Source: Planococcus sp. SK3692
Lineage (GTDB): Bacteria; Bacillota; Bacilli; Bacillales_A; Planococcaceae
Direction of reading: 5' to 3'
DNA: 64,000 nt
Assembly: GCF_028890485.2 (NCBI RefSeq)
Contig: NZ_JARCHV010000002.1
Span: 248,001 to 312,000 of the forward strand
The notes under the pieces: model-generated
Told to the model about the DNA's origin: nothing
What the model saw: the letters and a program-made list of their open reading frames with translations, nothing else
Database searches by the model: none
Shown: piece by piece, positions 1 to 64,000 of the stretch
Layout of the letters: the number at the start of each line of letters is the position of its first letter
Numbering within the stretch: the stretch's first letter is position 1
Program-made: the position numbers and the translations under genes

Positions 1-124
1 CCACCATATAGAAGAAATTCATCCCGATACCCATTCCACATTCGTGCTGGCGATGGATAACGGAGACCGTTTGCCGGTCAGCCAATCGTATTCCAGCTAT
101 TTCCGCAAACTACTCGGCTTCTGA
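1..124 (+). CDS. LytTR-type response regulator, C-terminal end (partial)
   Basis: The window opens inside a reading frame that stops at a TGA at 122-124. The 40 visible residues end in LPVSQSYSSYFRKLLGF, which matches the usual end of LytTR DNA-binding domains (a conserved small strand carrying PVSR/Q-S followed by a basic terminal helix). The rest of the protein, including any receiver domain, lies outside the window, so its signal and targets cannot be judged. LytTR proteins generally bind direct repeats upstream of competence, bacteriocin or cell-surface genes. The family call rests on one short motif only. Confidence 0.6.
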   Translation, partial: HHIEEIHPDTHSTFVLAMDNGDRLPVSQSYSSYFRKLLGF

Positions 125-307
125 GAACGCATGAAAATGCTGCCTCGGACAGCCGATTTTCTGTTTGGCTCAAGGTATGCACTCTTCCATTCGGATATTC
201 CCTTTTTCGCTTCAGCACAAGTTAATATTAGCTAATAATCAGACAAATAGATTGGGTGTTTTGCATCCTGTCTTTTTTAGTGGAAGAAAACAAAGTCACT
301 CGTCAAT

Positions 308-322
308 ATGAAAACGCTTCAA
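308..322. promoter_or_regulatory. weak cre-like site (CcpA)
   Basis: The 15 bases starting ATGAAAACGC fit the relaxed cre consensus WTGNAANCGNWNNCW at every position except the conserved C near the 3' end. The site lies about 50 bp before the CoA-transferase start, where CcpA control of acetate metabolism would be plausible. One conserved mismatch keeps this weak. Confidence 0.25.
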
Positions 323-370
323 AAAATGACATATATTAGATAAAACATACAGAAAGAGAGTGTGGATGGA

Positions 371-1885
371 ATGGAAAAGAAACTTGAGCGAATCAAAGCG
401 GCAGAATTGCAGGACCGGGTTGTCACAGCGCAGGAAGCGGCGGCGTGGATTCAAGACGGCATGACACTTGGGCTTAGCGGGTTTACAAGAGCGGGAGATG
501 TGAAAGCGGTTCCTTATGCGCTGGTTGAGCGAGCGGAAACGGAAAGCTTCAAAGTCAATGTCTTCACCGGGGCATCCCTCGGGTCCGATATCGACCGATT
601 GTTCGCAGAAGCAGGCATCGTCAACAAGCGTTTACCGTTCCAAGCAGAACCGGCCATGCGTAAAGCGATCAACGCCGGCGACATGTATTTCGTTGACCAT
701 CACTTGTCCCATACAGCGGAATGGATCCGTTCTGGTGTCATCGAGCCGATCGATTTTGCGATCGTCGAAGCTTTGTCGATCACCGAAGACGGCATGATCA
801 TCCCGACAACGTCTGTCGGCAACTCATCGGTTTTCGTCAAACACGCGAAAAACATCATTGTGGAAATCAATGCAGCCCAGCCGGAACTGTTCGAAGGCAT
901 CCACGATATTTATGATACCGGCAAACAAGGGGAGCGCGACCCGATCCCTTTGACATCCGTGGACCAGCGCATTGGCACGAAGGGCATTCCGGTCGATATG
1001 GAGCGTGTGCGCGGCATCGTTTTCACACATCAGGAAGATTCCCCGTCGAACATTGTAGCGCCGGATGAAGATACCAAAATCATGGCTGATCATTTGCTAA
1101 ACTTTTTCCGCAGTGAAATTGAAGCCGGCCGCTTGACGGAAAAACTGGCTCCGCTTCAATCCGGCATCGGATCTGTCGCAAATGCCGTGCTTCACGGCAT
1201 GATTGATTCCGAGTTCAAAAACTTGGAAGTTTACTCGGAAGTATTGCAAGACGCGGTCTTCGATTTGATCGATGCCGGCAAAGTGGATTTTGCTTCGTGC
1301 TGCTCGATCACGTTGTCCGAGCCGAAAATGAAGCAAGTGTTCAGCGAGTTCGACCAATACCGCGACAAGATCATCATGCGCCCGCAGGAGATCTCGAACC
1401 ATCCGGAAGTTGTGCGCCGACTCGGTTTGATTTCGATCAACACGGCACTTGAATTCGATATGTACGGCAACGTCAACTCGACGCACGTCTCCGGAACCAA
1501 AATGATGAACGGCATCGGCGGCTCAGGTGATTTCGCCCGCAATGCGCGCCTCGCCATCTTCGTCACGAAATCAACTGCAAAAGACGGCAAAATTTCGAGC
1601 GTCGTGCCATTCGCATCACACGTCGACCATACCGAACACGATGTCGATGTCGTCGTCACTGAACAAGGCTATGCCGATCTTCGCGGACTAGCGCCGCGCC
1701 AGCGCGTGGAAGCTATCATCGAAAACTGCGTCCACCCGGACTACCGACCGCAAATGCGCGAGTATTACGAAGAAGCGCTGACACGCGGTGGCCAGACGCC
1801 TCACGTTCTTGAAAAAGCTTTCTCTTGGCACGAATCACTAGCCAAAAACGGCACAATGCTCGTGAAAAAAGAGCAATTGGTCTAA
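371..1885 (+). CDS. succinate/acetate CoA-transferase (acetyl-CoA hydrolase family)
   Basis: A cytoplasmic class I CoA-transferase of about 504 residues, the usual length of the AarC/Cat1/Ach1 family, which moves CoA between acetyl-CoA and succinate or hydrolyses acetyl-CoA. The glycine-rich GIGSVANAV segment is followed by VYSEVLQD, whose Glu (about residue 290) aligns with the catalytic glutamate that forms the CoA thioester in this family. The late SSVVPFASHVDHTEHDVDVVVTEQGYADLRGL region is also typical. An in-frame GTG at 362 exists, but the purine-rich AGAGAG at 355-360 is correctly spaced only for ATG 371. The gene stands alone and ends at a strong hairpin. Substrate choice (succinate or another acyl-CoA) cannot be read from sequence. 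Confidence 0.85.
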   Translation: MEKKLERIKAAELQDRVVTAQEAAAWIQDGMTLGLSGFTRAGDVKAVPYALVERAETESFKVNVFTGASLGSDIDRLFAEAGIVNKRLPFQAEPAMRKAINAGDMYFVDHHLSHTAEWIRSGVIEPIDFAIVEALSITEDGMIIPTTSVGNSSVFVKHAKNIIVEINAAQPELFEGIHDIYDTGKQGERDPIPLTSVDQRIGTKGIPVDMERVRGIVFTHQEDSPSNIVAPDEDTKIMADHLLNFFRSEIEAGRLTEKLAPLQSGIGSVANAVLHGMIDSEFKNLEVYSEVLQDAVFDLIDAGKVDFASCCSITLSEPKMKQVFSEFDQYRDKIIMRPQEISNHPEVVRRLGLISINTALEFDMYGNVNSTHVSGTKMMNGIGGSGDFARNARLAIFVTKSTAKDGKISSVVPFASHVDHTEHDVDVVVTEQGYADLRGLAPRQRVEAIIENCVHPDYRPQMREYYEEALTRGGQTPHVLEKAFSWHESLAKNGTMLVKKEQLV

Positions 1886-1890
1886 GCGAA

Positions 1891-1925
1891 TAAAACCGGA
1901 CAGCCACATGGGCTGTCCGGTTTTA
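1891..1925. terminator. bidirectional rho-independent terminator
   Basis: Perfect 15-bp stem (TAAAACCGGACAGCC and its complement) with a 5-nt loop. T-runs are present on both strands, so it can end both the CoA-transferase gene and the convergent VOC gene. Confidence 0.9.
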
Positions 1926-2023
1926 AATTGACTTTAATATCTTCAAAATGATATTTCATAAGTTTCTTGAATGAATGTAACTTGAGAAACTGGTTGGGTT
2001 ATTTCCGGTATTCTCTTTTCTGT

Positions 2024-2491
2024 TCAGCGATTGCCGTACATTTCTGACGTGTTGCGGGAATACAATTCGATGATGTTGCCGAACGGATCTTCTGTATAGA
2101 CAAGATAGTGCGGCTTGCCTTTATTGATATTCCACATTTTGCTGCGCTGGCGCCCGCCATGCTGGACAATGCGTTCAATCGTCTCGACAATGTCATCGAC
2201 CACTAAGGCAATATGGAAAAATCCTGCACGCCGCGGCGGCTCTTCAGAAAAAGAAGGTTCTTGGAACTCGAATAATTCGATTCCGAAGCCGTCGGAAGAC
2301 ATGAGATGGACATTGCGCATCTTGCGGATTTCCGGCCCCTGCAAATCATTGGTCATGGATTCGGGACCTTCTGTATCGGCATCGAAATCAAATGGCCCCG
2401 CCAAAATATGAAAATCGAATACTTTCCGGTACCATTTAATTGCCTTATCTAAATCGGGAACCGCTAGCCCCACATGCGTAATTGCTGCCAT
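2024..2491 (-). CDS. VOC (glyoxalase/bleomycin-resistance) family protein
   Basis: A 155-residue single-gene protein of the vicinal oxygen chelate fold. The N-terminal HVGLAVPDLDKAIKWYRKVF and the central GFFHIALVVDDIVETIERI mark the two beta-alpha-beta-beta-beta modules. Histidines at the start of each module and the Glu in DPFGNIIELYS are the expected metal ligands. Members are lyases, epimerases, dioxygenases or resistance proteins, and the substrate cannot be inferred here. The start ATG has an AAGGAGGAG site 8-10 nt upstream. The gene is monocistronic, convergent with the CoA-transferase gene and divergent from the rRNA methylase gene. Confidence 0.75.
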   Translation of the reverse strand: MAAITHVGLAVPDLDKAIKWYRKVFDFHILAGPFDFDADTEGPESMTNDLQGPEIRKMRNVHLMSSDGFGIELFEFQEPSFSEEPPRRAGFFHIALVVDDIVETIERIVQHGGRQRSKMWNINKGKPHYLVYTEDPFGNIIELYSRNTSEMYGNR

Positions 2492-2656
2492 GATGATTCT
2501 CCTCCTTTTTGCTGTACTGATTCTGTACCCTTCTATGAGCGGGAATATGCAGAAATCCAGCAGGAGGCGAAGGAATTGGTCGAAAATAGTTGTTGTCAGA
2601 CTGGATTTTTAGTATTATAATAAGCAATTGTGAAATTCTGAAATGAGGGTCCTAAT

Positions 2657-3730
2657 ATGAAAAATTCCATCTATGGATTGACGATAGAACAATTAAAAGA
2701 TTGGTTTGTAGAAAATGGCCAAAAGAAATACCGCGCGGAACAAGTGTGGGATTGGCTTTACATTAAACGTGTCACTGAATTCTCGGAGATGAAGAACTTA
2801 TCGAAGGAATGCATCGAGCTCTTGGAAAACAATTTTGCGATCCGTACATTGGAACAGGCAGTCAAGCAGGAATCGTCTGATGGCACGATCAAATTCCTTT
2901 TCCGTTTGCAGGATGGCAACTTGATCGAAACAGTTCTTATGCGCTTTAAATACGGCAACTCCGTCTGTGTAACGACACAAGTCGGCTGTAACATCGGCTG
3001 CAGTTTCTGCGCCAGCGGCCTGTTGAAGAAGAGCCGCGATTTGAACGCGGGCGAAATCGTCGAGCAGATCATGCAAGTGCAAGCGCATTTCGATGCGGAA
3101 CAAAAAGAAGAGCGCGTCAGCCATATCGTAGTCATGGGTATTGGCGAACCGTTCGATAACTACACAAACTTGATGGATTTCCTCCACGTCGTCAACTCCC
3201 AAAAAGGATTGGCAATCGGAGCGCGCCACATCACGGTTTCCACAAGCGGCATTGTGCCGAAGATTTACGATTATGCGGATGAAGGCTTGCAAGTCAACTT
3301 GGCCATTTCCATCCATGCACCGACGAACGAATTGCGTTCACGCATCATGAAGATCAACAAAGCATACCCAGTTGAAAAACTGATGGATTCTATCGATTAT
3401 TATCTGGAAAAATCAAACCGACGCATCACGTTCGAATACATCATGCTGCGCGACGTCAACGACCATGTCGAGGAAGCGAACAAGCTGGCAAAATTGCTTG
3501 AAAACAAGCGCCACTTGTCTTACGTCAACTTGATTCCTTACAACTCGGTTGATGAGCACGACCAATACCAGCAAAGCACGCCTGAAGCCATCAGTGCATT
3601 CTACGATGCATTGAAGAAAAAAGGCATCAATTGCGGTGTCCGCCATGAACAAGGCGCAGACATTGACGCTGCCTGCGGACAGCTTCGCAGCAAGCAAATC
3701 AAAAAAGAGAAAAAACCGGTAACGGTCTAA
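2657..3730 (+). CDS. rlmN: RlmN-type radical SAM 23S rRNA (A2503-C2) methyltransferase
   Basis: A 357-residue radical SAM enzyme. The CNIGCSFC motif (Cys111, Cys115, Cys118) binds the 4Fe-4S cluster. GEPFDNY is the family SAM-site motif, and the C-terminal DIDAACGQL carries the second catalytic Cys (about 340) that forms the methyl-protein adduct. These features give methylation of A2503 in 23S rRNA and, in known RlmN enzymes, A37 in some tRNAs. The sequence resembles, from memory, the Lactobacillales form ([20 protein letters not shown]) more than the Bacillus YloN form. It also sits alone rather than in the rsmB-rlmN-prpC-prkC cluster, so it may be a second copy. Cfr cannot be fully excluded by eye. 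Confidence 0.8.
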
Positions 3731-3745
3731 TAGTACCATAGGCAG

Positions 3746-3774
3746 AAAGCTCCCGAATTTTTCGGGGGCTTTTT
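3746..3774 (+). terminator. terminator of the rlmN-type gene
   Basis: A 12-bp stem (AAAGCTCCCGAA with one T-G wobble), a 3-nt loop and a T-run. It starts about 15 nt after the stop codon. Confidence 0.9.
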
Positions 3775-3790
3775 GTATTGGGCACGACGA

Positions 3791-3827
3791 TAAAAAGCTT
3801 GCAACCATGGTGGCTGCAAGCTTTTTA
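3791..3827 (-). terminator. terminator of the sugar ABC operon
   Basis: Inverted repeat with arms TAAAAAGCTTGCA and its complement. It lies directly after the stop codon of the last minus-strand permease gene, with U-rich sequence in the minus direction. Confidence 0.85.
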
Positions 3828-4742
3828 TTATTTTCCGCCAGATTGTAAATTGATGCCTTGTATAAAATACTTCTGGAAAAAGAAGAAGATGATAATGACA
3901 GGCAGCAAGACGAGCAATGAGCCGGCCATCAGGTAGTTCCATTGGGTGTTGAGCTGCCCTTTAAAGACTTGCAACCCGATCTGTAAGGTGTACAGGTTCT
4001 CGTCATTCAAATAGAGCAACGGGCCAAGAAAGTCGTTCCAAGCGCCGTTGAACGAAAAGATGGCGACGGTGGCGATTGCGGGTTTGGTAAGCGGCAAGCC
4101 GATCTTGCGCCAAATATAGAAATGGCTCGCACCTTCCATTTTTGCAGCTTCAATCAATTCATTCGGGATAGTCATATAGAATTGTCTGAGCAGAAAAATA
4201 TTGAACGCGCTGCCAAAGAAGGCGGGTACGATCAAAGGATAGTAGGTGTTGACCCAGCCGATTTTAGCAAACAAGACGTACTGCGGAATCAAGGTCACGA
4301 ATCCCGGGATCATCATCGTCGCTAGCACAATCGCAAACAATACGTTGCGCCCGCGAAAAGGGATCTTGGCAAAACCATAGGCGATGAACGAATTCGATAA
4401 AACATTGCCGATGACGACCAAGGTGGTGATGACGAGCGTATTGATCGTATATTGCGTAAATGGAGCCGCTTCCCAGGTTCTGATGTAATTGGACCAATTC
4501 CACGATTCCGGAAAGAAGGTCGGCGGAAACGACATCACTTCCGCCATTGTTTTCAAGGAAGTCGAGAACATCCACCATAAAGGCGATAAGATCATCAAGC
4601 TTCCAGCGGCAAGCAATACAAAATTAATGAGTTTCAGCATGTTCTTCCGATTGCCGTGATGTTGGAAATAGCTAGGATTTTTGATATCTTTTGTGCTGCC
4701 GGCTTCCTCGATATAGCGGGTATCGTCTTGGTGGGAGGTCAT
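3828..4742 (-). CDS. carbohydrate ABC transporter permease (MalG/AraQ type)
   Basis: A 304-residue inner-membrane subunit of a CUT1-type sugar importer. After a roughly 34-residue hydrophilic N-terminus there are six predicted membrane helices. The cytoplasmic EAA loop (EAAKMEGASHFYIWRKIGLPLTKP, about residues 198-221) docks with the ATPase. It pairs with the upstream MalF-type permease, whose stop overlaps this start by 4 nt (ATGA), so the two are translationally coupled. An internal ATG before LKLINFVLL would give a more usual length, but the overlap supports the longer form. The sugar is unknown; AraQ, LacG and MsmG-type permeases look alike at this level. Confidence 0.85.
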   Translation of the reverse strand: MTSHQDDTRYIEEAGSTKDIKNPSYFQHHGNRKNMLKLINFVLLAAGSLMILSPLWWMFSTSLKTMAEVMSFPPTFFPESWNWSNYIRTWEAAPFTQYTINTLVITTLVVIGNVLSNSFIAYGFAKIPFRGRNVLFAIVLATMMIPGFVTLIPQYVLFAKIGWVNTYYPLIVPAFFGSAFNIFLLRQFYMTIPNELIEAAKMEGASHFYIWRKIGLPLTKPAIATVAIFSFNGAWNDFLGPLLYLNDENLYTLQIGLQVFKGQLNTQWNYLMAGSLLVLLPVIIIFFFFQKYFIQGINLQSGGK

Positions 4743-5653
4743 CGATTATCGCCTCCCTCATAATGGACCCAGCGTGGAGCGAGCTTCAGGTTGATCATGG
4801 TCAGAATAAATACGATGATAAACAAGATCCAGGACATGGCCATTGCGTAGCCCATATTGAAGTTCTCGAAAGCCTGCCGCCACATGTATAGGTTGTAGAA
4901 TAACAATGAGTTTGCGGGACCGCCTTCGCCGTTGCTCGACATGACATAAGCTTCCTGGAAAATCTGGAAACCGCCAATCAGGCTGGTCACCACATCGAAG
5001 AAAATAACCGGTGTGATCATCGGCAAGGTAATATGGAAAAACTGACGGAATGTATTGGCACCGTCGATTTCCGCTGCTTCATACAAAGTTTTGGAAACGC
5101 CTTGCATGCTGGCGAGATATAAAAGCATCGCGCCGCCAACACTCCACAGCTTCATGAAAATCAGAGATGGTTTGGTCCAGTTAGGGTCGAACAGCCAGTT
5201 GGGTCCGTCGATGCCGACCCACCCGAGCATCAAATTGACCATCCCCGTGCCGGGATCGAGCAGCTGCATCCATAATAGGTAAACGCCGACGCCCGACAGT
5301 ACTGCCGGAAGGTAATACAATGTTCGGAATACGCGGATGCCCGGAACGTCCTGGTTCAAGAGTGCGGACAGGAAAATCGCGCCAATTGTCGTCAGCGGGA
5401 CAGAAAATAGCACATAGTACAAAGTGTTCCAAAGGGATGTCCAAAACAATCCGTCTTCTGTAAAGAGCCCTTGATAGTTCTCGGTTCCAACAAAGTCCAT
5501 GTGGGATGTAATATTGTAATCGGTAAAACTGGCGAACAGTGAAAAGAGCAGGGGCCCTGCCGTGAAAGCCAGAAACCCGATGATCCACGGCATGACGAAA
5601 ATATAGCCATACATCGTCTCTTTCCGCCGCATAGCCGACCTTGTTTTAGCCAA
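4739..5653 (-). CDS. carbohydrate ABC transporter permease (MalF/UgpA type)
   Basis: A 304-residue membrane subunit with six predicted helices. The first helix follows a basic N-terminus (KTRSAMRRKETMYGYIFVMPWIIGF), and the EAA motif reads YEAAEIDGANTFRQFFHITLPMITP. It forms the heterodimeric channel with the MalG-type protein encoded downstream. Translation appears to start at TTG 5653, because GGAGGG lies 6 nt before it and no ATG is suitably placed. It begins 12 nt after the binding-protein gene, in the standard order binding protein, MalF-like, MalG-like. No dedicated ATPase gene is in this operon; the MsmX-type ATPase encoded divergently is the obvious partner. Confidence 0.87.
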   Translation of the reverse strand: MAKTRSAMRRKETMYGYIFVMPWIIGFLAFTAGPLLFSLFASFTDYNITSHMDFVGTENYQGLFTEDGLFWTSLWNTLYYVLFSVPLTTIGAIFLSALLNQDVPGIRVFRTLYYLPAVLSGVGVYLLWMQLLDPGTGMVNLMLGWVGIDGPNWLFDPNWTKPSLIFMKLWSVGGAMLLYLASMQGVSKTLYEAAEIDGANTFRQFFHITLPMITPVIFFDVVTSLIGGFQIFQEAYVMSSNGEGGPANSLLFYNLYMWRQAFENFNMGYAMAMSWILFIIVFILTMINLKLAPRWVHYEGGDNR

Positions 5654-5665
5654 GCGAAGCCCTCC

Positions 5666-6991
5666 TTACTCGCGTGTATTTTTTTCAATCAATGATTCGA
5701 CATCTGCCTGTGCTTCTTCAAGCGCCTGTTTTGGCGTTTTCGAACCAAGCAACACTTCATCGATTTTCGGATTGACACTGCCCATGAAGTCAGGCGCAGC
5801 TACCGGTACCGGCGTAAGGAGCGTATCGTTCATGTATTCGGTTGCCATGCTATAGACCATGGTGCCGTCTTCTGTAAATTCGTCGGACTGTGCGGCGTTT
5901 TCAGCGGCTTCGATATTAGCGACGCTGTCAAAGTTCTGGACTGCCCAATATTCCTGTGCTTCGGCCCCTGTCAAATACTTGATGAATTCATAAGAAGCCT
6001 CAGGATTGGAAGCGCCAGCTGGAATCTCGGCAACGAATCCACCTCCCCAGCTTGTGTTTCCATTTCCTGGTTCCATCTCTGGAAGTTTCGCAACACCGAA
6101 GTTCAAGTCATCTGCATAATCGCGAATTTGGGTATAAAAAGTCGGTGCGCTGACGTACATGCCGAGGCTGCCGTTGAAGAACGGGTTGCCTTGCTGGCTG
6201 TCAATTTGAGCTTTATAGGAATTGATGACATCGTCTCCGTATTTATCCTTCCATCCTGTCAGCCATTCCAGCGTCTCCAGGTTGGTTTCAGTGTCGATCA
6301 AGACTTCATTTTCTTCATTGATAAAGTTGTGGCCATTGGCATTTAGCATCCAGACATCGTAATTGATGCCCCATAGTGGATAAAACCCGATGCGTTCGTA
6401 ATCATCGCCGTTTTTCACATCAAGCTTCGCGGCATATTCCTCAAGCTCCGCCCAAGTAGTCGGAGGTTGTTCAGGATCTAGCCCCGCTTCTTCAAACGCG
6501 TCTTTATTGTAGAACAGCACGCGCGTATCGGTATTGAACGGTACGCCGTAAGAATCCCCTTCATGAAGGGTTGCTTCCCATAATTCGGGATAAAACTGGC
6601 CAGAGATATCATCTTCTGACATAAATTCCGCCAGGTTCATCGCCTGGTTCTGTTCCCCGCGAAGAGCGGTCGTATTGATATCATTAATCACTACATCTGG
6701 CGGGTCGCCAGCTGCAATCGCTGCGAGTTCTTTCGTCCAAATGTCTCCCCAAGGAAGGTAAGTATGCTGAACTTCGATTTCATCCTGGGATTCGTTAAAG
6801 TCGGTAATGATTTTTTCAATGACGGGACGGCGGATTTCGGAACCCCAGAAAGTCCAGAAATCGAGAACGACTTTTCCATCTTCGTTTTCAGTCGAGCTAT
6901 CGTTGCTGTTGCCAGTCTGAAAACCGGCGCAGCCCGTAAGAAATAGGGAAGATGCCAAAAAGGCTGCAGGTATTGTGTAGAGTTTTTTCAT
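5666..6991 (-). CDS. extracellular sugar-binding lipoprotein of ABC transporter
   Basis: A 441-residue solute-binding protein. The signal peptide MKKLYTIPAAFLASSLFLTGC ends in a lipobox (LTGC), so the mature protein is a lipid-anchored surface protein. VVLDFWTFWGSEIRRPVIEKIITDFNESQ, GDPPDVVINDINTTAL and SYGVPFNTDTRVLFYNKDAFEEAGLDPEQPPTTWAELEEYAAKL are typical of the MalE/UgpB-like (SBP_bac_1) family. An AAAGGAGAGG site precedes the ATG. The gene heads the minus-strand transporter operon. The leader contains the palindrome TTTGGTAACCAAA. The ligand is unknown (an oligosaccharide or glycerol-phosphate-type compound are both possible). Confidence 0.88.
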   Translation of the reverse strand: MKKLYTIPAAFLASSLFLTGCAGFQTGNSNDSSTENEDGKVVLDFWTFWGSEIRRPVIEKIITDFNESQDEIEVQHTYLPWGDIWTKELAAIAAGDPPDVVINDINTTALRGEQNQAMNLAEFMSEDDISGQFYPELWEATLHEGDSYGVPFNTDTRVLFYNKDAFEEAGLDPEQPPTTWAELEEYAAKLDVKNGDDYERIGFYPLWGINYDVWMLNANGHNFINEENEVLIDTETNLETLEWLTGWKDKYGDDVINSYKAQIDSQQGNPFFNGSLGMYVSAPTFYTQIRDYADDLNFGVAKLPEMEPGNGNTSWGGGFVAEIPAGASNPEASYEFIKYLTGAEAQEYWAVQNFDSVANIEAAENAAQSDEFTEDGTMVYSMATEYMNDTLLTPVPVAAPDFMGSVNPKIDEVLLGSKTPKQALEEAQADVESLIEKNTRE

Positions 6992-7016
6992 GATTTTCCT
7001 CTCCTTTTTTTATATC

Positions 7017-7029
7017 TTTGGTAACCAAA
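7017..7029. promoter_or_regulatory. palindrome in leader of sugar ABC operon
   Basis: TTTGGTAACCAAA has 6-bp arms around one base, about 25 bp upstream of the binding-protein start. Its size and place fit an operator, but no regulator gene lies nearby. Confidence 0.35.
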
Positions 7030-7151
7030 AATTTCGTTTCCCGAAGCAAATGGTCGATAAGATTGTGAAGGAGCTTGCTATTCATGTCTCTAGTAGTACA
7101 GAATATTCCAGCTTCATTAGAAACGAGTATACAGTAGAGTATAGAAGTTGC

Positions 7152-7190
7152 CAAATATATATTTGTAATTTACTGCTTATTCTCTATAAT
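7152..7190 (+). promoter_or_regulatory. promoter of the MsmX-type ATPase gene with overlapping palindrome
   Basis: TTGTAA (7163-7168), a 16-nt spacer and TATAAT (7185-7190) form a good sigma-A promoter 31 nt before the start codon. A perfect 14-bp palindrome, CAAATATATATTTG at 7152-7165, overlaps the -35 box and could be an operator, although AT-rich palindromes also arise by chance. Confidence 0.55.
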
Positions 7191-7220
7191 AGAAGAAAAA
7201 GTATTAGAGGAGACTGGGAC

Positions 7221-8345
7221 ATGGCAGAAATTAAGATCGATCAATTAGGCAAAAGGTATGATAAAGGGGCGCTGGCCGTCAGCGATTTCAATTTACATAT
7301 AAAAGATGAAGAGTTCATCGTTTTTGTCGGTCCTTCGGGGTGTGGGAAATCGACAACATTGAGAATGATCGCAGGGTTGGAAGAAATCTCGGAAGGCGAA
7401 TTCTTCATTGATGGAAAACGCATGAATGATGTCGAGCCAAAAGAACGCGACATCGCCATGGTATTTCAAAACTACGCCTTGTATCCACATATGACAGTCT
7501 ATGAAAATATGGCGTTCGGCTTAAAGCTGAGAAAGTTCAAAAAGGCGGAAATCAAGCAACGTGTAGACGAAGCTGCCGCGATCCTCGGATTGGAAGACTA
7601 CCTAAACAGAAAACCGAAAGCGCTCTCAGGCGGTCAGCGCCAACGTGTGGCCCTTGGACGCGCCATTGTCCGCGATGCCAAAGTATTCCTGATGGATGAG
7701 CCCTTGTCGAACTTGGACGCGAAATTGCGCGTACAGATGCGCGCAGAAATCTCCAAATTGCATAACCGCCTAAAGACGACAACGATTTATGTAACCCATG
7801 ATCAAACGGAAGCTATGACTATGGCTTCCCGTATCGTCGTCATGAAAGATGGCTTGATCCAGCAAGTGGGTACGCCAAAACAAGTCTATGATTTTCCGGA
7901 AAATCGCTTTGTCGGAGGGTTTATCGGTTCACCCGCAATGAACTTTTTCGAAGGCCAGCTAATCGAAGGCACCTTCGCAGTAGGAAATAAGAAAATAGCG
8001 ATTCCTTCAAAACTATTGGACGTTTTAAAAGCAGAAGGCTACGACAATAAGCCGGTCACGCTCGGCATCCGTCCTGAACATATCCACGTCAACAACGAAG
8101 ACCTGTCGGGAATCCCGGCTAGCGAATTCGATGCAACGATCACCGTCGCTGAATTGACAGGTGCTGAAACAATCCTTCATGCAGTCTATGAGGACCAGGA
8201 ATTCATCGCCCGCGTCGATGCAGCGACGACAATCGAAGCTGGCCACCAAGCAACACTCGCCTTCGACATGGCGCATGTGCATTTCTTCGATGCAGAAACA
8301 GGGACACGCATCAAAGCTGTAGAACGTGCGGAAGTAACTGTATAA
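7221..8345 (+). CDS. msmX: sugar ABC transporter ATP-binding protein, MsmX/UgpC family
   Basis: A 374-residue cytoplasmic ATPase for CUT1 sugar importers. Visible motifs are Walker A GPSGCGKST (about 37-45), the signature LSGGQRQR, Walker B VFLMDEPLS with the D-loop LDAKLR, and the H-loop YVTHDQTEA. A C-terminal regulatory region (about 235-374, MOP/TOBE type) follows. The start is ATG 7221 behind AGAGGAG; the open frame extends further upstream but that part is leader. B. subtilis MsmX serves several importers at once. The divergent position beside a transporter operon lacking an ATPase suggests it energises that one and probably others. The symbol is by family resemblance. Confidence 0.85.
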   Translation: MAEIKIDQLGKRYDKGALAVSDFNLHIKDEEFIVFVGPSGCGKSTTLRMIAGLEEISEGEFFIDGKRMNDVEPKERDIAMVFQNYALYPHMTVYENMAFGLKLRKFKKAEIKQRVDEAAAILGLEDYLNRKPKALSGGQRQRVALGRAIVRDAKVFLMDEPLSNLDAKLRVQMRAEISKLHNRLKTTTIYVTHDQTEAMTMASRIVVMKDGLIQQVGTPKQVYDFPENRFVGGFIGSPAMNFFEGQLIEGTFAVGNKKIAIPSKLLDVLKAEGYDNKPVTLGIRPEHIHVNNEDLSGIPASEFDATITVAELTGAETILHAVYEDQEFIARVDAATTIEAGHQATLAFDMAHVHFFDAETGTRIKAVERAEVTV

Positions 8346-8355
8346 AATCCAGTAG

Positions 8356-8387
8356 CCCCGACCGGTTCAAATGCCGGCCGGGTTTTT
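8356..8387 (+). terminator. terminator of the ATPase gene
   Basis: Stem CCCGACCGG / CCGGCCGGG with one internal mismatch, an 8-nt loop, then TTTTT. Confidence 0.8.
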
Positions 8388-8600
8388 GTATGCAACCGAT
8401 TAGTACGTGAATGAATAACAAGCCAGTGCTTGTACCTATTTCAATCGACCCCATCCATCAAATTTCATCATCTGTCCCGGAGCAGGGCAGCGCAGCGATT
8501 CCCTATTTGATGCTAAAATTTTTCATTAAGAATAAACGTATTACCTTAACTATTCAAAGCGTGAAAATTTGAAAAAAATGGGGGAGTTCGTACAGTATAA
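8388..8600. other. non-coding stretch before the YkuS-YtxH gene
   Basis: Apart from the terminator before it and the sigma-B-like promoter after it, this intergenic part holds no open frame with a ribosome binding site and no clear repeat. The segment GCAGCGATTCCC near 8494 resembles part of the hairpin repeat at 37114 and 37363 but lacks its inverted arm. Confidence 0.4.
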
Positions 8601-8625
8601 GTTTAGATAGGTAGATTAGGGGAAA
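8601..8625 (+). promoter_or_regulatory. sigma-B-like promoter
   Basis: GTTTAG, 13 nt, GGGAAA: close to the B. subtilis general-stress consensus GTTTAA-N12-15-GGGWAW, and 42 nt before the start of a YtxH-type gene. YtxH homologues are sigma-B controlled in B. subtilis, which supports the reading. No sigma-A promoter of similar quality is visible nearby. Confidence 0.5.
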
Positions 8626-8667
8626 ACAACTTAACATAGAGTTTTCAAAAAAAGGAGTGGACACAGA

Positions 8668-9423
8668 ATGGTAAAAATTGCAGTCGAACATCCATTTACA
8701 TCCGTACGCGATGCGTTAGTACAAAAAGGGTATCGTGCAGAAATGCTTGAAAAGAAAACAGATGCACCTGACTACGACGTTGTGGTCGTCCGTGACCAAG
8801 AAGATTTAACGGATTTCCACATGAGCGTTTCATTAGTTGAAGCAAGAGGGCGCACATTGTTTGAAATCGTAGAAGAAGTCGAAGAGCGCCTCGTGCGACA
8901 AGGCAAAATTCAGTCGCCGCCAATGGCACCGGAATACGGTTCTGAATCAGGCGGAGGCGGCGGAAGCTTCGTTGCCGGCGCTGTGACAGGTGCTTTGATC
9001 GGCGCTGCAGCAGGACTCTTGCTTGCGCCTAAGAGCGGCAAGGAATTACAGGAGCAAGTAAAAGCGAAAACTTCGGATTCCAGTGAAAAAGTGAACACTT
9101 CCATCGAGCAGGCGAAAGTGAAAGCTGACGAACTGAAAGCGAAGCGCGAAGAGAAAAAAGAAGAAAAAGAAGTGAAGAAACAAGAGAAAGCGATTGAAAA
9201 AGAAGTGAAGCAGCAAGAAAAAGCTGAAGAAAAAGAAGAGAAAAAAGAAGAAAAAGCCCAAAAAGAGCACGAGAAGGCTGAAAAGAAAGTAGAAAAAGAA
9301 ATCAAAAAAGCTGAGAAAGACGCTGGCGGCGTAGATGTCGTGGAATTCGGCGAATCCTCACTTGCCAAGAATTCAGATGGTGAGATCAAAGTCGAGCCAA
9401 CTGACGCTAAAAAGAACAACTAA
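8668..9423 (+). CDS. UPF0180 (YkuS-like) / YtxH fusion protein with charged coiled coil
   Basis: A 251-residue protein of unknown biochemical function with three parts. Residues 1-80 (KIAVEHPFTSVRDALVQKGYRAEML...DYDVVVVRDQED) resemble the small UPF0180/YkuS family. Residues 92-125 form a Gly-rich hydrophobic YtxH segment (GGGGGSFVAGAVTGALIGAAAGLLLAPKSGKEL) that could lie in or on the membrane. Residues 135-230 are almost entirely Lys, Glu, Gln and Ala, predicted as one long charged coiled coil. YtxH proteins belong to the general stress response, and the upstream sigma-B-like promoter agrees. ATG 8668 follows AAAGGAG. In B. subtilis the two domains are separate proteins, so the fusion is noteworthy. 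Confidence 0.65.
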   Translation: MVKIAVEHPFTSVRDALVQKGYRAEMLEKKTDAPDYDVVVVRDQEDLTDFHMSVSLVEARGRTLFEIVEEVEERLVRQGKIQSPPMAPEYGSESGGGGGSFVAGAVTGALIGAAAGLLLAPKSGKELQEQVKAKTSDSSEKVNTSIEQAKVKADELKAKREEKKEEKEVKKQEKAIEKEVKQQEKAEEKEEKKEEKAQKEHEKAEKKVEKEIKKAEKDAGGVDVVEFGESSLAKNSDGEIKVEPTDAKKNN

Positions 9424-9432
9424 TTCATGAAT

Positions 9433-9465
9433 AAAGGCCTCCCGCCTAAGCGGGAGGCCTTTTTA
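9433..9465. terminator. bidirectional terminator
   Basis: 13-bp perfect stem AAAGGCCTCCCGC and its complement, 4-nt loop, T-runs on both strands. It separates the YkuS-YtxH gene from the convergent UMF1 transporter gene. Confidence 0.9.
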
Positions 9466-10743
9466 TTATTCAGTTGCCACTTCATCAACAGGATCATGAG
9501 GCGTGGGTTCCGGGACGAAGATAAGAACGACCAGCCCAATGATGAAGAGCACGACCAAACTCAAAACCCCTAAACTCGAGTTGCCGGTAATTTGGGAAGT
9601 GACACCGACAAGCAACGGCCCAGTAATGGCGGCGAACTTGCCGAAAATATTGTAGAAGCCGAAAAACTCATTGGCGTTTTGCTTAGGCACCAGCTTGCCG
9701 AAATACGAGCGGCTCAAAGCTTGGATGCCGCCTTGGCTAGTAGCGACCAGCATCGCAAGTATCCAGAAATCCACGATGGTTTCGATGAAGACTGCATAGA
9801 CGCAGACGATAATATAGACAAAGATGCCGACATACAGCATTTTCTTTCCGGTAAAGCGATCGGCGAGTTTGCCGTAGAGAATGGCAAAAGGCGCGGCCAC
9901 AACTTGTGTGGCGAACAAAACAATCAACAAGCTCGTCGCACTTAAGCCGAGGTCAGTCCCGTAGGCTGTGGATAGCGAGATGATCGTGCCGACGCCGTCG
10001 ATATAGAAGAAATACGCAATGAGGAACAAAAACAAGGCGCGGTACTGGCGAATTTCCCGGACAGTTTTATTTAAGCGGTGGAAGCTTTGGACGACAGGGT
10101 TCGCTTCACGCTTGATAAAGTGCTTTTGTTTAACGTGGCGGAACAGCGGAATCGAGAACAAAATCCACCAAGCGGCGGTAATCAAAAACGCCAGCCGGCT
10201 GGCATTCGTGACAGATAGTGGCAGGGTTTCATTTTGGGCGAGCAAAATGATCAAGATGGCGAGCGCAAATGGAATGGTCGAACCGATATAGCCGAGCCCA
10301 TAGCCAAATGCCGATACGCGGTTCATACGCTTCTCGGTCGTGACATCGACAATGAAAGCATCATAGAATAGATTTGCACCGGTCGCTCCAAGCGCAGCGA
10401 ACACATAACAGATCAAGAGCCAAAGCCACTGTCCTTCCGGAACAAAAGCAAGCATCGCCGTCGAAACGATGCCAAGCACGAAAAACACGGTGAAAAATTT
10501 CTTTTTCATCCCTTCATAATCGGCGATAGTGCCGAGCAACGGGCCGAGCATGGCCAAGATGAATGTGAAGATAGCAATGGTGTAGCTTAAATAAGCAGTA
10601 GAATCCGCCAGTCCCACGCCGGCATCTGTTGCGGCTGCTTTATAGAAAAGCGGAAACACTGCGGTCGTGATGATAATGGAATAAGCGGAGCTGCCCCAAT
10701 CGTATAACGCCCAGCTTTTTTCCGGTTTCGTGAACTTCGCCAT
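9466..10743 (-). CDS. MFS transporter, UMF1 (Atg22-like) family
   Basis: A 425-residue integral membrane protein with about 12 predicted helices. The opening KSWALYDWGSSAYSIIITTAVFPLFY is the diagnostic N-terminal signature of the UMF1/Atg22-like major facilitator family (YDWANSAY in most members). GTIADYEGMKKKFF forms the loop between helices 2 and 3, and a second half begins near GKLADRFTGKKML. Fungal Atg22 exports amino acids from vacuoles; the substrates of bacterial members are unknown. The gene is monocistronic, starting at an ATG behind AAAAGGGGG. It shares its terminator with the YkuS-YtxH gene and is divergent from exonuclease III. Confidence 0.8.
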   Translation of the reverse strand: MAKFTKPEKSWALYDWGSSAYSIIITTAVFPLFYKAAATDAGVGLADSTAYLSYTIAIFTFILAMLGPLLGTIADYEGMKKKFFTVFFVLGIVSTAMLAFVPEGQWLWLLICYVFAALGATGANLFYDAFIVDVTTEKRMNRVSAFGYGLGYIGSTIPFALAILIILLAQNETLPLSVTNASRLAFLITAAWWILFSIPLFRHVKQKHFIKREANPVVQSFHRLNKTVREIRQYRALFLFLIAYFFYIDGVGTIISLSTAYGTDLGLSATSLLIVLFATQVVAAPFAILYGKLADRFTGKKMLYVGIFVYIIVCVYAVFIETIVDFWILAMLVATSQGGIQALSRSYFGKLVPKQNANEFFGFYNIFGKFAAITGPLLVGVTSQITGNSSLGVLSLVVLFIIGLVVLIFVPEPTPHDPVDEVATE

Positions 10744-10918
10744 AGCGGAAGGCCCCCTTTTTTATTAAGTCTATTGTACAAGAGAGAATATAAAAAAGGG
10801 TGTTTTTGACTGAATATTTGCTGAAATTTTACAATGGATATAGAACAGAATATGAATCACGCCATTTGAGGTGCAGTCTTTATTCAGCTACACTGATGAA
10901 AGAAAGCGAGTGAATGGA

Positions 10919-11683
10919 ATGAAGCTTGTATCATGGAATGTAAATGGCCTGCGGGCCGTGATGAAGAAAGGGTTTATGGATTTTTTTGAGACAGTAGATG
11001 CCGACATCTTATGTGTCCAGGAAATCAAATTACAGGAAGGCCAAATTGATTTGGAGCTTCCGGGTTATCATACATATTGGAATTACGCACAGAAGAAAGG
11101 ATACTCAGGAACCGCTGTCTTCACCAAACAGCGGCCTTTGAATGTCCATTACGGAATTGGTCTCGAGGAACACGATACAGAAGGCCGGTTGATTACATTG
11201 GAATTCCCTGAATTTTATTTGGTCAATAGCTATACCCCAAACTCCCAGCATGGCTTGTTGCGCCTGGCGTACCGTCTGTTGTGGGAAGACAAGCTGCTTT
11301 CGTATATCCAGCAATTGGACCTCGAAAAGCCCGTCATTTTATGCGGGGATTTGAATGTGGCACATCAGGAAATTGATTTGAAAAACCCGAAAGCAAATAA
11401 AAAAAATTCAGGCTTTACGCCAGAAGAACGCGAGAAGATCAGTGATTTCCTAGACAGCGGGTTCGTGGATACATTTCGCCATTTCCATCCCGATGAAGGC
11501 GGCCATTATTCATGGTGGTCGTATCGCTCGAATTGCCGGGAGAAAAATGTCGGCTGGCGCATTGATTATTTCATTGCTTCCAACCGGCTCGTCGGGAGAA
11601 TGAAGAGCGCGATGATCCATAAAGATGTACACGGGTCGGATCATTGCCCAGTGGAGCTGAAACTGAGTGGATTCTCGTCTTAA
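10919..11683 (+). CDS. exoA: exodeoxyribonuclease III (AP endonuclease)
   Basis: A 254-residue cytoplasmic repair enzyme of the Xth/ExoA family, cleaving 5' of abasic sites and removing 3' blocking groups. Visible active-site motifs are LVSWNVNGLRA (Asn near the start), ILCVQEIKL (metal-binding Glu), NSYTPNS, ILCGDLNVAH (Asp and Asn), WRIDYFIAS and the terminal HGSDHCPVEL (Asp-His pair). The length matches B. subtilis ExoA. The frame is open further upstream, but ATG 10919 begins exactly where the family does and follows GAAAGCGAG. It stands alone, followed by a strong hairpin and then the parS-like site. Confidence 0.93.
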   Translation: MKLVSWNVNGLRAVMKKGFMDFFETVDADILCVQEIKLQEGQIDLELPGYHTYWNYAQKKGYSGTAVFTKQRPLNVHYGIGLEEHDTEGRLITLEFPEFYLVNSYTPNSQHGLLRLAYRLLWEDKLLSYIQQLDLEKPVILCGDLNVAHQEIDLKNPKANKKNSGFTPEEREKISDFLDSGFVDTFRHFHPDEGGHYSWWSYRSNCREKNVGWRIDYFIASNRLVGRMKSAMIHKDVHGSDHCPVELKLSGFSS

Positions 11684-11717
11684 TGGATTATTCATATTTA
11701 TTCATAGCTTGAATTAC

Positions 11718-11760
11718 AAAAAACCGGCAAGCCTGAAGCAATCTCAGGTTTGCCGGTTTT
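11718..11760. terminator. bidirectional terminator
   Basis: Stem AAAACCGGCAAGCCTGA with one G-T wobble, 7-nt loop, and T-runs in both directions. It serves exoA and the convergent glycerophosphotransferase gene. Confidence 0.88.
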
Positions 11761-11773
11761 CGTCTCATAATAG

Positions 11774-11789
11774 AGTTCCACGTGAAACA
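11774..11789. promoter_or_regulatory. parS-like centromere site (ParB/Spo0J binding)
   Basis: AGTTCCACGTGAAACA matches the B. subtilis chromosomal parS consensus TGTTNCACGTGAAACA at every specified position except the first. It lies in the convergent gap between exoA and the glycerophosphotransferase gene, right after the terminator, where a protein-loading site would not disturb transcription. ParB binding there would nucleate the SMC-loading segregation complex. No other close match was found in the window. Confidence 0.75.
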
Positions 11790-11790
11790 T

Positions 11791-12978
11791 TTAAACGTTC
11801 ATGACGCGTTGTGCCAGTCGTTTGCAATTGTCCTGGTCGAAATAGTCGATGTATTCATCGGCTTTTCCATACCATTCGTTATGCGTGATATTGTTTTCAA
11901 GCATATAGGAGAGTGTGTTATAGACATCTTCTACTGTCGAGGATTTATAACCGTACAAGTCTTTATCGAGGTCGAGGTATGAACCGCGTTTTTCCGTGTA
12001 TTCCTGTTGGTCGAACATGAAAAAAATGATTGGTTTATTCAAATACAGGAAGTCCCAGGAAACGCTTGTGATGTCCGTCAAAAGCATGTCGTTTTCTTCG
12101 ATCGAACGTTCGATGGATGCGTGATTGAAATCCAGGAATTCGATGCCGTAATCCTGGTCGGCAAGCGGAAAGAAATGTTCTTCAAATCGCTTCATGAACG
12201 GGTGCAGCGCGATTTGGAGATGGATGCCGTTGGACTTCAGGAGATTCCGTATCCCTTCATGCTCCAGTAAGCCGATTGTGCTGCGGAAGTAATTGCTTTC
12301 GAGAAATTCTTCCCTCGAGAGGTCGAATAGCCATTCACGCCAAGTCATCATCATCAAGATGCGCTTCATTTCTTTTGGCGGCTGGTTTGGCAAGTAGCGG
12401 TCAAAACGGGGGAATCCGGTGATGATGAGTTTTTCTTCAGGGATTTTCCATTTGTCGCGTTTCAGTTCGTATTCATAGCGCGAGGCGCAATTGAAATAAT
12501 CCGTCCGCTTGAGGAGTGGAACATCTTCTTTTTGGATGAGGATTTTCTTGAAGCCTTCGATGCCGTGGCTGACGTGCGTGATGACCGTCCGGCGGTTCAA
12601 GTTCAAGAATTTGTCGGCGGATGGCACAATATCATAAAGCAAGGAATGCCCGTGGAATGTGTAATCAGCGCGGAAAAACAGCAAGTAATTGCGGAAGCTG
12701 CCAAGCGGTACGGCATTTGGGATCTGCCCGTTCTTCGCATAATCGGTCGACGGGTCATACATCCAATAAGCCGTGACTTGGTCGGCGTGGTTATTCACCA
12801 AATATTTGTGGAAAACGGAAGCATTGTCTTCATATTTTTCTCCGAGGTTTCCTCCTACCAGGGCGATCTTCGGGCCTTTTGTATTTCTGTAAAACCGGGA
12901 GAGAATATAGGCCGCTGATACTTTCAAAAAAACTTTCAAAGGGTCCCATCTCCCTTTCTCTTTCAAGGTAACGCTCAT
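11791..12978 (-). CDS. CDP-glycerol glycerophosphotransferase family protein (TagB/TagF-like)
   Basis: A 395-residue, probably membrane-associated enzyme of the Glyphos_transf family that moves glycerol-phosphate from CDP-glycerol in teichoic acid or surface glycopolymer synthesis. Characteristic segments are the HGIEGFKK region with its catalytic-type His, KLIITGFPRFD, IALHPFMKRFEEHF and the nucleotide-binding NDMLLTDITSVSWDFLYLNKPIIFF near residue 300. It lacks the N-terminal glycosyltransferase part and long repeats found in large TagF polymerases, so a primase (TagB) or single-addition role fits better. It is alone, not in a tag operon. The start has only a weak binding site (AGGGCTGGAA). 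Confidence 0.8.
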   Translation of the reverse strand: MSVTLKEKGRWDPLKVFLKVSAAYILSRFYRNTKGPKIALVGGNLGEKYEDNASVFHKYLVNNHADQVTAYWMYDPSTDYAKNGQIPNAVPLGSFRNYLLFFRADYTFHGHSLLYDIVPSADKFLNLNRRTVITHVSHGIEGFKKILIQKEDVPLLKRTDYFNCASRYEYELKRDKWKIPEEKLIITGFPRFDRYLPNQPPKEMKRILMMMTWREWLFDLSREEFLESNYFRSTIGLLEHEGIRNLLKSNGIHLQIALHPFMKRFEEHFFPLADQDYGIEFLDFNHASIERSIEENDMLLTDITSVSWDFLYLNKPIIFFMFDQQEYTEKRGSYLDLDKDLYGYKSSTVEDVYNTLSYMLENNITHNEWYGKADEYIDYFDQDNCKRLAQRVMNV

Positions 12979-13134
12979 TTCCAGCCCTGCTTTCTGTTAG
13001 TCGATTCCATTCTAGTTTTCCATATCCGAGGAGATTTGTCTATTCCAAGGGCGGCGGGTTTGATTTTGGGATAGTGAAGAGGGCTTTCGATAAAGAACGG
13101 ATGTGCGTCGAAGGGATGAGTTGGCAGAAAATAG

Positions 13135-13160
13135 GTTTATTTAAAAGCGAGGGTGGGAAG
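13135..13160 (+). promoter_or_regulatory. possible sigma-B promoter of catalase
   Basis: GTTTAT, 14 nt, GGGAAG lies 37 nt before the catalase start; one base of the -10 element departs from GGGWAW. The region is G-rich, so a chance match is possible. No PerR box was seen. Confidence 0.3.
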
Positions 13161-13196
13161 AGGGAAATGATGGCATTAAAATGAAGGAGGATTCTC

Positions 13197-14825
13197 ATGA
13201 AGGACCATAATGAAGAGCTTAAGGACAAAATGTCTGAAGGCGAAAACGAGGAAACCTTGACCAACCGTCAAGGGCACCCGGTAAAAGACAACCAGAATAT
13301 GCGCACTGTCGGAAATCGCGGGCCGGCTACTCTTGAAAACTATAACTTCATCGAAAAGATCTCTCATTTTGACCGTGAAGAAATACCTGAACGCATCGTC
13401 CACGCACGTGGTGCCGGGGCATTCGGTTATTTCGAGACTTATGGAACAGTCGGCGACGAGCCGGTTGAAAAATATACGCGAGCTAAAGTATTTTCAGGCA
13501 AAGGCAAACAAACGCCATTGCTTGTACGCTTTTCTACCGTGGCAGGGTCCCGCCACTCTCCGGAAACGGCACGCGATCCGCGTGGTTTTGCCGTGAAGAT
13601 GTATACGGAAGATGGCAACTGGGACCTGGTCGGGAATAACTTGAAGATTTTCTTTATCCGTGATGCGATGAAATTCCCGGATATGATCCACGCATTTAAA
13701 AACGATCCGGTTTCCAACGTGCCGGATCCGGAGCGGATGTTCGACTTTGTCGCACGCTCCCCTGAAGCCACACATATGATTACGTTCTTGTTTTCTCCTT
13801 GGGGCATTCCAGCAACCTACCGCCATATGCAGGGTTCTGGCGTCAACACCTATAAATGGGTCAATGATAAGGGCGAAGCGGTCCTTGTCAAATATCATTG
13901 GGAGCCAAAACAAGGCATCCGTAATTTGACGCAGGCAGAAGCCGATGAAATCCAGGCGAAAAATGTCGGGCATGCAACAGAAGATCTTTATGATTCGATT
14001 GAAAACGGCGACTATCCAGAATGGGAGTTGTTTGTGCAAATCATGAGCGATGATGAACATGCTGAACTCGACTTTGACCCGCTGGATGACACGAAATTAT
14101 GGCCGATGGATAAATTCCCATTCTTGCCAGTCGGCAAAATGGTCTTGAATCGCAATCCCGAAAACTACCATGCGGAAATCGAGCAAGCCGCATTCGGTAC
14201 GGGTGTCCTTGTCGACGGCATGGATTTCTCGGATGATAAAATGCTGATTGGCCGTACGTTTTCGTACTCTGATACGCAGCGTTACCGGGTCGGGGCGAAC
14301 TACTTGAAACTGCCGGTCAACGCGCCAAGAAAACGTGTGGCGACCAATCAATACGGCGGGGCGATGGATGTGCCGCGCGGCGAGAATGCAAAAAATCCGC
14401 ACATCAATTATGAACCGTCCGTACTTGGCGGGTTCAAGGAAGCAGACCGTCCTGATACACCGGATCATGAGCCGGAATACCAAGGCAAATTGACGAAGGC
14501 GCCGATTGACCGTACGAATAATTACGGCCAGGCTGGTGAAACCTATCGCAGTTTCGAGGACTGGGAGCGAGAAGAACTGATCAATAATCTTGGAGATGCC
14601 TTATCTGCATGCGATCCGCGCATCCAAGAAGAAATGGTGTATCACTTCACGCAAGCAGATGAAGACTATGGCCGCCGAGTCCGTGACAACATCGATATGA
14701 AAGTGAAGGAAATGAATAATATGAAAGACAGTGAAGACGCAGAACCGAAGCTCTACGGAAAGCCGGCAGCGAGCAAAGTAGCTCAAGCTGCCAGCTCCAA
14801 AGGCCACGGAGCAGAACGCTATTAA
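13197..14825 (+). CDS. katA: catalase (small-subunit, haem)
   Basis: A 542-residue haem catalase that turns hydrogen peroxide into water and oxygen in the cytoplasm. The catalytic His is at about residue 69 in [16 protein letters not shown]; the distal Asn lies in [12 protein letters not shown]; and the proximal haem-ligand Tyr lies in [23 protein letters not shown] with its Arg four residues before the Tyr. The length fits small-subunit catalases (about 480-550), without the C-terminal flavodoxin-like domain of the large KatE type. The C-terminal tail ([19 protein letters not shown]) is low-complexity. ATG 13197 follows AAGGAGG. The gene is divergent from the glycerophosphotransferase gene. 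The symbol is by family, not orthology. Confidence 0.93.
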
Positions 14826-14829
14826 ATAG

Positions 14830-14862
14830 AAAACCCGGTGAGTTTTAAACTCACCGGGTTTT
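14830..14862. terminator. bidirectional terminator
   Basis: Perfect stem AAAACCCGGTGAGTTT and its complement with a 3-nt loop and T-runs on both sides. It lies between catalase and the convergent DUF1538/PII operon. Confidence 0.9.
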
Positions 14863-14863
14863 G

Positions 14864-15553
14864 TTATGGATTCAAAGAAGAGTGATTGACGCCGAATACG
14901 TTTTCCACGTCAATCAAGAAGGCGATGCCTTTTCCGGGTGCGTCGAGATCGACGGCTTGTTCGATGCTCGCGACCACTTTTTCCGCGAATGCAGAAGGCA
15001 CCAATGTCAGGACAACGTCTTTTTCTGGGTCGATGGTAAAGTTCATGAACTTTTTCTGTTCGTTGACTCCTGTGCCGCGCCCTTCCAAGATCGTTCCGCC
15101 TTCAGCGCCGGCTTTTGCAGCTGCTTTGACAACTTGGCCGGAGTCTCCGGAGTTAACGATGGTCACAATCAGTTGGAAATCTTTTGGTTCTGGCATCTTT
15201 TCCACTCCTCGCTTCTTTTTTCGGTCGTCTTCACGGTCGGTGAGATGGGGGACTCCCAGCAATTGGCTGAGGTGGACAGTAAAGCCGAGGCCGTAACCTG
15301 ATTTGCCCAATTTTCCGGCATGGCTGATCGCTTCTGCAACGGCCAGTTCGATTTCACCGTCGACAGCGATAAAGACAACATCCTTTTCGTGGGTAGCGGG
15401 AAGCCCGAGAAAAGTAGGCTTTTCGTTTCTACCGATTCCTTCCGCATACAGCACCGTCGCCCCGTCGGCACCGGCTTGTTTCGCAGCTGCGATGACCTCT
15501 CTCGAAGCGCCGCGTTTTACGATGGCAATCATCAGTCTATGATTCAGATTCAT
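14864..15553 (-). CDS. tandem PII-like signalling protein linked to DUF1538
   Basis: A 229-residue soluble protein made of two GlnB/PII-like ferredoxin-fold units: residues 5-105 (MIAIVKRGASREVIAAAKQAGADGATVLYAEG, later EKDVVFIAVDGEIELAVAEAI) and 125-225 (QLIVTIVNSGDSGQVVKAAAKAGAEGGTILEGRG, EKDVVLTLVPSAFAEKVVASI). The pattern of a GA..GGT turn followed by a flexible loop is PII-like, but the T-loop Tyr used for uridylylation is not evident. Classical PII is one such unit forming trimers, so a tandem protein would assemble differently. Start ATG 15553 is preferred: AAAGGCAGG lies 11 nt upstream and it overlaps the DUF1538 gene by 17 nt. It probably senses a nucleotide and controls the two membrane proteins. 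Confidence 0.7.
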   Translation of the reverse strand: MNLNHRLMIAIVKRGASREVIAAAKQAGADGATVLYAEGIGRNEKPTFLGLPATHEKDVVFIAVDGEIELAVAEAISHAGKLGKSGYGLGFTVHLSQLLGVPHLTDREDDRKKKRGVEKMPEPKDFQLIVTIVNSGDSGQVVKAAAKAGAEGGTILEGRGTGVNEQKKFMNFTIDPEKDVVLTLVPSAFAEKVVASIEQAVDLDAPGKGIAFLIDVENVFGVNHSSLNP

Positions 15554-16280
15554 GGGTTTGGTTACCTGCCTTTCGATTAAAGAGTAAGCCGACAACGAGT
15601 ACGGAAATGATCGGCGTCAATGCCACGAGCGCAATCATCCCAAAGCCATCGACAAGCGGATCCCGCCCTTCTGTGACAGAGGCGATGCCGACAGCTACAG
15701 AGACGATGAACGTGACGGTCATCGGCCCGGTAGCGACGCCGCCTGAGTCAAAAGCGATGGCGATGAATGTGCGCGTGGAGAAAAAAATCAGGACCAAGGC
15801 GATAAGATAACCAGGCAGGATAAAATACCAAATCGACCAGCCCGTCAAAATCCGCAGCATCGACAAAGCGATGGACAAACCGACCCCCGTCGATAAGGTG
15901 TAGAGCATGACCTGCGAGGAAATATAACCGCCCGTTTCACGGTCGACTTCTTCATTCATGATGCGGACAGCCGGTTCGGCGAATGTCGCGACAAAGCCGA
16001 GCACAAATCCAATGGGAATAATCGCCCAGCGATACTGCCAATCACCAAGTTCCGCACCCATCAACTCGCCGAAGGGCATAAAGCCGACATGGACGCCTTG
16101 AAGGAAAAAAGCCAATCCGAAAAACGTCAAAATGAAACCGAGTCCGGTTTGCAGCACGCGTTCTTTCGGCAATTTGAGCATGAACAATTGAAATACACTG
16201 AAAAACACGACAAGCGGGAGGAGGGCTATGCTGACTTCAATCAGCACTTCCCCGAAGCCCTGGAAAATATGCAAGTTCAC
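15537..16280 (-). CDS. DUF1538 membrane protein (second copy)
   Basis: A 247-residue integral membrane protein with about seven hydrophobic segments, belonging to the uncharacterised DUF1538 family. Conserved family-like patches shared with its neighbour are the MPFGELMG loop, TFAEPAVRIM and AFDSGGVATGPMTVTFIV, the last being rich in small polar residues inside a membrane segment, as in substrate or ion paths of secondary transporters. Its start overlaps the upstream DUF1538 gene by 4 nt and its end overlaps the PII-like gene by 17 nt. The function is unknown; a heteromeric transporter gated by the PII-like protein is my inference. Confidence 0.7.
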   Translation of the reverse strand: MNLHIFQGFGEVLIEVSIALLPLVVFFSVFQLFMLKLPKERVLQTGLGFILTFFGLAFFLQGVHVGFMPFGELMGAELGDWQYRWAIIPIGFVLGFVATFAEPAVRIMNEEVDRETGGYISSQVMLYTLSTGVGLSIALSMLRILTGWSIWYFILPGYLIALVLIFFSTRTFIAIAFDSGGVATGPMTVTFIVSVAVGIASVTEGRDPLVDGFGMIALVALTPIISVLVVGLLFNRKAGNQTHESES

Positions 16281-16972
16281 CGGTACAGCACCCCCAACAG
16301 CATGACTGCGATGATGGGCCCGATCGATGCCAACCCGATCAAGCCGAAGCCTTCGCCGCTGCTTGGTTTATCGGAACGCAAGACGGAAGCGACGCCAATG
16401 CCCAGCGCCAAAATGAAAGGAACTGCCATCGGGCCGGTCGTCACGCCGCCGGCATCGAAAGAAATCGGGATGAATGCTTCAGGCACAAAAAAGGAAAGCA
16501 GGAAAACCAAGGTATACCCTCCGATCAGCATATAATGGATCGGAATGCTAAACAGCGCCCGGACCATCGCCAAGGCAACGAAAATCGCCAAGCCGACCGA
16601 CACAGATAAGATCAGAATGTTTCTGGAAATATCCCCTCCTGAAACGTCCTCGATTTGATTGGCCAATACGCGGACATCCGGTTCTGCAATTGTGACGGCG
16701 AGCCCGAGCACCAGGCCCGTCCCGATGATCAGCCACGGCTTACGGGTCAAAGGCAACTTTTTGCCGATCAATTCGCCGATCGGAAGCAGCCCTGCATTGA
16801 CTCCGAGCAGGAACAGAAAAAAGCCGGTTCCGACAAAAACGACTCCGATCAAAAACTGCAATAGTGCTTCGAGCGGCAGGCGGATAATCAGGACTTGAAG
16901 CAAGATGACGACAATCGTAACAGGCAGAATGGCAGAGGCAACTTCTTTGAATGTGCTTTTGACATTTTCCAT
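16277..16972 (-). CDS. DUF1538 membrane protein (first copy)
   Basis: A 231-residue membrane protein with about seven predicted helices and the same ordered motifs as the next gene: LLPIGELIG, TIAEPDVRVL and SFDAGGVTTGPMAVPFIL. It is the first gene of a three-gene minus operon (DUF1538, DUF1538, PII-like), all joined by overlaps. The two membrane proteins are diverged duplicates, as expected for a pseudo-symmetric two-subunit channel or carrier. ATG 16972 follows AAAGGAGATGC. It is divergent from the pentapeptide-repeat gene. No enzyme motif is seen and the transported compound is unknown. Confidence 0.7.
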   Translation of the reverse strand: MENVKSTFKEVASAILPVTIVVILLQVLIIRLPLEALLQFLIGVVFVGTGFFLFLLGVNAGLLPIGELIGKKLPLTRKPWLIIGTGLVLGLAVTIAEPDVRVLANQIEDVSGGDISRNILILSVSVGLAIFVALAMVRALFSIPIHYMLIGGYTLVFLLSFFVPEAFIPISFDAGGVTTGPMAVPFILALGIGVASVLRSDKPSSGEGFGLIGLASIGPIIAVMLLGVLYR

Positions 16973-17086
16973 ATAGCATCTCCTTTACGGCGGATTTGGC
17001 TTGATGCAATTCGCGCGGCGTATGGGACAAGGAACTCTATAATCGATAAGATAAAGAAGAGTATATGCGAACCAGGAGGGCTGATG

Positions 17087-17716
17087 ATGAAAAAGACCAA
17101 GAAGACCGAGCCGATGCTTCCCCCAGAACTAGAAACTTTTTCTTTTATTGAAGCATTAGATGATGGATATGTCCATGACTGCCGAATTGTTTCCGAGGAA
17201 TTGCCTGCAGGCAAATTCCATTTTGATCGTGTGTTGTTTGAGAACATCCGTTTTTTGGATGGGGAATGGGAGCGCAGTGAATTTGCGGATGTGGTATTTA
17301 TCAATTGCGATCTATCAAATGCTGATATGAGCCGGGCGATGTTTCACCGGGTGAAGTTTGAAAATTGCCGGTTGCTCGGCACTGATTTTACGGAAAGCAC
17401 AATCCGCTATACGCGTTTTAAAGAATGCCGCATCGACTACGCGGTTTTCGGTTTTTCCCATATAAGCGACGTAAGGTTCGAGGAAAGTGTGATGAGGCAA
17501 GCGGATTTCTATGAAGTGAATCTGAAAAATGTGCAGTTTCTCAATAGTGATTTAAATGAAGCCAATTTCACTGCCACTTCTCTTAAAGGTACCGATTTCA
17601 GTTCTAGCCGTTTCGAGGAGCTGCAATTAACTCCGGAATTGCTGGTGGGGTGCAAAGTATCTACGGAACAAGCATTGCTGTTTGCCCAAAAGTTGGGGTT
17701 AATAATCAAAGCATAA
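17087..17716 (+). CDS. pentapeptide repeat protein
   Basis: A 209-residue cytoplasmic protein. From about residue 45 it carries imperfect A(D/N)LXX-type repeats: FENIRFLDGEWERSEFADVVFINCDLSNADMSRAMFHRVKFENCRLLGTDF and later QADFYEVNLKNVQFLNSDLNEANFTATSLKGTDF. These form a right-handed quadrilateral beta-helix. Some family members (Qnr, MfpA) mimic DNA and protect gyrase from quinolones, but most have no known role. Two adjacent ATGs exist (17084, 17087); the second is better spaced from AGGAGG at 17074-17079. It is a single gene, with a pentapeptide-poor C-terminus (TPELLVGCKVSTEQALLFAQKL). Confidence 0.8.
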   Translation: MKKTKKTEPMLPPELETFSFIEALDDGYVHDCRIVSEELPAGKFHFDRVLFENIRFLDGEWERSEFADVVFINCDLSNADMSRAMFHRVKFENCRLLGTDFTESTIRYTRFKECRIDYAVFGFSHISDVRFEESVMRQADFYEVNLKNVQFLNSDLNEANFTATSLKGTDFSSSRFEELQLTPELLVGCKVSTEQALLFAQKLGLIIKA

Positions 17717-17827
17717 CCGTTTTAGCTTTTTATATGCTTTATTACCTGTTTGATTTCCAATTATTATATTAAATAGATACTGTTCACTAAATATTCATTC
17801 TATTTTAAAAAATTATCCATAAAATGA

Positions 17828-17856
17828 TTGCTCATTCAATTTAATTGCAGTATATT
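17828..17856 (+). promoter_or_regulatory. promoter of the Xre regulator gene
   Basis: TTGCTC, 17 nt, TATATT, in an AT-rich 180-bp gap, about 40 nt before the start codon. Confidence 0.5.
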
Positions 17857-17897
17857 TAAAATAATTAGAAATCTATTAAAAGGAGCAGGAATCAACT

Positions 17898-18251
17898 ATG
17901 AAGCAGTTAAGTAAAAAGATAAAAGACTTAAGAGAAGCGAGAGGCCTTTCCCCGGAAGAGCTTGCAGACCGTCTAGGTTTTGCGAAAAGCACGGTATGGG
18001 CATACGAAAGCGGAAAGAAACAAGTGTCAGTTTTACATTTGGAACGCCTCGCCGATTTCTTCGAGATTTCTGTGGATAGCCTATTGGACCGCAACGATCG
18101 TACGATCAATGTCGATCTTCAAAATACGAATTTCCTGAACGAATATACAGTGATGCTCGATGACCAGCCATTGAATGAAGCGGAACTCGCTGAGGCGGCT
18201 TCTTTTATCCAAGTGAAGCGGCGCATGGGCAGTTACGGCTTGGCGACTTGA
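17898..18251 (+). CDS. Xre-family transcriptional regulator
   Basis: A 117-residue DNA-binding protein. Residues 6-60 (LSKKIKDLREARGLSPEELADRLGFAKSTVWAYESGKKQVSVLHLERLADFFEISVDSLL) form a Cro/CI-type helix-turn-helix. The remaining 55 residues (NVDLQNTNFLNEYTVMLDDQPLNEAELAEAASFIQVKRRM) resemble the dimerising tail of stress-type Xre regulators. The start ATG follows AAAAGGAGCAGG. It is monocistronic and ends at a hairpin. The target is unknown; the inverted repeat at 18330, just downstream, is one candidate binding site. Confidence 0.85.
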   Translation: MKQLSKKIKDLREARGLSPEELADRLGFAKSTVWAYESGKKQVSVLHLERLADFFEISVDSLLDRNDRTINVDLQNTNFLNEYTVMLDDQPLNEAELAEAASFIQVKRRMGSYGLAT

Positions 18252-18264
18252 TGTCTGAAAGATT

Positions 18265-18302
18265 GAGCCTGTTCTCCTGTAATAGGGGTGCAGGCTTTTT
18301 TC
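18265..18302 (+). terminator. terminator of the Xre regulator gene
   Basis: Outer stem AGCCTG/CAGGCT with a weaker inner part, followed by TTTTTT. Confidence 0.75.
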
Positions 18303-18329
18303 GTGTGGAAAAAATCATAGATGAATTGT

Positions 18330-18353
18330 TTTTGACAGAATTATCTGTCAAAA
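18330..18353. promoter_or_regulatory. operator-like inverted repeat before an unknown gene
   Basis: Perfect 10-bp arms (TTTTGACAGA and its complement) flank a 4-nt ATTA centre. The left arm contains TTGACA, a consensus -35 box, with an AT-rich stretch 16-17 nt further on. This arrangement suggests a promoter that a dimeric repressor covers, reading into the gene at 18387. Confidence 0.45.
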
Positions 18354-18386
18354 TAAAAAGAGACTTAAGGAAATGGCGGTGAGGGT

Positions 18387-18902
18387 TTGAGAAGATACAT
18401 AATGTACGAAACATACCGGCTGGGCATTCTCATCGACCATTTAAAAGCGGAGGACTTAATCAGGCAAATCGATGAATATATTGAAGAAACACCTGTTGAT
18501 CAAATTCCCCATATTTTTTATGTCTTGTCACTAGCGAGCAACCGCCGCATCATGATTGAACTGCTGACGGACTTGGCACGTGGGGTGGACGAGGAGCTGC
18601 CCGCATCGATTGTGGCCGGCTTGCTTTATAAGGATCGTGAGCGTTATACAGTGGAAGAACTGTACCGGAAAATTGGGATGCTGGCTTCCTTATTATCGGA
18701 TGAGGACGATGAACTTGCGGCAAGTTTCCGGGAATTGAAAATCTCCTACGATGATTTGCAGGCCGTCTATGGGCGGCGCTTTAAACGGAAGAAAGCACGT
18801 GAGCGCATGCTTGCCCGTAGTGAAAAGGTGTTGGAGGAGACGCTCTCTGAATATGCTCATTTTGCGGAGGAAATGGACCGGAAAGAATGGTGGCTTAATT
18901 AA
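18387..18902 (+). CDS. uncharacterised helical protein
   Basis: About 171 residues, not recognised. No signal peptide or membrane segment is visible. It looks all-helical and acidic in the middle (GVDEELPASIV, LLSDEDDELAASFREL), with a basic stretch RRFKRKKARERML near 130 and a Trp-rich end (MDRKEWWLN). The start is uncertain: TTG 18387 directly after GTGAGGG, or ATG 18402, which would shorten the protein by 5 residues and leave a long gap to the binding site. It lies alone downstream of an operator-like inverted repeat and 69 nt before the SDR gene. No function is proposed. Confidence 0.55.
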   Translation: MRRYIMYETYRLGILIDHLKAEDLIRQIDEYIEETPVDQIPHIFYVLSLASNRRIMIELLTDLARGVDEELPASIVAGLLYKDRERYTVEELYRKIGMLASLLSDEDDELAASFRELKISYDDLQAVYGRRFKRKKARERMLARSEKVLEETLSEYAHFAEEMDRKEWWLN

Positions 18903-18971
18903 ACCTGTTTATTCTGTTTGCTGTGGGGAAGACAAATGATAGCGACTTACAGAATTAGGAGGAGACAATAA

Positions 18972-19757
18972 ATGAGTAAAACGATTTTCATTACAGGAGC
19001 CGGAAGCGGGCTCGCAAAAGGTACGGCACTTGGACTTGCGGCAAAAGGGCATACCGTGATCGCGCCAGTCGAAACAGCCCCACAAGTAACCTCACTCCGT
19101 GAAGCGGCAGCGTCTGCTGGAGTGGAACTGACAACATTTAAGATGGACATAAAAAACCCACAGGATCTGGCACAGATGCTTGACTATGATTTCGATATCT
19201 TCGTGGCAAACGCGGCTATCAACGAAGGCGGCGCGCTCGGTGAAGTTCCGATGGCGAACTTCCGTGAATTATTTGAAGTGAACGTATTCCAAACGCTTGA
19301 AACGGCGCAGATCGCCGCCCGCAAGTTCGTCGAAAAAGGCAGCGGCAAGATTATTTTCCTGTCGTCCATGGCAGGCATCACATCAACGCCTTACGTTGGA
19401 CCGTATACGGCAACGAAGCATGCGATCGAAGGGATTGCCAAAACATTGCGCAAGGAAATGGCGGAGTTCGGCGTGCAAGTGGCGACGATTAACCCGGGAG
19501 CGTTTGCTACAGGGTTCAACGATCGCAGCGCAGAAGCGAAGTGGAAATGGTTTGATGAGAAAATCCATTTTACACGCCCTGAAGACATGAAAAAAGCGGA
19601 GGAAGGATTGGAAGACCAGTTCGATCCGCAAGATATGATCGATAAAATGGTCGAGATCATTCCGCAGGATTCGCATAAGTTCCGCACAGTTTACCCTGCA
19701 GAAACCGAACAGCAGATGAAAGAGGAAGAAGCGAAGCATTGGGAACTGGAAATTTAA
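18972..19757 (+). CDS. SDR family oxidoreductase
   Basis: A 261-residue short-chain dehydrogenase/reductase with a Rossmann fold. The N-terminal IFITGAGSGLAKGTALGLAAKG binds the dinucleotide, FDIFVANAAI replaces the usual NNAG, FLSSMAG supplies the Ser, and YTATKHAIEGIAKTLRKE gives the catalytic Tyr-X3-Lys. NPGAFATGF follows the active site. The Asp/Arg that would settle NAD or NADP preference is not obvious after strand 2 (IAPVETAPQV). The C-terminal 50 residues are charged. ATG 18972 follows TTAGGAGGAG. It is probably co-transcribed with the GXWXG protein 18 nt downstream. Substrate unknown. Confidence 0.85.
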   Translation: MSKTIFITGAGSGLAKGTALGLAAKGHTVIAPVETAPQVTSLREAAASAGVELTTFKMDIKNPQDLAQMLDYDFDIFVANAAINEGGALGEVPMANFRELFEVNVFQTLETAQIAARKFVEKGSGKIIFLSSMAGITSTPYVGPYTATKHAIEGIAKTLRKEMAEFGVQVATINPGAFATGFNDRSAEAKWKWFDEKIHFTRPEDMKKAEEGLEDQFDPQDMIDKMVEIIPQDSHKFRTVYPAETEQQMKEEEAKHWELEI

Positions 19758-19775
19758 GCGGAAAGGGAGAGGGCC

Positions 19776-20261
19776 ATGAAGCCGGAGGGGTTGGTTTGGG
19801 AAATCATGGAGCACGGTGTAAAAAATACCGACGCAGCTTGCCGCTTGTTCGACGCGCTTGATCCAATCGACCCGACTGAAATGATTGGCACGTGGAAAGG
19901 GAGCGAATTGCCGTCAGGACACCAGATGGACGGGTGGCTTGAAAAAACGGGCTGGTATGGCAAAGCTTTTCACAGCACAGAGCACGTTGACCCTTTACTA
20001 TTTAAGAGCCCTTTTGGAAAACCATTCCCGCTGCATCCGTTTCCGCCCGCGTTAATCGTTAATCTATTGAACGGCGCGAGAGGGGCAGCGCGGCTTCGCA
20101 AGATGGAGTGGCGCGGAAAAACGAGTGCAGTGATGATTTACGATCAATTGCCGATCCAGGACCATTTCCGCAAAGTGAACGATGATGTGCTAATGGGCAT
20201 GATGGACTGCAAAGGCATGAAGCGGCCGTATTTTTTCCTGCTTGCCAGGCTATACGCTTAA
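19776..20261 (+). CDS. GXWXG / DUF4334 domain protein
   Basis: A 161-residue soluble protein with two small domains of unknown function that usually occur together. GXWXG appears here as IGTWKGSELPSGHQMDGWLEKTGWYGKAFHSTEHVDPLLF (residues 38-77), and the DUF4334 part as EWRGKTSAVMIYDQLPIQDHFRKVNDDVLMGMMDCKG (109-145). The fold is thought to be lipocalin-like, so a small hydrophobic ligand is possible; this is inference. It sits 18 nt after the SDR gene, with its own site GAAAGGGAGAGG, and may handle the same compound. It ends at a long hairpin. Confidence 0.7.
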   Translation: MKPEGLVWEIMEHGVKNTDAACRLFDALDPIDPTEMIGTWKGSELPSGHQMDGWLEKTGWYGKAFHSTEHVDPLLFKSPFGKPFPLHPFPPALIVNLLNGARGAARLRKMEWRGKTSAVMIYDQLPIQDHFRKVNDDVLMGMMDCKGMKRPYFFLLARLYA

Positions 20262-20302
20262 AACCATTTTCACTTTTACAATTTAAATAAAAAGGCCTTT
20301 TT

Positions 20303-20342
20303 AGCCACCCGTGAAAATAATCGGTTTTCCTGGGTGGCTTTT
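20303..20342 (+). terminator. terminator of the SDR-DUF4334 operon
   Basis: Stem AGCCACCC / GGGTGGCT with an inner GAAAA/TTTTC helix across a 2-nt mismatch, followed by TTTT. Confidence 0.75.
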
Positions 20343-20419
20343 CGTATGCCAAAAAAGAAATAGCCGGTCAAATATGGTAAGCTACGTTCATAGTAAAACA
20401 GGTTGGGGAGTGTTCAAAG

Positions 20420-22195
20420 GTGTTGGAACAAGCAAGAAAATTACTGCAGACGCATTTCGGGTATGATAGCTTCCGGACCGGCCAGGAGCAGGCCATCACA
20501 CAAGTCTTCGATGGCCAAAATACGATTTGCGTCATGCCGACAGGCGGCGGGAAATCGATGTGCTACCAGATTCCTGCGCTTGCTATGGAAGGGACGACGA
20601 TTGTCGTTTCGCCGCTCATCTCCCTGATGAAAGATCAAGTTGATGCATTGCAGGCAGCCGGAATTCCAGCTGCTTCTATTAATAGTTCACTTGATGTCTA
20701 CGAAGTTCGTGAGATTCTCCATGAAGTTCAGATGGGCATCATCAAATTATTGTATATTGCGCCCGAGCGCCTCGACTCGGAAATGTTTTTGGATGGCCTG
20801 CAAGGTGTTAAGGTACCGCTTATCGCAGTCGATGAAGCGCATTGCATCTCGCAATGGGGACATGATTTCCGGCCAAGCTACCGCTTGATCAGCCGCATGC
20901 TGGAAATTTTCCCTGATAACCCGACGGTTCTTGCATTGACGGCGACGGCGACGCCTCAAGTGCGGGAAGATATTTGCCGCATCCTGGATATTGAAGAACA
21001 ACATACCGTCATTACGGGATTTGAACGGGCGAACTTAAGCTTTTCAGTCATTCAAGGCCAGGACCGCGAGCGATTTATCCGGGATTACGTGCAAAAAAAC
21101 GATAACGAGGCAGGCATCATTTACGCAGCCACGCGAAAAACGGTGGATTCGGTCTATGAATCGCTCGTCAAACGCGGCGTCAAAGCGGCAAAATACCATG
21201 CCGGTATGCCGGATGATGAACGCCGCCTTGGGCAAGAACGCTTTTTGAACGATGAAGTGACCGTGATGGTCGCGACCAATGCATTCGGAATGGGCATCGA
21301 CAAATCCAATATTCGCTATGTCATCCATTATCAGCTGCCAAAAAACATGGAAAGCTATTATCAGGAAGCAGGCCGTGCAGGACGCGACGGGCTGCCGAGT
21401 GAATGCATCGTCCTTTACGCTTCGCAGGATGTCCAGACGCAGCGCTTTTTGATCGATCAGGCGCAAGACCCGGCGCGCATTCCGGGTGAGTTGAAAAAGC
21501 TCCAGGGCATGGTTGATTATTGCCATACGGAGAACTGCCTTCAGCAATTTATCGTTTATTATTTCGGCGATGGGAGTGCGGCTCCGTGCGGCCATTGCGG
21601 AAATTGTGTTGACGAGCGGGAAGGCCAGGATGTTACGGAAGATGTCCAGAAAGTGCTGTCGTGCGTCATCCGCATGGGGCAGAAATTCGGCAAGACAATG
21701 ACTGCCCAGGTCTTGACTGGCTCACGCAATAAGAAAGTGCTCGATTTTCGCTTTGATCAATTGTCGACTTACGGTGTGTTGAAGCACATGAATTCAAAAG
21801 AAGTGTCGAACCTCATCGAATTCATGATTTCACAGGAATTGCTGGCGGTTGAACAAGGAAGCTTCCCGACGATCTTCGTTCCGGACGGAGGGCGCGATGT
21901 CCTCCTTGGAAAACGCCGCGTCATGAGAAAAGGCGCCGTCGTGACGAAGCGAATCGCCACTAATGATCCGCTATTCGAGGAGTTGCGCACGGTCCGAAAG
22001 AAATTAGCGGACGAAGCAGGAGTTCCGCCGTTTGTCATCTTCTCAGACAAAAGCTTGCAAGACATGGTAGCGCGCAAACCGAAAGATGAAGAAGCTTTCT
22101 TGGAAGTCAACGGTGTCGGCGCGAACAAGCTGGAGAAATACGGGGAACACTTTCTTGAAGCCATCCGGATGTATGAAACTGTGAATAATTCGTAG
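20420..22195 (+). CDS. recQ: ATP-dependent DNA helicase RecQ
   Basis: A 591-residue 3'-5' DNA helicase for recombination and fork repair. In order: Q-motif region (LLQTHFGYDSFRTGQEQAI), Walker A MPTGGGKSMCYQ, DEAH box AVDEAHCISQWGHDFRPSY including the aromatic-rich loop, motif III LALTATAT, motif VI YYQEAGRAGRDG, a zinc-binding Cys cluster (CHTENCLQQ ... CGHCGNC), a winged-helix region, and a C-terminal HRDC domain (from about 505: FEELRTVRKKLADEAGVPPFVIFSDKSLQDMV). The length equals B. subtilis RecQ. Translation starts at GTG 20420 behind GGGGAG. The gene is single and ends at a hairpin. Confidence 0.93.
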   Translation: MLEQARKLLQTHFGYDSFRTGQEQAITQVFDGQNTICVMPTGGGKSMCYQIPALAMEGTTIVVSPLISLMKDQVDALQAAGIPAASINSSLDVYEVREILHEVQMGIIKLLYIAPERLDSEMFLDGLQGVKVPLIAVDEAHCISQWGHDFRPSYRLISRMLEIFPDNPTVLALTATATPQVREDICRILDIEEQHTVITGFERANLSFSVIQGQDRERFIRDYVQKNDNEAGIIYAATRKTVDSVYESLVKRGVKAAKYHAGMPDDERRLGQERFLNDEVTVMVATNAFGMGIDKSNIRYVIHYQLPKNMESYYQEAGRAGRDGLPSECIVLYASQDVQTQRFLIDQAQDPARIPGELKKLQGMVDYCHTENCLQQFIVYYFGDGSAAPCGHCGNCVDEREGQDVTEDVQKVLSCVIRMGQKFGKTMTAQVLTGSRNKKVLDFRFDQLSTYGVLKHMNSKEVSNLIEFMISQELLAVEQGSFPTIFVPDGGRDVLLGKRRVMRKGAVVTKRIATNDPLFEELRTVRKKLADEAGVPPFVIFSDKSLQDMVARKPKDEEAFLEVNGVGANKLEKYGEHFLEAIRMYETVNNS

Positions 22196-22280
22196 CAATT
22201 TGGTTGCCTTGGCAGAGGCGTTTGCCTTATGCGTCAACATGCAGAATTGGATAAAACAAGAAAAGTTTATAGCTGTTTGA

Positions 22281-22320
22281 AAAGAGCGTGGGAAATGATT
22301 CATTTTCCACGCTCTTTTTT
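22281..22320 (+). terminator. terminator of recQ
   Basis: Stem AAAGAGCGTGG / CCACGCTCTTT, partly extended by the AAATGA/TCATTT helix, then a run of Ts. Confidence 0.85.
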
Positions 22321-22514
22321 GTATAGAAAATTCTATGCGCAAGCGGCCGAAAAACGGGTGTGGAGAGCCAGTTATTTCAGAACAATCAATCAACAAATTC
22401 CAACTCGAATTGTCTATTTACTGGGAAAAATAACTGCCGAGAACATCTGTCAGAAAAAATACTGTATCAATATACACAAATAGCGAATAAAGAAAAATCG
22501 CTATACACCTATAT
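22321..22514. other. non-coding region upstream of glutamate synthase
   Basis: This is the gene-free first part of a 470-bp intergenic region. Apart from the recQ terminator before it and the cre and promoter after it, I see only a small hairpin (AGCGA...TCGCT near 22480-22502) and no coding frame with a binding site. Confidence 0.4.
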
Positions 22515-22529
22515 TTGAAAGCGGTTTCA
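22515..22529. promoter_or_regulatory. canonical cre site (CcpA) upstream of glutamate synthase
   Basis: TTGAAAGCGGTTTCA fits both the relaxed cre consensus and the stricter TGWAANCGNTNNCA with no mismatch. It lies about 75 bp upstream of the -35 box, a place where CcpA usually activates rather than blocks transcription. Confidence 0.7.
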
Positions 22530-22591
22530 CCTGAGATGCTAGGATTTGCAATGAATCTTCATGCACTTGATAAATTTTTCACAAAATGCAA

Positions 22592-22626
22592 TTGTATATA
22601 TATTCAGTTATATGATATACTATCAT
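22592..22626 (+). promoter_or_regulatory. glutamate synthase promoter with operator-like repeat
   Basis: TTGTAT (22592-22597), 18 nt, TATACT (22616-22621). The -10 box sits inside the inverted repeat ATGATA-TAC-TATCAT (22612-22626), suggesting direct control by a dimeric regulator. Confidence 0.5.
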
Positions 22627-22666
22627 AATATTATGACAAATTAGCGTGTAAAAGGAGGCGGTTCAA

Positions 22667-27250
<4,584 letters not shown>

Positions 27251-27315
27251 CAGCGCCGGCAATAGCTGCCTGTCATAGAGAATAGCTTGGAAAATATGCG
27301 AACTGGAGGGAAACG

Positions 27316-28803
27316 ATGGGGAAGATAACCGGATTTATGGAATATGACCGTCAGACTGTAAAAGAACGCGAACCGGCACAACGGACGAAAGATTGGAAAG
27401 ATTATACGATTCCGCTATCTGAACAGGAAGTACAAAAGCAAGGGGCGCGCTGCATGGATTGCGGCGTCCCGACATGCCAGACTGGCATGGAATTGGACAA
27501 CGGCACGACCGGCTGCCCGGTCAATCACTTGATTCCGGAGTGGAATGATCTTGTCTATCGTGGCCAATGGAAAGAAGCGCTTCACCGTGAACATTTGAAG
27601 AACAACTTCCCGGAATTCACCGGCGTCGCGTGCCCGGCTCCGTGTGAAGGAGCTTGCGTTCTTGGCATTAACGAACCGCCTGTCGCAATCCGTACGGTCG
27701 AACGCTCGATCATCGAACGCGGATTTGCGGAAGGCTGGGTCGTTCCGGAACCGCCCAAACACCGTACTGGCAAAAAAGTGGCTGTTGTCGGTTCGGGTCC
27801 TGCCGGGCTTGCATCCGCAGCCCAATTGAACAAAGCGGGCCATACCGTGACCGTCTTCGAAAAAAGCGACCGCATTGGCGGCCTGCTGACGTACGGCATC
27901 CCTGAAATGAAATTGCCTTATGACATGGTCATGCGCCGAGTCAAAATCCTCGAGCAGGAAGGCATCACTTTTGTGACGAATGTCGAAGTCGGCAAAAACT
28001 ATCCTGCAACGAAGTTGCGCGATGATTTCGATTCAGTCATCATGGCGACTGGTGCGACCGTGCACCGTAACATCGATGTCGAAGGGCGTGACTTGGAAGG
28101 CGTTCATTTCGCGATGGATTTCCTCCATGCCAGCACGAAAAGCTTGCTCGACTCCAATTTGGAAGACGGCAACTATATCTCGGCAAAAGGAAAGAACGTC
28201 ATCGTTATCGGCGGCGGCGACACGGGGACAGACTGTCTCGCAACTTCCGTACGCCACGGCTGCGAAAGCCTTGTGCAATTCGATGTCTACGATCAAAAAG
28301 GCGCGATTCGTGACGAAAAAGGCAATCCATGGCCGCAATACCCGAAAATCCACCGCGTGGAATACGGCCACAAAGAAGCGGCCGCAACGTTCGGTGACGA
28401 TCCGCGTGCTTATGCGGTCATGACGAAGAAATTTGTCGGCGACGAAAACGGGCACGTGAAAGAAGTCCATACCGTCAACGTTAAGCTGAAAATCGATGAA
28501 CAAGGCAACCGCATCCGCGAAGAGATTCCGGGTACGGAAAAAGTGTGGAAAGCAGACTTGATCCTAATCGCTATCGGATTCAGCGGCCCAGAACAGCTGC
28601 TGATTGACCAATTAAATGTGGAAACGCATGCCAATTCACGCGTTAAAGCCGAATACGGTGATTACCGCACGAATGTTGAAGGCATCTTTGCAGCGGGCGA
28701 CATGCGCCGAGGCCAAAGTTTGATCGTTTGGGCGATCAACGAAGGCCGTGAAGCTGCACGGGAATGTGACCGTTATTTAATGGGCAGCACCGTATTGCCT
28801 TAA
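27316..28803 (+). CDS. gltB: glutamate synthase (NADPH), small subunit
   Basis: A 495-residue flavoprotein that takes electrons from NADPH and passes them to the large subunit. The N-terminal domain carries two 4Fe-4S clusters: [12 protein letters not shown] with [11 protein letters not shown], and [12 protein letters not shown]. The FAD site follows at about 150 ([37 protein letters not shown]) and the NADPH site at about 294 ([14 protein letters not shown]). The closing [27 protein letters not shown] is the second FAD contact. ATG 27316 follows CTGGAGGG. It is co-transcribed with the large subunit gene and ends at a strong hairpin. Confidence 0.95.
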
Positions 28804-28817
28804 GTGAATAATTGATT

Positions 28818-28852
28818 AAAGCGCCCGCAGTTTCTTTCCGCGGGCGCTTTTT
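28818..28852 (+). terminator. terminator of the glutamate synthase operon
   Basis: Perfect 11-bp stem AAAGCGCCCGC / GCGGGCGCTTT with a T-run. Confidence 0.92.
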
Positions 28853-28926
28853 ATGCAATAGTAAATAGACTCCATCTTTTTTCAGAAAATACAAATATTT
28901 ATTTTTTGTTAATTTTTACATTCGTA

Positions 28927-28955
28927 TTGTGCCAAAGTCCTGGTTTATATATACT
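28927..28955 (+). promoter_or_regulatory. promoter of the secreted coiled-coil protein gene
   Basis: TTGTGC, 17 nt, TATACT. The leader that follows (about 80 nt) contains the 12-bp palindrome TAGTCATGACTA at 28988-28999, enclosed by GTAGG (28964) and CCTAC (29010) arms. Confidence 0.6.
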
Positions 28956-29044
28956 ATTCAGTGTAGGACTATGGTTAAACTCGTAAATAGTCATGACTAG
29001 TATTCATAACCTACGAACTCAACTAAATGTCAGGGGGAAATTTA

Positions 29045-29515
29045 ATGTTTAAGAAAAGTATTGCAGCTATCACTTTGTCATTCCTAATGATTTTATCGCT
29101 GGCGAACGGAGCATTTGCGGAAGAACTGCTGGTAGTATCAGAAGTCCCATATTATGAAATTGAGGAAGGGATGAGCGAAGAGATTCAGGCAGCGATCAAA
29201 GACATCAATAGCGTCAATGCAAAAATCGAGGCTGAAATCGTCAAAAACCAAGAGAAAGCCGCTGAGTTGCATGAGGAATACATCAATAACTTAGCTTCTG
29301 AAGAAGACGAAGCGAAACAAGCCGAACTTACGGCGAATTACGAAGAAGAAATCGCGCAATTGATCAAAGCATTGCAGAAAAAAGCTGAAGAGATTACATT
29401 AGAAGGAATTAAAGATGCGACTAAATCAGGAATTGTAGCTGATATTGTTTTGGTTGAGGAAGATTTCGCAGACAAAACGGCTAAGATCGACCCAATCATC
29501 GTTGTTTCTTGGTAA
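29045..29515 (+). CDS. secreted coiled-coil protein of unknown function
   Basis: A 156-residue protein not recognised as a named family. Residues 1-26 (MFKKSIAAITLSFLMILSLANGAFA) form a classical signal peptide with an AFA cleavage site and no lipobox, so it should be released outside. The mature part is acidic; about residues 40-125 (EEIQAAIKDINSVNAKIEAEIVKNQEKAAELHEEYINNLASEEDEAKQAELTANYEEEIAQLIKALQKKAEEI) look like a long amphipathic coiled coil. A short hydrophobic end follows (IVLVEEDFADKTAKIDPIIVVSW). The ATG follows AGGGGGAA, and the strong promoter suggests good expression. A wall-associated or self-assembling role is only a guess. Confidence 0.65.
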   Translation: MFKKSIAAITLSFLMILSLANGAFAEELLVVSEVPYYEIEEGMSEEIQAAIKDINSVNAKIEAEIVKNQEKAAELHEEYINNLASEEDEAKQAELTANYEEEIAQLIKALQKKAEEITLEGIKDATKSGIVADIVLVEEDFADKTAKIDPIIVVSW

Positions 29516-29602
29516 GAATATTGTAGATAATTAATAAAAAGAGTAGTATGGGAGTAGAGGAAACTTTACTCTCATTTTTTATATTTTAGGGGATGTGAAT
29601 TT

Positions 29603-30517
29603 GTGAAAGGCTTGGATATATTAAAAGGTAAATATCTGGAAAAAGTTGAAAACGATGCTACCACTCTTTCTTTACTAGGCAGAGGTAGTGGTTTGGAACT
29701 AATGAAACAAACCATTTTAAAAGATAATACTTTTATTTTGATTCCAAGCGAAGCCGCTGAGGCTCATGAATTCTATTACATATTAGATGGGGAAATTCAG
29801 GCTGAAATAGAAGGCAATGAAGTCCATCTTGTCAAAGATGATTTCTTTTCATGCAAAGAATTGGAATCCCCAGTTAACTTCACAGTTTTAGAGACAGTTG
29901 TCTTATTATCTGTATCGAATTTCCCTATCTTCCACTACGCCAGCAAAATGATTGCTGAGCTGCGGAAAATAGGTGAAAAAGTCGAGCATAAAGACCGTTA
30001 TACATTCAATCATAGTTTCCGTGTAGCTAGTTATGCGATTAAGACAGCATCCAAAATGAAGCTGACAAGAGAACGAACAGAGTCATTATTTTTGGCCTCT
30101 CTTCTCCACGATATCGGCAAAATCAATATTCCTGAAGAAGTATTGAAAAAACCTGCCAAATTGACCGACGAAGAATTCGACCTGGTGAAAAAACATCCAG
30201 GAGACGGTGCTGATATGATTCGCGACACCCCATATAAGGATATCGCGAATATTGTCGAGCAGCACCATGAACGCGTGAATGGAAGAGGTTACCCATTTGG
30301 CTTAACAGGTGATGAAATCCTGCTTGAGGCGAAGATCATCGGGGTATGCGATACGTTCGACGCGATGACGGAAGACCGTGCATACCGATCTGCGTTCACC
30401 GCACAATACGCGATGGATGAGCTCGAGCGGCTGATTGGCATCCAATATGATGAGGACGTTGTGAAAGCATTCAAGCAGGTATTATTGGAAGAAGGCAAAT
30501 TAATAGACACACCCTAA
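29603..30517 (+). CDS. cupin / HD-GYP domain phosphodiesterase
   Basis: A 304-residue soluble protein. Residues 20-110 look like a cupin-type sensor (TFILIPSEAAEAHEFYYILDGEIQAEIEGNEVHLVKDDFF). Residues 130-295 are an HD-GYP domain with metal-binding His/Asp (FNHSFRV, SLLHDIGKINIPEEVLKKPAKLTDEEFDLVKKHP) and the diagnostic HHERVNGRGYPFGL, then ICDTFDAMTEDRAYR-like sequence. HD-GYP enzymes hydrolyse cyclic di-GMP or related dinucleotides, so this may couple a small-molecule or metal signal to second-messenger breakdown. GTG 29603 follows AGGGGA. It follows the secreted protein gene by 87 nt and its terminator overlaps the stop codon. Confidence 0.82.
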   Translation: MKGLDILKGKYLEKVENDATTLSLLGRGSGLELMKQTILKDNTFILIPSEAAEAHEFYYILDGEIQAEIEGNEVHLVKDDFFSCKELESPVNFTVLETVVLLSVSNFPIFHYASKMIAELRKIGEKVEHKDRYTFNHSFRVASYAIKTASKMKLTRERTESLFLASLLHDIGKINIPEEVLKKPAKLTDEEFDLVKKHPGDGADMIRDTPYKDIANIVEQHHERVNGRGYPFGLTGDEILLEAKIIGVCDTFDAMTEDRAYRSAFTAQYAMDELERLIGIQYDEDVVKAFKQVLLEEGKLIDTP

Positions 30518-30546
30518 AGGATGCTCATTCACAAGAGTGTCCTTTT
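30516..30546 (+). terminator. terminator of the HD-GYP gene
   Basis: 11-bp stem (AAAGGATGCTC with two wobble pairs), 8-nt loop, T-rich tail. It begins inside the stop codon. Confidence 0.75.
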
Positions 30547-30635
30547 CCTTTTATGGAGGAGCGATGTTTGAAGATAGGCAATTCCGTCTATACTTACTAC
30601 ACTAAGCTTTATCAAATTAAGGAGGAGATCAGAAC

Positions 30636-31178
30636 ATGGCAAGAAGATCAGGTGGATTTTTCAGCAAGCTCGTATTGCTCGGGGTAGGCGCGGCAATCGG
30701 GGCAGTGATGACACAGAAAAAATCGGAAACGGGCAGCACGCAAAATACCGGCAGCTCTTCGATGAATACAGCCGATATGAAAGAAAACATCAAAAAGAAT
30801 TTGGACCGCTTCAATGAACAATCAGGAGGCATGGTCGACAAAGTAAAGCCCCATATCAACAAAGCAGTGGACACGGTCAAGACGACAATCGAAAAGCAGC
30901 AGCAAATGATGGACAAAGAAAAAGACGCGCTCGACCAAGCGAACAAAACAGTCCAGGATGAAGTCGGCGAAACAAAAGGCTCGGATTCTTCAGCAAACCA
31001 AACGACAGCTTCAGGGAATAAAGACTCGTTCTCGTCCGCTGGTTCTTCTTCAGAATCTGATAAACCAAGCGGCGGCGCATTCGGCGGCAGCACTGCGTAC
31101 ACAGAATCCTTGAAAAAGAATCTAGAAAATGATTCATCTTCTGACAAATCTTCAAATGGTGGCACAACGAAAAATTAA
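30636..31178 (+). CDS. YtxH-like stress protein
   Basis: A 180-residue protein of the broad YtxH family. Residues 1-25 (RRSGGFFSKLVLLGVGAAIGAVMTQKK) form the Gly-rich hydrophobic segment that could insert in the membrane. The rest is hydrophilic: a helical stretch (MKENIKKNLDRFNEQSGGMVDKVKPHINKAVDTVKTTIEKQQQMMDKEKDALDQANKTVQDEVGE) and a Ser-rich, disordered C-terminus. The biochemical role is unknown; relatives are general stress proteins. ATG 30636 follows AAGGAGGAG. It is a second YtxH-type gene besides the fusion at 8668, but its upstream region lacks a clear sigma-B GGG box. Monocistronic. Confidence 0.65.
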   Translation: MARRSGGFFSKLVLLGVGAAIGAVMTQKKSETGSTQNTGSSSMNTADMKENIKKNLDRFNEQSGGMVDKVKPHINKAVDTVKTTIEKQQQMMDKEKDALDQANKTVQDEVGETKGSDSSANQTTASGNKDSFSSAGSSSESDKPSGGAFGGSTAYTESLKKNLENDSSSDKSSNGGTTKN

Positions 31179-31203
31179 CTTCGGTTATAATAGAACAAAG
31201 AAC

Positions 31204-31233
31204 AGCTATGCCGAGCGTGGGCATGGCTTTTTC
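31204..31233 (+). terminator. terminator of the YtxH-like gene
   Basis: Stem AGCTATGCC / GGCATGGCT with a T-run. Confidence 0.78.
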
Positions 31234-31318
31234 TTTCCCGCCAGTAGACAGAAAATTCATATCTTTTAAAAATCATCGGGAGTTACTGGAGGTATTCTAA
31301 CAGAGGGGGTTCGGCCAC

Positions 31319-32776
31319 GTGTTTAACGATTATAGAACCAGTCCATTTTTTGACGAAATGTTTACGTCTGATGGAAAACCGAAAGCCCATTACGAAACTT
31401 TCCACGAAGTGATCAAGCGATTTTCAGAAGATGAACTAAGGGAAAAGCATGAAACGGCGCAGTTATCGTTTCTGCGCCAAGGCATCACGTTCACCGTTTA
31501 CCATAATAATGTAGGAACTGAGAGGACGATGCCGTTCGACTTTGTGCCGATCATCATCCCGCCTGAAGAGTGGGAAGTGGTCGAAAAAGGAATGACACAG
31601 CGCGCAGAGGCTTTGAATCGTTTTTTGGATGATGTCTACCATGACCAAAATATTATTGAAGCGGGAATTGTGCCGCGCCATCTCGTCGAAGACAATCCTT
31701 ATTATTACGAACAGCAAATGAAAGGAGTCGATATCCCGCTCAACAACCACATCTTTCTGGCAGGGATCGACTTAATACGCGACGAAACCGGCAAATACCA
31801 TGTGCTGGAAGACAATTTGCGCAACCCGTCTGGATTGTCGTATGTATATCAGAACCGTTACGTCATGCGGCAAGTATATCCTGAGTTTTTCGTCAATCAT
31901 TCAGTCAGGACGCTCGAGCATCAAATGAGTTTCCTGCACGATTCGATTTTGGACCATGCCCCAGAAGGGAGAAAAGACAAACCGTTTGCGGTGCTCTTGA
32001 CGCCTGGCATGTACAACTCAGCTTATTACGATCATGTCTTCCTGGCCCAGCAGATGGGCATGGACTTAGTCGAAGGCCGCGATCTGGTCGTCCGCAATAA
32101 CATCGTCTACATGAAATCGATACGGGGGCTAAAACGCGTCGACATCATCTACCGCCGCATCGACGACGATTTCTTGGATCCGGAAGCATTCCGTTCAGAT
32201 TCCGCGCTCGGGGTACGGGGTGTGATGGAAGCTTATCAAAAAGGCAATGTCGCGATTTTGAATGCGGTCGGCAATGGCGTCGCGGATGACAAAGCAATCT
32301 ATGCGTATGTGCCGGAGATGATCCGCTATTATTTGGAAGAAGAACCGATCATCGACAATGTGAAAACTTATTTGCTTGATAAGCCCGAAGATCGGGAATG
32401 GGTACTCGAGCATCTTGAAGAGCTCGTCGTCAAAAATGTCGGGGCATCCGGCGGTTACGATATGCTTGTAGGCCCGCATGCCTCGAAGGAGCTGATTGAA
32501 AAGTTCAGGGAGAAGATTATCGAGACGCCTCATCAGTATATAGCACAGCCGACGATTAAGCTGTCTCGCGCACCTGCTTATCAAGGAGACAAGTTCTACC
32601 CTTGCCATGTGGATCTGAGGGTATTTGTCATGAGAGGCGAGACGACCCATGTCCTGCCTGGTGGATTATCCCGTGTTGCGCTGAAAGAAGGATCCCTTGT
32701 CGTCAACTCATCGCAAGGCGGCGGTGGAAAAGACACGTGGGTATTTAAGAAGAAAGAAGAAGGGGAGGATGCGTAG
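31319..32776 (+). CDS. circularly permuted ATP-grasp protein
   Basis: A 485-residue enzyme of the circularly permuted ATP-grasp type (DUF404/407 lineage). Marks include VPIIIPPEEWEVVEKGMTQRAEALNRFLDDVY, HVLEDNLRNPSGLSYV, VLLTPGMYNSAYYDHVFLAQQMG, DIIYRRIDDDFLDP and VVKNVGASGGYDMLVGPHAS. ATP-grasp enzymes activate a carboxylate and join it to an amine or thiol, so a peptide-ligase reaction is expected; the substrates are unknown. GTG 31319 is used, 8 nt after GAGGGGG. It is directly followed, with no gap, by the alpha-E/transglutaminase gene; these three domains recur together in many bacteria and were proposed to make or modify a peptide. Confidence 0.85.
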   Translation: MFNDYRTSPFFDEMFTSDGKPKAHYETFHEVIKRFSEDELREKHETAQLSFLRQGITFTVYHNNVGTERTMPFDFVPIIIPPEEWEVVEKGMTQRAEALNRFLDDVYHDQNIIEAGIVPRHLVEDNPYYYEQQMKGVDIPLNNHIFLAGIDLIRDETGKYHVLEDNLRNPSGLSYVYQNRYVMRQVYPEFFVNHSVRTLEHQMSFLHDSILDHAPEGRKDKPFAVLLTPGMYNSAYYDHVFLAQQMGMDLVEGRDLVVRNNIVYMKSIRGLKRVDIIYRRIDDDFLDPEAFRSDSALGVRGVMEAYQKGNVAILNAVGNGVADDKAIYAYVPEMIRYYLEEEPIIDNVKTYLLDKPEDREWVLEHLEELVVKNVGASGGYDMLVGPHASKELIEKFREKIIETPHQYIAQPTIKLSRAPAYQGDKFYPCHVDLRVFVMRGETTHVLPGGLSRVALKEGSLVVNSSQGGGGKDTWVFKKKEEGEDA

Positions 32777-34648
32777 ATGTTAAGCCGTGTTGCAAATTCA
32801 TTGTATTGGATGTCACGGAATGTCGAGCGGGCGGAGAACAATGCGCGAATCCTCGACGTGCAATTGCTGCAGATGATCGAAGCGGCTGATGAAGAGCTGG
32901 TGCGCGATTCGGATTGGCGGCTGATTTTTGAAATCTGCGATTCGACGGAAACGATGCGCCGGATTAAAGCCAACCCGACGTATGAAGAATCGGAGCTGGT
33001 GCAGTATTTGGCGATGGCACAGGAAAATTCCAATTCAGTCGCTAGCTGCGCAATGGTCGTCCGCGAAAATGCCCGCATCAGCCGGGACCATATCCCCGAT
33101 GATTATTGGGAAACATGGAACCGCGCGTATTTGTCGTTGACGGACATGGATCTGAAAAACAGTTCAGTCCGTGACATGAGGTCATTTCTCGAGAACATCA
33201 AAACGACTTCGCTTATTTCCCAAGGAATTGTCGAGTCTTCGATGTCCCGGGGAGTGGCGTATCAAATGATCAAGATCGCCAAATGGCTGGAGCGGGCCGA
33301 AAAGACGGCGCGCATTTTAAATGTCGTTTGCGAACGGACGCGTGAACGCGTCCGGAAAGAAAAGACCGATGATTATTATTTCTGGCTTGCGGCTCTCAGG
33401 ATGACCAATGGCTATAACGCATACTTGAAGAGCAATCCGCCGCGCATGGAACCGAAGAAAGTATTGAGTTTTTTGATCTCGGACAAAACCTTTCCGAGGT
33501 CGATCCGCTATTGCCTTGATCATGTACGGGCAGCAGTTGAAGAACTTGAAGAAGGCAAAGTGTCCCATTATTCTTGGGAGTTATATGCCAAACTCGATGA
33601 AGTCCGGACTTCCTTCAGTGAAACGGATATCGAATCTTTGGATTCAGATGAATTGATGCATTTCCTGAACTGTTTCCAAGATGGCTGCAATGAAATCAGC
33701 CGTATTTTCTCCAGCACTTATTATTTAACGGATCCCGAAGCCGAGACAGCAATGGCGTTCCAATCCCAAGGGATGGACATGAAAGGAACAACTTCTATGA
33801 AATACAAAATCGAGCACACCAATATTTTTGATTATGAAACCATCGTTGACCAAAGCATGAACACCATCCGCCTGAAACCGAGAACAGATGAATGCCAGCG
33901 CCTCCTGTCTTACCGTGCGGATATCACGCCGGCGACATTGACGACAAACCATGTGGACATTTTCGGCAATAATGTCGAGACCTTCTTTATCGCCGAACAC
34001 CATCAGCACCTCGAAGTAAAAGCGACGTCCATTGTCAGCATCCAGAAAAGCCCGTTTATCCACCGTATCGATTATTCACCGGAGATGAACGTTATTTTCC
34101 ATTCCCAATTATTTGCCGAACACTATATGGCTTATTTGAGCAACACTGCATATACGTATATGTTGCCGGAGCAGATGGAGTTGGTTGATCGTGAACTCGG
34201 GGACATGAGCAATCCGGTGCAATACTCTATCGACGTAATGGAATATTTATTCGATCATTTCACTTATGACGGCGAGTCAACGACCGTTACCACAACAGCT
34301 AGTGAATCGTTCAACCTGAAAAAAGGCGTGTGCCAAGACATTACGCACGTTATGCTCGGCATCTTGCGCAGCAAAAACATCCCGGCACGCTATGTCAGCG
34401 GCTATCTCTACGTTGGGGAAGACTCTGCGCTTGTCGGTGACGCAGCGAGCCACGCTTGGGTTGAAGTCATGGTACCGGGCATCGGCTGGGTCGGGCTCGA
34501 TCCAACGAATAACGTCGAAGCGCTGGAAAACCATATCCGCGTTGGCACAGGGCGTGATTACAACGATGTCAGTCCAGTCCAGGGCGTCTATAGAGGCGGC
34601 AGCCAATCACTCGATGTGAAAGTCTCTGTCAGCTTGCTTGACCAATAA
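32777..34648 (+). CDS. alpha-E domain fused to transglutaminase-like protein
   Basis: A 623-residue protein in two parts. Residues 1-315 are an alpha-E (DUF403) all-helical domain ([53 protein letters not shown]). Residues 341-623 ([29 protein letters not shown]...) are a bacterial transglutaminase-like cysteine peptidase with N-terminal beta domain. Its triad is Cys in [13 protein letters not shown], His in [12 protein letters not shown] and Asp in GLDPTNN. Usually these are separate genes beside an ATP-grasp gene. At the junction an AAAGGAA site lies 8 nt before the in-frame ATG 33797, so the C-terminal half may also be made alone. It starts right after the ATP-grasp stop, with GGGGAGGATG in that gene's end. 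Confidence 0.83.
33782..33799 (+). promoter_or_regulatory. internal ribosome binding site and ATG within the fusion gene
   Basis: AAAGGAA, an 8-nt spacer, then ATG in frame at codon 341, exactly where the transglutaminase domain begins. It looks like the start signal of a formerly separate gene and may still work. Confidence 0.5.
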
Positions 34649-34730
34649 TGCCAATAATCGCTCAACTGCAAAACTGCCCGATCCGTGCCATAATGAAGAG
34701 ATAAGACAGATGAACGGAGAAGGAGAACTT

Positions 34731-36176
34731 ATGAACACGAACCAATTTAAAGATTACGGCATTAGCGAGCCGATCGTAAAAGCGCTAGAAGGCCTTGGAT
34801 ACCAACAGCCGACTGAAGTACAGCAGCAAGTCATTCCGGCCGCCCTTGAAAAGCACGATTTGACCGTCAAATCGCAAACCGGCAGCGGCAAAACAGCCGC
34901 ATTCGGCATTCCGCTGTGCGAACTTGTCGATTGGGATGAAAACAAGCCCCAAGCGCTCGTCTTGACACCGACCCGTGAACTTGCCGACCAAGTGAAAGAA
35001 GACATCACCCACATCGGTCGATTCAAGCGCATCAAAGCCGCAGCGATCTACGGAAAGCATCCGTTTGCGTATCAAAAGGAAGAATTGAAGCAAAAATGCC
35101 ACATCGTCGTCGGAACGCCGGGACGTGTGCTCGACCATATCGAAAAAGGCACCTTGAAGCTCGAAAAAATCGAGTATTTGGTGTTGGATGAAGCAGACGA
35201 AATGCTTAATATGGGTTTTATCGAACAAGTTGAATCGATCATCAAGCAGCTGCCAAAAGAACGCACGACGATGCTGTTTTCGGCAACCTTCCCAGGGCAT
35301 CTAGAGAAGTTGCAGCGCGATTTCATGCGCTCCCCGCGCTATATCGGAATCCAGGCAGCGGATACCTTAGAAGAACGCATCGAGCATTCGCTCATCATCG
35401 TGAAAGAACAGGATAAATTCCAGTTGTTGCGCGATATGACCGTCGTTGAGAATCCGGACAGCTGCATCATTTTTTGCCGTACGAAAGACCAGGTCGATGC
35501 CGTTTCGGAAGGGCTTGAACGCCTGTTCTACACAAGCGATCAATTGCACGGCGGCATGACCCAAGAAGACCGTTTCGGCGTCATGGATGATTTTCGCCGC
35601 GGCGAGTTTCGTTATTTGGTCGCGACAGACGTCGCGGCACGCGGCATCGATATCGACGGCATTACGCATGTCATCAATTATGATTTTCCGCTCGAGAAAG
35701 AAAGTTATGTCCACCGTGCTGGACGCACAGGGCGTGCCGGCAAGAGCGGCAAGGCAATTTCTTTTGTCACGCCGTTTGAGGATAAATTCCTGAAAGAAAC
35801 AGAAGATTATTTAGGGTTTGAAATCACGCGCGTTGAACGGCCGTCAAGAGAACAGGTTGCTTTGGCAAAACCGGCGTTCGAAGACAAGATCGAGAGCCGC
35901 CAGAAGCCGAAGAAACACAAAGCGGCAGCGCTCAACCAAGACATCATGAAGCTCTATTTCAACGGGGGCAAGAAGAAAAAGCTGCGCGCTGTCGATTTTG
36001 TTGGGACTTTGACCAGTATACCGGGCATCACGGCGGAAGATATCGGTATCATCAAAATCCAGGACACCGTCACATACATCGATATTTTGAATGGCAAAGG
36101 GCTGCATGTCTTGAAGGCGATGAAAGACAAAACCATCAAAGGCAAAACCTTAAAAGTTCATAAAGCGAAAAAATAA
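34731..36176 (+). CDS. dbpA: DEAD-box RNA helicase DbpA
   Basis: A 481-residue ATP-dependent RNA helicase of the DbpA/YxiN type that acts in 50S ribosome assembly at hairpin 92 of 23S rRNA. Motifs: [13 protein letters not shown] (Q motif), [53 protein letters not shown]. Residues about 400-481 ([48 protein letters not shown]) form the RRM-like domain that gives specificity. The frame is open further upstream, but ATG 34731 is preceded by AGAAGGAG. It is 82 nt downstream of the transglutaminase gene with no terminator between, so read-through is possible. Confidence 0.92.
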
Positions 36177-36180
36177 TCTC

Positions 36181-36223
36181 AGGCCTTTTCCAAGCTGCAA
36201 AAGCTTTGGAACTGGCCTTTTTT
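36181..36223 (+). terminator. terminator of dbpA
   Basis: Interrupted stem AGGCC..TTCCAAGCT / AGCTTTGGAA..GGCCT followed by TTTTT. Confidence 0.75.
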
Positions 36224-36305
36224 CTATTGATTGATACAGATTTTTAATGGAACGGGTTCTTTTGTAACGAAAAAAAGCGTAATTGTCATCAAATATGCCT
36301 ATGGC

Positions 36306-36322
36306 TGTCACATGATTGTAAC
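36306..36322 (+). promoter_or_regulatory. WalR (YycF) box
   Basis: TGTCAC, 5 nt, TGTAAC: the essential WalR consensus is TGTWAH-N5-TGTWAH, so one base departs. It lies 87 nt before a LysM-3D wall protein start and probably overlaps the -35 region. YocH, a B. subtilis protein of the same architecture, is a WalR target. Confidence 0.6.
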
Positions 36323-36408
36323 CTTGCCGTGCTATTTTAATTTTACTGAAAAGCTTTCAACCGATTTACGCAAGGCACAATCATCCGACAGGTAAAGGGG
36401 ATAGGAAC

Positions 36409-36972
36409 TTGAAAAAATTATTGGCGGCTTTAGGAATGGCAATGCTTTTATTACTCGGTACTTCACTTACGACTTCTGCAGCATCGAATGTTTACACAGT
36501 TAAAAGCGGCGATACACTTTATAAAATTTCCCAGCAAACAAAAGTATCTGTAACTAACTTGAAATCATATAACGGTTTGAAATCGAATCTAATCTACCCG
36601 AAACAACAATTGAAATTGAAAAAAACAACAGCGCAAACCATCTCCAAACCATCGACGCCATCTGCAAGCAAAGATAAAGTGGTGAAAGAATTCACGGTTT
36701 CCGCGACAGCCTACACGGCCTATTGCAAAGGATGCTCCGGGATCACGAGAACGGGCATTAACCTGAAAAAGAACCCAGGACTTAAAGTCATCGCAGTCGA
36801 CCCGAAAGTCATCCCGCTCGGTTCTAAAGTATGGGTGGAAGGCTACGGTACCGCAATCGCAGGAGACACTGGCGGCGCAATCAAAGGCAAGAAAATCGAC
36901 GTCTTCATCCCAACTCAAAGTCAAGCACTTAAGTGGGGACGTAAAAACGTAAAAGTTAAAATCCTAAAATAA
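36409..36972 (+). CDS. secreted LysM-3D domain cell-wall protein (YocH-like)
   Basis: A 187-residue exported peptidoglycan-active protein. Signal peptide residues 1-25 (MKKLLAALGMAMLLLLGTSLTTSAAS); LysM domain 28-71 (VYTVKSGDTLYKISQQTKVSVTNLKSYNGLKSNLIYPKQQLKL), which binds glycan; a Ser/Pro-rich linker; and a 3D domain 95-187 whose three conserved Asp residues are in VDPKVIPLG, AGDTGG and IDVFIPT. 3D domains are related to the MltA lytic transglycosylase fold, so it likely trims wall glycan. TTG 36409 follows AAAGGGGATAGG. The WalR-type box upstream ties it to wall homeostasis. Monocistronic, ending at a strong hairpin. Confidence 0.85.
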   Translation: MKKLLAALGMAMLLLLGTSLTTSAASNVYTVKSGDTLYKISQQTKVSVTNLKSYNGLKSNLIYPKQQLKLKKTTAQTISKPSTPSASKDKVVKEFTVSATAYTAYCKGCSGITRTGINLKKNPGLKVIAVDPKVIPLGSKVWVEGYGTAIAGDTGGAIKGKKIDVFIPTQSQALKWGRKNVKVKILK

Positions 36973-36974
36973 GC

Positions 36975-37006
36975 AAAACCCGGCTGATCCATCAGCCGGG
37001 TTTTTT
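36975..37006 (+). terminator. terminator of the LysM-3D gene
   Basis: Perfect 14-bp stem AAAACCCGGCTGAT / ATCAGCCGGGTTTT with a 2-base centre and a T-run. Confidence 0.9.
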
Positions 37007-37113
37007 GACGCTTTTTATACAGGATGCACCTGAAAACGAAGCTCACACCATAGGCCAGAGCATTTACTGTCCAGATCGCTTTTCGCTATAAATGCTACAT
37101 TACAAGACGCCAC

Positions 37114-37133
37114 CACCCGGGAAGCGATTCCCC
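37114..37133 (+). repeat. short hairpin repeat, copy 1
   Basis: Twenty bases identical to those at 37363-37382. The core GGGAA-GCGA-TTCCC folds into a 5-bp stem closed by a GNRA-type loop. Confidence 0.6.
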
Positions 37134-37227
37134 CCACTAGCCGGCAACTCCGTAAAGAAGCAGATCTGTTTAAATAAACTCGACTCAATGAAATCTCCCA
37201 GCCGCCTAGCGCCAAGGGTGATCCAAC

Positions 37228-37260
37228 GCCGTAAGACAGGCGTTCTTCCTGTCTTACGGC
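37228..37260. repeat. perfect 13-bp inverted repeat
   Basis: GCCGTAAGACAGG, a 7-nt loop (CGTTCTT), and the exact complement. It is not followed by a T-run on the plus strand, so it is not a standard terminator; it is remote from the nearest gene ends. Confidence 0.65.
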
Positions 37261-37362
37261 AAGAGGCCAACCCAAAGCAGGGCGGCGACTAGCCAAACGA
37301 AGCTTCATTCCAACCACCGAAACGATTCCGCAAGCAAACCCTCGCTACCTTCTTCCAAACAT

Positions 37363-37382
37363 CACCCGGGAAGCGATTCCCC
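37363..37382 (+). repeat. short hairpin repeat, copy 2
   Basis: Exact second copy of the 20-bp element at 37114-37133, 249 bp downstream, in the same orientation. Confidence 0.6.
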
Positions 37383-37449
37383 GAAAGCACCGACACAATT
37401 CGCTGTATTCCACAAATTAAAAAACAAGCACCATAAAGAGGTTAAATAA

Positions 37450-37488
37450 TTAGTCTTTTAGGGAAGAGATGTATATACTGTTTGTATA
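37450..37488 (+). promoter_or_regulatory. promoter and inverted repeat of the plus-strand carotenoid operon
   Basis: TTAGTC (37450-37455), 18 nt, TATACT (37474-37479). The -10 box is the left arm of TATAC-TGTTT-GTATA (37474-37488), a 5-bp inverted repeat with 5-nt spacer. A near copy precedes the minus-strand carotenoid operon. Confidence 0.5.
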
Positions 37489-37529
37489 GGTATTGTATAA
37501 CTTTTACAAGTGAAACGGGGGCTTACGCA

Positions 37530-39056
37530 ATGGCAAAACGGATGATTATTATAGGAGCGGGGCCAGGTGGCTTAGCAGCGGGAATGCTGTTGGCGAGCAA
37601 AGGATACCAAGTAGACATTTATGAAAAAAATGACCGAATCGGCGGACGCAATGCTGCATTGACATTAGGTGATTTTACTTTTGACACAGGGCCGACGTTT
37701 TTGAGCATGCTTCATCTGGTGGAGGAATTATTCGAAACGACTGGGCGCAATGTCCACGATTATATGGAAGCGGTCGAACTGGACCCGATGTATGAACTGC
37801 GCTTTGAAGACCAAAACTTGGTGATGACGCGCGATCCTGAAGCAATGCGCAAGCAAATCGATGACAATTTCAAAGGCGACGGTGAAGGCTACGCGCGTTT
37901 CATGAAAGACACTGGCAAAAAGCTCGAAGCCTTATCTCCACTGCTGCAGACGAAAATGGACCGCATGACGGATCTCATGCAGCCGAAAGTGATTAAAGCG
38001 ATTCCGGAACTTGAAGCAGGCAAGACGCTTTACGATGTCTTGTCCCGCTATTTTAAAGATGAGCGTTTGAAGATGGCTTTTGCATTTCAATCTAAATACT
38101 TGGGCATGTCCCCTTGGGAATGCCCAGGGGCGTTCACAATCCTGTCTTATATGGAGCATGCGTATGGCATCTACCATCCAATCGGGGGCGTCAATCAATT
38201 ATCGGCGGCGATGGCGAAAGCCGTTAAAGAAATGGGCGGCCGTATCCATCTCAATAAAGGCGTACAAAAATTATGGATAGAAGGGCGTACGGTGAAAGGC
38301 GTCGATCTTTATGACGGCAGCCGCGAAGCAGCGGATGAAGTAATCATCAATGGCGACTTTGCACACGTGATGACCCATCTGGTAGAACCGGGCATCCTGA
38401 AGAAATACACTCCCAAAAAGCTCGACAAGAAAAAATATTCATGTTCTACGTTCATGCTGTATTTAGGGCTTGACAAGAAATATGATTTGTCGCATCACAC
38501 GATCGTTTTTTCGAAAGACTATCAAAAGAATGTCGAGGAAATGACAAAATCCCGCATCTTGTCAGCGGACCCGTCGATTTATATCCAAAATGCCAGCGTC
38601 ACGGATTCGACTTTGGCTCCGGAAGGCAAGTCAGCGCTTTACATATTGGCGCCGGTGCCGAATAATTTCAGCGATATCGGTTGGGAACACGAGCAAGAAG
38701 CATTCCGCGAGTTGGTGTTGGATATTATCGAAGAAAAAACCGATTTCAAGAACCTGCGTGACCATATCGAAGTGGAGAAGATGCTGACGCCGTTCGGCTG
38801 GGAATCGGATTACTCCGTTTACCGCGGTGCCACATTCAATTTGGGGCACCAATTATCGCAAATGATGGTATTCCGCCCGCACAATAAATTTGAAGAGCTC
38901 GATAAGTGCTGGCTGGTCGGAGGCGGCACGCATCCCGGCAGCGGCTTGCCGACCATCTTAGAATCCGCACGTATTACGGCAAACGGCATCTTGAAAGAAG
39001 ACGGCAAATCTGGAATTCCGATTGGCCCACTTCCGAAAGTGGAGGGATATGCATGA
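37530..39056 (+). CDS. CrtN-like carotenoid desaturase/oxidase paralogue
   Basis: A 508-residue FAD-dependent amine-oxidase-fold enzyme of the CrtI/CrtN family. The N-terminus RMIIIGAGPGGLAAGMLLASKGYQVDIYEKNDRIGGRN is the FAD site, and the C-terminal CWLVGGGTHPGSGLPTILESARITANGIL is the family signature. It differs from the next gene (closer to S. aureus CrtN) and the one at 41394 (closer to CrtP), so it is a third paralogue, perhaps matching CrtNc of other Bacillales C30 pathways; its exact oxidation step is not assigned here. ATG 37530 is 8 nt after ACGGGGG. It overlaps crtN by 4 nt and leads the operon. Confidence 0.78.
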   Translation: MAKRMIIIGAGPGGLAAGMLLASKGYQVDIYEKNDRIGGRNAALTLGDFTFDTGPTFLSMLHLVEELFETTGRNVHDYMEAVELDPMYELRFEDQNLVMTRDPEAMRKQIDDNFKGDGEGYARFMKDTGKKLEALSPLLQTKMDRMTDLMQPKVIKAIPELEAGKTLYDVLSRYFKDERLKMAFAFQSKYLGMSPWECPGAFTILSYMEHAYGIYHPIGGVNQLSAAMAKAVKEMGGRIHLNKGVQKLWIEGRTVKGVDLYDGSREAADEVIINGDFAHVMTHLVEPGILKKYTPKKLDKKKYSCSTFMLYLGLDKKYDLSHHTIVFSKDYQKNVEEMTKSRILSADPSIYIQNASVTDSTLAPEGKSALYILAPVPNNFSDIGWEHEQEAFRELVLDIIEEKTDFKNLRDHIEVEKMLTPFGWESDYSVYRGATFNLGHQLSQMMVFRPHNKFEELDKCWLVGGGTHPGSGLPTILESARITANGILKEDGKSGIPIGPLPKVEGYA

Positions 39057-40504
39057 AAATAGCCATAATTGGAGGCGGGGTCGGAGGCTTGATGGGCGCG
39101 TTGTATTTAACGAAGCTCGGCTATGAAGTCACGATTTACGAAAAAGAACATAAACTCGGCGGCAGAATGGCGTTTGTGGAACGGGACGGTTTCCGGATCG
39201 ATGAAGGCCCGACAATTGTCTTATTGCCGGAAATGTTCCGCGATTTATTCGCCCAAGCAGGAATCGACCCTCACAGCATCGAATTATTATTATGCGACCC
39301 ACTTTACACGATCCGCTTTACAGATGGAAAAGTGTATACGAAATACCCAGGGCGCGAGCGCCAATTGCAAGAAGTCGAAGAGCAGTTTCCGGAAGATAAA
39401 GATGGATTTATCCGCTTTATGGATGAGGGGCAGAAGCGCTTCGATATCGGCAAGCCCGCTTTTCTCGAACATGATTTTGTCCGCAAAGCGGATTTTTGGA
39501 CTTTCCGCAACATCCGCAATTTGATGAAACTGAAGCCGCAGCAATCTGTCCATCAATTAATGGAGAATTACTTCAGGGACGAACGATTGCAATTGGCTTA
39601 TTCCCTTCAGGCGCTTTATATCGGTGGGGACCCTTACCGCGCGCCGGCCATGTATTCACTTGTGCCGTTCAGTGAGCATCAGCACGGAGTGTATTATGTG
39701 AAGGGCGGCTATGCGAGCATCATTCCTGTTATGGAGCGGGAGCTGCGCAGCCGCGGCACTGAGATTCGATTGGATACGGCTGTTAAGCGCGTCGTGAAAA
39801 AAGATGGCCGTGCGACAGCAATCGAAACAGCAGCTGGCATAGAGCAATATGACGCGATCGTCTATAATGGGGATTTCCCCGGAATCAACCAAGTGGCGCC
39901 GATGAAGAAACAGAAAGAATACACGCCTTCTTCCGGCTGTGTGCTGTTGTATTTTGGATTGGACAAAATATATGAAGATGTAAATGTCCACCAGTTCTTC
40001 ATTGGTGATGATTATAAAGAGCATATGGAAGATGTGTTTGTCAGAGGGCAAAAAACGGAAAATCCGGCGTTTTATACATTCCATCCTTCGGTCATTGACG
40101 ACTCTCTTGCCCCTGAAGGCAAATCGGTGCTCTATGTGCTTGTACCGGTTCCTTCGGATACAGAAATCGATTGGAAAAATGATGAAGAGTGGATTGGGCG
40201 TATTTTGGACCGGATGGAGACATTGTCGTTTCCGGGCATCCGGGAATCGATTGAATGGATGGACGTGCGCACGCCGAAAGATGCGGAAGCGTTCGGCTTG
40301 TTTAAGGGAGGCAGCTTCGGAATAGGCCCGACATTACGTCAATCCGGCGTTTTCCGCCCGCAGATCAAACCGGACGACACGGACAATTTGTATGCAGTAG
40401 GAGCTTCTGTCCATCCGGGCGGCGGCATCCCGATCGTCATGCAAGGAGCGAAATTGCTGGCCGACAGAATCCACAGCGATTTGAAAGAAAGGGGCGGTTC
40501 ATGA
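39053..40504 (+). CDS. crtN: 4,4'-diapophytoene desaturase
   Basis: A 483-residue FAD enzyme that should desaturate colourless 4,4'-diapophytoene to yellow or orange C30 polyenes at the membrane. FAD motif MKIAIIGGGVGGLMGALYLTKLGYEVTIYEKEHKLGGRM; ALYIGGDPYRAPAMYSLVPFSEHQHGVYYVKGG and GGSFGIGPTLRQSGVFRPQ correspond closely to remembered S. aureus CrtN segments (LYIGIDPKRGPSLYSIIP, FGSAFGLMPTLAQSNYYRPQ); the C-terminus has AVGASVHPGGGIPIVMQGAKLLADRI. The start at 39053 makes an ATGA overlap with the gene before; its end overlaps crtM in the same way. Enzyme step by homology, not proven. Confidence 0.82.
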   Translation: MKIAIIGGGVGGLMGALYLTKLGYEVTIYEKEHKLGGRMAFVERDGFRIDEGPTIVLLPEMFRDLFAQAGIDPHSIELLLCDPLYTIRFTDGKVYTKYPGRERQLQEVEEQFPEDKDGFIRFMDEGQKRFDIGKPAFLEHDFVRKADFWTFRNIRNLMKLKPQQSVHQLMENYFRDERLQLAYSLQALYIGGDPYRAPAMYSLVPFSEHQHGVYYVKGGYASIIPVMERELRSRGTEIRLDTAVKRVVKKDGRATAIETAAGIEQYDAIVYNGDFPGINQVAPMKKQKEYTPSSGCVLLYFGLDKIYEDVNVHQFFIGDDYKEHMEDVFVRGQKTENPAFYTFHPSVIDDSLAPEGKSVLYVLVPVPSDTEIDWKNDEEWIGRILDRMETLSFPGIRESIEWMDVRTPKDAEAFGLFKGGSFGIGPTLRQSGVFRPQIKPDDTDNLYAVGASVHPGGGIPIVMQGAKLLADRIHSDLKERGGS

Positions 40505-41334
40505 TGGAATTGAAGCAAGCCTATAGCTATTGCGAACGCATTATCGCCGATAATTCAAAGAGCTTTTATAAAGCATTTTCCTTATTGCCGAAAGAAAAGC
40601 GCAAAGCCGTATGGGCAGTATATGCCTTCTGCCGGAAAGTTGATGATATCGTCGATGAAGGCAGCCATCCAGAACCTGAGCTGAAAGCGTTCCGAAAAGA
40701 CTTCGATGAATTTCTAGCAGGTTCGATCCAATGGGATGACCCGATGTGGCTGGCGCTTGAAGATGTTTTTGAAAGCTACGATATGGATGCCAGCGCGTTT
40801 TACGGATTGATTAAAGGGCAGGAAATGGATTTGACGATCAACCGCTACCGGACGCTTGATGAGCTATTGGATTATAGCTATCATGTGGCGAGTACGGTTG
40901 GGCTGATGCTGTTGCCGATACTCGCACCTGGGCGTACAGCCCTGTTAAAGGATGGCGCAATTTCGCTAGGCTACGCCATGCAAATCACCAATATCCTGCG
41001 CGATATCGGAGAAGACTTGTCCATGGACCGCATTTATTTGCCTCAGGACATCATGCGCAAATACGGCCTTGCCGAGGAAGCACTTGGAAGCGGAACGGTA
41101 TCGGAATCGTTCATCCAAGTGTGGGAAGAACTCGCGAGCATCGCTGAGTTCCATTACGACCGGGCCTTTGAAACGATCAACGACTATCCCCTATCTTCCC
41201 GTGTGCCAGTCAAAGGCGCCGCGCTTGTCTACCGTGAAATCCTGTCGACTATCCGCTCGAAAGAGTATACGGTGTTTCACGAAAAGCATTACGTAACGGA
41301 TGATTCCAAGCAATCCATCCTGCAATGCTTATAA
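40501..41334 (+). CDS. crtM: 4,4'-diapophytoene (dehydrosqualene) synthase
   Basis: A 277-residue head-to-head prenyl synthase of the squalene/phytoene synthase family. It condenses two farnesyl diphosphates into the C30 diapophytoene, the entry step of the locus. Two Asp-rich metal-binding motifs are visible: FCRKVDDIVDE (about residues 41-51) and ITNILRDIGEDLSMDRIYLP (about 161-180), together with the SKSFY start segment and YHVASTVGLM. Size and motifs match S. aureus CrtM. Two in-frame ATGs stand at 40501 and 40504; the first gives the overlap with crtN. Last in the plus operon, facing crtP across a shared hairpin. Confidence 0.9.
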   Translation: MMELKQAYSYCERIIADNSKSFYKAFSLLPKEKRKAVWAVYAFCRKVDDIVDEGSHPEPELKAFRKDFDEFLAGSIQWDDPMWLALEDVFESYDMDASAFYGLIKGQEMDLTINRYRTLDELLDYSYHVASTVGLMLLPILAPGRTALLKDGAISLGYAMQITNILRDIGEDLSMDRIYLPQDIMRKYGLAEEALGSGTVSESFIQVWEELASIAEFHYDRAFETINDYPLSSRVPVKGAALVYREILSTIRSKEYTVFHEKHYVTDDSKQSILQCL

Positions 41335-41340
41335 CAAGCG

Positions 41341-41390
41341 AAAAAGCTGTATCCATCCGTCAATTGTGGCGGATGGATACAGCTTTTTTT
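41341..41390. terminator. bidirectional terminator between the carotenoid operons
   Basis: 19-bp perfect stem (AAAAAGCTGTATCCATCCG and its complement), 10-nt loop, A- and T-runs outside. It ends both the crtM and crtP transcripts. Confidence 0.93.
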
Positions 41391-41393
41391 ATT

Positions 41394-42878
41394 TTAGGAT
41401 GAATAATGTTCGACTAAGCGCCGCGCCACATTCAAACCGCTCAAAGTAACCATCGGCGAGCCGCCGCCGGGGTGAACGCTTCCGCCGACAAAGAACAGCC
41501 CCTTAATGTCACGGCTTGCATTCGATGGCCGCAAAAAGGCGTCTTTCGGCCGATTGGAAGACGGCCCGTATAAAGCGCCGCGGTGAGACCCGAATGTATC
41601 GCGGATGAATTCAGGCGTGAAGGTCTGTTCTTGTTGCAGGTGGTCGCGTATTTCTATTCCGTAATGTTCCAATAAATCGTAAATCCGCTCTTTGTATTGT
41701 TGCGGGTCAATTTGTAAATCGCCTTGCGCTGTCAGGGCAGGAGCGTTGACGAGAATGAACAAATTGTCCCCGGCAGGTGACACGGATGGGTCTGAGTGGG
41801 ATGAGTTGCTGATGTAGATGGTCGGCTCGCCGCTGTATTGCTTATCGCTAAACAACTCCTGGAACTCACGCGGATAATCGGCGGAAAAGAAGACGTTATG
41901 ATGCTTCAGTTCAGGCAAGCGGGTGTCGAGCCCAGCCGTGATGACAAAAGCCGAAATCGACGGCTCGAACCGGTCGCGCTTCGCATCCTTGAAAGACGGA
42001 CGCTCTGCTTCATTCACCAATTCTGGAAATGCCGATAATAAATCTCCATTCAAGATGACCGCATCGGCGGCAATCTGTTCGCCGTCTGCGAGTTCTACGC
42101 CGCATGCTTGACCTTGTTCCGTCAAGATTCGGGTTACGGCCGTTTCAGGATACATCTCGGCGCCACATTCCGCTGCAACTTGTGCGAAACCTTGTGCAAT
42201 CGACACGTTTCCGCCTTTTGCGTAAAAGACGCCTTGAGACAGTTCGAGGTGGGCGATCATCGCGAAGGTGGCAGGGGCCTTATAGGGCGATGAGCCGATA
42301 TAAGTAGCGTAGCGCCCGACTGCCTGAAGCAAACCTTCGTGTTTGAAATAGCGGCTGAAAAAATGGTCCATCGATTCAAGCGGTCGCACTTTTAGCATGG
42401 CCGCCCCGAGTGACGGGGACAAATAATCCCGGTACGACTGGAAGCTCAGCGGAAAGAAATACTGTTCGGATGACTGATACAAACGGGCGACTTCGGCTAA
42501 GAACGCATCGTATTTACTGGCGGCAAAAGGATCCAGTTTTTCCAGCTGGCGAATCATTTGGTCGCGGTCTGCCGTAAAGTCGATGTGGCTGCCGTCTGCA
42601 AAATGGTTGCGCGTATGGACAGCGAGTTTTTTGAGTTGGAAATATTGATCAGGATCGCGTCCGGTCTGCTCGATGACCTCACGGAAGATATCCGGCATCG
42701 TGATGGTGTTCGGGCCGAAATCGAAATGGTAGCTGCCAAGCTCGACTGGCATCAACTTGCCGCCGAAATGGCTGTTCTTTTCAAATAGGCTGACGCGCAT
42801 GCCCGCGTTCGCGAGCGTGATCGCAGCAGTTAAGCCGCCGAGCCCGCCGCCGACGATGGCGATATGTGGTCGGTTCAT
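41394..42878 (-). CDS. crtP: 4,4'-diaponeurosporene/diapolycopene oxygenase (CrtP type)
   Basis: A 494-residue FAD enzyme of the CrtN/CrtI fold. Its N-terminus HIAIVGGGLGGLTAAITLANAGMRVSLFEKNSHFGGK and the C-terminal FGSHRGALYGPSSNRPKDAFLRPSN plus FFVGGSVHPGGGSPMVTLSG correspond to remembered CrtP segments (SNRGAIYGVVADKK, VGGSVNPGGGMPMVTLSG). CrtP (also called CrtNb) oxidises the terminal methyl group toward an aldehyde or acid. ATG 42878 overlaps the glycosyltransferase stop by 4 nt. It is last in the minus operon and convergent with crtM. Whether it works on one or both ends of the polyene is not readable. Confidence 0.8.
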   Translation of the reverse strand: MNRPHIAIVGGGLGGLTAAITLANAGMRVSLFEKNSHFGGKLMPVELGSYHFDFGPNTITMPDIFREVIEQTGRDPDQYFQLKKLAVHTRNHFADGSHIDFTADRDQMIRQLEKLDPFAASKYDAFLAEVARLYQSSEQYFFPLSFQSYRDYLSPSLGAAMLKVRPLESMDHFFSRYFKHEGLLQAVGRYATYIGSSPYKAPATFAMIAHLELSQGVFYAKGGNVSIAQGFAQVAAECGAEMYPETAVTRILTEQGQACGVELADGEQIAADAVILNGDLLSAFPELVNEAERPSFKDAKRDRFEPSISAFVITAGLDTRLPELKHHNVFFSADYPREFQELFSDKQYSGEPTIYISNSSHSDPSVSPAGDNLFILVNAPALTAQGDLQIDPQQYKERIYDLLEHYGIEIRDHLQQEQTFTPEFIRDTFGSHRGALYGPSSNRPKDAFLRPSNASRDIKGLFFVGGSVHPGGGSPMVTLSGLNVARRLVEHYSS

Positions 42879-43978
42879 GAATAATGCCTGCCTTTCCATG
42901 TGTAAGACTCATTTTTCAAGGATTTTTTCATGGCCGTGAGCATGACCGCGAGCATCGCTGCCGCTTGGAGGGGAATGAGAAATGCCAAGTACCAGCGCTG
43001 ATTGGTTACCATGTCAACATACCAGCGCTGTAAAACAGTCAGCGCATATGGCACAAGCCACAACCAGTTGGCCGTTATAAGGCCGGCTGCCGCGAGAAAC
43101 AACGGAAAGATGTAAAAGACACTATAAAACAAGGTCAGAAGGAGTGCAATCAGCGGTGAACGCCCGATGCCAGTGTAGCTGTTCTTTAGAAAGCCTTCCC
43201 ATACTTCGGCAGGCGTTTCGTACATCCGGCATTTGACCGAGGCGGTAATATTGGCGAGCAGCACTTTATGGCCAGCTTGTTTTAAGGTGCGCGCGATATG
43301 TACATCTTCGACGAGTGACGTGCGCACGGCTTCATGCCCGCCGATCGAATCATAGGCTTTTCGTTCAAAAGCCATCCACATGCCGTTTGCTGCGGTGGCT
43401 GCAGGGAATTTTGCATAATTCGCCAGCGCCAATGGCAAGTGGAATAAAATGACGAAATGAAGCATCGGCACGAGCAATTTACTCAAGAACACCGGCACTT
43501 CAAAAGCAGGGAATCCGGACAACAAGGCAACGCACCGTTTGTCCATCAAGCCGAGTGTCTGCCGCACCGCTTGCTTGCGGAAGCGCACATCGGCATCGAC
43601 AAAGAATAAGTAATCTCCGGAAGCGTGTTTTTGCAATTGGTGGCAGGCATGGACTTTGCCGATCCACCCGTCAGGCAGTTCGACGCCTTGCAAAACGGTG
43701 AAGCGCTTGTCGCCTGCAATTTCCCGGTCGAGTGCCGCTTGGGTACCGTCAGTCGACTGGTCATTCAACAGGATGAATTCGGACTTCTCCCAGTCGGTCT
43801 CTTTTAATGAACGGACAATCGTCGCCACGTTGCGTTCTTCATTGCGCATCGGCACAAGAATCGAGACGAAGGGCTCAGCTTTTACTAATGGCCGTTTTGG
43901 CAACGCCGGCAAGAACAGGCGGTTGAAGACAATCCACAAGAAAAAGGCAATATGGACGACGATTAAAGCCGTGATCAT
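42875..43978 (-). CDS. carotenoid glycosyltransferase (GT2, CrtQ-like)
   Basis: A 367-residue membrane-bound family 2 glycosyltransferase. A first membrane helix (ITALIVVHIAFFLWIVFNRL) is followed by the catalytic domain: VSILVPMRNEERNVATIVRSL, ILLNDQSTDGT, the DXD-type YLFFVDADVRFRK and the acceptor region VEDVHIARTLKQAG. Several C-terminal helices follow (about residues 260-350). In S. aureus CrtQ glucosylates the carotenoid acid; here the target may be the acid or a C5-hydroxyl made by the CruF-like enzyme. It overlaps the acyltransferase gene upstream and crtP downstream by 4 nt each, so the proteins are probably made in similar amounts. Confidence 0.8.
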   Translation of the reverse strand: MITALIVVHIAFFLWIVFNRLFLPALPKRPLVKAEPFVSILVPMRNEERNVATIVRSLKETDWEKSEFILLNDQSTDGTQAALDREIAGDKRFTVLQGVELPDGWIGKVHACHQLQKHASGDYLFFVDADVRFRKQAVRQTLGLMDKRCVALLSGFPAFEVPVFLSKLLVPMLHFVILFHLPLALANYAKFPAATAANGMWMAFERKAYDSIGGHEAVRTSLVEDVHIARTLKQAGHKVLLANITASVKCRMYETPAEVWEGFLKNSYTGIGRSPLIALLLTLFYSVFYIFPLFLAAAGLITANWLWLVPYALTVLQRWYVDMVTNQRWYLAFLIPLQAAAMLAVMLTAMKKSLKNESYTWKGRHYS

Positions 43979-44652
43979 GACGAGCGCCTCCTTTTCAGCA
44001 TCTCCTTGAATTTCTCGTAATTCTCTTCGAGCACTTCCTGTTTCAACTGGTCAAGCGCAGCGGTTTCCCGCTCCTGCAGCCATAGGGTTCTATCGTGCCT
44101 CGAGCCTGTCGGGATCTCATCCAATGACAAGCTTTCTCCCTGATCGATCCACACTTCAGGCTGCTTTTCGCGGCGCATCGAATAATAAAAGCGCACCGGA
44201 ACAAGCGGAACCTCTGGGCATTTCTCCATTAAATAAAGGACGCCTGTATGAAATTCCAACGGGCGCGTCTCTAAATGATACTCATCGCCTTGCGGAAACA
44301 GGATGACCGTTTTGCCTTGTTTCAATAAATTCTCGGCATAGCGCAGCGAAGCCAAAATATCTTTTGGGTTGCTGCGGTCGATTGAAAAGGCGCCAAGTCG
44401 GCGGAAAAAAGGGAATTCTTTCAACCCGCGTTCGTGCATCATGATATGGACATCCGAATTCCACACGCGCCGATTCAGGAAAAAGAACAACAGCCCATCC
44501 CACCAGGAACTGTGATTTGAAATGATTAAAGCTGGCCCTTTAAGCGGGCGGATGTTCCGGCCGTATAAATGAGAAAAAGAACGATGGATCGACGGCATTA
44601 AATACAGAGCGAATGCGCGTTCAAAAAGCGCTGATTTTTTCGCCTGGATCAT
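43975..44652 (-). CDS. carotenoid acyltransferase (PlsC/LPLAT fold, CrtO-like role)
   Basis: A 225-residue acyltransferase of the lysophospholipid acyltransferase superfamily. The catalytic His-X4-Asp is in LIISNHSSWWDGLL (about 53-66), then RRLGAFSIDR, and the substrate-binding ILFPQGDEYH takes the place of the usual FPEGTRS. In the known C30 pathways an acyltransferase esterifies a sugar hydroxyl with a fatty acid, anchoring the xanthophyll in the membrane. The start is ATG 44652, making an ATGA overlap with the CruF-like gene; a longer frame exists upstream but would overlap that gene by 76 nt. It has no predicted membrane-spanning helix. Confidence 0.78.
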   Translation of the reverse strand: MIQAKKSALFERAFALYLMPSIHRSFSHLYGRNIRPLKGPALIISNHSSWWDGLLFFFLNRRVWNSDVHIMMHERGLKEFPFFRRLGAFSIDRSNPKDILASLRYAENLLKQGKTVILFPQGDEYHLETRPLEFHTGVLYLMEKCPEVPLVPVRFYYSMRREKQPEVWIDQGESLSLDEIPTGSRHDRTLWLQERETAALDQLKQEVLEENYEKFKEMLKRRRSS

Positions 44653-45401
44653 TGCGGGCGCCTCTTCCAGGCCAAGGCGACAATCGCTGCCGTCAAGACA
44701 GAAGTCAATGAGGCTGCGAGCCACAATCCGTTAATCACCCCGAGCAGTACGAACAAGGCAATCATCAGCACATACAACAGGGCCATGCGCTTTTCGGCCT
44801 GGCCAGCTAACACTTCGAGCTTCTGCTTCTTGAAGGCGGCATCGAGTACGAGGTGAAGGATGAACGCAACGATAAACCAGCCGGTGAAATTGGTCCACGG
44901 AATATCATAGTAAAAACCTGTATCTTCCCATAACCAATAGCCTTTTACTTTATAGGCGACCGGATCGATGATCAAATCAATGATGACCGCTGCAATGCCT
45001 CCGGCGGCTGCATACAGAAGGCCGCCGCTTGGCACAATCCAGCGCGCGATGACGTGGCTTGTCGCCATGACCATAAGCCAGGCGAAGCCGATCGCGATCG
45101 GCACGCCGAAGACATTCGGGGCGAAGCGGTCGGTATAGTCATACGAGCCGAACAAGAAGCCGCTGTCGGCGCCAGCCCATTCGACGATGAAGGTCGAGAA
45201 GAAAATGAGTACGCCGATCGCCCCGCCGATTACAGGGCCGAAGCGCCGCCATAGATAAAGAAAGCCGAGTGTTCCGGCCAAGATGAGGAAGAAGGCATTT
45301 GCCCATTCCAGCCAAGATGGCAATAAATCAAAACCTAGCAAGATAACACCGCAGATATACCAAAAAATGAATAACTTAAAAATCCGATCTTCCCATTTCA
45401 C
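44649..45401 (-). CDS. CruF-like carotenoid hydratase (DUF422 family)
   Basis: A 250-residue integral membrane protein with about seven hydrophobic helices, in the carotenoid biosynthesis (DUF422/CruF) family. Signature-like segments are FFSTFIVEWAGADSGFLFGSYDYTDRFAPNVFGVPIAIGFAWLMV and IIDLIIDPVAYKVKGYWLWEDTGFYYDIPWTNFTGWF, rich in acidic and aromatic residues that could add water to a terminal polyene bond. CruF proteins are 1',2'-hydratases of other carotenoids. Here C5 hydration of a C30 chain would fit the 5-glucosyl-5,6-dihydro compounds reported from Planococcus (recalled literature). GTG 45401 has GAGGTG 6 nt upstream; the open frame extends further but lacks a signal. First gene of the minus operon. 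Confidence 0.75.
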   Translation of the reverse strand: MKWEDRIFKLFIFWYICGVILLGFDLLPSWLEWANAFFLILAGTLGFLYLWRRFGPVIGGAIGVLIFFSTFIVEWAGADSGFLFGSYDYTDRFAPNVFGVPIAIGFAWLMVMATSHVIARWIVPSGGLLYAAAGGIAAVIIDLIIDPVAYKVKGYWLWEDTGFYYDIPWTNFTGWFIVAFILHLVLDAAFKKQKLEVLAGQAEKRMALLYVLMIALFVLLGVINGLWLAASLTSVLTAAIVALAWKRRPQ

Positions 45402-45425
45402 GAGCAGCACCTCATCCAAATTAGT

Positions 45426-45440
45426 TATACAAATAGTGTA
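45426..45440 (-). promoter_or_regulatory. shared carotenoid-operon element, minus copy
   Basis: On the minus strand TACACTATTTGTATA, identical at 13 of 15 positions to the element at 37474-37488 before the plus operon. It lies 25-40 nt upstream of the CruF-like start codon and could serve as -10 region plus operator. Confidence 0.45.
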
Positions 45441-45595
45441 CAACAATAGCTGGAAAAGACGAAAGAAAAGGGCGGAGAGCCCTAAGCGCAGCCCAGTGAA
45501 TTTTTTTGCCTTGTGCATTTTTGCTGTGGAGACTGGTGTAACGGTATATTTATGAGGAAAATGTCATAAATGCTAGCAGAATTTTCAGTAAAATA

Positions 45596-45624
45596 TTGCA
45601 GGGAATCCTGCAAAAGTATATACT
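45596..45624 (+). promoter_or_regulatory. promoter and operator of the RpiR regulator gene
   Basis: TTGCAG, 17 nt, TATACT is a near-consensus sigma-A promoter. The -35 box begins a 7-bp inverted repeat, TTGCAGG-GAAT-CCTGCAA (45596-45613), a likely operator, perhaps for the regulator itself. Confidence 0.65.
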
Positions 45625-45668
45625 ATATTACAAGCAACTACAGATGTTTTTGCGATGGGGGAATGAAT

Positions 45669-46508
45669 ATGCAGGATTTACTGCGAAATGTGTCAGCTTC
45701 TTATAAAGATTTCAGCTCGGGGCAAAAAAAGATAGCAGACCTCTTCTTCCGGGAACCGATTTTCATTGCTTTTTCGTCCGCATTGGAAGTAGGAAGGCGC
45801 GTGCAGGTCAGCGAGTCAACCGTCATCAGATGGACACAGAAGCTCGGTTACAGGGGTTATACAGAGTTTCAGCATACGCTTCAGCGCAAACTTGCGGAAG
45901 AACGGCTCGACAATGCACAACAGGAACAGCCTGTTGCTGTGGACCAATCGTTTCTTGAAAACTTGCTTGACGCAGACATCACTAGCATCCTGAAGCTCAA
46001 GCAAACGATCAATGAAGAAAATTTATTGCAAGTGGTCGACCGCATCAGCAAATCTGAGCAACGCTATGTCACAGGCAATTTCTTCGATTTCGGCTTAGCC
46101 GAATGGTTCGGCGGTTGGCTTGGCAGCGCACTTGGAAATACAGCGATGATGCAGCCGGGCACTGCCGCTTATTATGGGCAGATGGCGGAACTTGGCCCTC
46201 AGGATACAATCATCGCTTTCGCCTTTCCGCGTTATACGCGGACCTTGATGGACACTCTGGAGCAAGCGAAGCGCAAAGGAGCGGAAGTGATCGTCTTAAC
46301 CGACAAGGAAGACTCGCCAGCTGCGAAAAGCGCCGACATCGTGCTCACCGTTTCCGTTAATGCGAACTTGAATATCGATTCCTATACAGCGGTTCACGCG
46401 TTATTGACTTCGGTCATGCGCTTTGTCTATGTCAAAGAGCATTCGAAAGTGAAAGAAAAACTGGCCCGGCTGGAAACGGCTTACACTGATCAGGATATCT
46501 TCATATAA
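45669..46508 (+). CDS. RpiR/MurR-family transcriptional regulator
   Basis: About 279 residues. The N-terminal HTH_6 domain (1-80: SASYKDFSSGQKKIADLFFREPIFIAFSSALEVGRRVQVSESTVIRWTQKLGYRGYTEFQ) binds DNA, and a C-terminal SIS domain (about 120-245: RYVTGNFFDFGLAEWFGGWLGSA, TIIAFAFPRYTRTLMDTLEQAKRKGAEVIVLTD) normally senses phosphosugars. Two ATGs, 45663 and 45669, are possible; GGGGGA at 45657 fits the second. It lies 74 nt upstream of an amino acid ABC transporter operon and likely controls it. That pairing is unusual for a sugar-sensing family, so its ligand may be an amino acid derivative. Confidence 0.83.
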   Translation: MQDLLRNVSASYKDFSSGQKKIADLFFREPIFIAFSSALEVGRRVQVSESTVIRWTQKLGYRGYTEFQHTLQRKLAEERLDNAQQEQPVAVDQSFLENLLDADITSILKLKQTINEENLLQVVDRISKSEQRYVTGNFFDFGLAEWFGGWLGSALGNTAMMQPGTAAYYGQMAELGPQDTIIAFAFPRYTRTLMDTLEQAKRKGAEVIVLTDKEDSPAAKSADIVLTVSVNANLNIDSYTAVHALLTSVMRFVYVKEHSKVKEKLARLETAYTDQDIFI

Positions 46509-46582
46509 CACCCACCCATTGCAGACACGTCCCGAATCGCTTCGGCGTTTTGGTCAAACACAAACGAAAAGGGGAGAGCAAG

Positions 46583-47422
46583 ATGAATAAAAAATTTACA
46601 ACGGCAGGCGTAATTTTAACAGCAGGCATGCTTTTGGCAGCCTGTGGATCGGATGACTCAACCACCGGCTCGGAAGGATCAAGCGAAGGAGCGGCAGGCA
46701 GTGATTTGAACCTTCTTGAAGAAGGGCAATTTACGACTGCTTCTAGTGGACTATACAAACCGTTCAGTTTTGAAGAAGGCGGCGAACTTAAAGGGTTTGA
46801 CATTGATATCGGCAATGCCATTGCAGAAGAAATGGGACTGGAACCAAGTCCAGTGACTACGCCATTTGAAACAATTATCCAGGGGTTAAATTCAAACCGC
46901 TTTGACGCTATTATCGGTTCGATGTCTAAAACTGCAGAGCGCGCGGAACAGGTGAGTTTCTCTGACCCTTACTATTATTCAGGCGGCGCTATTTTCGTGC
47001 GTGAAGGAACGACCGATATCCAGTCTGTTGATGATCTGGCAGATAAGAAAATTGGAGTGGTCGGCCAGACTACATATGACACGGTAGCTCAGGAGCACAC
47101 CGACGATATCCAGTACTATTCCAGTGACGTAGTAGCTTTGCAGGATTTGGAAATTGAAGGCCGCCTGGACGCTGTCATTACGGCAGACGTAGTTGGCTTT
47201 GAAGCTCAGAATGAGGGCTTGGCTGTTGAAATGGTGGGAGATCCGCTATGGGTAGAGCAACCTTCCATCGCTGTTCGTAAAGACGATGAGGAACTACTTG
47301 CTGCAGTTAATGAAGCCTTGGATACAATCATTGAGAACGGTACCTACGATGAAATTTCACAAAAATGGTTCGGCCGCAATCTCCTCGATATTGACCTTGA
47401 AGGTGTAGAAGTTCTTGAATAA
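46583..47422 (+). CDS. polar amino acid ABC transporter, binding lipoprotein
   Basis: A 279-residue periplasmic-type binding protein (SBP_bac_3). The signal peptide ends in a lipobox (MLLAAC, Cys about 21), followed by a Ser/Gly-rich linker; the mature domain starts near LNLLEEGQFTTASSGLYKPFSFEEGGELKGFDIDIGNAIAEEMG. FDAIIGSMSKTAERAEQVSFSDPYYYSGG is the characteristic hinge region. ATG 46583 follows AAAGGGGAGAG. First gene of a binding protein, permease, ATPase operon. The amino acid is not determinable; glutamine, cystine and arginine binders look similar at this resolution. Confidence 0.88.
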   Translation: MNKKFTTAGVILTAGMLLAACGSDDSTTGSEGSSEGAAGSDLNLLEEGQFTTASSGLYKPFSFEEGGELKGFDIDIGNAIAEEMGLEPSPVTTPFETIIQGLNSNRFDAIIGSMSKTAERAEQVSFSDPYYYSGGAIFVREGTTDIQSVDDLADKKIGVVGQTTYDTVAQEHTDDIQYYSSDVVALQDLEIEGRLDAVITADVVGFEAQNEGLAVEMVGDPLWVEQPSIAVRKDDEELLAAVNEALDTIIENGTYDEISQKWFGRNLLDIDLEGVEVLE

Positions 47423-47449
47423 TGATTTGAAGTAAAGAGGGGGATGTGT

Positions 47450-48118
47450 ATGCCAGAATTACTTGTCACGGTTTATGATGTTTTTATTCGAACCTATCCA
47501 GGCTTCCTGGAAGCGACACTCGTCACATTGCAATTGACGGCTGTTGGTGTAATTCTCGGGACGCTGATTGGCTTAGTTTTTGCGTTGATGAAAATATCAG
47601 GTTCTAAAATTTTACAAGCAATTGCCAACATCTATATTACAATCATTCGCGGGACACCTTTGATTGTTCAAATCATGTTTTTGTATTTTGGAATTGTTGA
47701 GTTTTACACGATGTCTAACTTCTGGGCAGGGGCGATTGCGCTCGGCGTCCATAACGGCGCATATATCGCGGAGATTTTCCGTGGGGCGATCCAAGGGGTG
47801 GACCCAGGCCAGCGCGAAGCCAGTATGTCACTTGGGATGAATCGCAAGCAGACGATGCAGCGGATTGTATTCCCGCAAGCACTGCGCCGATCCATCCCGC
47901 CGCTTGGCAACCAGTTCATCATCACGTTGAAAGATTCATCGCTTGTCTATATTATCGGTGTCGCGGAAATCTTTTCCCTCGGCAATCGGGAAGCTGCGCA
48001 GTCCTATCAGCCATTCGAATCATTTCTGGTCGTCGGGGTTTACTACCTCGTGCTCGTCATGATTTTCACGCTGCTCTTGCGCCTGTATGAAAACCGGCTT
48101 GATGTGGACAAAACCTAA
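47450..48118 (+). CDS. polar amino acid ABC transporter permease
   Basis: A 222-residue membrane subunit of the HisMQ/GlnP type with about five helices. LEATLVTLQLTAVGVILGTLIGLVFALMKIS is the HEQRo-type N-terminal signature, and the EAA loop reads REASMSLGMNRKQTMQRIVFPQALRRSIPPLGNQFI. A single permease gene implies a homodimeric channel. Of the two ATGs (47444 and 47450), the second is correctly spaced from AGAGGGGG. It is followed 12 nt later by the ATPase gene. The C-terminus ends in a cytoplasmic tail (RLYENRLDVDKT). Confidence 0.9.
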   Translation: MPELLVTVYDVFIRTYPGFLEATLVTLQLTAVGVILGTLIGLVFALMKISGSKILQAIANIYITIIRGTPLIVQIMFLYFGIVEFYTMSNFWAGAIALGVHNGAYIAEIFRGAIQGVDPGQREASMSLGMNRKQTMQRIVFPQALRRSIPPLGNQFIITLKDSSLVYIIGVAEIFSLGNREAAQSYQPFESFLVVGVYYLVLVMIFTLLLRLYENRLDVDKT

Positions 48119-48130
48119 GGAGGCGCAATT

Positions 48131-48853
48131 ATGATTATTGGAGAGAATATACACAAATCCTTTGGTGATCTCGAGGTGTTGAAGGGCGTGGATCTCCACG
48201 TCCAGCCCCAAGAGGTGGTTGTTCTGGTCGGGGTCAGCGGATCCGGTAAAAGTACGCTGCTCAGATGCTTTAACTTCCTGGAGATGATTAACGAAGGATC
48301 CATCACGATTGACGGCAAGAAAGTCGATCCGAAAAAAGACAATTTGACGAAGATCCGCGCCGAAGTCGGCATGGTCTTCCAGCATTTCAATCTTTTCCCG
48401 CACAAGACGGTACTTGAGAATGTCATCGAAGCACCCATTACGGTCAAAAAAATGAATAAAGAAAAAGCGAAAAAGCTCGGTCGTGAACTATTGGAGAAAG
48501 TCGGCTTGAGCGATAAGGCGGATGTCTATCCGAGTAAATTATCGGGCGGGCAAAAGCAGCGCGTCGCCATTGCCCGATCGCTTGCGATGGAACCGAAAGT
48601 GATGCTCTTCGATGAGCCGACCTCAGCGCTCGATCCGGAACTTGTCGGAGAAGTGCTGCAGGTTATGAAGCAACTCGCGGAAGAAGGCATGACGATGGTC
48701 GTCGTGACCCACGAGATGAAATTCGCCAAAGAAGTGGCGGACCGCATCATCATGATCGATCAAGGAACCATCATTGAATCGGCGGACCCGCAGAATTTCT
48801 TCGGGAATCCGCAGCACGAACGCACACGACAGTTCATCCAATTGGTGGAGTAA
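48131..48853 (+). CDS. polar amino acid ABC transporter ATPase
   Basis: A 240-residue nucleotide-binding subunit (GlnQ/HisP type). Walker [10 protein letters not shown] (about 34-42), Q-loop [18 protein letters not shown], signature [34 protein letters not shown] containing Walker B, and H-loop [16 protein letters not shown]. The closing [16 protein letters not shown] is typical of amino acid importers. ATG 48131 follows AAGGAGG. Last gene of the importer operon; a strong hairpin 40 nt downstream ends it. Confidence 0.92.
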
Positions 48854-48892
48854 GGATGTAAAAGGTTCATTGCCCTTTTACCGCTTACAGTC

Positions 48893-48930
48893 AAAAAAAC
48901 CAGATCCCGAAAACAGGGATCTGGTTTTTT
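48893..48930. terminator. bidirectional terminator
   Basis: Perfect 15-bp stem AAAAAACCAGATCCC and its complement with a 7-nt loop. It serves the amino acid transporter operon and the convergent lipoprotein gene. Confidence 0.92.
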
Positions 48931-48933
48931 ATA

Positions 48934-49704
48934 TTAAAGGTTGATGGTGACGTCTGCTTTTTCACGAAGTTCCGTTACAAGTGTTTGGGTAGCTTCGTTT
49001 TCTTTTTGCACTTTGACCTGTTCTTCAAGGTCTGGTTTCAGTTCTTCAAAAGCAGGGAGTTCTTCTTCACTGCCCATTTGTTCTTGTTGGGCTTTGAGTT
49101 GCTCATAGGCTGCTTCCACTTCTTCATTGCTAGGATTGGTATCTCCGGCCGACTCAGCGATCAACTGGTCTACTTTCACTTGAGTTTCGATTTGGGACAT
49201 GACTTCATCTTCCGCCATTCCTTGCTCGTTCAAGGCTGACAGGAATTCATCTTTCGACTCGAGGCCATTTTGTTTTGCTAGCTGGTCCAATGTCTCGTCC
49301 ACTTCTTCGTCGGACGCAGTCAGTTCTTGATTTTCAGCTTCCTGAACGAGCAATTTCTGGCCGACCATGCTTTCCGCCAATTGAGTTTTCAATTGATTCT
49401 GGTCGATTTCCTGGCCGGACATTTGTGCTTGCATAGCCGCTTGCTGGAATTGCCCTGTATAGGCTGTTTCAAATTCTTCTTTGCTCACTTCTTCGCCATT
49501 CACTTCGGCCACGACGTCAGGGACGCCTTCCAAATCAGGCTCTGGCATTTCCGGTTGCCCGGCACTTTCCTCGCCGCTAGGGGCTTGTTCTTCAGTTTCA
49601 GGTTGCGCGTTTTCGTTTTCTGTGGATTCATCGGCACCGCCGCATGCTGACAATACAATGAGCGATGTACCAAGGGATAGGCCTAAAAACCATTTTTTAA
49701 TCAT
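48934..49704 (-). CDS. SurA-N domain lipoprotein (PrsA-like chaperone without PPIase domain)
   Basis: A 256-residue surface lipoprotein. The signal peptide ends at LIVLSAC (lipobox, Cys about 21), followed by an acidic, Pro/Glu-rich linker (about 22-62). The SurA N-terminal chaperone-like domain begins at VVAEVNGEEVSKEEFETAYTGQFQQ and continues to KVDQLIAE, then a helical tail. The parvulin prolyl isomerase module of full PrsA is absent, so it may act as a holdase for exported proteins. ATG 49704 is chosen because GGAAGGAGA abuts the earlier ATG at 49710. Monocistronic. Confidence 0.75.
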   Translation of the reverse strand: MIKKWFLGLSLGTSLIVLSACGGADESTENENAQPETEEQAPSGEESAGQPEMPEPDLEGVPDVVAEVNGEEVSKEEFETAYTGQFQQAAMQAQMSGQEIDQNQLKTQLAESMVGQKLLVQEAENQELTASDEEVDETLDQLAKQNGLESKDEFLSALNEQGMAEDEVMSQIETQVKVDQLIAESAGDTNPSNEEVEAAYEQLKAQQEQMGSEEELPAFEELKPDLEEQVKVQKENEATQTLVTELREKADVTINL

Positions 49705-49898
49705 TGTCATTCTCCTTCCAACACATAATGTCCGGTAGTGTAACATAGCCTGGAATCACGTGTGAAGCGAGAACCCTTGGATGCTCGGTATGATGTAAAT
49801 TAATAAGACAGAAATACCTATTCTTTTTACTAATGACGTTTTCAGTCTATAAAAGAGGATAAAGACTATTAATAGAGAGAATTCGAGGAGGAGACGGC

Positions 49899-50324
49899 AT
49901 GAAAATAGCGGAAATAATGACAACTGATGTAGAGACTTGCCCGCCAACTGTGACTATCCAAGACATCGCCGCCAAGATGCGTGAAATTAATGTCGGGTCG
50001 ATTCCCATTTGTGAAGAAGGCCGCATTGTCGGCATCGTTACAGACCGGGATATCGTCCTGAGAGGCATCGCCGAAGAGCTTGGGGCCGATGCGCCCATTT
50101 CAGAAATCTTTTCGGAAACCTTGATCACCGGAACGGAAGAAATGCTTATTGAAGAGGCGGCTTCGTTGATGGCGAGGCATCAAATCCGCCGTTTGCCGAT
50201 CGTGCGCAAAGGACAAGTCATCGGCATTGTCTCGCTTGGCGATATCGCCGTAAGAGGCAAAGCGCCGCGCGAAGCGGAGAGCGCACTTGAAAAAGTTTCA
50301 GAACCGGCCAAGCCGCGCCGTTGA
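49899..50324 (+). CDS. CBS-pair domain protein
   Basis: A 141-residue protein consisting of two CBS motifs: residues 1-60 (KIAEIMTTDVETCPPTVTIQDIAAKMREINVGSIPICEEGRIVGIVTDRDIVLRG) and 70-125 (ISEIFSETLITGTEEMLIEEAASLMARHQIRRLPIVRKGQVIGIVSLGDIAVRG). Such Bateman modules bind adenosine nucleotides (AMP, ATP, c-di-AMP or NADH) and act as energy or stress sensors; the stand-alone form (YhcV-like) has no catalytic part. ATG 49899 follows GAGGAGGAG. The cupin gene begins 19 nt downstream, so the two are probably co-transcribed. Confidence 0.85.
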   Translation: MKIAEIMTTDVETCPPTVTIQDIAAKMREINVGSIPICEEGRIVGIVTDRDIVLRGIAEELGADAPISEIFSETLITGTEEMLIEEAASLMARHQIRRLPIVRKGQVIGIVSLGDIAVRGKAPREAESALEKVSEPAKPRR

Positions 50325-50343
50325 GCAGAATGGGAGGCGTGAA

Positions 50344-50643
50344 ATGGAAACAAAAGAAACCCTGAATGTGTTGGAAGAGAAAGCGAAGAAAACTGCCGCT
50401 GTGCTGCAGGTGGCGAACGCTAAAGTAATCAACATCCAATTGCGCAAAGGGGAAGCCATCCCTGAACATAATGCAGACGCAGAAGTCGTGATTGTGGTAC
50501 GAAAAGGGCGTGTTCAGTTCACAGCAGATGGCCACACGGTTGAGGCCACACCGGAAAACGTCCTGCACCTCGCCCCGATGGAAAATCACAAGCTGTTGGC
50601 ACAAGAAGACAGCGATTTATTGGTCTTTCAAATTAAAGCGTAA
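50344..50643 (+). CDS. small cupin domain protein
   Basis: A 99-residue single-domain cupin. VINIQLRKGEAIPEHNADAEVVIVVRKGRVQF corresponds to cupin motif 1 (His and Glu present: EHNADAEVV) and APMENHKLLAQEDSDLLVF to motif 2 with His. These could hold a metal ion, but no enzyme can be named. ATG 50344 follows GGGAGGCG and comes 19 nt after the CBS gene, suggesting that the two work in the same stress or metabolic response. It ends at a strong hairpin shared with the convergent gene. Confidence 0.75.
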   Translation: METKETLNVLEEKAKKTAAVLQVANAKVINIQLRKGEAIPEHNADAEVVIVVRKGRVQFTADGHTVEATPENVLHLAPMENHKLLAQEDSDLLVFQIKA

Positions 50644-50679
50644 AAAACCCTCTCGAGAAGCTGCTCGAGAGGGTTTTTT
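50642..50679. terminator. bidirectional terminator
   Basis: Perfect 16-bp stem AAAAAACCCTCTCGAG and its complement, 6-nt loop. It ends the CBS-cupin operon and the convergent rluF operon. Confidence 0.93.
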
Positions 50680-51394
50680 ACCATTCTACTTGTTCAGGGT
50701 ATTCAGCCTGGATACCGATTTCATGGATCGGCTGTTTTCCGGGAACTGCCGCATTGATGACTTGTTGGCGGAATGTTTGGTATTCGGAATCCTGGAGCGT
50801 CAGTTTCATGGCGATGGCAGATAAGCTTTTTTCACGCTGCTGCCTATTCATGCCGATGTATTTCAAGTTCAGCAGGTCGACATATTGAATGGCGTAATCG
50901 TTGACCGAAGGCGATTTGCGGAATGCTTCCAAGATCGCTGCATATTCTTCATTCGGCACATGGCCTTGCAAGCACTCAAGGACGAGTGCCTGGAATTTTG
51001 CAATCACTGGCGCGTAGGCATCAGCCAGCAAGTCGCCGCGCTTGTCCTCGTAGAGCCGGACAAAATCCCGGAGTGCATAAGCTGTGTACAAAAGCTCTGG
51101 CCAAAGCACTTCTACCGAGAAATAAATATTCTTGTCGAGTGCGATAAAGCCATGCTGTTTTTTCGTATGCTCGTGCAAGCCATTGAAGACGAAATCGACA
51201 TTGCGGTCACCTTGTGCGGCATGGCGGATTTCATAGGAAACACCAAGTATCCGCAAACGAGATCCTTCATAGCCGTGGTATTCGCCTTCTTTGCCAATGA
51301 CTTTGTAGATGGCTTGGTTCAGTTCATCCAAATCGAAATAATCTCCGCTGATCTTGACGCCAGTATGGTTCGGCGTCGTTTTCATGCTTAGCAT
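50678..51394 (-). CDS. conserved protein of unknown function (DUF6904-like)
   Basis: A 238-residue soluble protein. The N-terminal half (KTTPNHTGVKISGDYFDLDELNQAIYKVIGKEGEYHGYEGSRLRILGVSYEIRHAAQGDRNVDFVFNGL) resembles, from memory, proteins annotated DUF6904 in Bacillus; the rest is helical with no known catalytic motif. No signal peptide or membrane segment. ATG 51394 lies 6 nt after AAGGAGG, which overlaps the end of the pseudouridine synthase gene, so the two are co-transcribed. The function is unknown, and the family name is low-certainty. Confidence 0.55.
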   Translation of the reverse strand: MLSMKTTPNHTGVKISGDYFDLDELNQAIYKVIGKEGEYHGYEGSRLRILGVSYEIRHAAQGDRNVDFVFNGLHEHTKKQHGFIALDKNIYFSVEVLWPELLYTAYALRDFVRLYEDKRGDLLADAYAPVIAKFQALVLECLQGHVPNEEYAAILEAFRKSPSVNDYAIQYVDLLNLKYIGMNRQQREKSLSAIAMKLTLQDSEYQTFRQQVINAAVPGKQPIHEIGIQAEYPEQVEW

Positions 51395-51405
51395 AAAATG
51401 CCTCC

Positions 51406-52113
51406 TTAGCGTTTCGGTTGGTAATCAAGCTGGCGGAACAGTTCCTGTTTTTCTTCTTCTGTCAGGTCGCGCCATTCACCGGCCTTCAAATTGCCAAGGC
51501 GGATGTTCATGATGCGGATGCGCTGCAGGCGTTTCACTTCGTAGCCGAGCGCTGAACACATGCGGCGGATCTGCCGGTTGAGTCCTTGCTGCAAGGTCAA
51601 TTTGAATACGTGCTTGGCGATCCGCTCAGCTTTCGCCGGAAGCGTCACTGTGTCGAGGATCTCGACGCCGCTTTCCATATTCTCCAAGAATTCATCGGTG
51701 ATTGGTTTATCGACCGTCACGATGTATTCCTTTTCATGTTCGTGCTCCGCCCGCAGGATTTCATTGACGATATCGCCGTCATTGGTCATGAGGATGAGTC
51801 CTTCTGAATCCTTATCGAGCCGCCCGACATGGAAGATGCGTTCAGGATGGTTGATGAAATCGACGATATTGCCTTCGATATGGCGTTCGGTCGTGCTGGT
51901 GATGCCGACCGGTTTATTCAGCGCCAAGTAAACGTAAGCACGCTTCGGCTGCTGGATGACTTTGCCGTCGACCCGTACTTCGTCTTCGGGCTCGACTTTG
52001 CTGCCAAGCTCTGCTTTGTGGCCGTTGATCTCGACGCGGCCGGCTTCGATGAATTTATCCGCCCCACGGCGGGAAGTAATGCCTGTTTCACTTAGGAATT
52101 TATTGATTCGCAT
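51406..52113 (-). CDS. rluF: 23S rRNA pseudouridine synthase, RluF/RsuA family
   Basis: A 235-residue RNA-modifying enzyme. An S4 RNA-binding domain (residues 1-60, MRINKFLSETGITSRRGADKFIEAGRVEINGHKAELGSKVEPEDEVRVDG) is followed by the catalytic domain. The active-site Asp lies in HVGRLDKDSEGLILMTNDGD, and KLTLQQGLNRQIRRMCSALGYEVKRLQRIRIMNIRLGNL is the conserved end. The SSTTER/HIEGNIVDFINH spacing favours RluF (U2604 of 23S rRNA) over RsuA or RluB. ATG 52113 follows AAAGGA; an upstream in-frame start lacks a signal. The DUF6904-like gene follows after 11 nt. Confidence 0.83.
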   Translation of the reverse strand: MRINKFLSETGITSRRGADKFIEAGRVEINGHKAELGSKVEPEDEVRVDGKVIQQPKRAYVYLALNKPVGITSTTERHIEGNIVDFINHPERIFHVGRLDKDSEGLILMTNDGDIVNEILRAEHEHEKEYIVTVDKPITDEFLENMESGVEILDTVTLPAKAERIAKHVFKLTLQQGLNRQIRRMCSALGYEVKRLQRIRIMNIRLGNLKAGEWRDLTEEEKQELFRQLDYQPKR

Positions 52114-52272
52114 AAAAAAATCCTTTCGCTTGTATATTTCCACTGTCTGGTCCCATTATACTCCAGATGACCCTTATAAGAAAAAAAATTGTAGGCTAAC
52201 AGTTGCAATTTTCCGATTTATTTGACAATATATAGAGGCGAGCCCTGAAATAAATGATGCGCCACACGATAT

Positions 52273-52287
52273 TTGAAAGCGTATACA
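52273..52287. promoter_or_regulatory. cre site (CcpA) upstream of aldehyde dehydrogenase
   Basis: TTGAAAGCGTATACA matches the relaxed cre consensus WTGNAANCGNWNNCW with no mismatch. It is 36 nt before the start codon and about 45 nt after a consensus TTGACA at 52222, a position expected to block transcription when glucose is present. Confidence 0.65.
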
Positions 52288-52322
52288 TAACGGGGCTAAA
52301 CCAAGCAAAGGGGAGATGTAGA

Positions 52323-53843
52323 ATGGTATATGCAGTTCCAAACACAGAGGGTGCAAAAGTAAATTTTAAAGAGCAATATGATAATTATATAAATGGTGGA
52401 TGGCAAGCGCCGAAAAACGGCCAGTATTTTGAAAATTTATCGCCTGTAAACGGCAAAGTGTTCACGAAAGTGGCGCGTTCAAGCGCAGAAGACGTCGAAT
52501 CGGCGCTGGACGCTGCGCATGCTGCGAGAGAAGCATGGGGGAAAACGTCCACGACAGAACGCGGCAATATTCTCTTGAAGATCGCTGACCGCATGGAAGA
52601 GAACCTGGAGATGCTGGCGGTCGCTGAAACTTGGGACAACGGGAAAGCGGTCCGCGAGACCTTGAACGCTGATATGCCGCTCGCTATCGACCATTTCCGT
52701 TATTTTGCCGGCGCGATTCGCGCCCAGGAAGGCGGGATCAGCCAAATCGACAACGATACGGTCGCTTATCACTTCCACGAGCCTCTTGGCGTGGTCGGCC
52801 AAATCATTCCTTGGAACTTCCCGCTTCTCATGGCGGTGTGGAAACTCGCTCCTGCACTTGCAGCAGGAAACTGTGTCGTCTTGAAGCCGGCTGAACAAAC
52901 ACCGGTCAGCATACTTGTGTGGGCTGAATTGGTCGGCGATTTGCTGCCTCCGGGCGTTCTTAACATCGTCAACGGGTTCGGGATCGAAACAGGCAAGCCG
53001 CTTGCATCGAGTCCGCGCATCAGCAAAATTGCTTTCACAGGTGAAACGACGACGGGCCGCATGATTATGCAGTATGCTTCGCAAAACCTGATTCCGGTGA
53101 CGCTTGAACTGGGCGGGAAATCACCGAACATCTTCTTCAAGGATGTCATGGACCAGGACGATGCATTCCTTGATAAAGCGGTGGAGGGGTTCGTCATGTT
53201 CGCATTGAACCAAGGCGAAGTATGTACATGCCCATCCCGTGCATTGATCCAGGAAGATATTTACGAAGAGTTTATGAAGCGCGCCATCAAGCGCGTTGAA
53301 GAAATCAAGACCGGCAACCCGCTGGATCCGGCGACGATGATGGGAGCCCAGGCCTCTACAGAGCAATTGGAAAAAATCCAATCCTATCTTGAAATCGGCA
53401 AACAGGAAGGCGCAGAAGTGTTGGCAGGGGGAGACCGCAACCGTCTGGAAGGCGATCTTTCGGAAGGCTTCTATATCCAGCCGACAGTTTTCAAAGGCGA
53501 CAACAAAATGCGCATTTTCCAAGAAGAGATTTTTGGGCCGGTACTCGCGGTTGCTACTTTCAAAACGAAAGAAGAAGCGATGGAAATTGCCAACGATACG
53601 CTTTATGGCCTGGGAGCAGGCATCTGGACGCGTGACACGAATACGGCTTACCGTTTCGGCCGCGGCATCCAGGCAGGGCGTGTATGGACAAACTGTTACC
53701 ACCAGTATCCTGCACACGCAGCATTTGGCGGCTACAAAATGTCCGGATTCGGGCGTGAGAACCATTTGATGATGCTTAGCCATTACCAAAACACGAAGAA
53801 CATGCTCGTCAGCTACAGCGAAGACAAGCTTGGATTCTTCTGA
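52323..53843 (+). CDS. aldehyde dehydrogenase (NAD-dependent, acetaldehyde type)
   Basis: A 506-residue enzyme oxidising aldehydes to acids. [34 protein letters not shown] is the cofactor region, [14 protein letters not shown] holds the general-base Glu, and [18 protein letters not shown] contains the catalytic Cys. [23 protein letters not shown] and the C-terminal GFF complete the ExaC/AldB-like subgroup. ATG 52323 follows GGGGAG. It is followed 19 nt later by a DUF779 gene, a recurring partner of this subgroup in ethanol/acetaldehyde metabolism. The cre site predicts catabolite repression. It probably has no part in the carotenoid pathway 7 kb away. Confidence 0.88.
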
Positions 53844-53862
53844 TCAGAAAGAAGGGCTAGCT

Positions 53863-54222
53863 ATGACAGAACGGGTAATCGCCACAGACGCCGCCTTGGA
53901 GCTGATCAACACCTTGAAGGAACAGCACGGGCCATTGATGTTCCATCAATCGGGAGGCTGCTGCGATGGCAGTTCGCCGATGTGCTATCCAAAAGGTGAT
54001 TTGATGGTGGGCGGCCAGGACGTATTGATGGGTGTCATCGGCGACAGCGAGTTTTATATGCACAAGAGCCAGTTCGACTATTGGAGCCATACGCAATTGA
54101 TCATTGATGTCGTGCCTGGGCGCGGCGGGATGTTTTCGCTTGAAGGAGCAGAAGGAAAACGATTCTTGACCCGCTCACGCGTATTCACGGCAGAAGAAAC
54201 TGAAGAACTGCAAAAACAATAA
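53863..54222 (+). CDS. DUF779 protein, partner of aldehyde dehydrogenase
   Basis: A 119-residue soluble protein of the DUF779 family. The Cys/Gly-rich GPLMFHQSGGCCDGSSPMCYPKGDLMVGGQDVLMG segment (about 26-60) is its hallmark and could bind a metal or redox group. HTQLIIDVVPGRGGMFSLEGAEGKRFLTRSRVFTAEE follows. The family nearly always sits after an ExaC-type aldehyde dehydrogenase, as here, but its role (cofactor, chaperone or regulator of that enzyme) is unknown. ATG 53863 follows GAAGGG. Terminator directly after. Confidence 0.82.
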   Translation: MTERVIATDAALELINTLKEQHGPLMFHQSGGCCDGSSPMCYPKGDLMVGGQDVLMGVIGDSEFYMHKSQFDYWSHTQLIIDVVPGRGGMFSLEGAEGKRFLTRSRVFTAEETEELQKQ

Positions 54223-54225
54223 GTG

Positions 54226-54257
54226 AAAATCCCGGATGTTCGACATCTGGGATTTTT
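54226..54257 (+). terminator. terminator of the aldehyde dehydrogenase operon
   Basis: Stem AAAATCCCGGATGT with one wobble pair, 3-nt loop, T-run. Confidence 0.88.
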
Positions 54258-54401
54258 TGCGTCTATCCGCCGGAAGGAAGTACGGTAACAGAGAGCATAA
54301 AAGACATTCGTGAAGCCATTTTCACCATTTTTGAAGAGAGGGAATCGTGGAAAAAAGGGCGCCAAAATGCTATAATGATAGAATGAAAGGTGGTCATCCA
54401 T

Positions 54402-54590
54402 GTGACGAATTTAGCTAACCGGGTATCCCATGAACAAGCCAATCACGCGATTTCCTGCGCCGCACACTCTCTCGTAACGGAAGGGTTTGATGTGACCCAT
54501 GAAGACCGGAATTTTGTCCGCTCTGTCCTGACCGGAGAACGGACGGAAGCTCAATTCCACCAGGCCATCAAAGCACGCTTCGATGTCTAA
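54402..54590 (+). CDS. VbhA-type antitoxin of the Fic system
   Basis: A 62-residue helical protein. Residues 9-33 (SHEQANHAISCAAHSLVTEGFDVTH) contain the inhibitory motif (S/T)XXXE(G/N) as S23-L-V-T-E27-G28. In VbhA this glutamate blocks the Fic ATP site by pairing with the second Arg of the toxin motif. GTG 54402 is preferred over GTG 54390 because AAAGGTGG (54387-54394) is 7-8 nt before it. Its end overlaps the Fic start by 8 nt, so antitoxin and toxin are translationally coupled, antitoxin first. A perfect TATAAT lies at 54371. Confidence 0.75.
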   Translation: MTNLANRVSHEQANHAISCAAHSLVTEGFDVTHEDRNFVRSVLTGERTEAQFHQAIKARFDV

Positions 54591-55170
54591 ATACCAGCAC
54601 ACGTCTATGTATTGCTACCCTGGAACCGATGTGCTGGTGAATGCGTTCGATATTCGAGATGAAGACAAGCTCAAGGAATTAGAGACGGTCTATGCGCTAT
54701 ATCGTTTGTCGGAACTGCAACTACAAAAGCCGAAAGATCCATCTGATCTCAACGTGTTCCTCGATATCCACCGTTGTTTGCTGCAGGACGTCTACCCGTT
54801 TGCCGGCAAGCTGCGCGAGGAAATGACGTCCAAAGGAAGTTCGACTTTCGCCCACCCTAAACACTTGGCTGGACAGCTGAAACAGCTTTTTGATGAATTG
54901 GCTGAAGAAGCTTATCTGAAAGGCCTAACGAAAGACGTTTTTATCCAGCGTCTCGCCCATTATTTGGCTGAATTGAATGCGCTCCATCCCTTCCGTGAAG
55001 GCAATGGCAGGGCAGTGCGTGAATTCGCCCGCCAGTTGGCATTGAATGCCGGTTATCGGTTGGATTGGGCGAGAATCGAAGAACCTGCCCATATTATTAA
55101 CGCATTTGTGGACTCCTTTAATAAAGACAATGAGCGCCTGGAAGTTTTATTGGGCGAAGTCATCAGTTGA
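54583..55170 (+). CDS. Fic domain AMP-transferase toxin
   Basis: A 195-residue Fic protein (class I, with separate antitoxin). The catalytic loop HPFREGNGRAVREF (His135) matches HPFX(D/E)GNGRXXR, and the flap region is KGSSTFAHPKHLAGQL. Such enzymes transfer AMP, or another nucleotide part, from ATP to a target Tyr, Ser or Thr; the related VbhT modifies gyrase and topoisomerase IV. No secretion or adhesion module is attached, so it should act in the cell that makes it. The start ATG overlaps the antitoxin gene by 8 nt. The pair stands alone between housekeeping genes. Confidence 0.85.
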   Translation: MSKYQHTSMYCYPGTDVLVNAFDIRDEDKLKELETVYALYRLSELQLQKPKDPSDLNVFLDIHRCLLQDVYPFAGKLREEMTSKGSSTFAHPKHLAGQLKQLFDELAEEAYLKGLTKDVFIQRLAHYLAELNALHPFREGNGRAVREFARQLALNAGYRLDWARIEEPAHIINAFVDSFNKDNERLEVLLGEVIS

Positions 55171-55200
55171 GTGTGCCAACCGGGTGCATCTCGACAGAAA

Positions 55201-55244
55201 AATAGGCTGAAGCGTCAGGTTGCCTGTCGCTTCAGCCTATTTTG
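55201..55244. terminator. bidirectional terminator
   Basis: Long stem AATAGGCTGAAGCG..CAGG with one internal mismatch and a 3-nt loop; T-rich on both sides. It lies between the Fic and acetyltransferase genes. Confidence 0.88.
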
Positions 55245-55245
55245 T

Positions 55246-56073
55246 TTAATTTTTTTGTTCCTGCTGTTCTTGCGGCGCAGGATTTTTCTGCAGCCATTCG
55301 GTTGCGAACTCAACGAGCGGACGCATTTCTGTGAGCTGAATTCCAGCCTGTCCAAGAACGCCTTCAGTAATAGTTCCAGGAAAGTCTTTGGCGATTTCCG
55401 GGAAGCGGTCTGAATCCATATCGACGCAATCGTACGCGGCCCATTGCCGCTCTCCATTAACGTACATCGCTGCACCTTGCGGGGAAGTCGTACGTTCAGG
55501 TTGTAGAAACTCTGCGTGATGAAGCGCAGTGCATGAATCGAACCCGGTGCCGATTAGCAGAATTTTTACTTGATGCCTCATCATTTTCCCAAGAGGCGAA
55601 GTGGTGCCAAACGAATCTTCGAGCGGTTGTTCAGCCATCCATTCCGCAGCAAGCCTTCCCCAGGCGATAAATGAGTGAGTCGGATGAGGGCTTCGGATCG
55701 TCGCCGGGTGGCGGTGGAGACATTCGGGTATTTTTCCCATTCCGCGCATATTTGTCAGGTCAGGATCATATGCTGGCATCTGGTCACGGGTCGGCTGATG
55801 CCAATTCTCAGGAATCGGCGGAGCCATCCAATAAACAGGGTCCGAATTATCGGCAGACTGAGAAGGCATGACAAGAGTGCCCTCAGGAGTGATGACTTCC
55901 ATCAAAGCTTCAACTACTGCCTGTGCACCTCCGGCAATCCACCCCATTGACTTCAGCGAGGAATGGACCATCAAGTGATCGCCTGCAGCGATTCCGAGTT
56001 CCTGCAGTTGCTGCTTCAGTGAGTCCTTGCATTGAAAATCGGGTGTGTTCAGAATTTGAAAAAGATCAGACAT
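55246..56073 (-). CDS. AAC(3)-family N-acetyltransferase
   Basis: A 275-residue cytoplasmic protein of the aminoglycoside 3-N-acetyltransferase (Antibiotic_NAT, YokD-like) family. LGIAAGDHLMVHSSLKSMGWIAGGAQAVVEALMEVITPEGTLVMPSQS, the HPTHSFIAWG segment with its conserved His, and GKMMRHQVKILLIGTGFDSCTALHHAE are the family marks. True resistance enzymes acetylate the 3-amino group of aminoglycosides, but many Bacillales members are chromosomal and of unknown substrate, so resistance should not be assumed. ATG 56073 follows GGGGGAATC; the longer frame lacks a site. Confidence 0.82.
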   Translation of the reverse strand: MSDLFQILNTPDFQCKDSLKQQLQELGIAAGDHLMVHSSLKSMGWIAGGAQAVVEALMEVITPEGTLVMPSQSADNSDPVYWMAPPIPENWHQPTRDQMPAYDPDLTNMRGMGKIPECLHRHPATIRSPHPTHSFIAWGRLAAEWMAEQPLEDSFGTTSPLGKMMRHQVKILLIGTGFDSCTALHHAEFLQPERTTSPQGAAMYVNGERQWAAYDCVDMDSDRFPEIAKDFPGTITEGVLGQAGIQLTEMRPLVEFATEWLQKNPAPQEQQEQKN

Positions 56074-56207
56074 GGACTTGATTCCCCCTTTTTTCCACTT
56101 TACCATAAGGAGGAATTTCGGTTTTATTTTCCGGTCGAATAAACACTACGTGGATTGAAAATTTCTGCAGCGGGAATAGCCTTAAAGAAGAAAGAGGAGG
56201 AGAATAT

Positions 56208-56684
56208 ATGGAAGCGAAACCTATGCGTGAATCACGGACGATACAGACGAAGCTCGTGCTTCCGCCTGATACCAATCATATGGAATCGATCTTTGGCGGG
56301 AAAGTACTCGCATATATCGATGAAATCGCCGGAATCTCAGCGATGAAACATGCGAGCCGCCACATTGTCGTGACGGCCTCGATCGACTCCGTGGATTTCC
56401 TGTCGTCTGCAAAAGTCGGAGATGTTCTGGAATTGGAGGCGAACGTCACATCAACCGGAAAAACTTCGATGGAAGTGTATGTGCGCGTCAAATCGAAGAA
56501 CCTGGAAACCGGGGAAGAGCGTTTGACGACCGAATCATTTTTGACTTTGGTCGCTATCGGCGAGAACGGAAAGCCGACGCCGGTCCCACCGGTCTATCCT
56601 GAGACTGAAGGCGAGAAGCTGTTTTTTGATTCCGCGCCCGCGCGGCGGGAACACCGGAAACAACGCGCAAAGACCCCAAGATAA
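56208..56684 (+). CDS. acyl-CoA thioesterase (YkhA-like, hotdog fold)
   Basis: A 158-residue cytoplasmic hotdog-fold thioesterase of the BFIT/YkhA group. LPPDTNHMESIFGGKVLAYIDEIAGISAMKHASRHIVVTASIDSVDFLSSAKVGDVLELEANVTSTGKTSMEVYVRV contains the conserved N-H-M-X-GG...D substrate and catalytic motif (Asn/Asp pair). It hydrolyses acyl-CoA, usually medium to long chain. ATG 56208 follows AGAGGAGGAG. Single gene; its stop codon lies inside the start of a hairpin that also ends the convergent DUF421 gene. Confidence 0.88.
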   Translation: MEAKPMRESRTIQTKLVLPPDTNHMESIFGGKVLAYIDEIAGISAMKHASRHIVVTASIDSVDFLSSAKVGDVLELEANVTSTGKTSMEVYVRVKSKNLETGEERLTTESFLTLVAIGENGKPTPVPPVYPETEGEKLFFDSAPARREHRKQRAKTPR

Positions 56685-56712
56685 AAAAGGATCCTACAAG
56701 GGATCCTTTTTT
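56683..56712. terminator. bidirectional terminator
   Basis: Perfect stem AAAAAAGGATCC / GGATCCTTTTTT, 6-nt loop. It overlaps the stop codons of both convergent genes. Confidence 0.9.
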
Positions 56713-57212
56713 GCTTGCGCTTTAACATTGGCAAGGGCATTACCTGCTTGAGTGGTGATGACTGACATGCTACCGTCCGTTTCGAGAATGACCGCTTTAA
56801 CCTTACTTAAGTCGCCTTCGCCTGAATTGCGCACTGCCTGCATGATTTCAATATCCTTGATGCGCTCATCGCGCATGGCCTGTTCCAGGAATTCGCCTTC
56901 CGAAAACAATAGCCGAGGTTCTGACTTGATTAGTTTATTGAAGCTTTTCGAACGTACTGCCGTAAACGTGATCAAGTATTGCAGGACGATTAGGACGGCA
57001 AATGCGGTAAGGCCTTCCCATAAACTCAGTTTGCTGTCGAGCAGGATGGTTGCCAAGGTCGAACCCAAAGCAACAGTCACGACGAGATCGAAAGCATTGA
57101 GCTTTGTCAAAGTGCGTTTGCCAGAAGTTCTTAAGAATACCAATAACCCGATATACGCTAGCACACCTACCGTCACAATGCGGATAAAGCTATCCCAAGT
57201 GATTTCAAACAT
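56694..57212 (-). CDS. DUF421 membrane protein (YetF/YcaP-like)
   Basis: A 172-residue membrane protein with three predicted helices in residues 8-85 (SFIRIVTVGVLAYIGLLVFLRTSGKRTLTKLNAFDLVVTVALGSTLATILL ... GLTAFAVLIVLQYLITF), then a cytoplasmic DUF421 domain (LIKSEPRLLFSEGEFLEQAMRDERIKDIEIMQAVRNSGEGDLSKVKAVILETDGSMSVI). B. subtilis has several paralogues, some linked to sporulation or stress, none with a known reaction. ATG 57212 follows AAGGAGG. The region upstream of it carries the DnaA-box cluster. Confidence 0.8.
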   Translation of the reverse strand: MFEITWDSFIRIVTVGVLAYIGLLVFLRTSGKRTLTKLNAFDLVVTVALGSTLATILLDSKLSLWEGLTAFAVLIVLQYLITFTAVRSKSFNKLIKSEPRLLFSEGEFLEQAMRDERIKDIEIMQAVRNSGEGDLSKVKAVILETDGSMSVITTQAGNALANVKAQAKKDPL

Positions 57213-57551
57213 ATGGCTCTTCCTCCTTTTTGAGGTGGGAAAAGATAAGCTGGACTTATCAACATGTGGATAAGTCCATAATAACCGAAAATCGACTGTA
57301 AATTTAGATATTTACCCACATAACCCACGAGATTTTGTTAATTATTGTGCATAACTGCTGTTTTTCGCATATATTTCGGGCTTTCCCTAGAAGTGGAGCA
57401 GTGAAACGGAATTTTGTGGATAGTTGTGGCAAGGAAAGAAAAAAACAGCAGTCATGAAATGAGCTCTGTCACAAAGCGATGCGTTTTTTCTGTTCAAGCC
57501 ATCTTATTTCGGGAATAGGAGGAGTAAAGAGCTAAGAGGAGAGGTGAAAAG
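57213..57551. other. gene-free region with clustered DnaA-box-like sequences
   Basis: This 339-bp divergent gap between the DUF421 gene and a small membrane-protein gene contains five 9-mers equal to, or one base from, the DnaA box TTATCCACA: 57256-57264 (TTATCAACA), 57265-57273 (TGTGGATAA, exact on the minus strand), 57312-57320 (TTACCCACA), 57346-57354 (TGTGCATAA) and 57415-57423 (TGTGGATAG). The first two are adjacent and inverted, inside arms GGACTTATC and GATAAGTCC (57252-57277). Promoters of the two flanking genes must also lie here but are not distinct. Confidence 0.6.
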
Positions 57552-57764
57552 ATGGAAGCAGTCCGTAATATTTTCCGCTTTTTGGGCATGGGTATATTCT
57601 TCTTCAGTATTGCTTTATTTCTACTGACAGCAGTGAACAATTGGATTGAGTTTACATCGGCCATTTGGCTGAGCGGCCCGTTTTGGCGCGTGTACTTATT
57701 TTTTGCAGTTTCCGGAATTTTATTGTACATCCTGATCACGTTCAGGCGAAAAAAAGACGAATAA
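57552..57764 (+). CDS. small two-helix membrane protein
   Basis: A 70-residue protein, not recognised. Two hydrophobic helices (about 10-27, FLGMGIFFFSIALFLLTA, and 44-63, FWRVYLFFAVSGILLYILIT) are joined by an aromatic loop (NNWIEFTSAIWLSG). The basic end FRRKKDE should face the cytoplasm. AAGAGGAGAGG lies 7 nt before ATG 57552, and a strong terminator follows the stop, so it is very likely a real gene. The function is unknown. It is divergent from the DUF421 gene. Confidence 0.7.
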   Translation: MEAVRNIFRFLGMGIFFFSIALFLLTAVNNWIEFTSAIWLSGPFWRVYLFFAVSGILLYILITFRRKKDE

Positions 57765-57793
57765 AAAAGCACCGGAAGCATTCCGGTGCTTTT
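57764..57793. terminator. bidirectional terminator
   Basis: Perfect stem AAAAGCACCGGAA and its complement, 3-nt loop, T-runs on both strands. Confidence 0.9.
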
Positions 57794-57798
57794 CTCAA

Positions 57799-58818
57799 TT
57801 ATTTTTTAGCAAGCAGTTCTTCGAAATAAGAACCGAACTCTTTAGAGCGCTTCAAGATCGTACTGGACGAAACGCCGAATTTCTCACTCAAGTCTTTTGC
57901 AGAAAGCATTGGCCCTTGAATCAGTTCATGGTCCTGCAGGAAACGCCAGTAGCCGGCAACGAGTGCTTCCGGTTTCTGGACGGTCGGCTGCTGGCTGACC
58001 AGGTAGCTGTTGAGGATACTTGTCACATTGGTCACAGTTTCTTCGTCGAAGTCCGCTTCATCAATGTGTTTTTTCAATTCATCCATGACGGATTGATGTT
58101 CCGGGGAAAGCTCGATGCTTTCCTCGACAGCGCCTGTGGAATATTGGACGATATGCTCGACCACTTCGAGATAATGCTCGCGAAGATAGTCTTCGCTTGC
58201 TGATGCGCCTTTATCTTCAATGCGTTTTTGCAGCTGCTCAAAGAATGGAGCAAATTTGCCGACAATCGTCAAATAGCCATTCAAGAATAAGATGCCTTGT
58301 TCGCCTGCGCGCGCATCCGGCAGAAGAATCGCAAGAAGACCTTGGTTTTCTTCCATATCCGTAGGCGGCTGGTCTGCCATGACGTAAGTTTCACCGGTAA
58401 AGGCGTCTTTCAATTCCGCTTTTTCTGTATCGCCTGAGACCAATTGGCCGAGGAATACACGGAAGTTGGACCATTGTTCCAACACTTCTTGCGTTGTTGG
58501 GCGCTGCGTCTGTTCGATTTGCTTAGACAGGAAGTTTTGCCATAGTTCCGGTTTTTGCATGAACAGGAAGTTTTCGATGACAAAAGCTTGTGCATCGTTT
58601 TCCGCCATCGATTTCATCAAGCGCGGCTGCCATTCCTGCTGGAGCGCGCGGAAATCCGTTAGCTGGTCACGGTTCGGATTTTCCGAGAAGAATTGTTGTC
58701 TGACTTGGAATAGTTCTTCGTTCACCAGATCATTGATGGAAACTGTCTGTTGTTTCCCATGACATTTTTTATATTTCTTTCCGCTGCCACATGGACACGG
58801 ATCATTTCTTCCTACCAT
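57799..58818 (-). CDS. SEC-C zinc-motif protein with C-terminal helix-turn-helix
   Basis: A 339-residue soluble protein. Residues 1-20 ([20 protein letters not shown]) are a SEC-C zinc-binding motif like the tail of SecA. The acidic, mostly helical middle (about 25-290) is not recognised. The end ([38 protein letters not shown], about 302-339) reads as a helix-turn-helix. It may bind a nucleic acid or ribosome-linked partner; that is inference. ATG 58818 is 5-6 nt after AGGTGA; an earlier GTG at 58827 has no site. Monocistronic. Confidence 0.7.
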
Positions 58819-58866
58819 TCTAATCACCTACATTTTTTCTTGAGTGTAACATAAAATCTTTCGGCG

Positions 58867-58889
58867 CTCAAAAGTCTGACGATTCAGAC
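58867..58889 (-). terminator. possible weak terminator of the acetamidase gene
   Basis: Minus-strand hairpin GTCTGA-ATCG-TCAGAC followed by TTTT; only a 6-bp stem. Confidence 0.4.
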
Positions 58890-58925
58890 GTCTAAACAGC
58901 ACTATATCTCCTTGTAATTACCATA

Positions 58926-59828
58926 TTAAGAAAATAAAAGGAAACCTAATCCTTCGAGCACATGGTGGGGAACAAAGAACCTGGCCGTCACGAGAGGGTC
59001 AACAACTTGGCTGATTTGGGTTTCGCCGGCTGCGCTCATGAGCATGGTCATTTCGCTGACGGATAAGTGGGATTGAGGCAGCAACAAATCGATCATCTCT
59101 TCAACTGCAGTGGAAACGGCTTCGTCTAGAGTCATCGCGGAGACAAGATACGCCAAACCGTCTTCATTTTCGAGCAAAGGATGCTTTAAATGGATGCCTT
59201 TGATGACGTCGAATTGGACAGTGGCGCTGCCGGGTACTTCAATTCCGGAAACGCTGATTTCTCCGTCTCCCATCGCCGCATGGAAATCCCCAAGTGCAAA
59301 CAGTGCGCCTTCAACCGCCACGGGGAAATAAAGCGTTGCGCCTTTTGTGATCAGTTTCGTATCCATATTGCCGCCGTGTGCACCAGGGGTTCCGCATGAA
59401 ACGGGTTCGCCTTTCGGTGCGACGCCGATCACGCCGATCATCGGATTCAATGGAAGGTGCAGACGGTCGTTAAAGACCGCCTTACCATTTTGGATGGGAA
59501 TGATTTTCGATTCCATCGATTCCATCCGGTGGCCCATGACGCCGAGATCCGGCCCTGTAACCATGACGCCTTGCTCGCCGATTTCAAGGTCTTTGATCTC
59601 TACTTTCAAGACATCCCCGATCTCGGCCCCTTCAATGAAGATCGGCCCTGTGGCGGGATTCACTTGATCCCAATCAATGGCTGCGACTTCTTGGTCGCTT
59701 GATTGAATCTGGTTTTTAAAGCAATCGAATGTGTCGATCTTCACGGTATCGCCGGCCGCTGCCCGCAGGCTCGGTTTGTGTGTGTTGGAAAAAGCATAAA
59801 TGACATCTTGCGCAGGCAATGTTTTCAT
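58926..59828 (-). CDS. acetamidase/formamidase family amidohydrolase
   Basis: A 300-residue enzyme of the FmdA_AmdA family, which hydrolyses small amides such as formamide or acetamide to ammonia and an acid. Family segments: GDTVKIDTFDCFKNQI, VNPATGPIFIEGAEIGDVLKVEI, PMIGVIGVAPKG, the metal-binding-like PGAHGGNMDTKLITKGATLYFPVAVEGALFALGDFHAAMGDGEISVSGIE. ATG 59828 follows AAAAGGAGTGG; a longer frame lacks a site. Single gene, divergent from the signal peptidase gene. The true substrate is unknown. Confidence 0.85.
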   Translation of the reverse strand: MKTLPAQDVIYAFSNTHKPSLRAAAGDTVKIDTFDCFKNQIQSSDQEVAAIDWDQVNPATGPIFIEGAEIGDVLKVEIKDLEIGEQGVMVTGPDLGVMGHRMESMESKIIPIQNGKAVFNDRLHLPLNPMIGVIGVAPKGEPVSCGTPGAHGGNMDTKLITKGATLYFPVAVEGALFALGDFHAAMGDGEISVSGIEVPGSATVQFDVIKGIHLKHPLLENEDGLAYLVSAMTLDEAVSTAVEEMIDLLLPQSHLSVSEMTMLMSAAGETQISQVVDPLVTARFFVPHHVLEGLGFLLFS

Positions 59829-59980
59829 CAATTCCACTCCTTTTATATTCAAATAGAAAGCTAAGTTGTGTCTGATAATTCTTTCAACTCACATGCTTTC
59901 ATTATCGGATAAGAAATCTCAGAGTGCAAGGCGTGAAGCGCTATAGTAAACTAGAGAAAAAAGTGGGCGGAGGAGAGCTA

Positions 59981-60502
59981 GTGTACGAAGATCCAGTCAA
60001 AGAAATGCTTGTATGGATGAAAGTGCTGCTGCTGACGGCGTTCATTATTTTTGGGGTTCGCCACTTCCTGTTCGAGCCGGTTATCGTCGAAGGCGGATCG
60101 ATGCAGCCAAGCTATCACGAAGATGATAAATTAGTCTTGAGCAAAGCGACAACGATCGCCAACTTCGATACAATCGTGTTTTTCGCGCCAGACGGCACCC
60201 GTTTCATCAAGCGAGTCATTGGGGTTCCGGGCGACCATATCGAGATGTCCGGCAGGGAAATTATTCTGAATGGACAGCCGCTGGACGAACCCTATTTAGA
60301 TGCGGCAGGACACGATGAGTTCATGGCACAGCCCCAGTTGGCCAGCGAATTTTCAGTTCCCGCGGATTGCTATTATGTCCTCGGCGACAACCGTGGCAAT
60401 AGCACGGATTCACGCGTACTGGGATTTATCCAGAAACAGGACGTTATTGGTGAAGTGAAATTCCGCTTCGCCCCGTTAAAGCAGTTCGGATTCGTGGAAT
60501 GA
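59981..60502 (+). CDS. sipT: type I signal peptidase
   Basis: A 173-residue membrane-anchored protease that cleaves signal peptides from exported proteins. One N-terminal helix (about 12-27, MKVLLLTAFIIFGVRHF) precedes the catalytic domain: Ser40 in VEGGSMQPS, Lys77 in RFIKRVIGVPGDHIE, and the conserved YYVLGDNRGNSTDSRVLGFI. Translation most likely starts at GTG 59981, 7 nt after GGAGG, although the frame is open to an earlier GTG at 59924. The single-gene form and size match Bacillus SipS/SipT/SipU-type enzymes; the paralogue symbol is only indicative. Confidence 0.88.
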   Translation: MYEDPVKEMLVWMKVLLLTAFIIFGVRHFLFEPVIVEGGSMQPSYHEDDKLVLSKATTIANFDTIVFFAPDGTRFIKRVIGVPGDHIEMSGREIILNGQPLDEPYLDAAGHDEFMAQPQLASEFSVPADCYYVLGDNRGNSTDSRVLGFIQKQDVIGEVKFRFAPLKQFGFVE

Positions 60503-60518
60503 AACATAAATTTTAGCT

Positions 60519-60563
60519 AAAGCTTTTGCTGTTGAGCATGCGCTCTTCGGGAAAAGCTTTTTT
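60519..60563 (+). terminator. terminator of the signal peptidase gene
   Basis: Outer stem AAAGCTTTT / AAAAGCTTT with a small inner hairpin (GAGCATGCGCTC), then a T-run. Confidence 0.75.
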
Positions 60564-60766
60564 AATTGGCCTCAATTTTATTTTCAAATAGGGATGACGT
60601 GTTTCTTATGAAACAGCTATGAATAAACAGAAAGAATTTCAATTCCTTTTAAATAGTTCTAAATATTCACATTTTATTTCTTTTTAGTTCAATTGAATTA
60701 TGATAAAATTTAATTACTGAATATTTGAAAAATAATAGATCGGATTGTTTACGAAGGGGTGGGGAA

Positions 60767-63046
60767 ATGAAAACGATTTGGCGGGGGGCAGGACGCTGGT
60801 TTCTTATAGCGATAATTGCGGGAAGTGCGGCTTTTCACCATGATGAGGGACAAGTAAAGGCGGCAGAAGGCGAGCTCCAAATCGGGGCAGCGCAATTAAT
60901 GGAAGGACAGCGCCAAGCTTTTCAGTCGCATCTTTCCAGTTCACTGTTATTTATGGACAGGGGCTTTTTGTGGGACGAATCGGATGATTCCTATCCTGCG
61001 TCCCATATTGCTTTCGCACCTGGGAGCGATGAGTCGGAGTTGAACTTTTCCTGGTATTCACCGAGCACGACGCGTGCTGGCCAGGTTCAATACGCAAAAG
61101 TATCTTCCGGGACTGAGGATTTTCCGGAAAACGCTGCGGTAACAATCGATGCATCGTTGAAAAACGCTACTTACGGCTATTCTGCCCATGAGGTGGTGAT
61201 CACCCAGCTCGAAAATGAAACGGATTATCTATACCGTTTAGGGGATGGGCATGGCAATTGGACACAAGCTTTCCATTTCAAAACACAGGATCCTTCGTCA
61301 TATGAATTTGTGATGGTTGCTGATCCGCAAATCGGCGCGTCTGGCGATATTGCAGAAGACCAAAGGGGATGGGAAAGAACTCTGCATCAAGCAATTGATC
61401 GCAGCCCAGACGCAAGCTTCATCTTGTCTGCGGGCGATCAGGTCGATGCCCGCTATTCAGAAAACGAATATGCGGCTTATTTCGCTCCTGAGCCGTTGCG
61501 TAATTATCCGACGGCAACTACCATCGGCAACCATGACGATACCTATCATTACGCCTATCATTTCAATGTGCCCAACGAAAACTGGGAACTCGGCAATTAC
61601 GATAATTCAGGCGGTGATTATTATTTCTCGTACGGGGATACCTTGTTCATGAACTTGAATTCCAATAGCCAGCATCCGGAAGAGCATATTCAATTTATGG
61701 AGGAAACGGCTGAAGCGACTGCTGGAAGGGAATGGAAATGGAAAATCCTCGTTTTTCATCACTCGATTTATAGCGCTGCCGCCCATTCGCAAAGCGAAAA
61801 GGTGCTGGAGCTGCGTGAACAGCTCGTGCCGACAATCGATAAAATCGGCTTTGATGCGGTATTGATGGGACATGACCATTCCTATGTAAGAACGTATCAG
61901 ATGGAAAACTTCCAGCCGCTGAAAAATCATATGATGCAAGGAAAAGCACCGGTTAATCCGGAAGGGACTTTATATGTAACCGGCAGTACAGCGAGCGGCA
62001 GCAAGTACTATTACATGCAGGACGAACGGGAGCCGTATTCAGCGGTTCGTGAACAATGGGGCGTACCGACTTATATGACCATTCAAGTGGAGCCGACGCG
62101 TTTAAGCCTTGAAACTTACCGGACGGATAGCGATGAGCTGGTCGATGAATACGAGATCATCAAAGATCCGTCTATCGAAACGGTCGTGCCCGCACTTGAA
62201 AAAGTGGAACTGGAAGCGAGCGGCATCGTGTTGTCCACAGAAGAAAGCTCTTTCTACCCGGAAGTGGAATTGACGTTGAAAGGCGAAAACGTTGATGGCG
62301 GGCAATACGATATTTCACCGGACTCCGTCACTTACCGAACCAGTAAGGATGATGTTGAAATAAAAGATGGAAAAGTACTGGCGGCAGAAGGCGCGGACTC
62401 AGGAAAAGTGGAAGTGTTTGCGGAAGTAAAAGACGGTGATGAAGTATGGGAAAGCAACGCGATTGAATTCGAATTGGTGGAACATGAAGAAATTAAGCTG
62501 CTCGACGCAGGCAGCGAGTGGGGCTATCTGGACGATGGCAGCGACCAGAAAAAAGACTGGATTGAAGCTGATTTCGATGACAGCGAGTGGGTACAAGGCG
62601 CAGCTCCGCTTGGCTTCCCGGAAGATGAAGAACGGCCCGAATTTGGCGCTGTGGAAACGCTCGTCGCCTACGGCGGGGATGAGACCGATAAAAACGCCTT
62701 GACGTATTTCAGGACGGGATTTGATGTAGAAGAGGCAGAAGCAATCGGTGATCTCGGCTATGTGGAATTTGGTGTCGATGATGCGGTGATATTGTATTTG
62801 AACGGAGAGGAAATCATGCGCTTCAATATGCCCGAAACTGGCGAATTCGGTTTTGAGGATTATCAGGAAGCGGTGAGCGATCAAGACCTCGGCAGTGAAG
62901 ACCGGATTGAGCGCATCTACTTGGACGAAGAGGCGCTTTCGCATTTGAAAGACGGCGAGAATGTGCTGGCTGCACAAGTGCATCAAGACGACCGCTTTAG
63001 TTCGGATCTATATTGGGATATGGAAATGGTCGTTAATAAGAAATAA
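60767..63046 (+). CDS. secreted purple acid phosphatase-like metallophosphoesterase
   Basis: A 759-residue exported protein. The signal peptide ends near QVKAAEG (about 38). An Ig-like purple-acid-phosphatase N-domain (about 75-180, ASHIAFAPGSDESELNFSWYSPSTTRAGQVQY) precedes the metallophosphatase domain with metal ligands MVADPQ, SAGDQVDARYSE, TIGNHDDTYH, VFHHSIYSAAAHS and GHDHSYVRTY. An Ig-like bacterial domain (about 475-570) and a C-terminal galactose-binding-like domain (about 590-759, DSEWVQGAAPLGF, LNGEEIMRF) follow. It is very acidic and lacks an LPXTG anchor. It probably releases phosphate from organic phosphates outside the cell. ATG 60767 follows GGGGTGGGG. Confidence 0.85.
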   Translation: MKTIWRGAGRWFLIAIIAGSAAFHHDEGQVKAAEGELQIGAAQLMEGQRQAFQSHLSSSLLFMDRGFLWDESDDSYPASHIAFAPGSDESELNFSWYSPSTTRAGQVQYAKVSSGTEDFPENAAVTIDASLKNATYGYSAHEVVITQLENETDYLYRLGDGHGNWTQAFHFKTQDPSSYEFVMVADPQIGASGDIAEDQRGWERTLHQAIDRSPDASFILSAGDQVDARYSENEYAAYFAPEPLRNYPTATTIGNHDDTYHYAYHFNVPNENWELGNYDNSGGDYYFSYGDTLFMNLNSNSQHPEEHIQFMEETAEATAGREWKWKILVFHHSIYSAAAHSQSEKVLELREQLVPTIDKIGFDAVLMGHDHSYVRTYQMENFQPLKNHMMQGKAPVNPEGTLYVTGSTASGSKYYYMQDEREPYSAVREQWGVPTYMTIQVEPTRLSLETYRTDSDELVDEYEIIKDPSIETVVPALEKVELEASGIVLSTEESSFYPEVELTLKGENVDGGQYDISPDSVTYRTSKDDVEIKDGKVLAAEGADSGKVEVFAEVKDGDEVWESNAIEFELVEHEEIKLLDAGSEWGYLDDGSDQKKDWIEADFDDSEWVQGAAPLGFPEDEERPEFGAVETLVAYGGDETDKNALTYFRTGFDVEEAEAIGDLGYVEFGVDDAVILYLNGEEIMRFNMPETGEFGFEDYQEAVSDQDLGSEDRIERIYLDEEALSHLKDGENVLAAQVHQDDRFSSDLYWDMEMVVNKK

Positions 63047-63048
63047 AG

Positions 63049-63077
63049 AAAAAGAAGGCATTGCGCCTTCTTTTTTT
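63049..63077. terminator. bidirectional terminator
   Basis: Stem AAAAAGAAGGC / GCCTTCTTTTT, 5-nt loop. It serves the phosphatase gene and the convergent aminotransferase gene. Confidence 0.9.
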
Positions 63078-63080
63078 AGC

Positions 63081-64000
63081 CTATTTAGTGAAAATGTCCA
63101 ATTTCTCGATTCGTTGGATTGCTTCGATGATGCGCTGTTCATCGACCAATAGCCCGACGCGGACAAAACCTTCTCCGCCAGGGCCAAATCCACTGCCCGG
63201 TGCCACGGCGATGTCGACTTTGTCGAGTAGCAGGTCAGAGAACTCGATGCTCGTATATCCTTCCGGGACAGGCAGCCAGGCAAAAAACGATCCCTTCGGC
63301 GATTCGAATTCCCAACCGATCCGGCGGCATTCATCCACCAGCGTTTGGCGTCTTTTTTCGTATAGTGCATTTAATTCCTCGACGCATTGCTGGCTGCTGT
63401 TTAAAGCTTCAACAGCCGCCAGCTGGACAGCCGGAAAGATGCCGGCGAACAAATGGTCTTGGACGACGTTGAGTGCTTCGATCATTTTGGCATTGCCGAC
63501 CGCAAAGCCGATGCGCCATCCGGCCATATTATACGTTTTGGATAAGGTATACATTTCGATACCGATGTCTTTGGCGCCTTTTGACTGCAGGAAGCTGACC
63601 GGCTTCTTGCAGTCAAAGCCAATGCGGCCATAAGCAAAATCATGCACGACCCCGATGCCGTTTTCTTTGGCAAACTGGATCGTTTCATCGAAGAACGCAA
63701 TGTCTGCTGTCGCGCCTGTCGGGTTGTTTGGATAGTTCAAATACATCAGTTTGGCGCGTGCTCTCGCGGCGGCTTTCACATCGTTGTAATCGGGAAGATA
63801 GCCGGTTTCCTGTTTGAGTTTCATCAAATCAAATTCGATATCCGCCAGAGGTGCGGCCGACAGGTAATCAGGGTAACCCGGGTCCGGCAACAGCAGCGAA
63901 TCGCCCGGGTTCAGCAACGCAAGCGGCAACTCGATAAAACCGATTTTCGTTCCGGACAAAATAGCGACTTCCAAATCAGGATCGATATCGACATCGTATT
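63081..64000 (-). CDS. mtnE: class I aminotransferase, MtnE-like (partial, 5' end outside)
   Basis: The last 305 or so residues of a PLP-dependent fold-type I aminotransferase; the frame runs off the window edge (YDVDIDPDLEVAILSGTK at the border), so the start is missing. PDPGYPDYLS, LNYPNNPTGA (substrate Asn/Pro motif), VVHDFAYG (PLP Asp) and TLSKTYNMAGWRIGFAVGN (Schiff-base Lys) are visible. The C-terminus reads FFAWLPVPEGYTS...VRVGLLVDEQRI. This pattern resembles, from memory, Bacillus MtnE (YkrV) of the methionine salvage pathway, but DapL-type and other aminotransferases are close; the neighbours that would decide are outside. Confidence 0.65.
   Translation of the reverse strand, partial: YDVDIDPDLEVAILSGTKIGFIELPLALLNPGDSLLLPDPGYPDYLSAAPLADIEFDLMKLKQETGYLPDYNDVKAAARARAKLMYLNYPNNPTGATADIAFFDETIQFAKENGIGVVHDFAYGRIGFDCKKPVSFLQSKGAKDIGIEMYTLSKTYNMAGWRIGFAVGNAKMIEALNVVQDHLFAGIFPAVQLAAVEALNSSQQCVEELNALYEKRRQTLVDECRRIGWEFESPKGSFFAWLPVPEGYTSIEFSDLLLDKVDIAVAPGSGFGPGGEGFVRVGLLVDEQRIIEAIQRIEKLDIFTK

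Follow-up and report, generated by a model that had tools for sequence, protein, structure and literature searches.

The genome of Planococcus sp. SK3692 carries, in the 64,000-nucleotide window that we analysed (contig NZ_JARCHV010000002.1, positions 248,001 to 312,000), an operon encoding two DUF1538 membrane proteins, here called A and B, and a soluble protein made of two PII units. We put at roughly 0.55 the probability that the whole arrangement is explained by an inverted A/B pair, a monovalent cation/H+ antiporter, that is gated directly by its PII protein. According to this explanation, A and B would act as an antiparallel pair, with the ion path running between broken helices that bear nearly invariant acidic residues (AEP and FD-GGV-TGP supply them in both halves). 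Translated together with the pair, the PII protein would assemble on the cytoplasmic face, to which the predicted topology assigns the N-terminus of A and the C-terminus of B. It would open or close the antiporter in response to a small ligand, probably a nucleotide, lodged between its units. The case is built on the order and overlap of the genes, the near-constant linkage of PII to the membrane pair, the opposite charge bias of the two membrane units and the folds of the parts, as seen in confident models.

The operon and the recurrence of its PII gene

Both membrane proteins match the Pfam family PF07556 far above its gathering cut-off of 22.6 bits (A with 248.4 bits, E 5.7e-74; B with 256.3 bits, E 2.2e-76), and they share 86 identical residues over an alignment of 230. 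The third protein contains two PF00543 P-II stretches (E 4.5e-16, 59.5 bits against a cut-off of 25), its N- and C-terminal halves sharing 35 of 107 residues. The GTG start codon of B overlaps the stop codon of A by 4 bp (GTGA), and the overlap between B and the PII gene amounts to 17 bp when counted from the ATG at 15553, from which, judging by the sequence, the PII frame is likely to start rather than from the TTG at 15595; the PII alignments and the structural model took 14864-15550, without the initial Met. The description given by an earlier, sequence-only reading of this DNA, namely two DUF1538 genes and a tandem-PII gene in overlapping frames of the minus strand, agrees with the open reading frames, the Pfam matches and the sequence itself (table 1). 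The three genes stand alone, flanked by a converging catalase gene and, on the other side, by a diverging pentapeptide-repeat gene. The inverted repeat towards the catalase gene is weak evidence of a terminator, the scan having found 2 such sites against a mean of 3.7 in shuffled sequences. No sigma-70-like promoter was found in the leader of A, where the promoter scan performed no better than chance, and Rfam gave no match at the window, including no cation riboswitch. Elsewhere in the same genome, the Pfam P-II model matches one further place, which is a canonical PII.

Table 1. Features of the DUF1538–PII operon and its borders (window coordinates).
Feature	Coordinates	Strand	Basis
DUF1538 protein A, first unit, UmpA-like position (231 aa)	16277..16972	-	ORF, Pfam PF07556
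DUF1538 protein B, second unit, GTG start (247 aa)	15537..16280	-	ORF, Pfam PF07556
Tandem PII protein, two ferredoxin-like units and linker	14864..15553	-	Pfam PF00543, model, Foldseek
Terminator-like strong inverted repeat, 15 pairs, between operon and catalase gene	14830..14862	.	Scan, sequence
Leader before A with RBS-like AAAGGAG	16973..17083	-	Sequence

The linkage of PII to DUF1538 was surveyed in 260 loci, which reduce to 235 distinct systems; 228 of these extend 500 bp or more beyond their final DUF1538 domain and were counted, and the seven that stop short of this were left out. The set is a non-random one: from one record search it takes the 80 closest, from the Bacillota survey it takes matches above about 220 bits, and gammaproteobacteria lie outside it. 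Within it, 222 of the 228 systems have one or more PII genes immediately downstream in the same orientation. The gap between the DUF1538 and PII domains has a median of 53 bp and reaches 457 bp at most. When the 21 systems from relatives of the window are set aside the linkage stands at 201 of 207, and PII is likewise downstream in all of six additional loci. Where two DUF1538 systems occur in tandem (L214, L218 and L229), each has its own PII. The membrane pair and PII had been read as one system from the window alone, and this linkage upholds that view. A survey of genomic neighbours found PII to be the recurrent partner, with no other family common to more than four of 88 upstream or three of 90 downstream loci; this control took the nearest open frame on each side, called simply as the longest frame, and covered 88 of 127 candidates upstream and 90 of 116 downstream.

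DUF1538–PII systems span several bacterial phyla and archaea: those collected come from Bacillota, from the phyla of Pseudodesulfovibrio, Methanolobus and Balneolaceae, and from two alphaproteobacterial plasmids. PF07556 is present in 22 of 40 relatives of the window, in 139 of 398 Bacillota, in eight of 198 genomes from the phylum of Pseudodesulfovibrio, in 32 of 196 from that of Methanolobus (31 over the cut-off) and in 10 of 247 from that of Balneolaceae (nine over the cut-off), as compared with none of 14 controls in each case. In a collection of 72,556 plasmid records, A and the PII protein each have matches in nine, and the two sets of nine coincide. The layouts of the 228 systems include a fused pair with a tandem PII (72), a split pair with one PII (65), a split pair with a tandem PII (48), a split pair with two PII genes (19) and a single DUF1538 gene with a single PII (six), the remaining layouts being represented by a few systems each. 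PII is missing from L060 and L062 (both Sutcliffiella), from L067 (Metabacillus), from L227, from a fragment in L207 and from L168, which has a frame of the IS605 OrfB type among those that follow. Since there are six such systems, and since the two Sutcliffiella genomes and the Metabacillus genome each have a single, canonical-like P-II gene, PII does not appear to be essential to transport.

Substrate of the membrane pair

In the literature searched, Na+(Li+,K+)/H+ antiport is the one activity published for the DUF1538 family. It was described for UmpAB of Halomonas zhaodongensis, a DUF1538 pair discovered through rescue of E. coli KNabc; its two components jointly make up the antiporter, whose exchange was followed across pH in vesicles and has its optimum at pH 9.0 (PMC5484666). 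UmpAB is a heterodimer, in which UmpA co-immunoprecipitates UmpB and full activity requires co-expression (PMC5484666). The expectation that the two membrane proteins act together is thereby borne out in a relative, whereas the labels 'undescribed' and 'unknown substrate', which the sequence-only reading had attached to the system, find no support as they stand, given the published antiport. UmpA and UmpB resemble A and B in belonging to the same Pfam family, in being encoded by an overlapping gene pair and in having seven predicted segments each (PMC5484666). They differ in that A and B remain far below the NCBIfam cut-offs (121-124 bits against 490 for UmpA, 113-115 against 500 for UmpB), which makes A and B relatives within DUF1538 rather than UmpA/UmpB equivalogs and counts against our explanation, and in that the available text of the UmpAB paper mentions no PII and contains none of the words 'topology', 'inverted' and 'antiparallel' (PMC5484666). 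By analogy, the window pair may share the substrate of UmpAB. No report tying PII to DUF1538 was found in the literature searched, with subscription papers and preprints lying outside the search, and within these limits both the PII partner and the antiparallel arrangement of a DUF1538 pair are apparently not in print.

A role in ion and pH balance fits the neighbourhood of some of the related loci. Eight of the 20 loci L001-L020 (L001, L006, L009, L010, L011, L012, L013 and L014) have mnhG, a gene of an Mrp antiporter, immediately upstream in the same orientation; it was identified by Pfam in L001 and L014 and by phmmer in the remaining six. The gene was not found in the flanking sequence available for the other 12, and in the window genome mnhG genes are located on another contig, two findings that count against our explanation. 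In L027, the PII genes are immediately followed by a c-di-AMP riboswitch (L027:2913-3085), which presumably serves the next gene.

The pair might be antiparallel and PII-gated as proposed and yet have another physiological substrate, such as bicarbonate, a small ion or a metabolite, the alkali-cation phenotype in E. coli being secondary. The antiport claim for DUF1538 comes from a single heterologous study with overexpression in E. coli, the same type of activity is reported in the titles of papers on several unrelated families, and a bicarbonate transporter with a PII-like partner is known in SbtA-SbtB (PMC8352866). Judging from record titles, DUF1538 is also widespread in gut Clostridia, for which salt is no obvious stress, a distribution that, like the single study and the unrelated families, speaks against our own explanation as well, and Rfam revealed no cation riboswitch in 31 loci, just as at the window. 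On the other hand, vesicle assays recorded exchange of Na+, Li+ and K+ for H+ over a range of pH (PMC5484666), Mrp genes are neighbours in the related loci listed above, DUF1538 appears in a table among the features that predict growth pH (PMC13255231), and UmpAB homologues are a mark of salt-water cable bacteria (PMC10030654). We therefore regard a different substrate as unlikely, although it deserves to be kept in view.

The PII protein and its possible action on the pair

The model of the tandem PII protein (pLDDT 88.0) matches GlnK2 in Foldseek (1.1e-5) and PDB entry 3lf0 in VIA (Z 11.9, rmsd 2.7 over 100 residues), and both of its units match PII structures; by profile, the closest PII in the PDB is chain H of 9p1x (E 8.8e-8). 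Gln39, Lys/Arg90 and Arg101 are binding residues for 2-oxoglutarate and ATP in canonical GlnB/GlnK. Set against three canonical PIIs, most or nearly all of the DUF1538-linked units have other residues there: Gln39 is outside the three commonest residues in every group, position 39 being Gly in 69 of 70 single units and in 115 of 123 tandem C units; all groups have mainly Ile at position 90; and Arg occurs at position 101 in 24 of 123 tandem C units and 13 of 123 tandem N units, falling outside the three commonest residues in the other groups. The T-loop measures 14-17 residues in the 70 single units versus 20 in the three canonical PIIs. Distinctive of the linked proteins are GRGTG-HE, a Glu-Lys that closes the T-loop, and PG-GI within the B-loop; single and C units show these features most strongly, N units less so. 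With the fold retained and the canonical residues largely replaced, the DUF1538-linked protein is a PII by fold whose ligand is probably different from the canonical one.

In L140 and L197, our own profile recognizes a chain of three PII units next to a single fused DUF1538 protein, and in the similar locus L139 a chain of two; Pfam is weaker there, with no match in L140, one stretch in L197 and one sub-threshold match in L139. The fused DUF1538 frames at all three loci are enlarged (630-736 aa). The triple chains of L140 and L197 are perhaps covalent PII trimers, and they hint at one PII trimer per antiporter pair. In a close relative of the window, the tandem PII frame is interrupted (L016:2150-2664) and both DUF1538 genes are open, which may reflect a real loss or a sequencing error. 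At the Metabacillus locus without PII, the gene after the DUF1538 pair (L067:7514-8458) encodes a YitT/DUF2179 protein; the C-terminal part of a protein of this type has been called PII-like (PMC6516651).

Direct gating would place the system beside several known associations of PII with transporters, the PII gene being coupled to the transporter gene in the 222 systems counted above. AmtB-GlnK is likewise a gene pair of a membrane protein and a PII, with the difference that GlnK is canonical and the DUF1538-linked PII is without residues conserved in the three canonical PIIs. NrtBCD is a nitrate ABC transporter, and its canonical PII is not known to be encoded as a dedicated partner. As the title of PDB entry 8wm7 states, PII binds NrtBCD, a transporter of neither the Amt nor the SbtA type, and PII on a non-trimeric partner thus has a precedent. 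An inverted pair would depart from the AmtB-GlnK and SbtA-SbtB pattern, in which a trimeric transporter matches the PII trimer, although NrtBCD already puts that pattern under strain. SbtA-SbtB is similar in that the transporter gene shares an operon with a PII-like gene of its own and the transporter consists of inverted repeats (PMC8352866). It differs in that SbtA is a trimer with 5+5 segments in one chain (PMC8352866), whereas a 7+7 pair is predicted here, and in that SbtB inserts a structured T-loop (PMC8352866), whereas the T-loops here are shorter.

This last difference, by which the known plug mechanism may not apply, can be cited in favour of a PII that is made with the pair and acts elsewhere, either as a membrane-sequestered read-out regulating other targets or as a helper in assembling the pair. 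We consider such a role distinctly improbable, as PII is linked to the pair alone and other recurrent neighbours were not found. Coevolution analysis of 200 systems (A, B and the last PII unit; Neff 150) returned the overlapping gene ends and scattered pairs as its strongest signals, which amounts to noise. If PII does bind A/B and gate it in response to a ligand, it is likely to do so as an accessory: UmpAB is active in E. coli in a study that, in its available text, names no PII (PMC5484666), a point against our explanation, and this activity together with the PII-less systems, which likewise count against it, suggests that PII modulates rather than enables transport. The earlier reading of the operon as a PII-gated membrane system is partly supported.

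Probable inverted topology and the wider family

A fused relative (L073), modelled with 72 sequences (pLDDT 90.6, pTM 0.90), is a single chain of two homologous halves, each with seven membrane segments and two broken helices. The breaks fall in the third segment, at AEP, and in the sixth, at TTGP. Because seven is odd, the halves of the fused protein must be inverted. On this model, A is predicted to have seven membrane segments, with AEP and FDAGGVTTGP at its helix breaks. Across 213 systems, the first unit conserves E97 (96%), R138 (96%) and D173 (98%), and the second unit E102 (100%), D178 (99%) and R143 (89%). The motifs initially picked out in the window as a possible substrate path therefore hold for the acidic residues of AEP and FDAGGV-TGP, and less so for the others: GE is weaker (E67 of the first unit, 73%), and the Arg of AEP-VR is absent from the sites conserved in at least 50% of the same 213 systems.

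The charge bias, defined as the Lys and Arg of one alternate set of loops minus those of the other, with loop limits taken from the model, is positive in the first half of 71 of 72 fused proteins and negative in the second half of all 72. In split pairs, the first unit is positive in 134 of 134, and the second is negative in 126 of 134, with five at zero and three positive. Over all pairs, 205 of 206 first units are positive and 198 of 206 second units negative (means +5.5 and -3.8), these counts coming from related proteins and so not representing independent events. A and B thus very likely form an antiparallel pair, in which A is predicted to be N-in/C-out and B N-out/C-in, a topology transferred from the relatives. 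That A and B are instead parallel, with the charge pattern as a by-product, is very hard to believe: it could appeal to the eight of 134 second units of zero or positive bias, to the relatedness of the sequences counted and to the predictive nature of the antiparallel case, but it would have to accommodate opposite signs in homologous loops of 206 first and 206 second units with nine exceptions in total, as well as the seven segments predicted for UmpA and UmpB each (PMC5484666), an odd number that forces inversion in the fused forms.

Single, paired and fused DUF1538 forms all occur among the systems. Five of the seven complete single-gene forms have a bias of +1 to +4 and two, the close relatives L261 and L262, of -1 (a truncated single, L254, and a single beside a fused pair, L233, were not counted). 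In five of the seven genomes, several of the assemblies being incomplete, the single is the only DUF1538 match, and it would therefore have to pair with itself. DUF606, another family with homologous units of opposite bias, has five segments per unit. Such units are also found in YdgE/YdgF and SMR proteins, and DUF606 likewise exists in single, paired and fused forms; dual-topology proteins have a published bias between -2 and 1 (PMC3962082, table). DUF1538 differs in having seven predicted segments per unit, compared with four in YdgE/YdgF, and in having a PII partner, none being mentioned for DUF606, YdgE/YdgF or SMR in the available text (PMC3962082).

A relationship of the membrane fold to the CaCA superfamily was considered and is retained as a lead only. 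NCX_Mj occupies ranks 1-11 in the comparison with the L073 model, the best match (Z 7.2, rmsd 5.2 over 179 residues) extending from model residue 32 to 384 with a Z short of what the tool treats as reliable for helical models. For the membrane model, Foldseek yielded no match under 0.001, and profile comparison with 18 Na_Ca_ex proteins gave a probability of 1.5%, so that the weak structural match is without profile support. A sequence search of the PDB with DUF1538 returned three matches, the best with E 0.3, and a second search none up to E 10, so that neither yielded a believable relative.

Taken more broadly, the systems may represent cation/proton antiporters under PII control that are widespread among bacteria and archaea and have gone unrecognised as a class. 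In them, a PII without the nitrogen-signal residues would sit on a transporter of twofold inverted build and link the level of some metabolite to the balance of Na+/K+ and pH; we advance this generalization tentatively, at slightly less than even odds. If this is right, DUF1538 would also be a clear case of the evolution of an inverted membrane pair, since its single, paired and fused forms survive. Were the gating confirmed, a family of cation/proton antiporters would gain its missing regulator, PII control would extend to a new type of transporter, the inverted pair, and the 'nitrogen regulator' annotation found beside DUF1538 in 222 of 228 systems would be accounted for.
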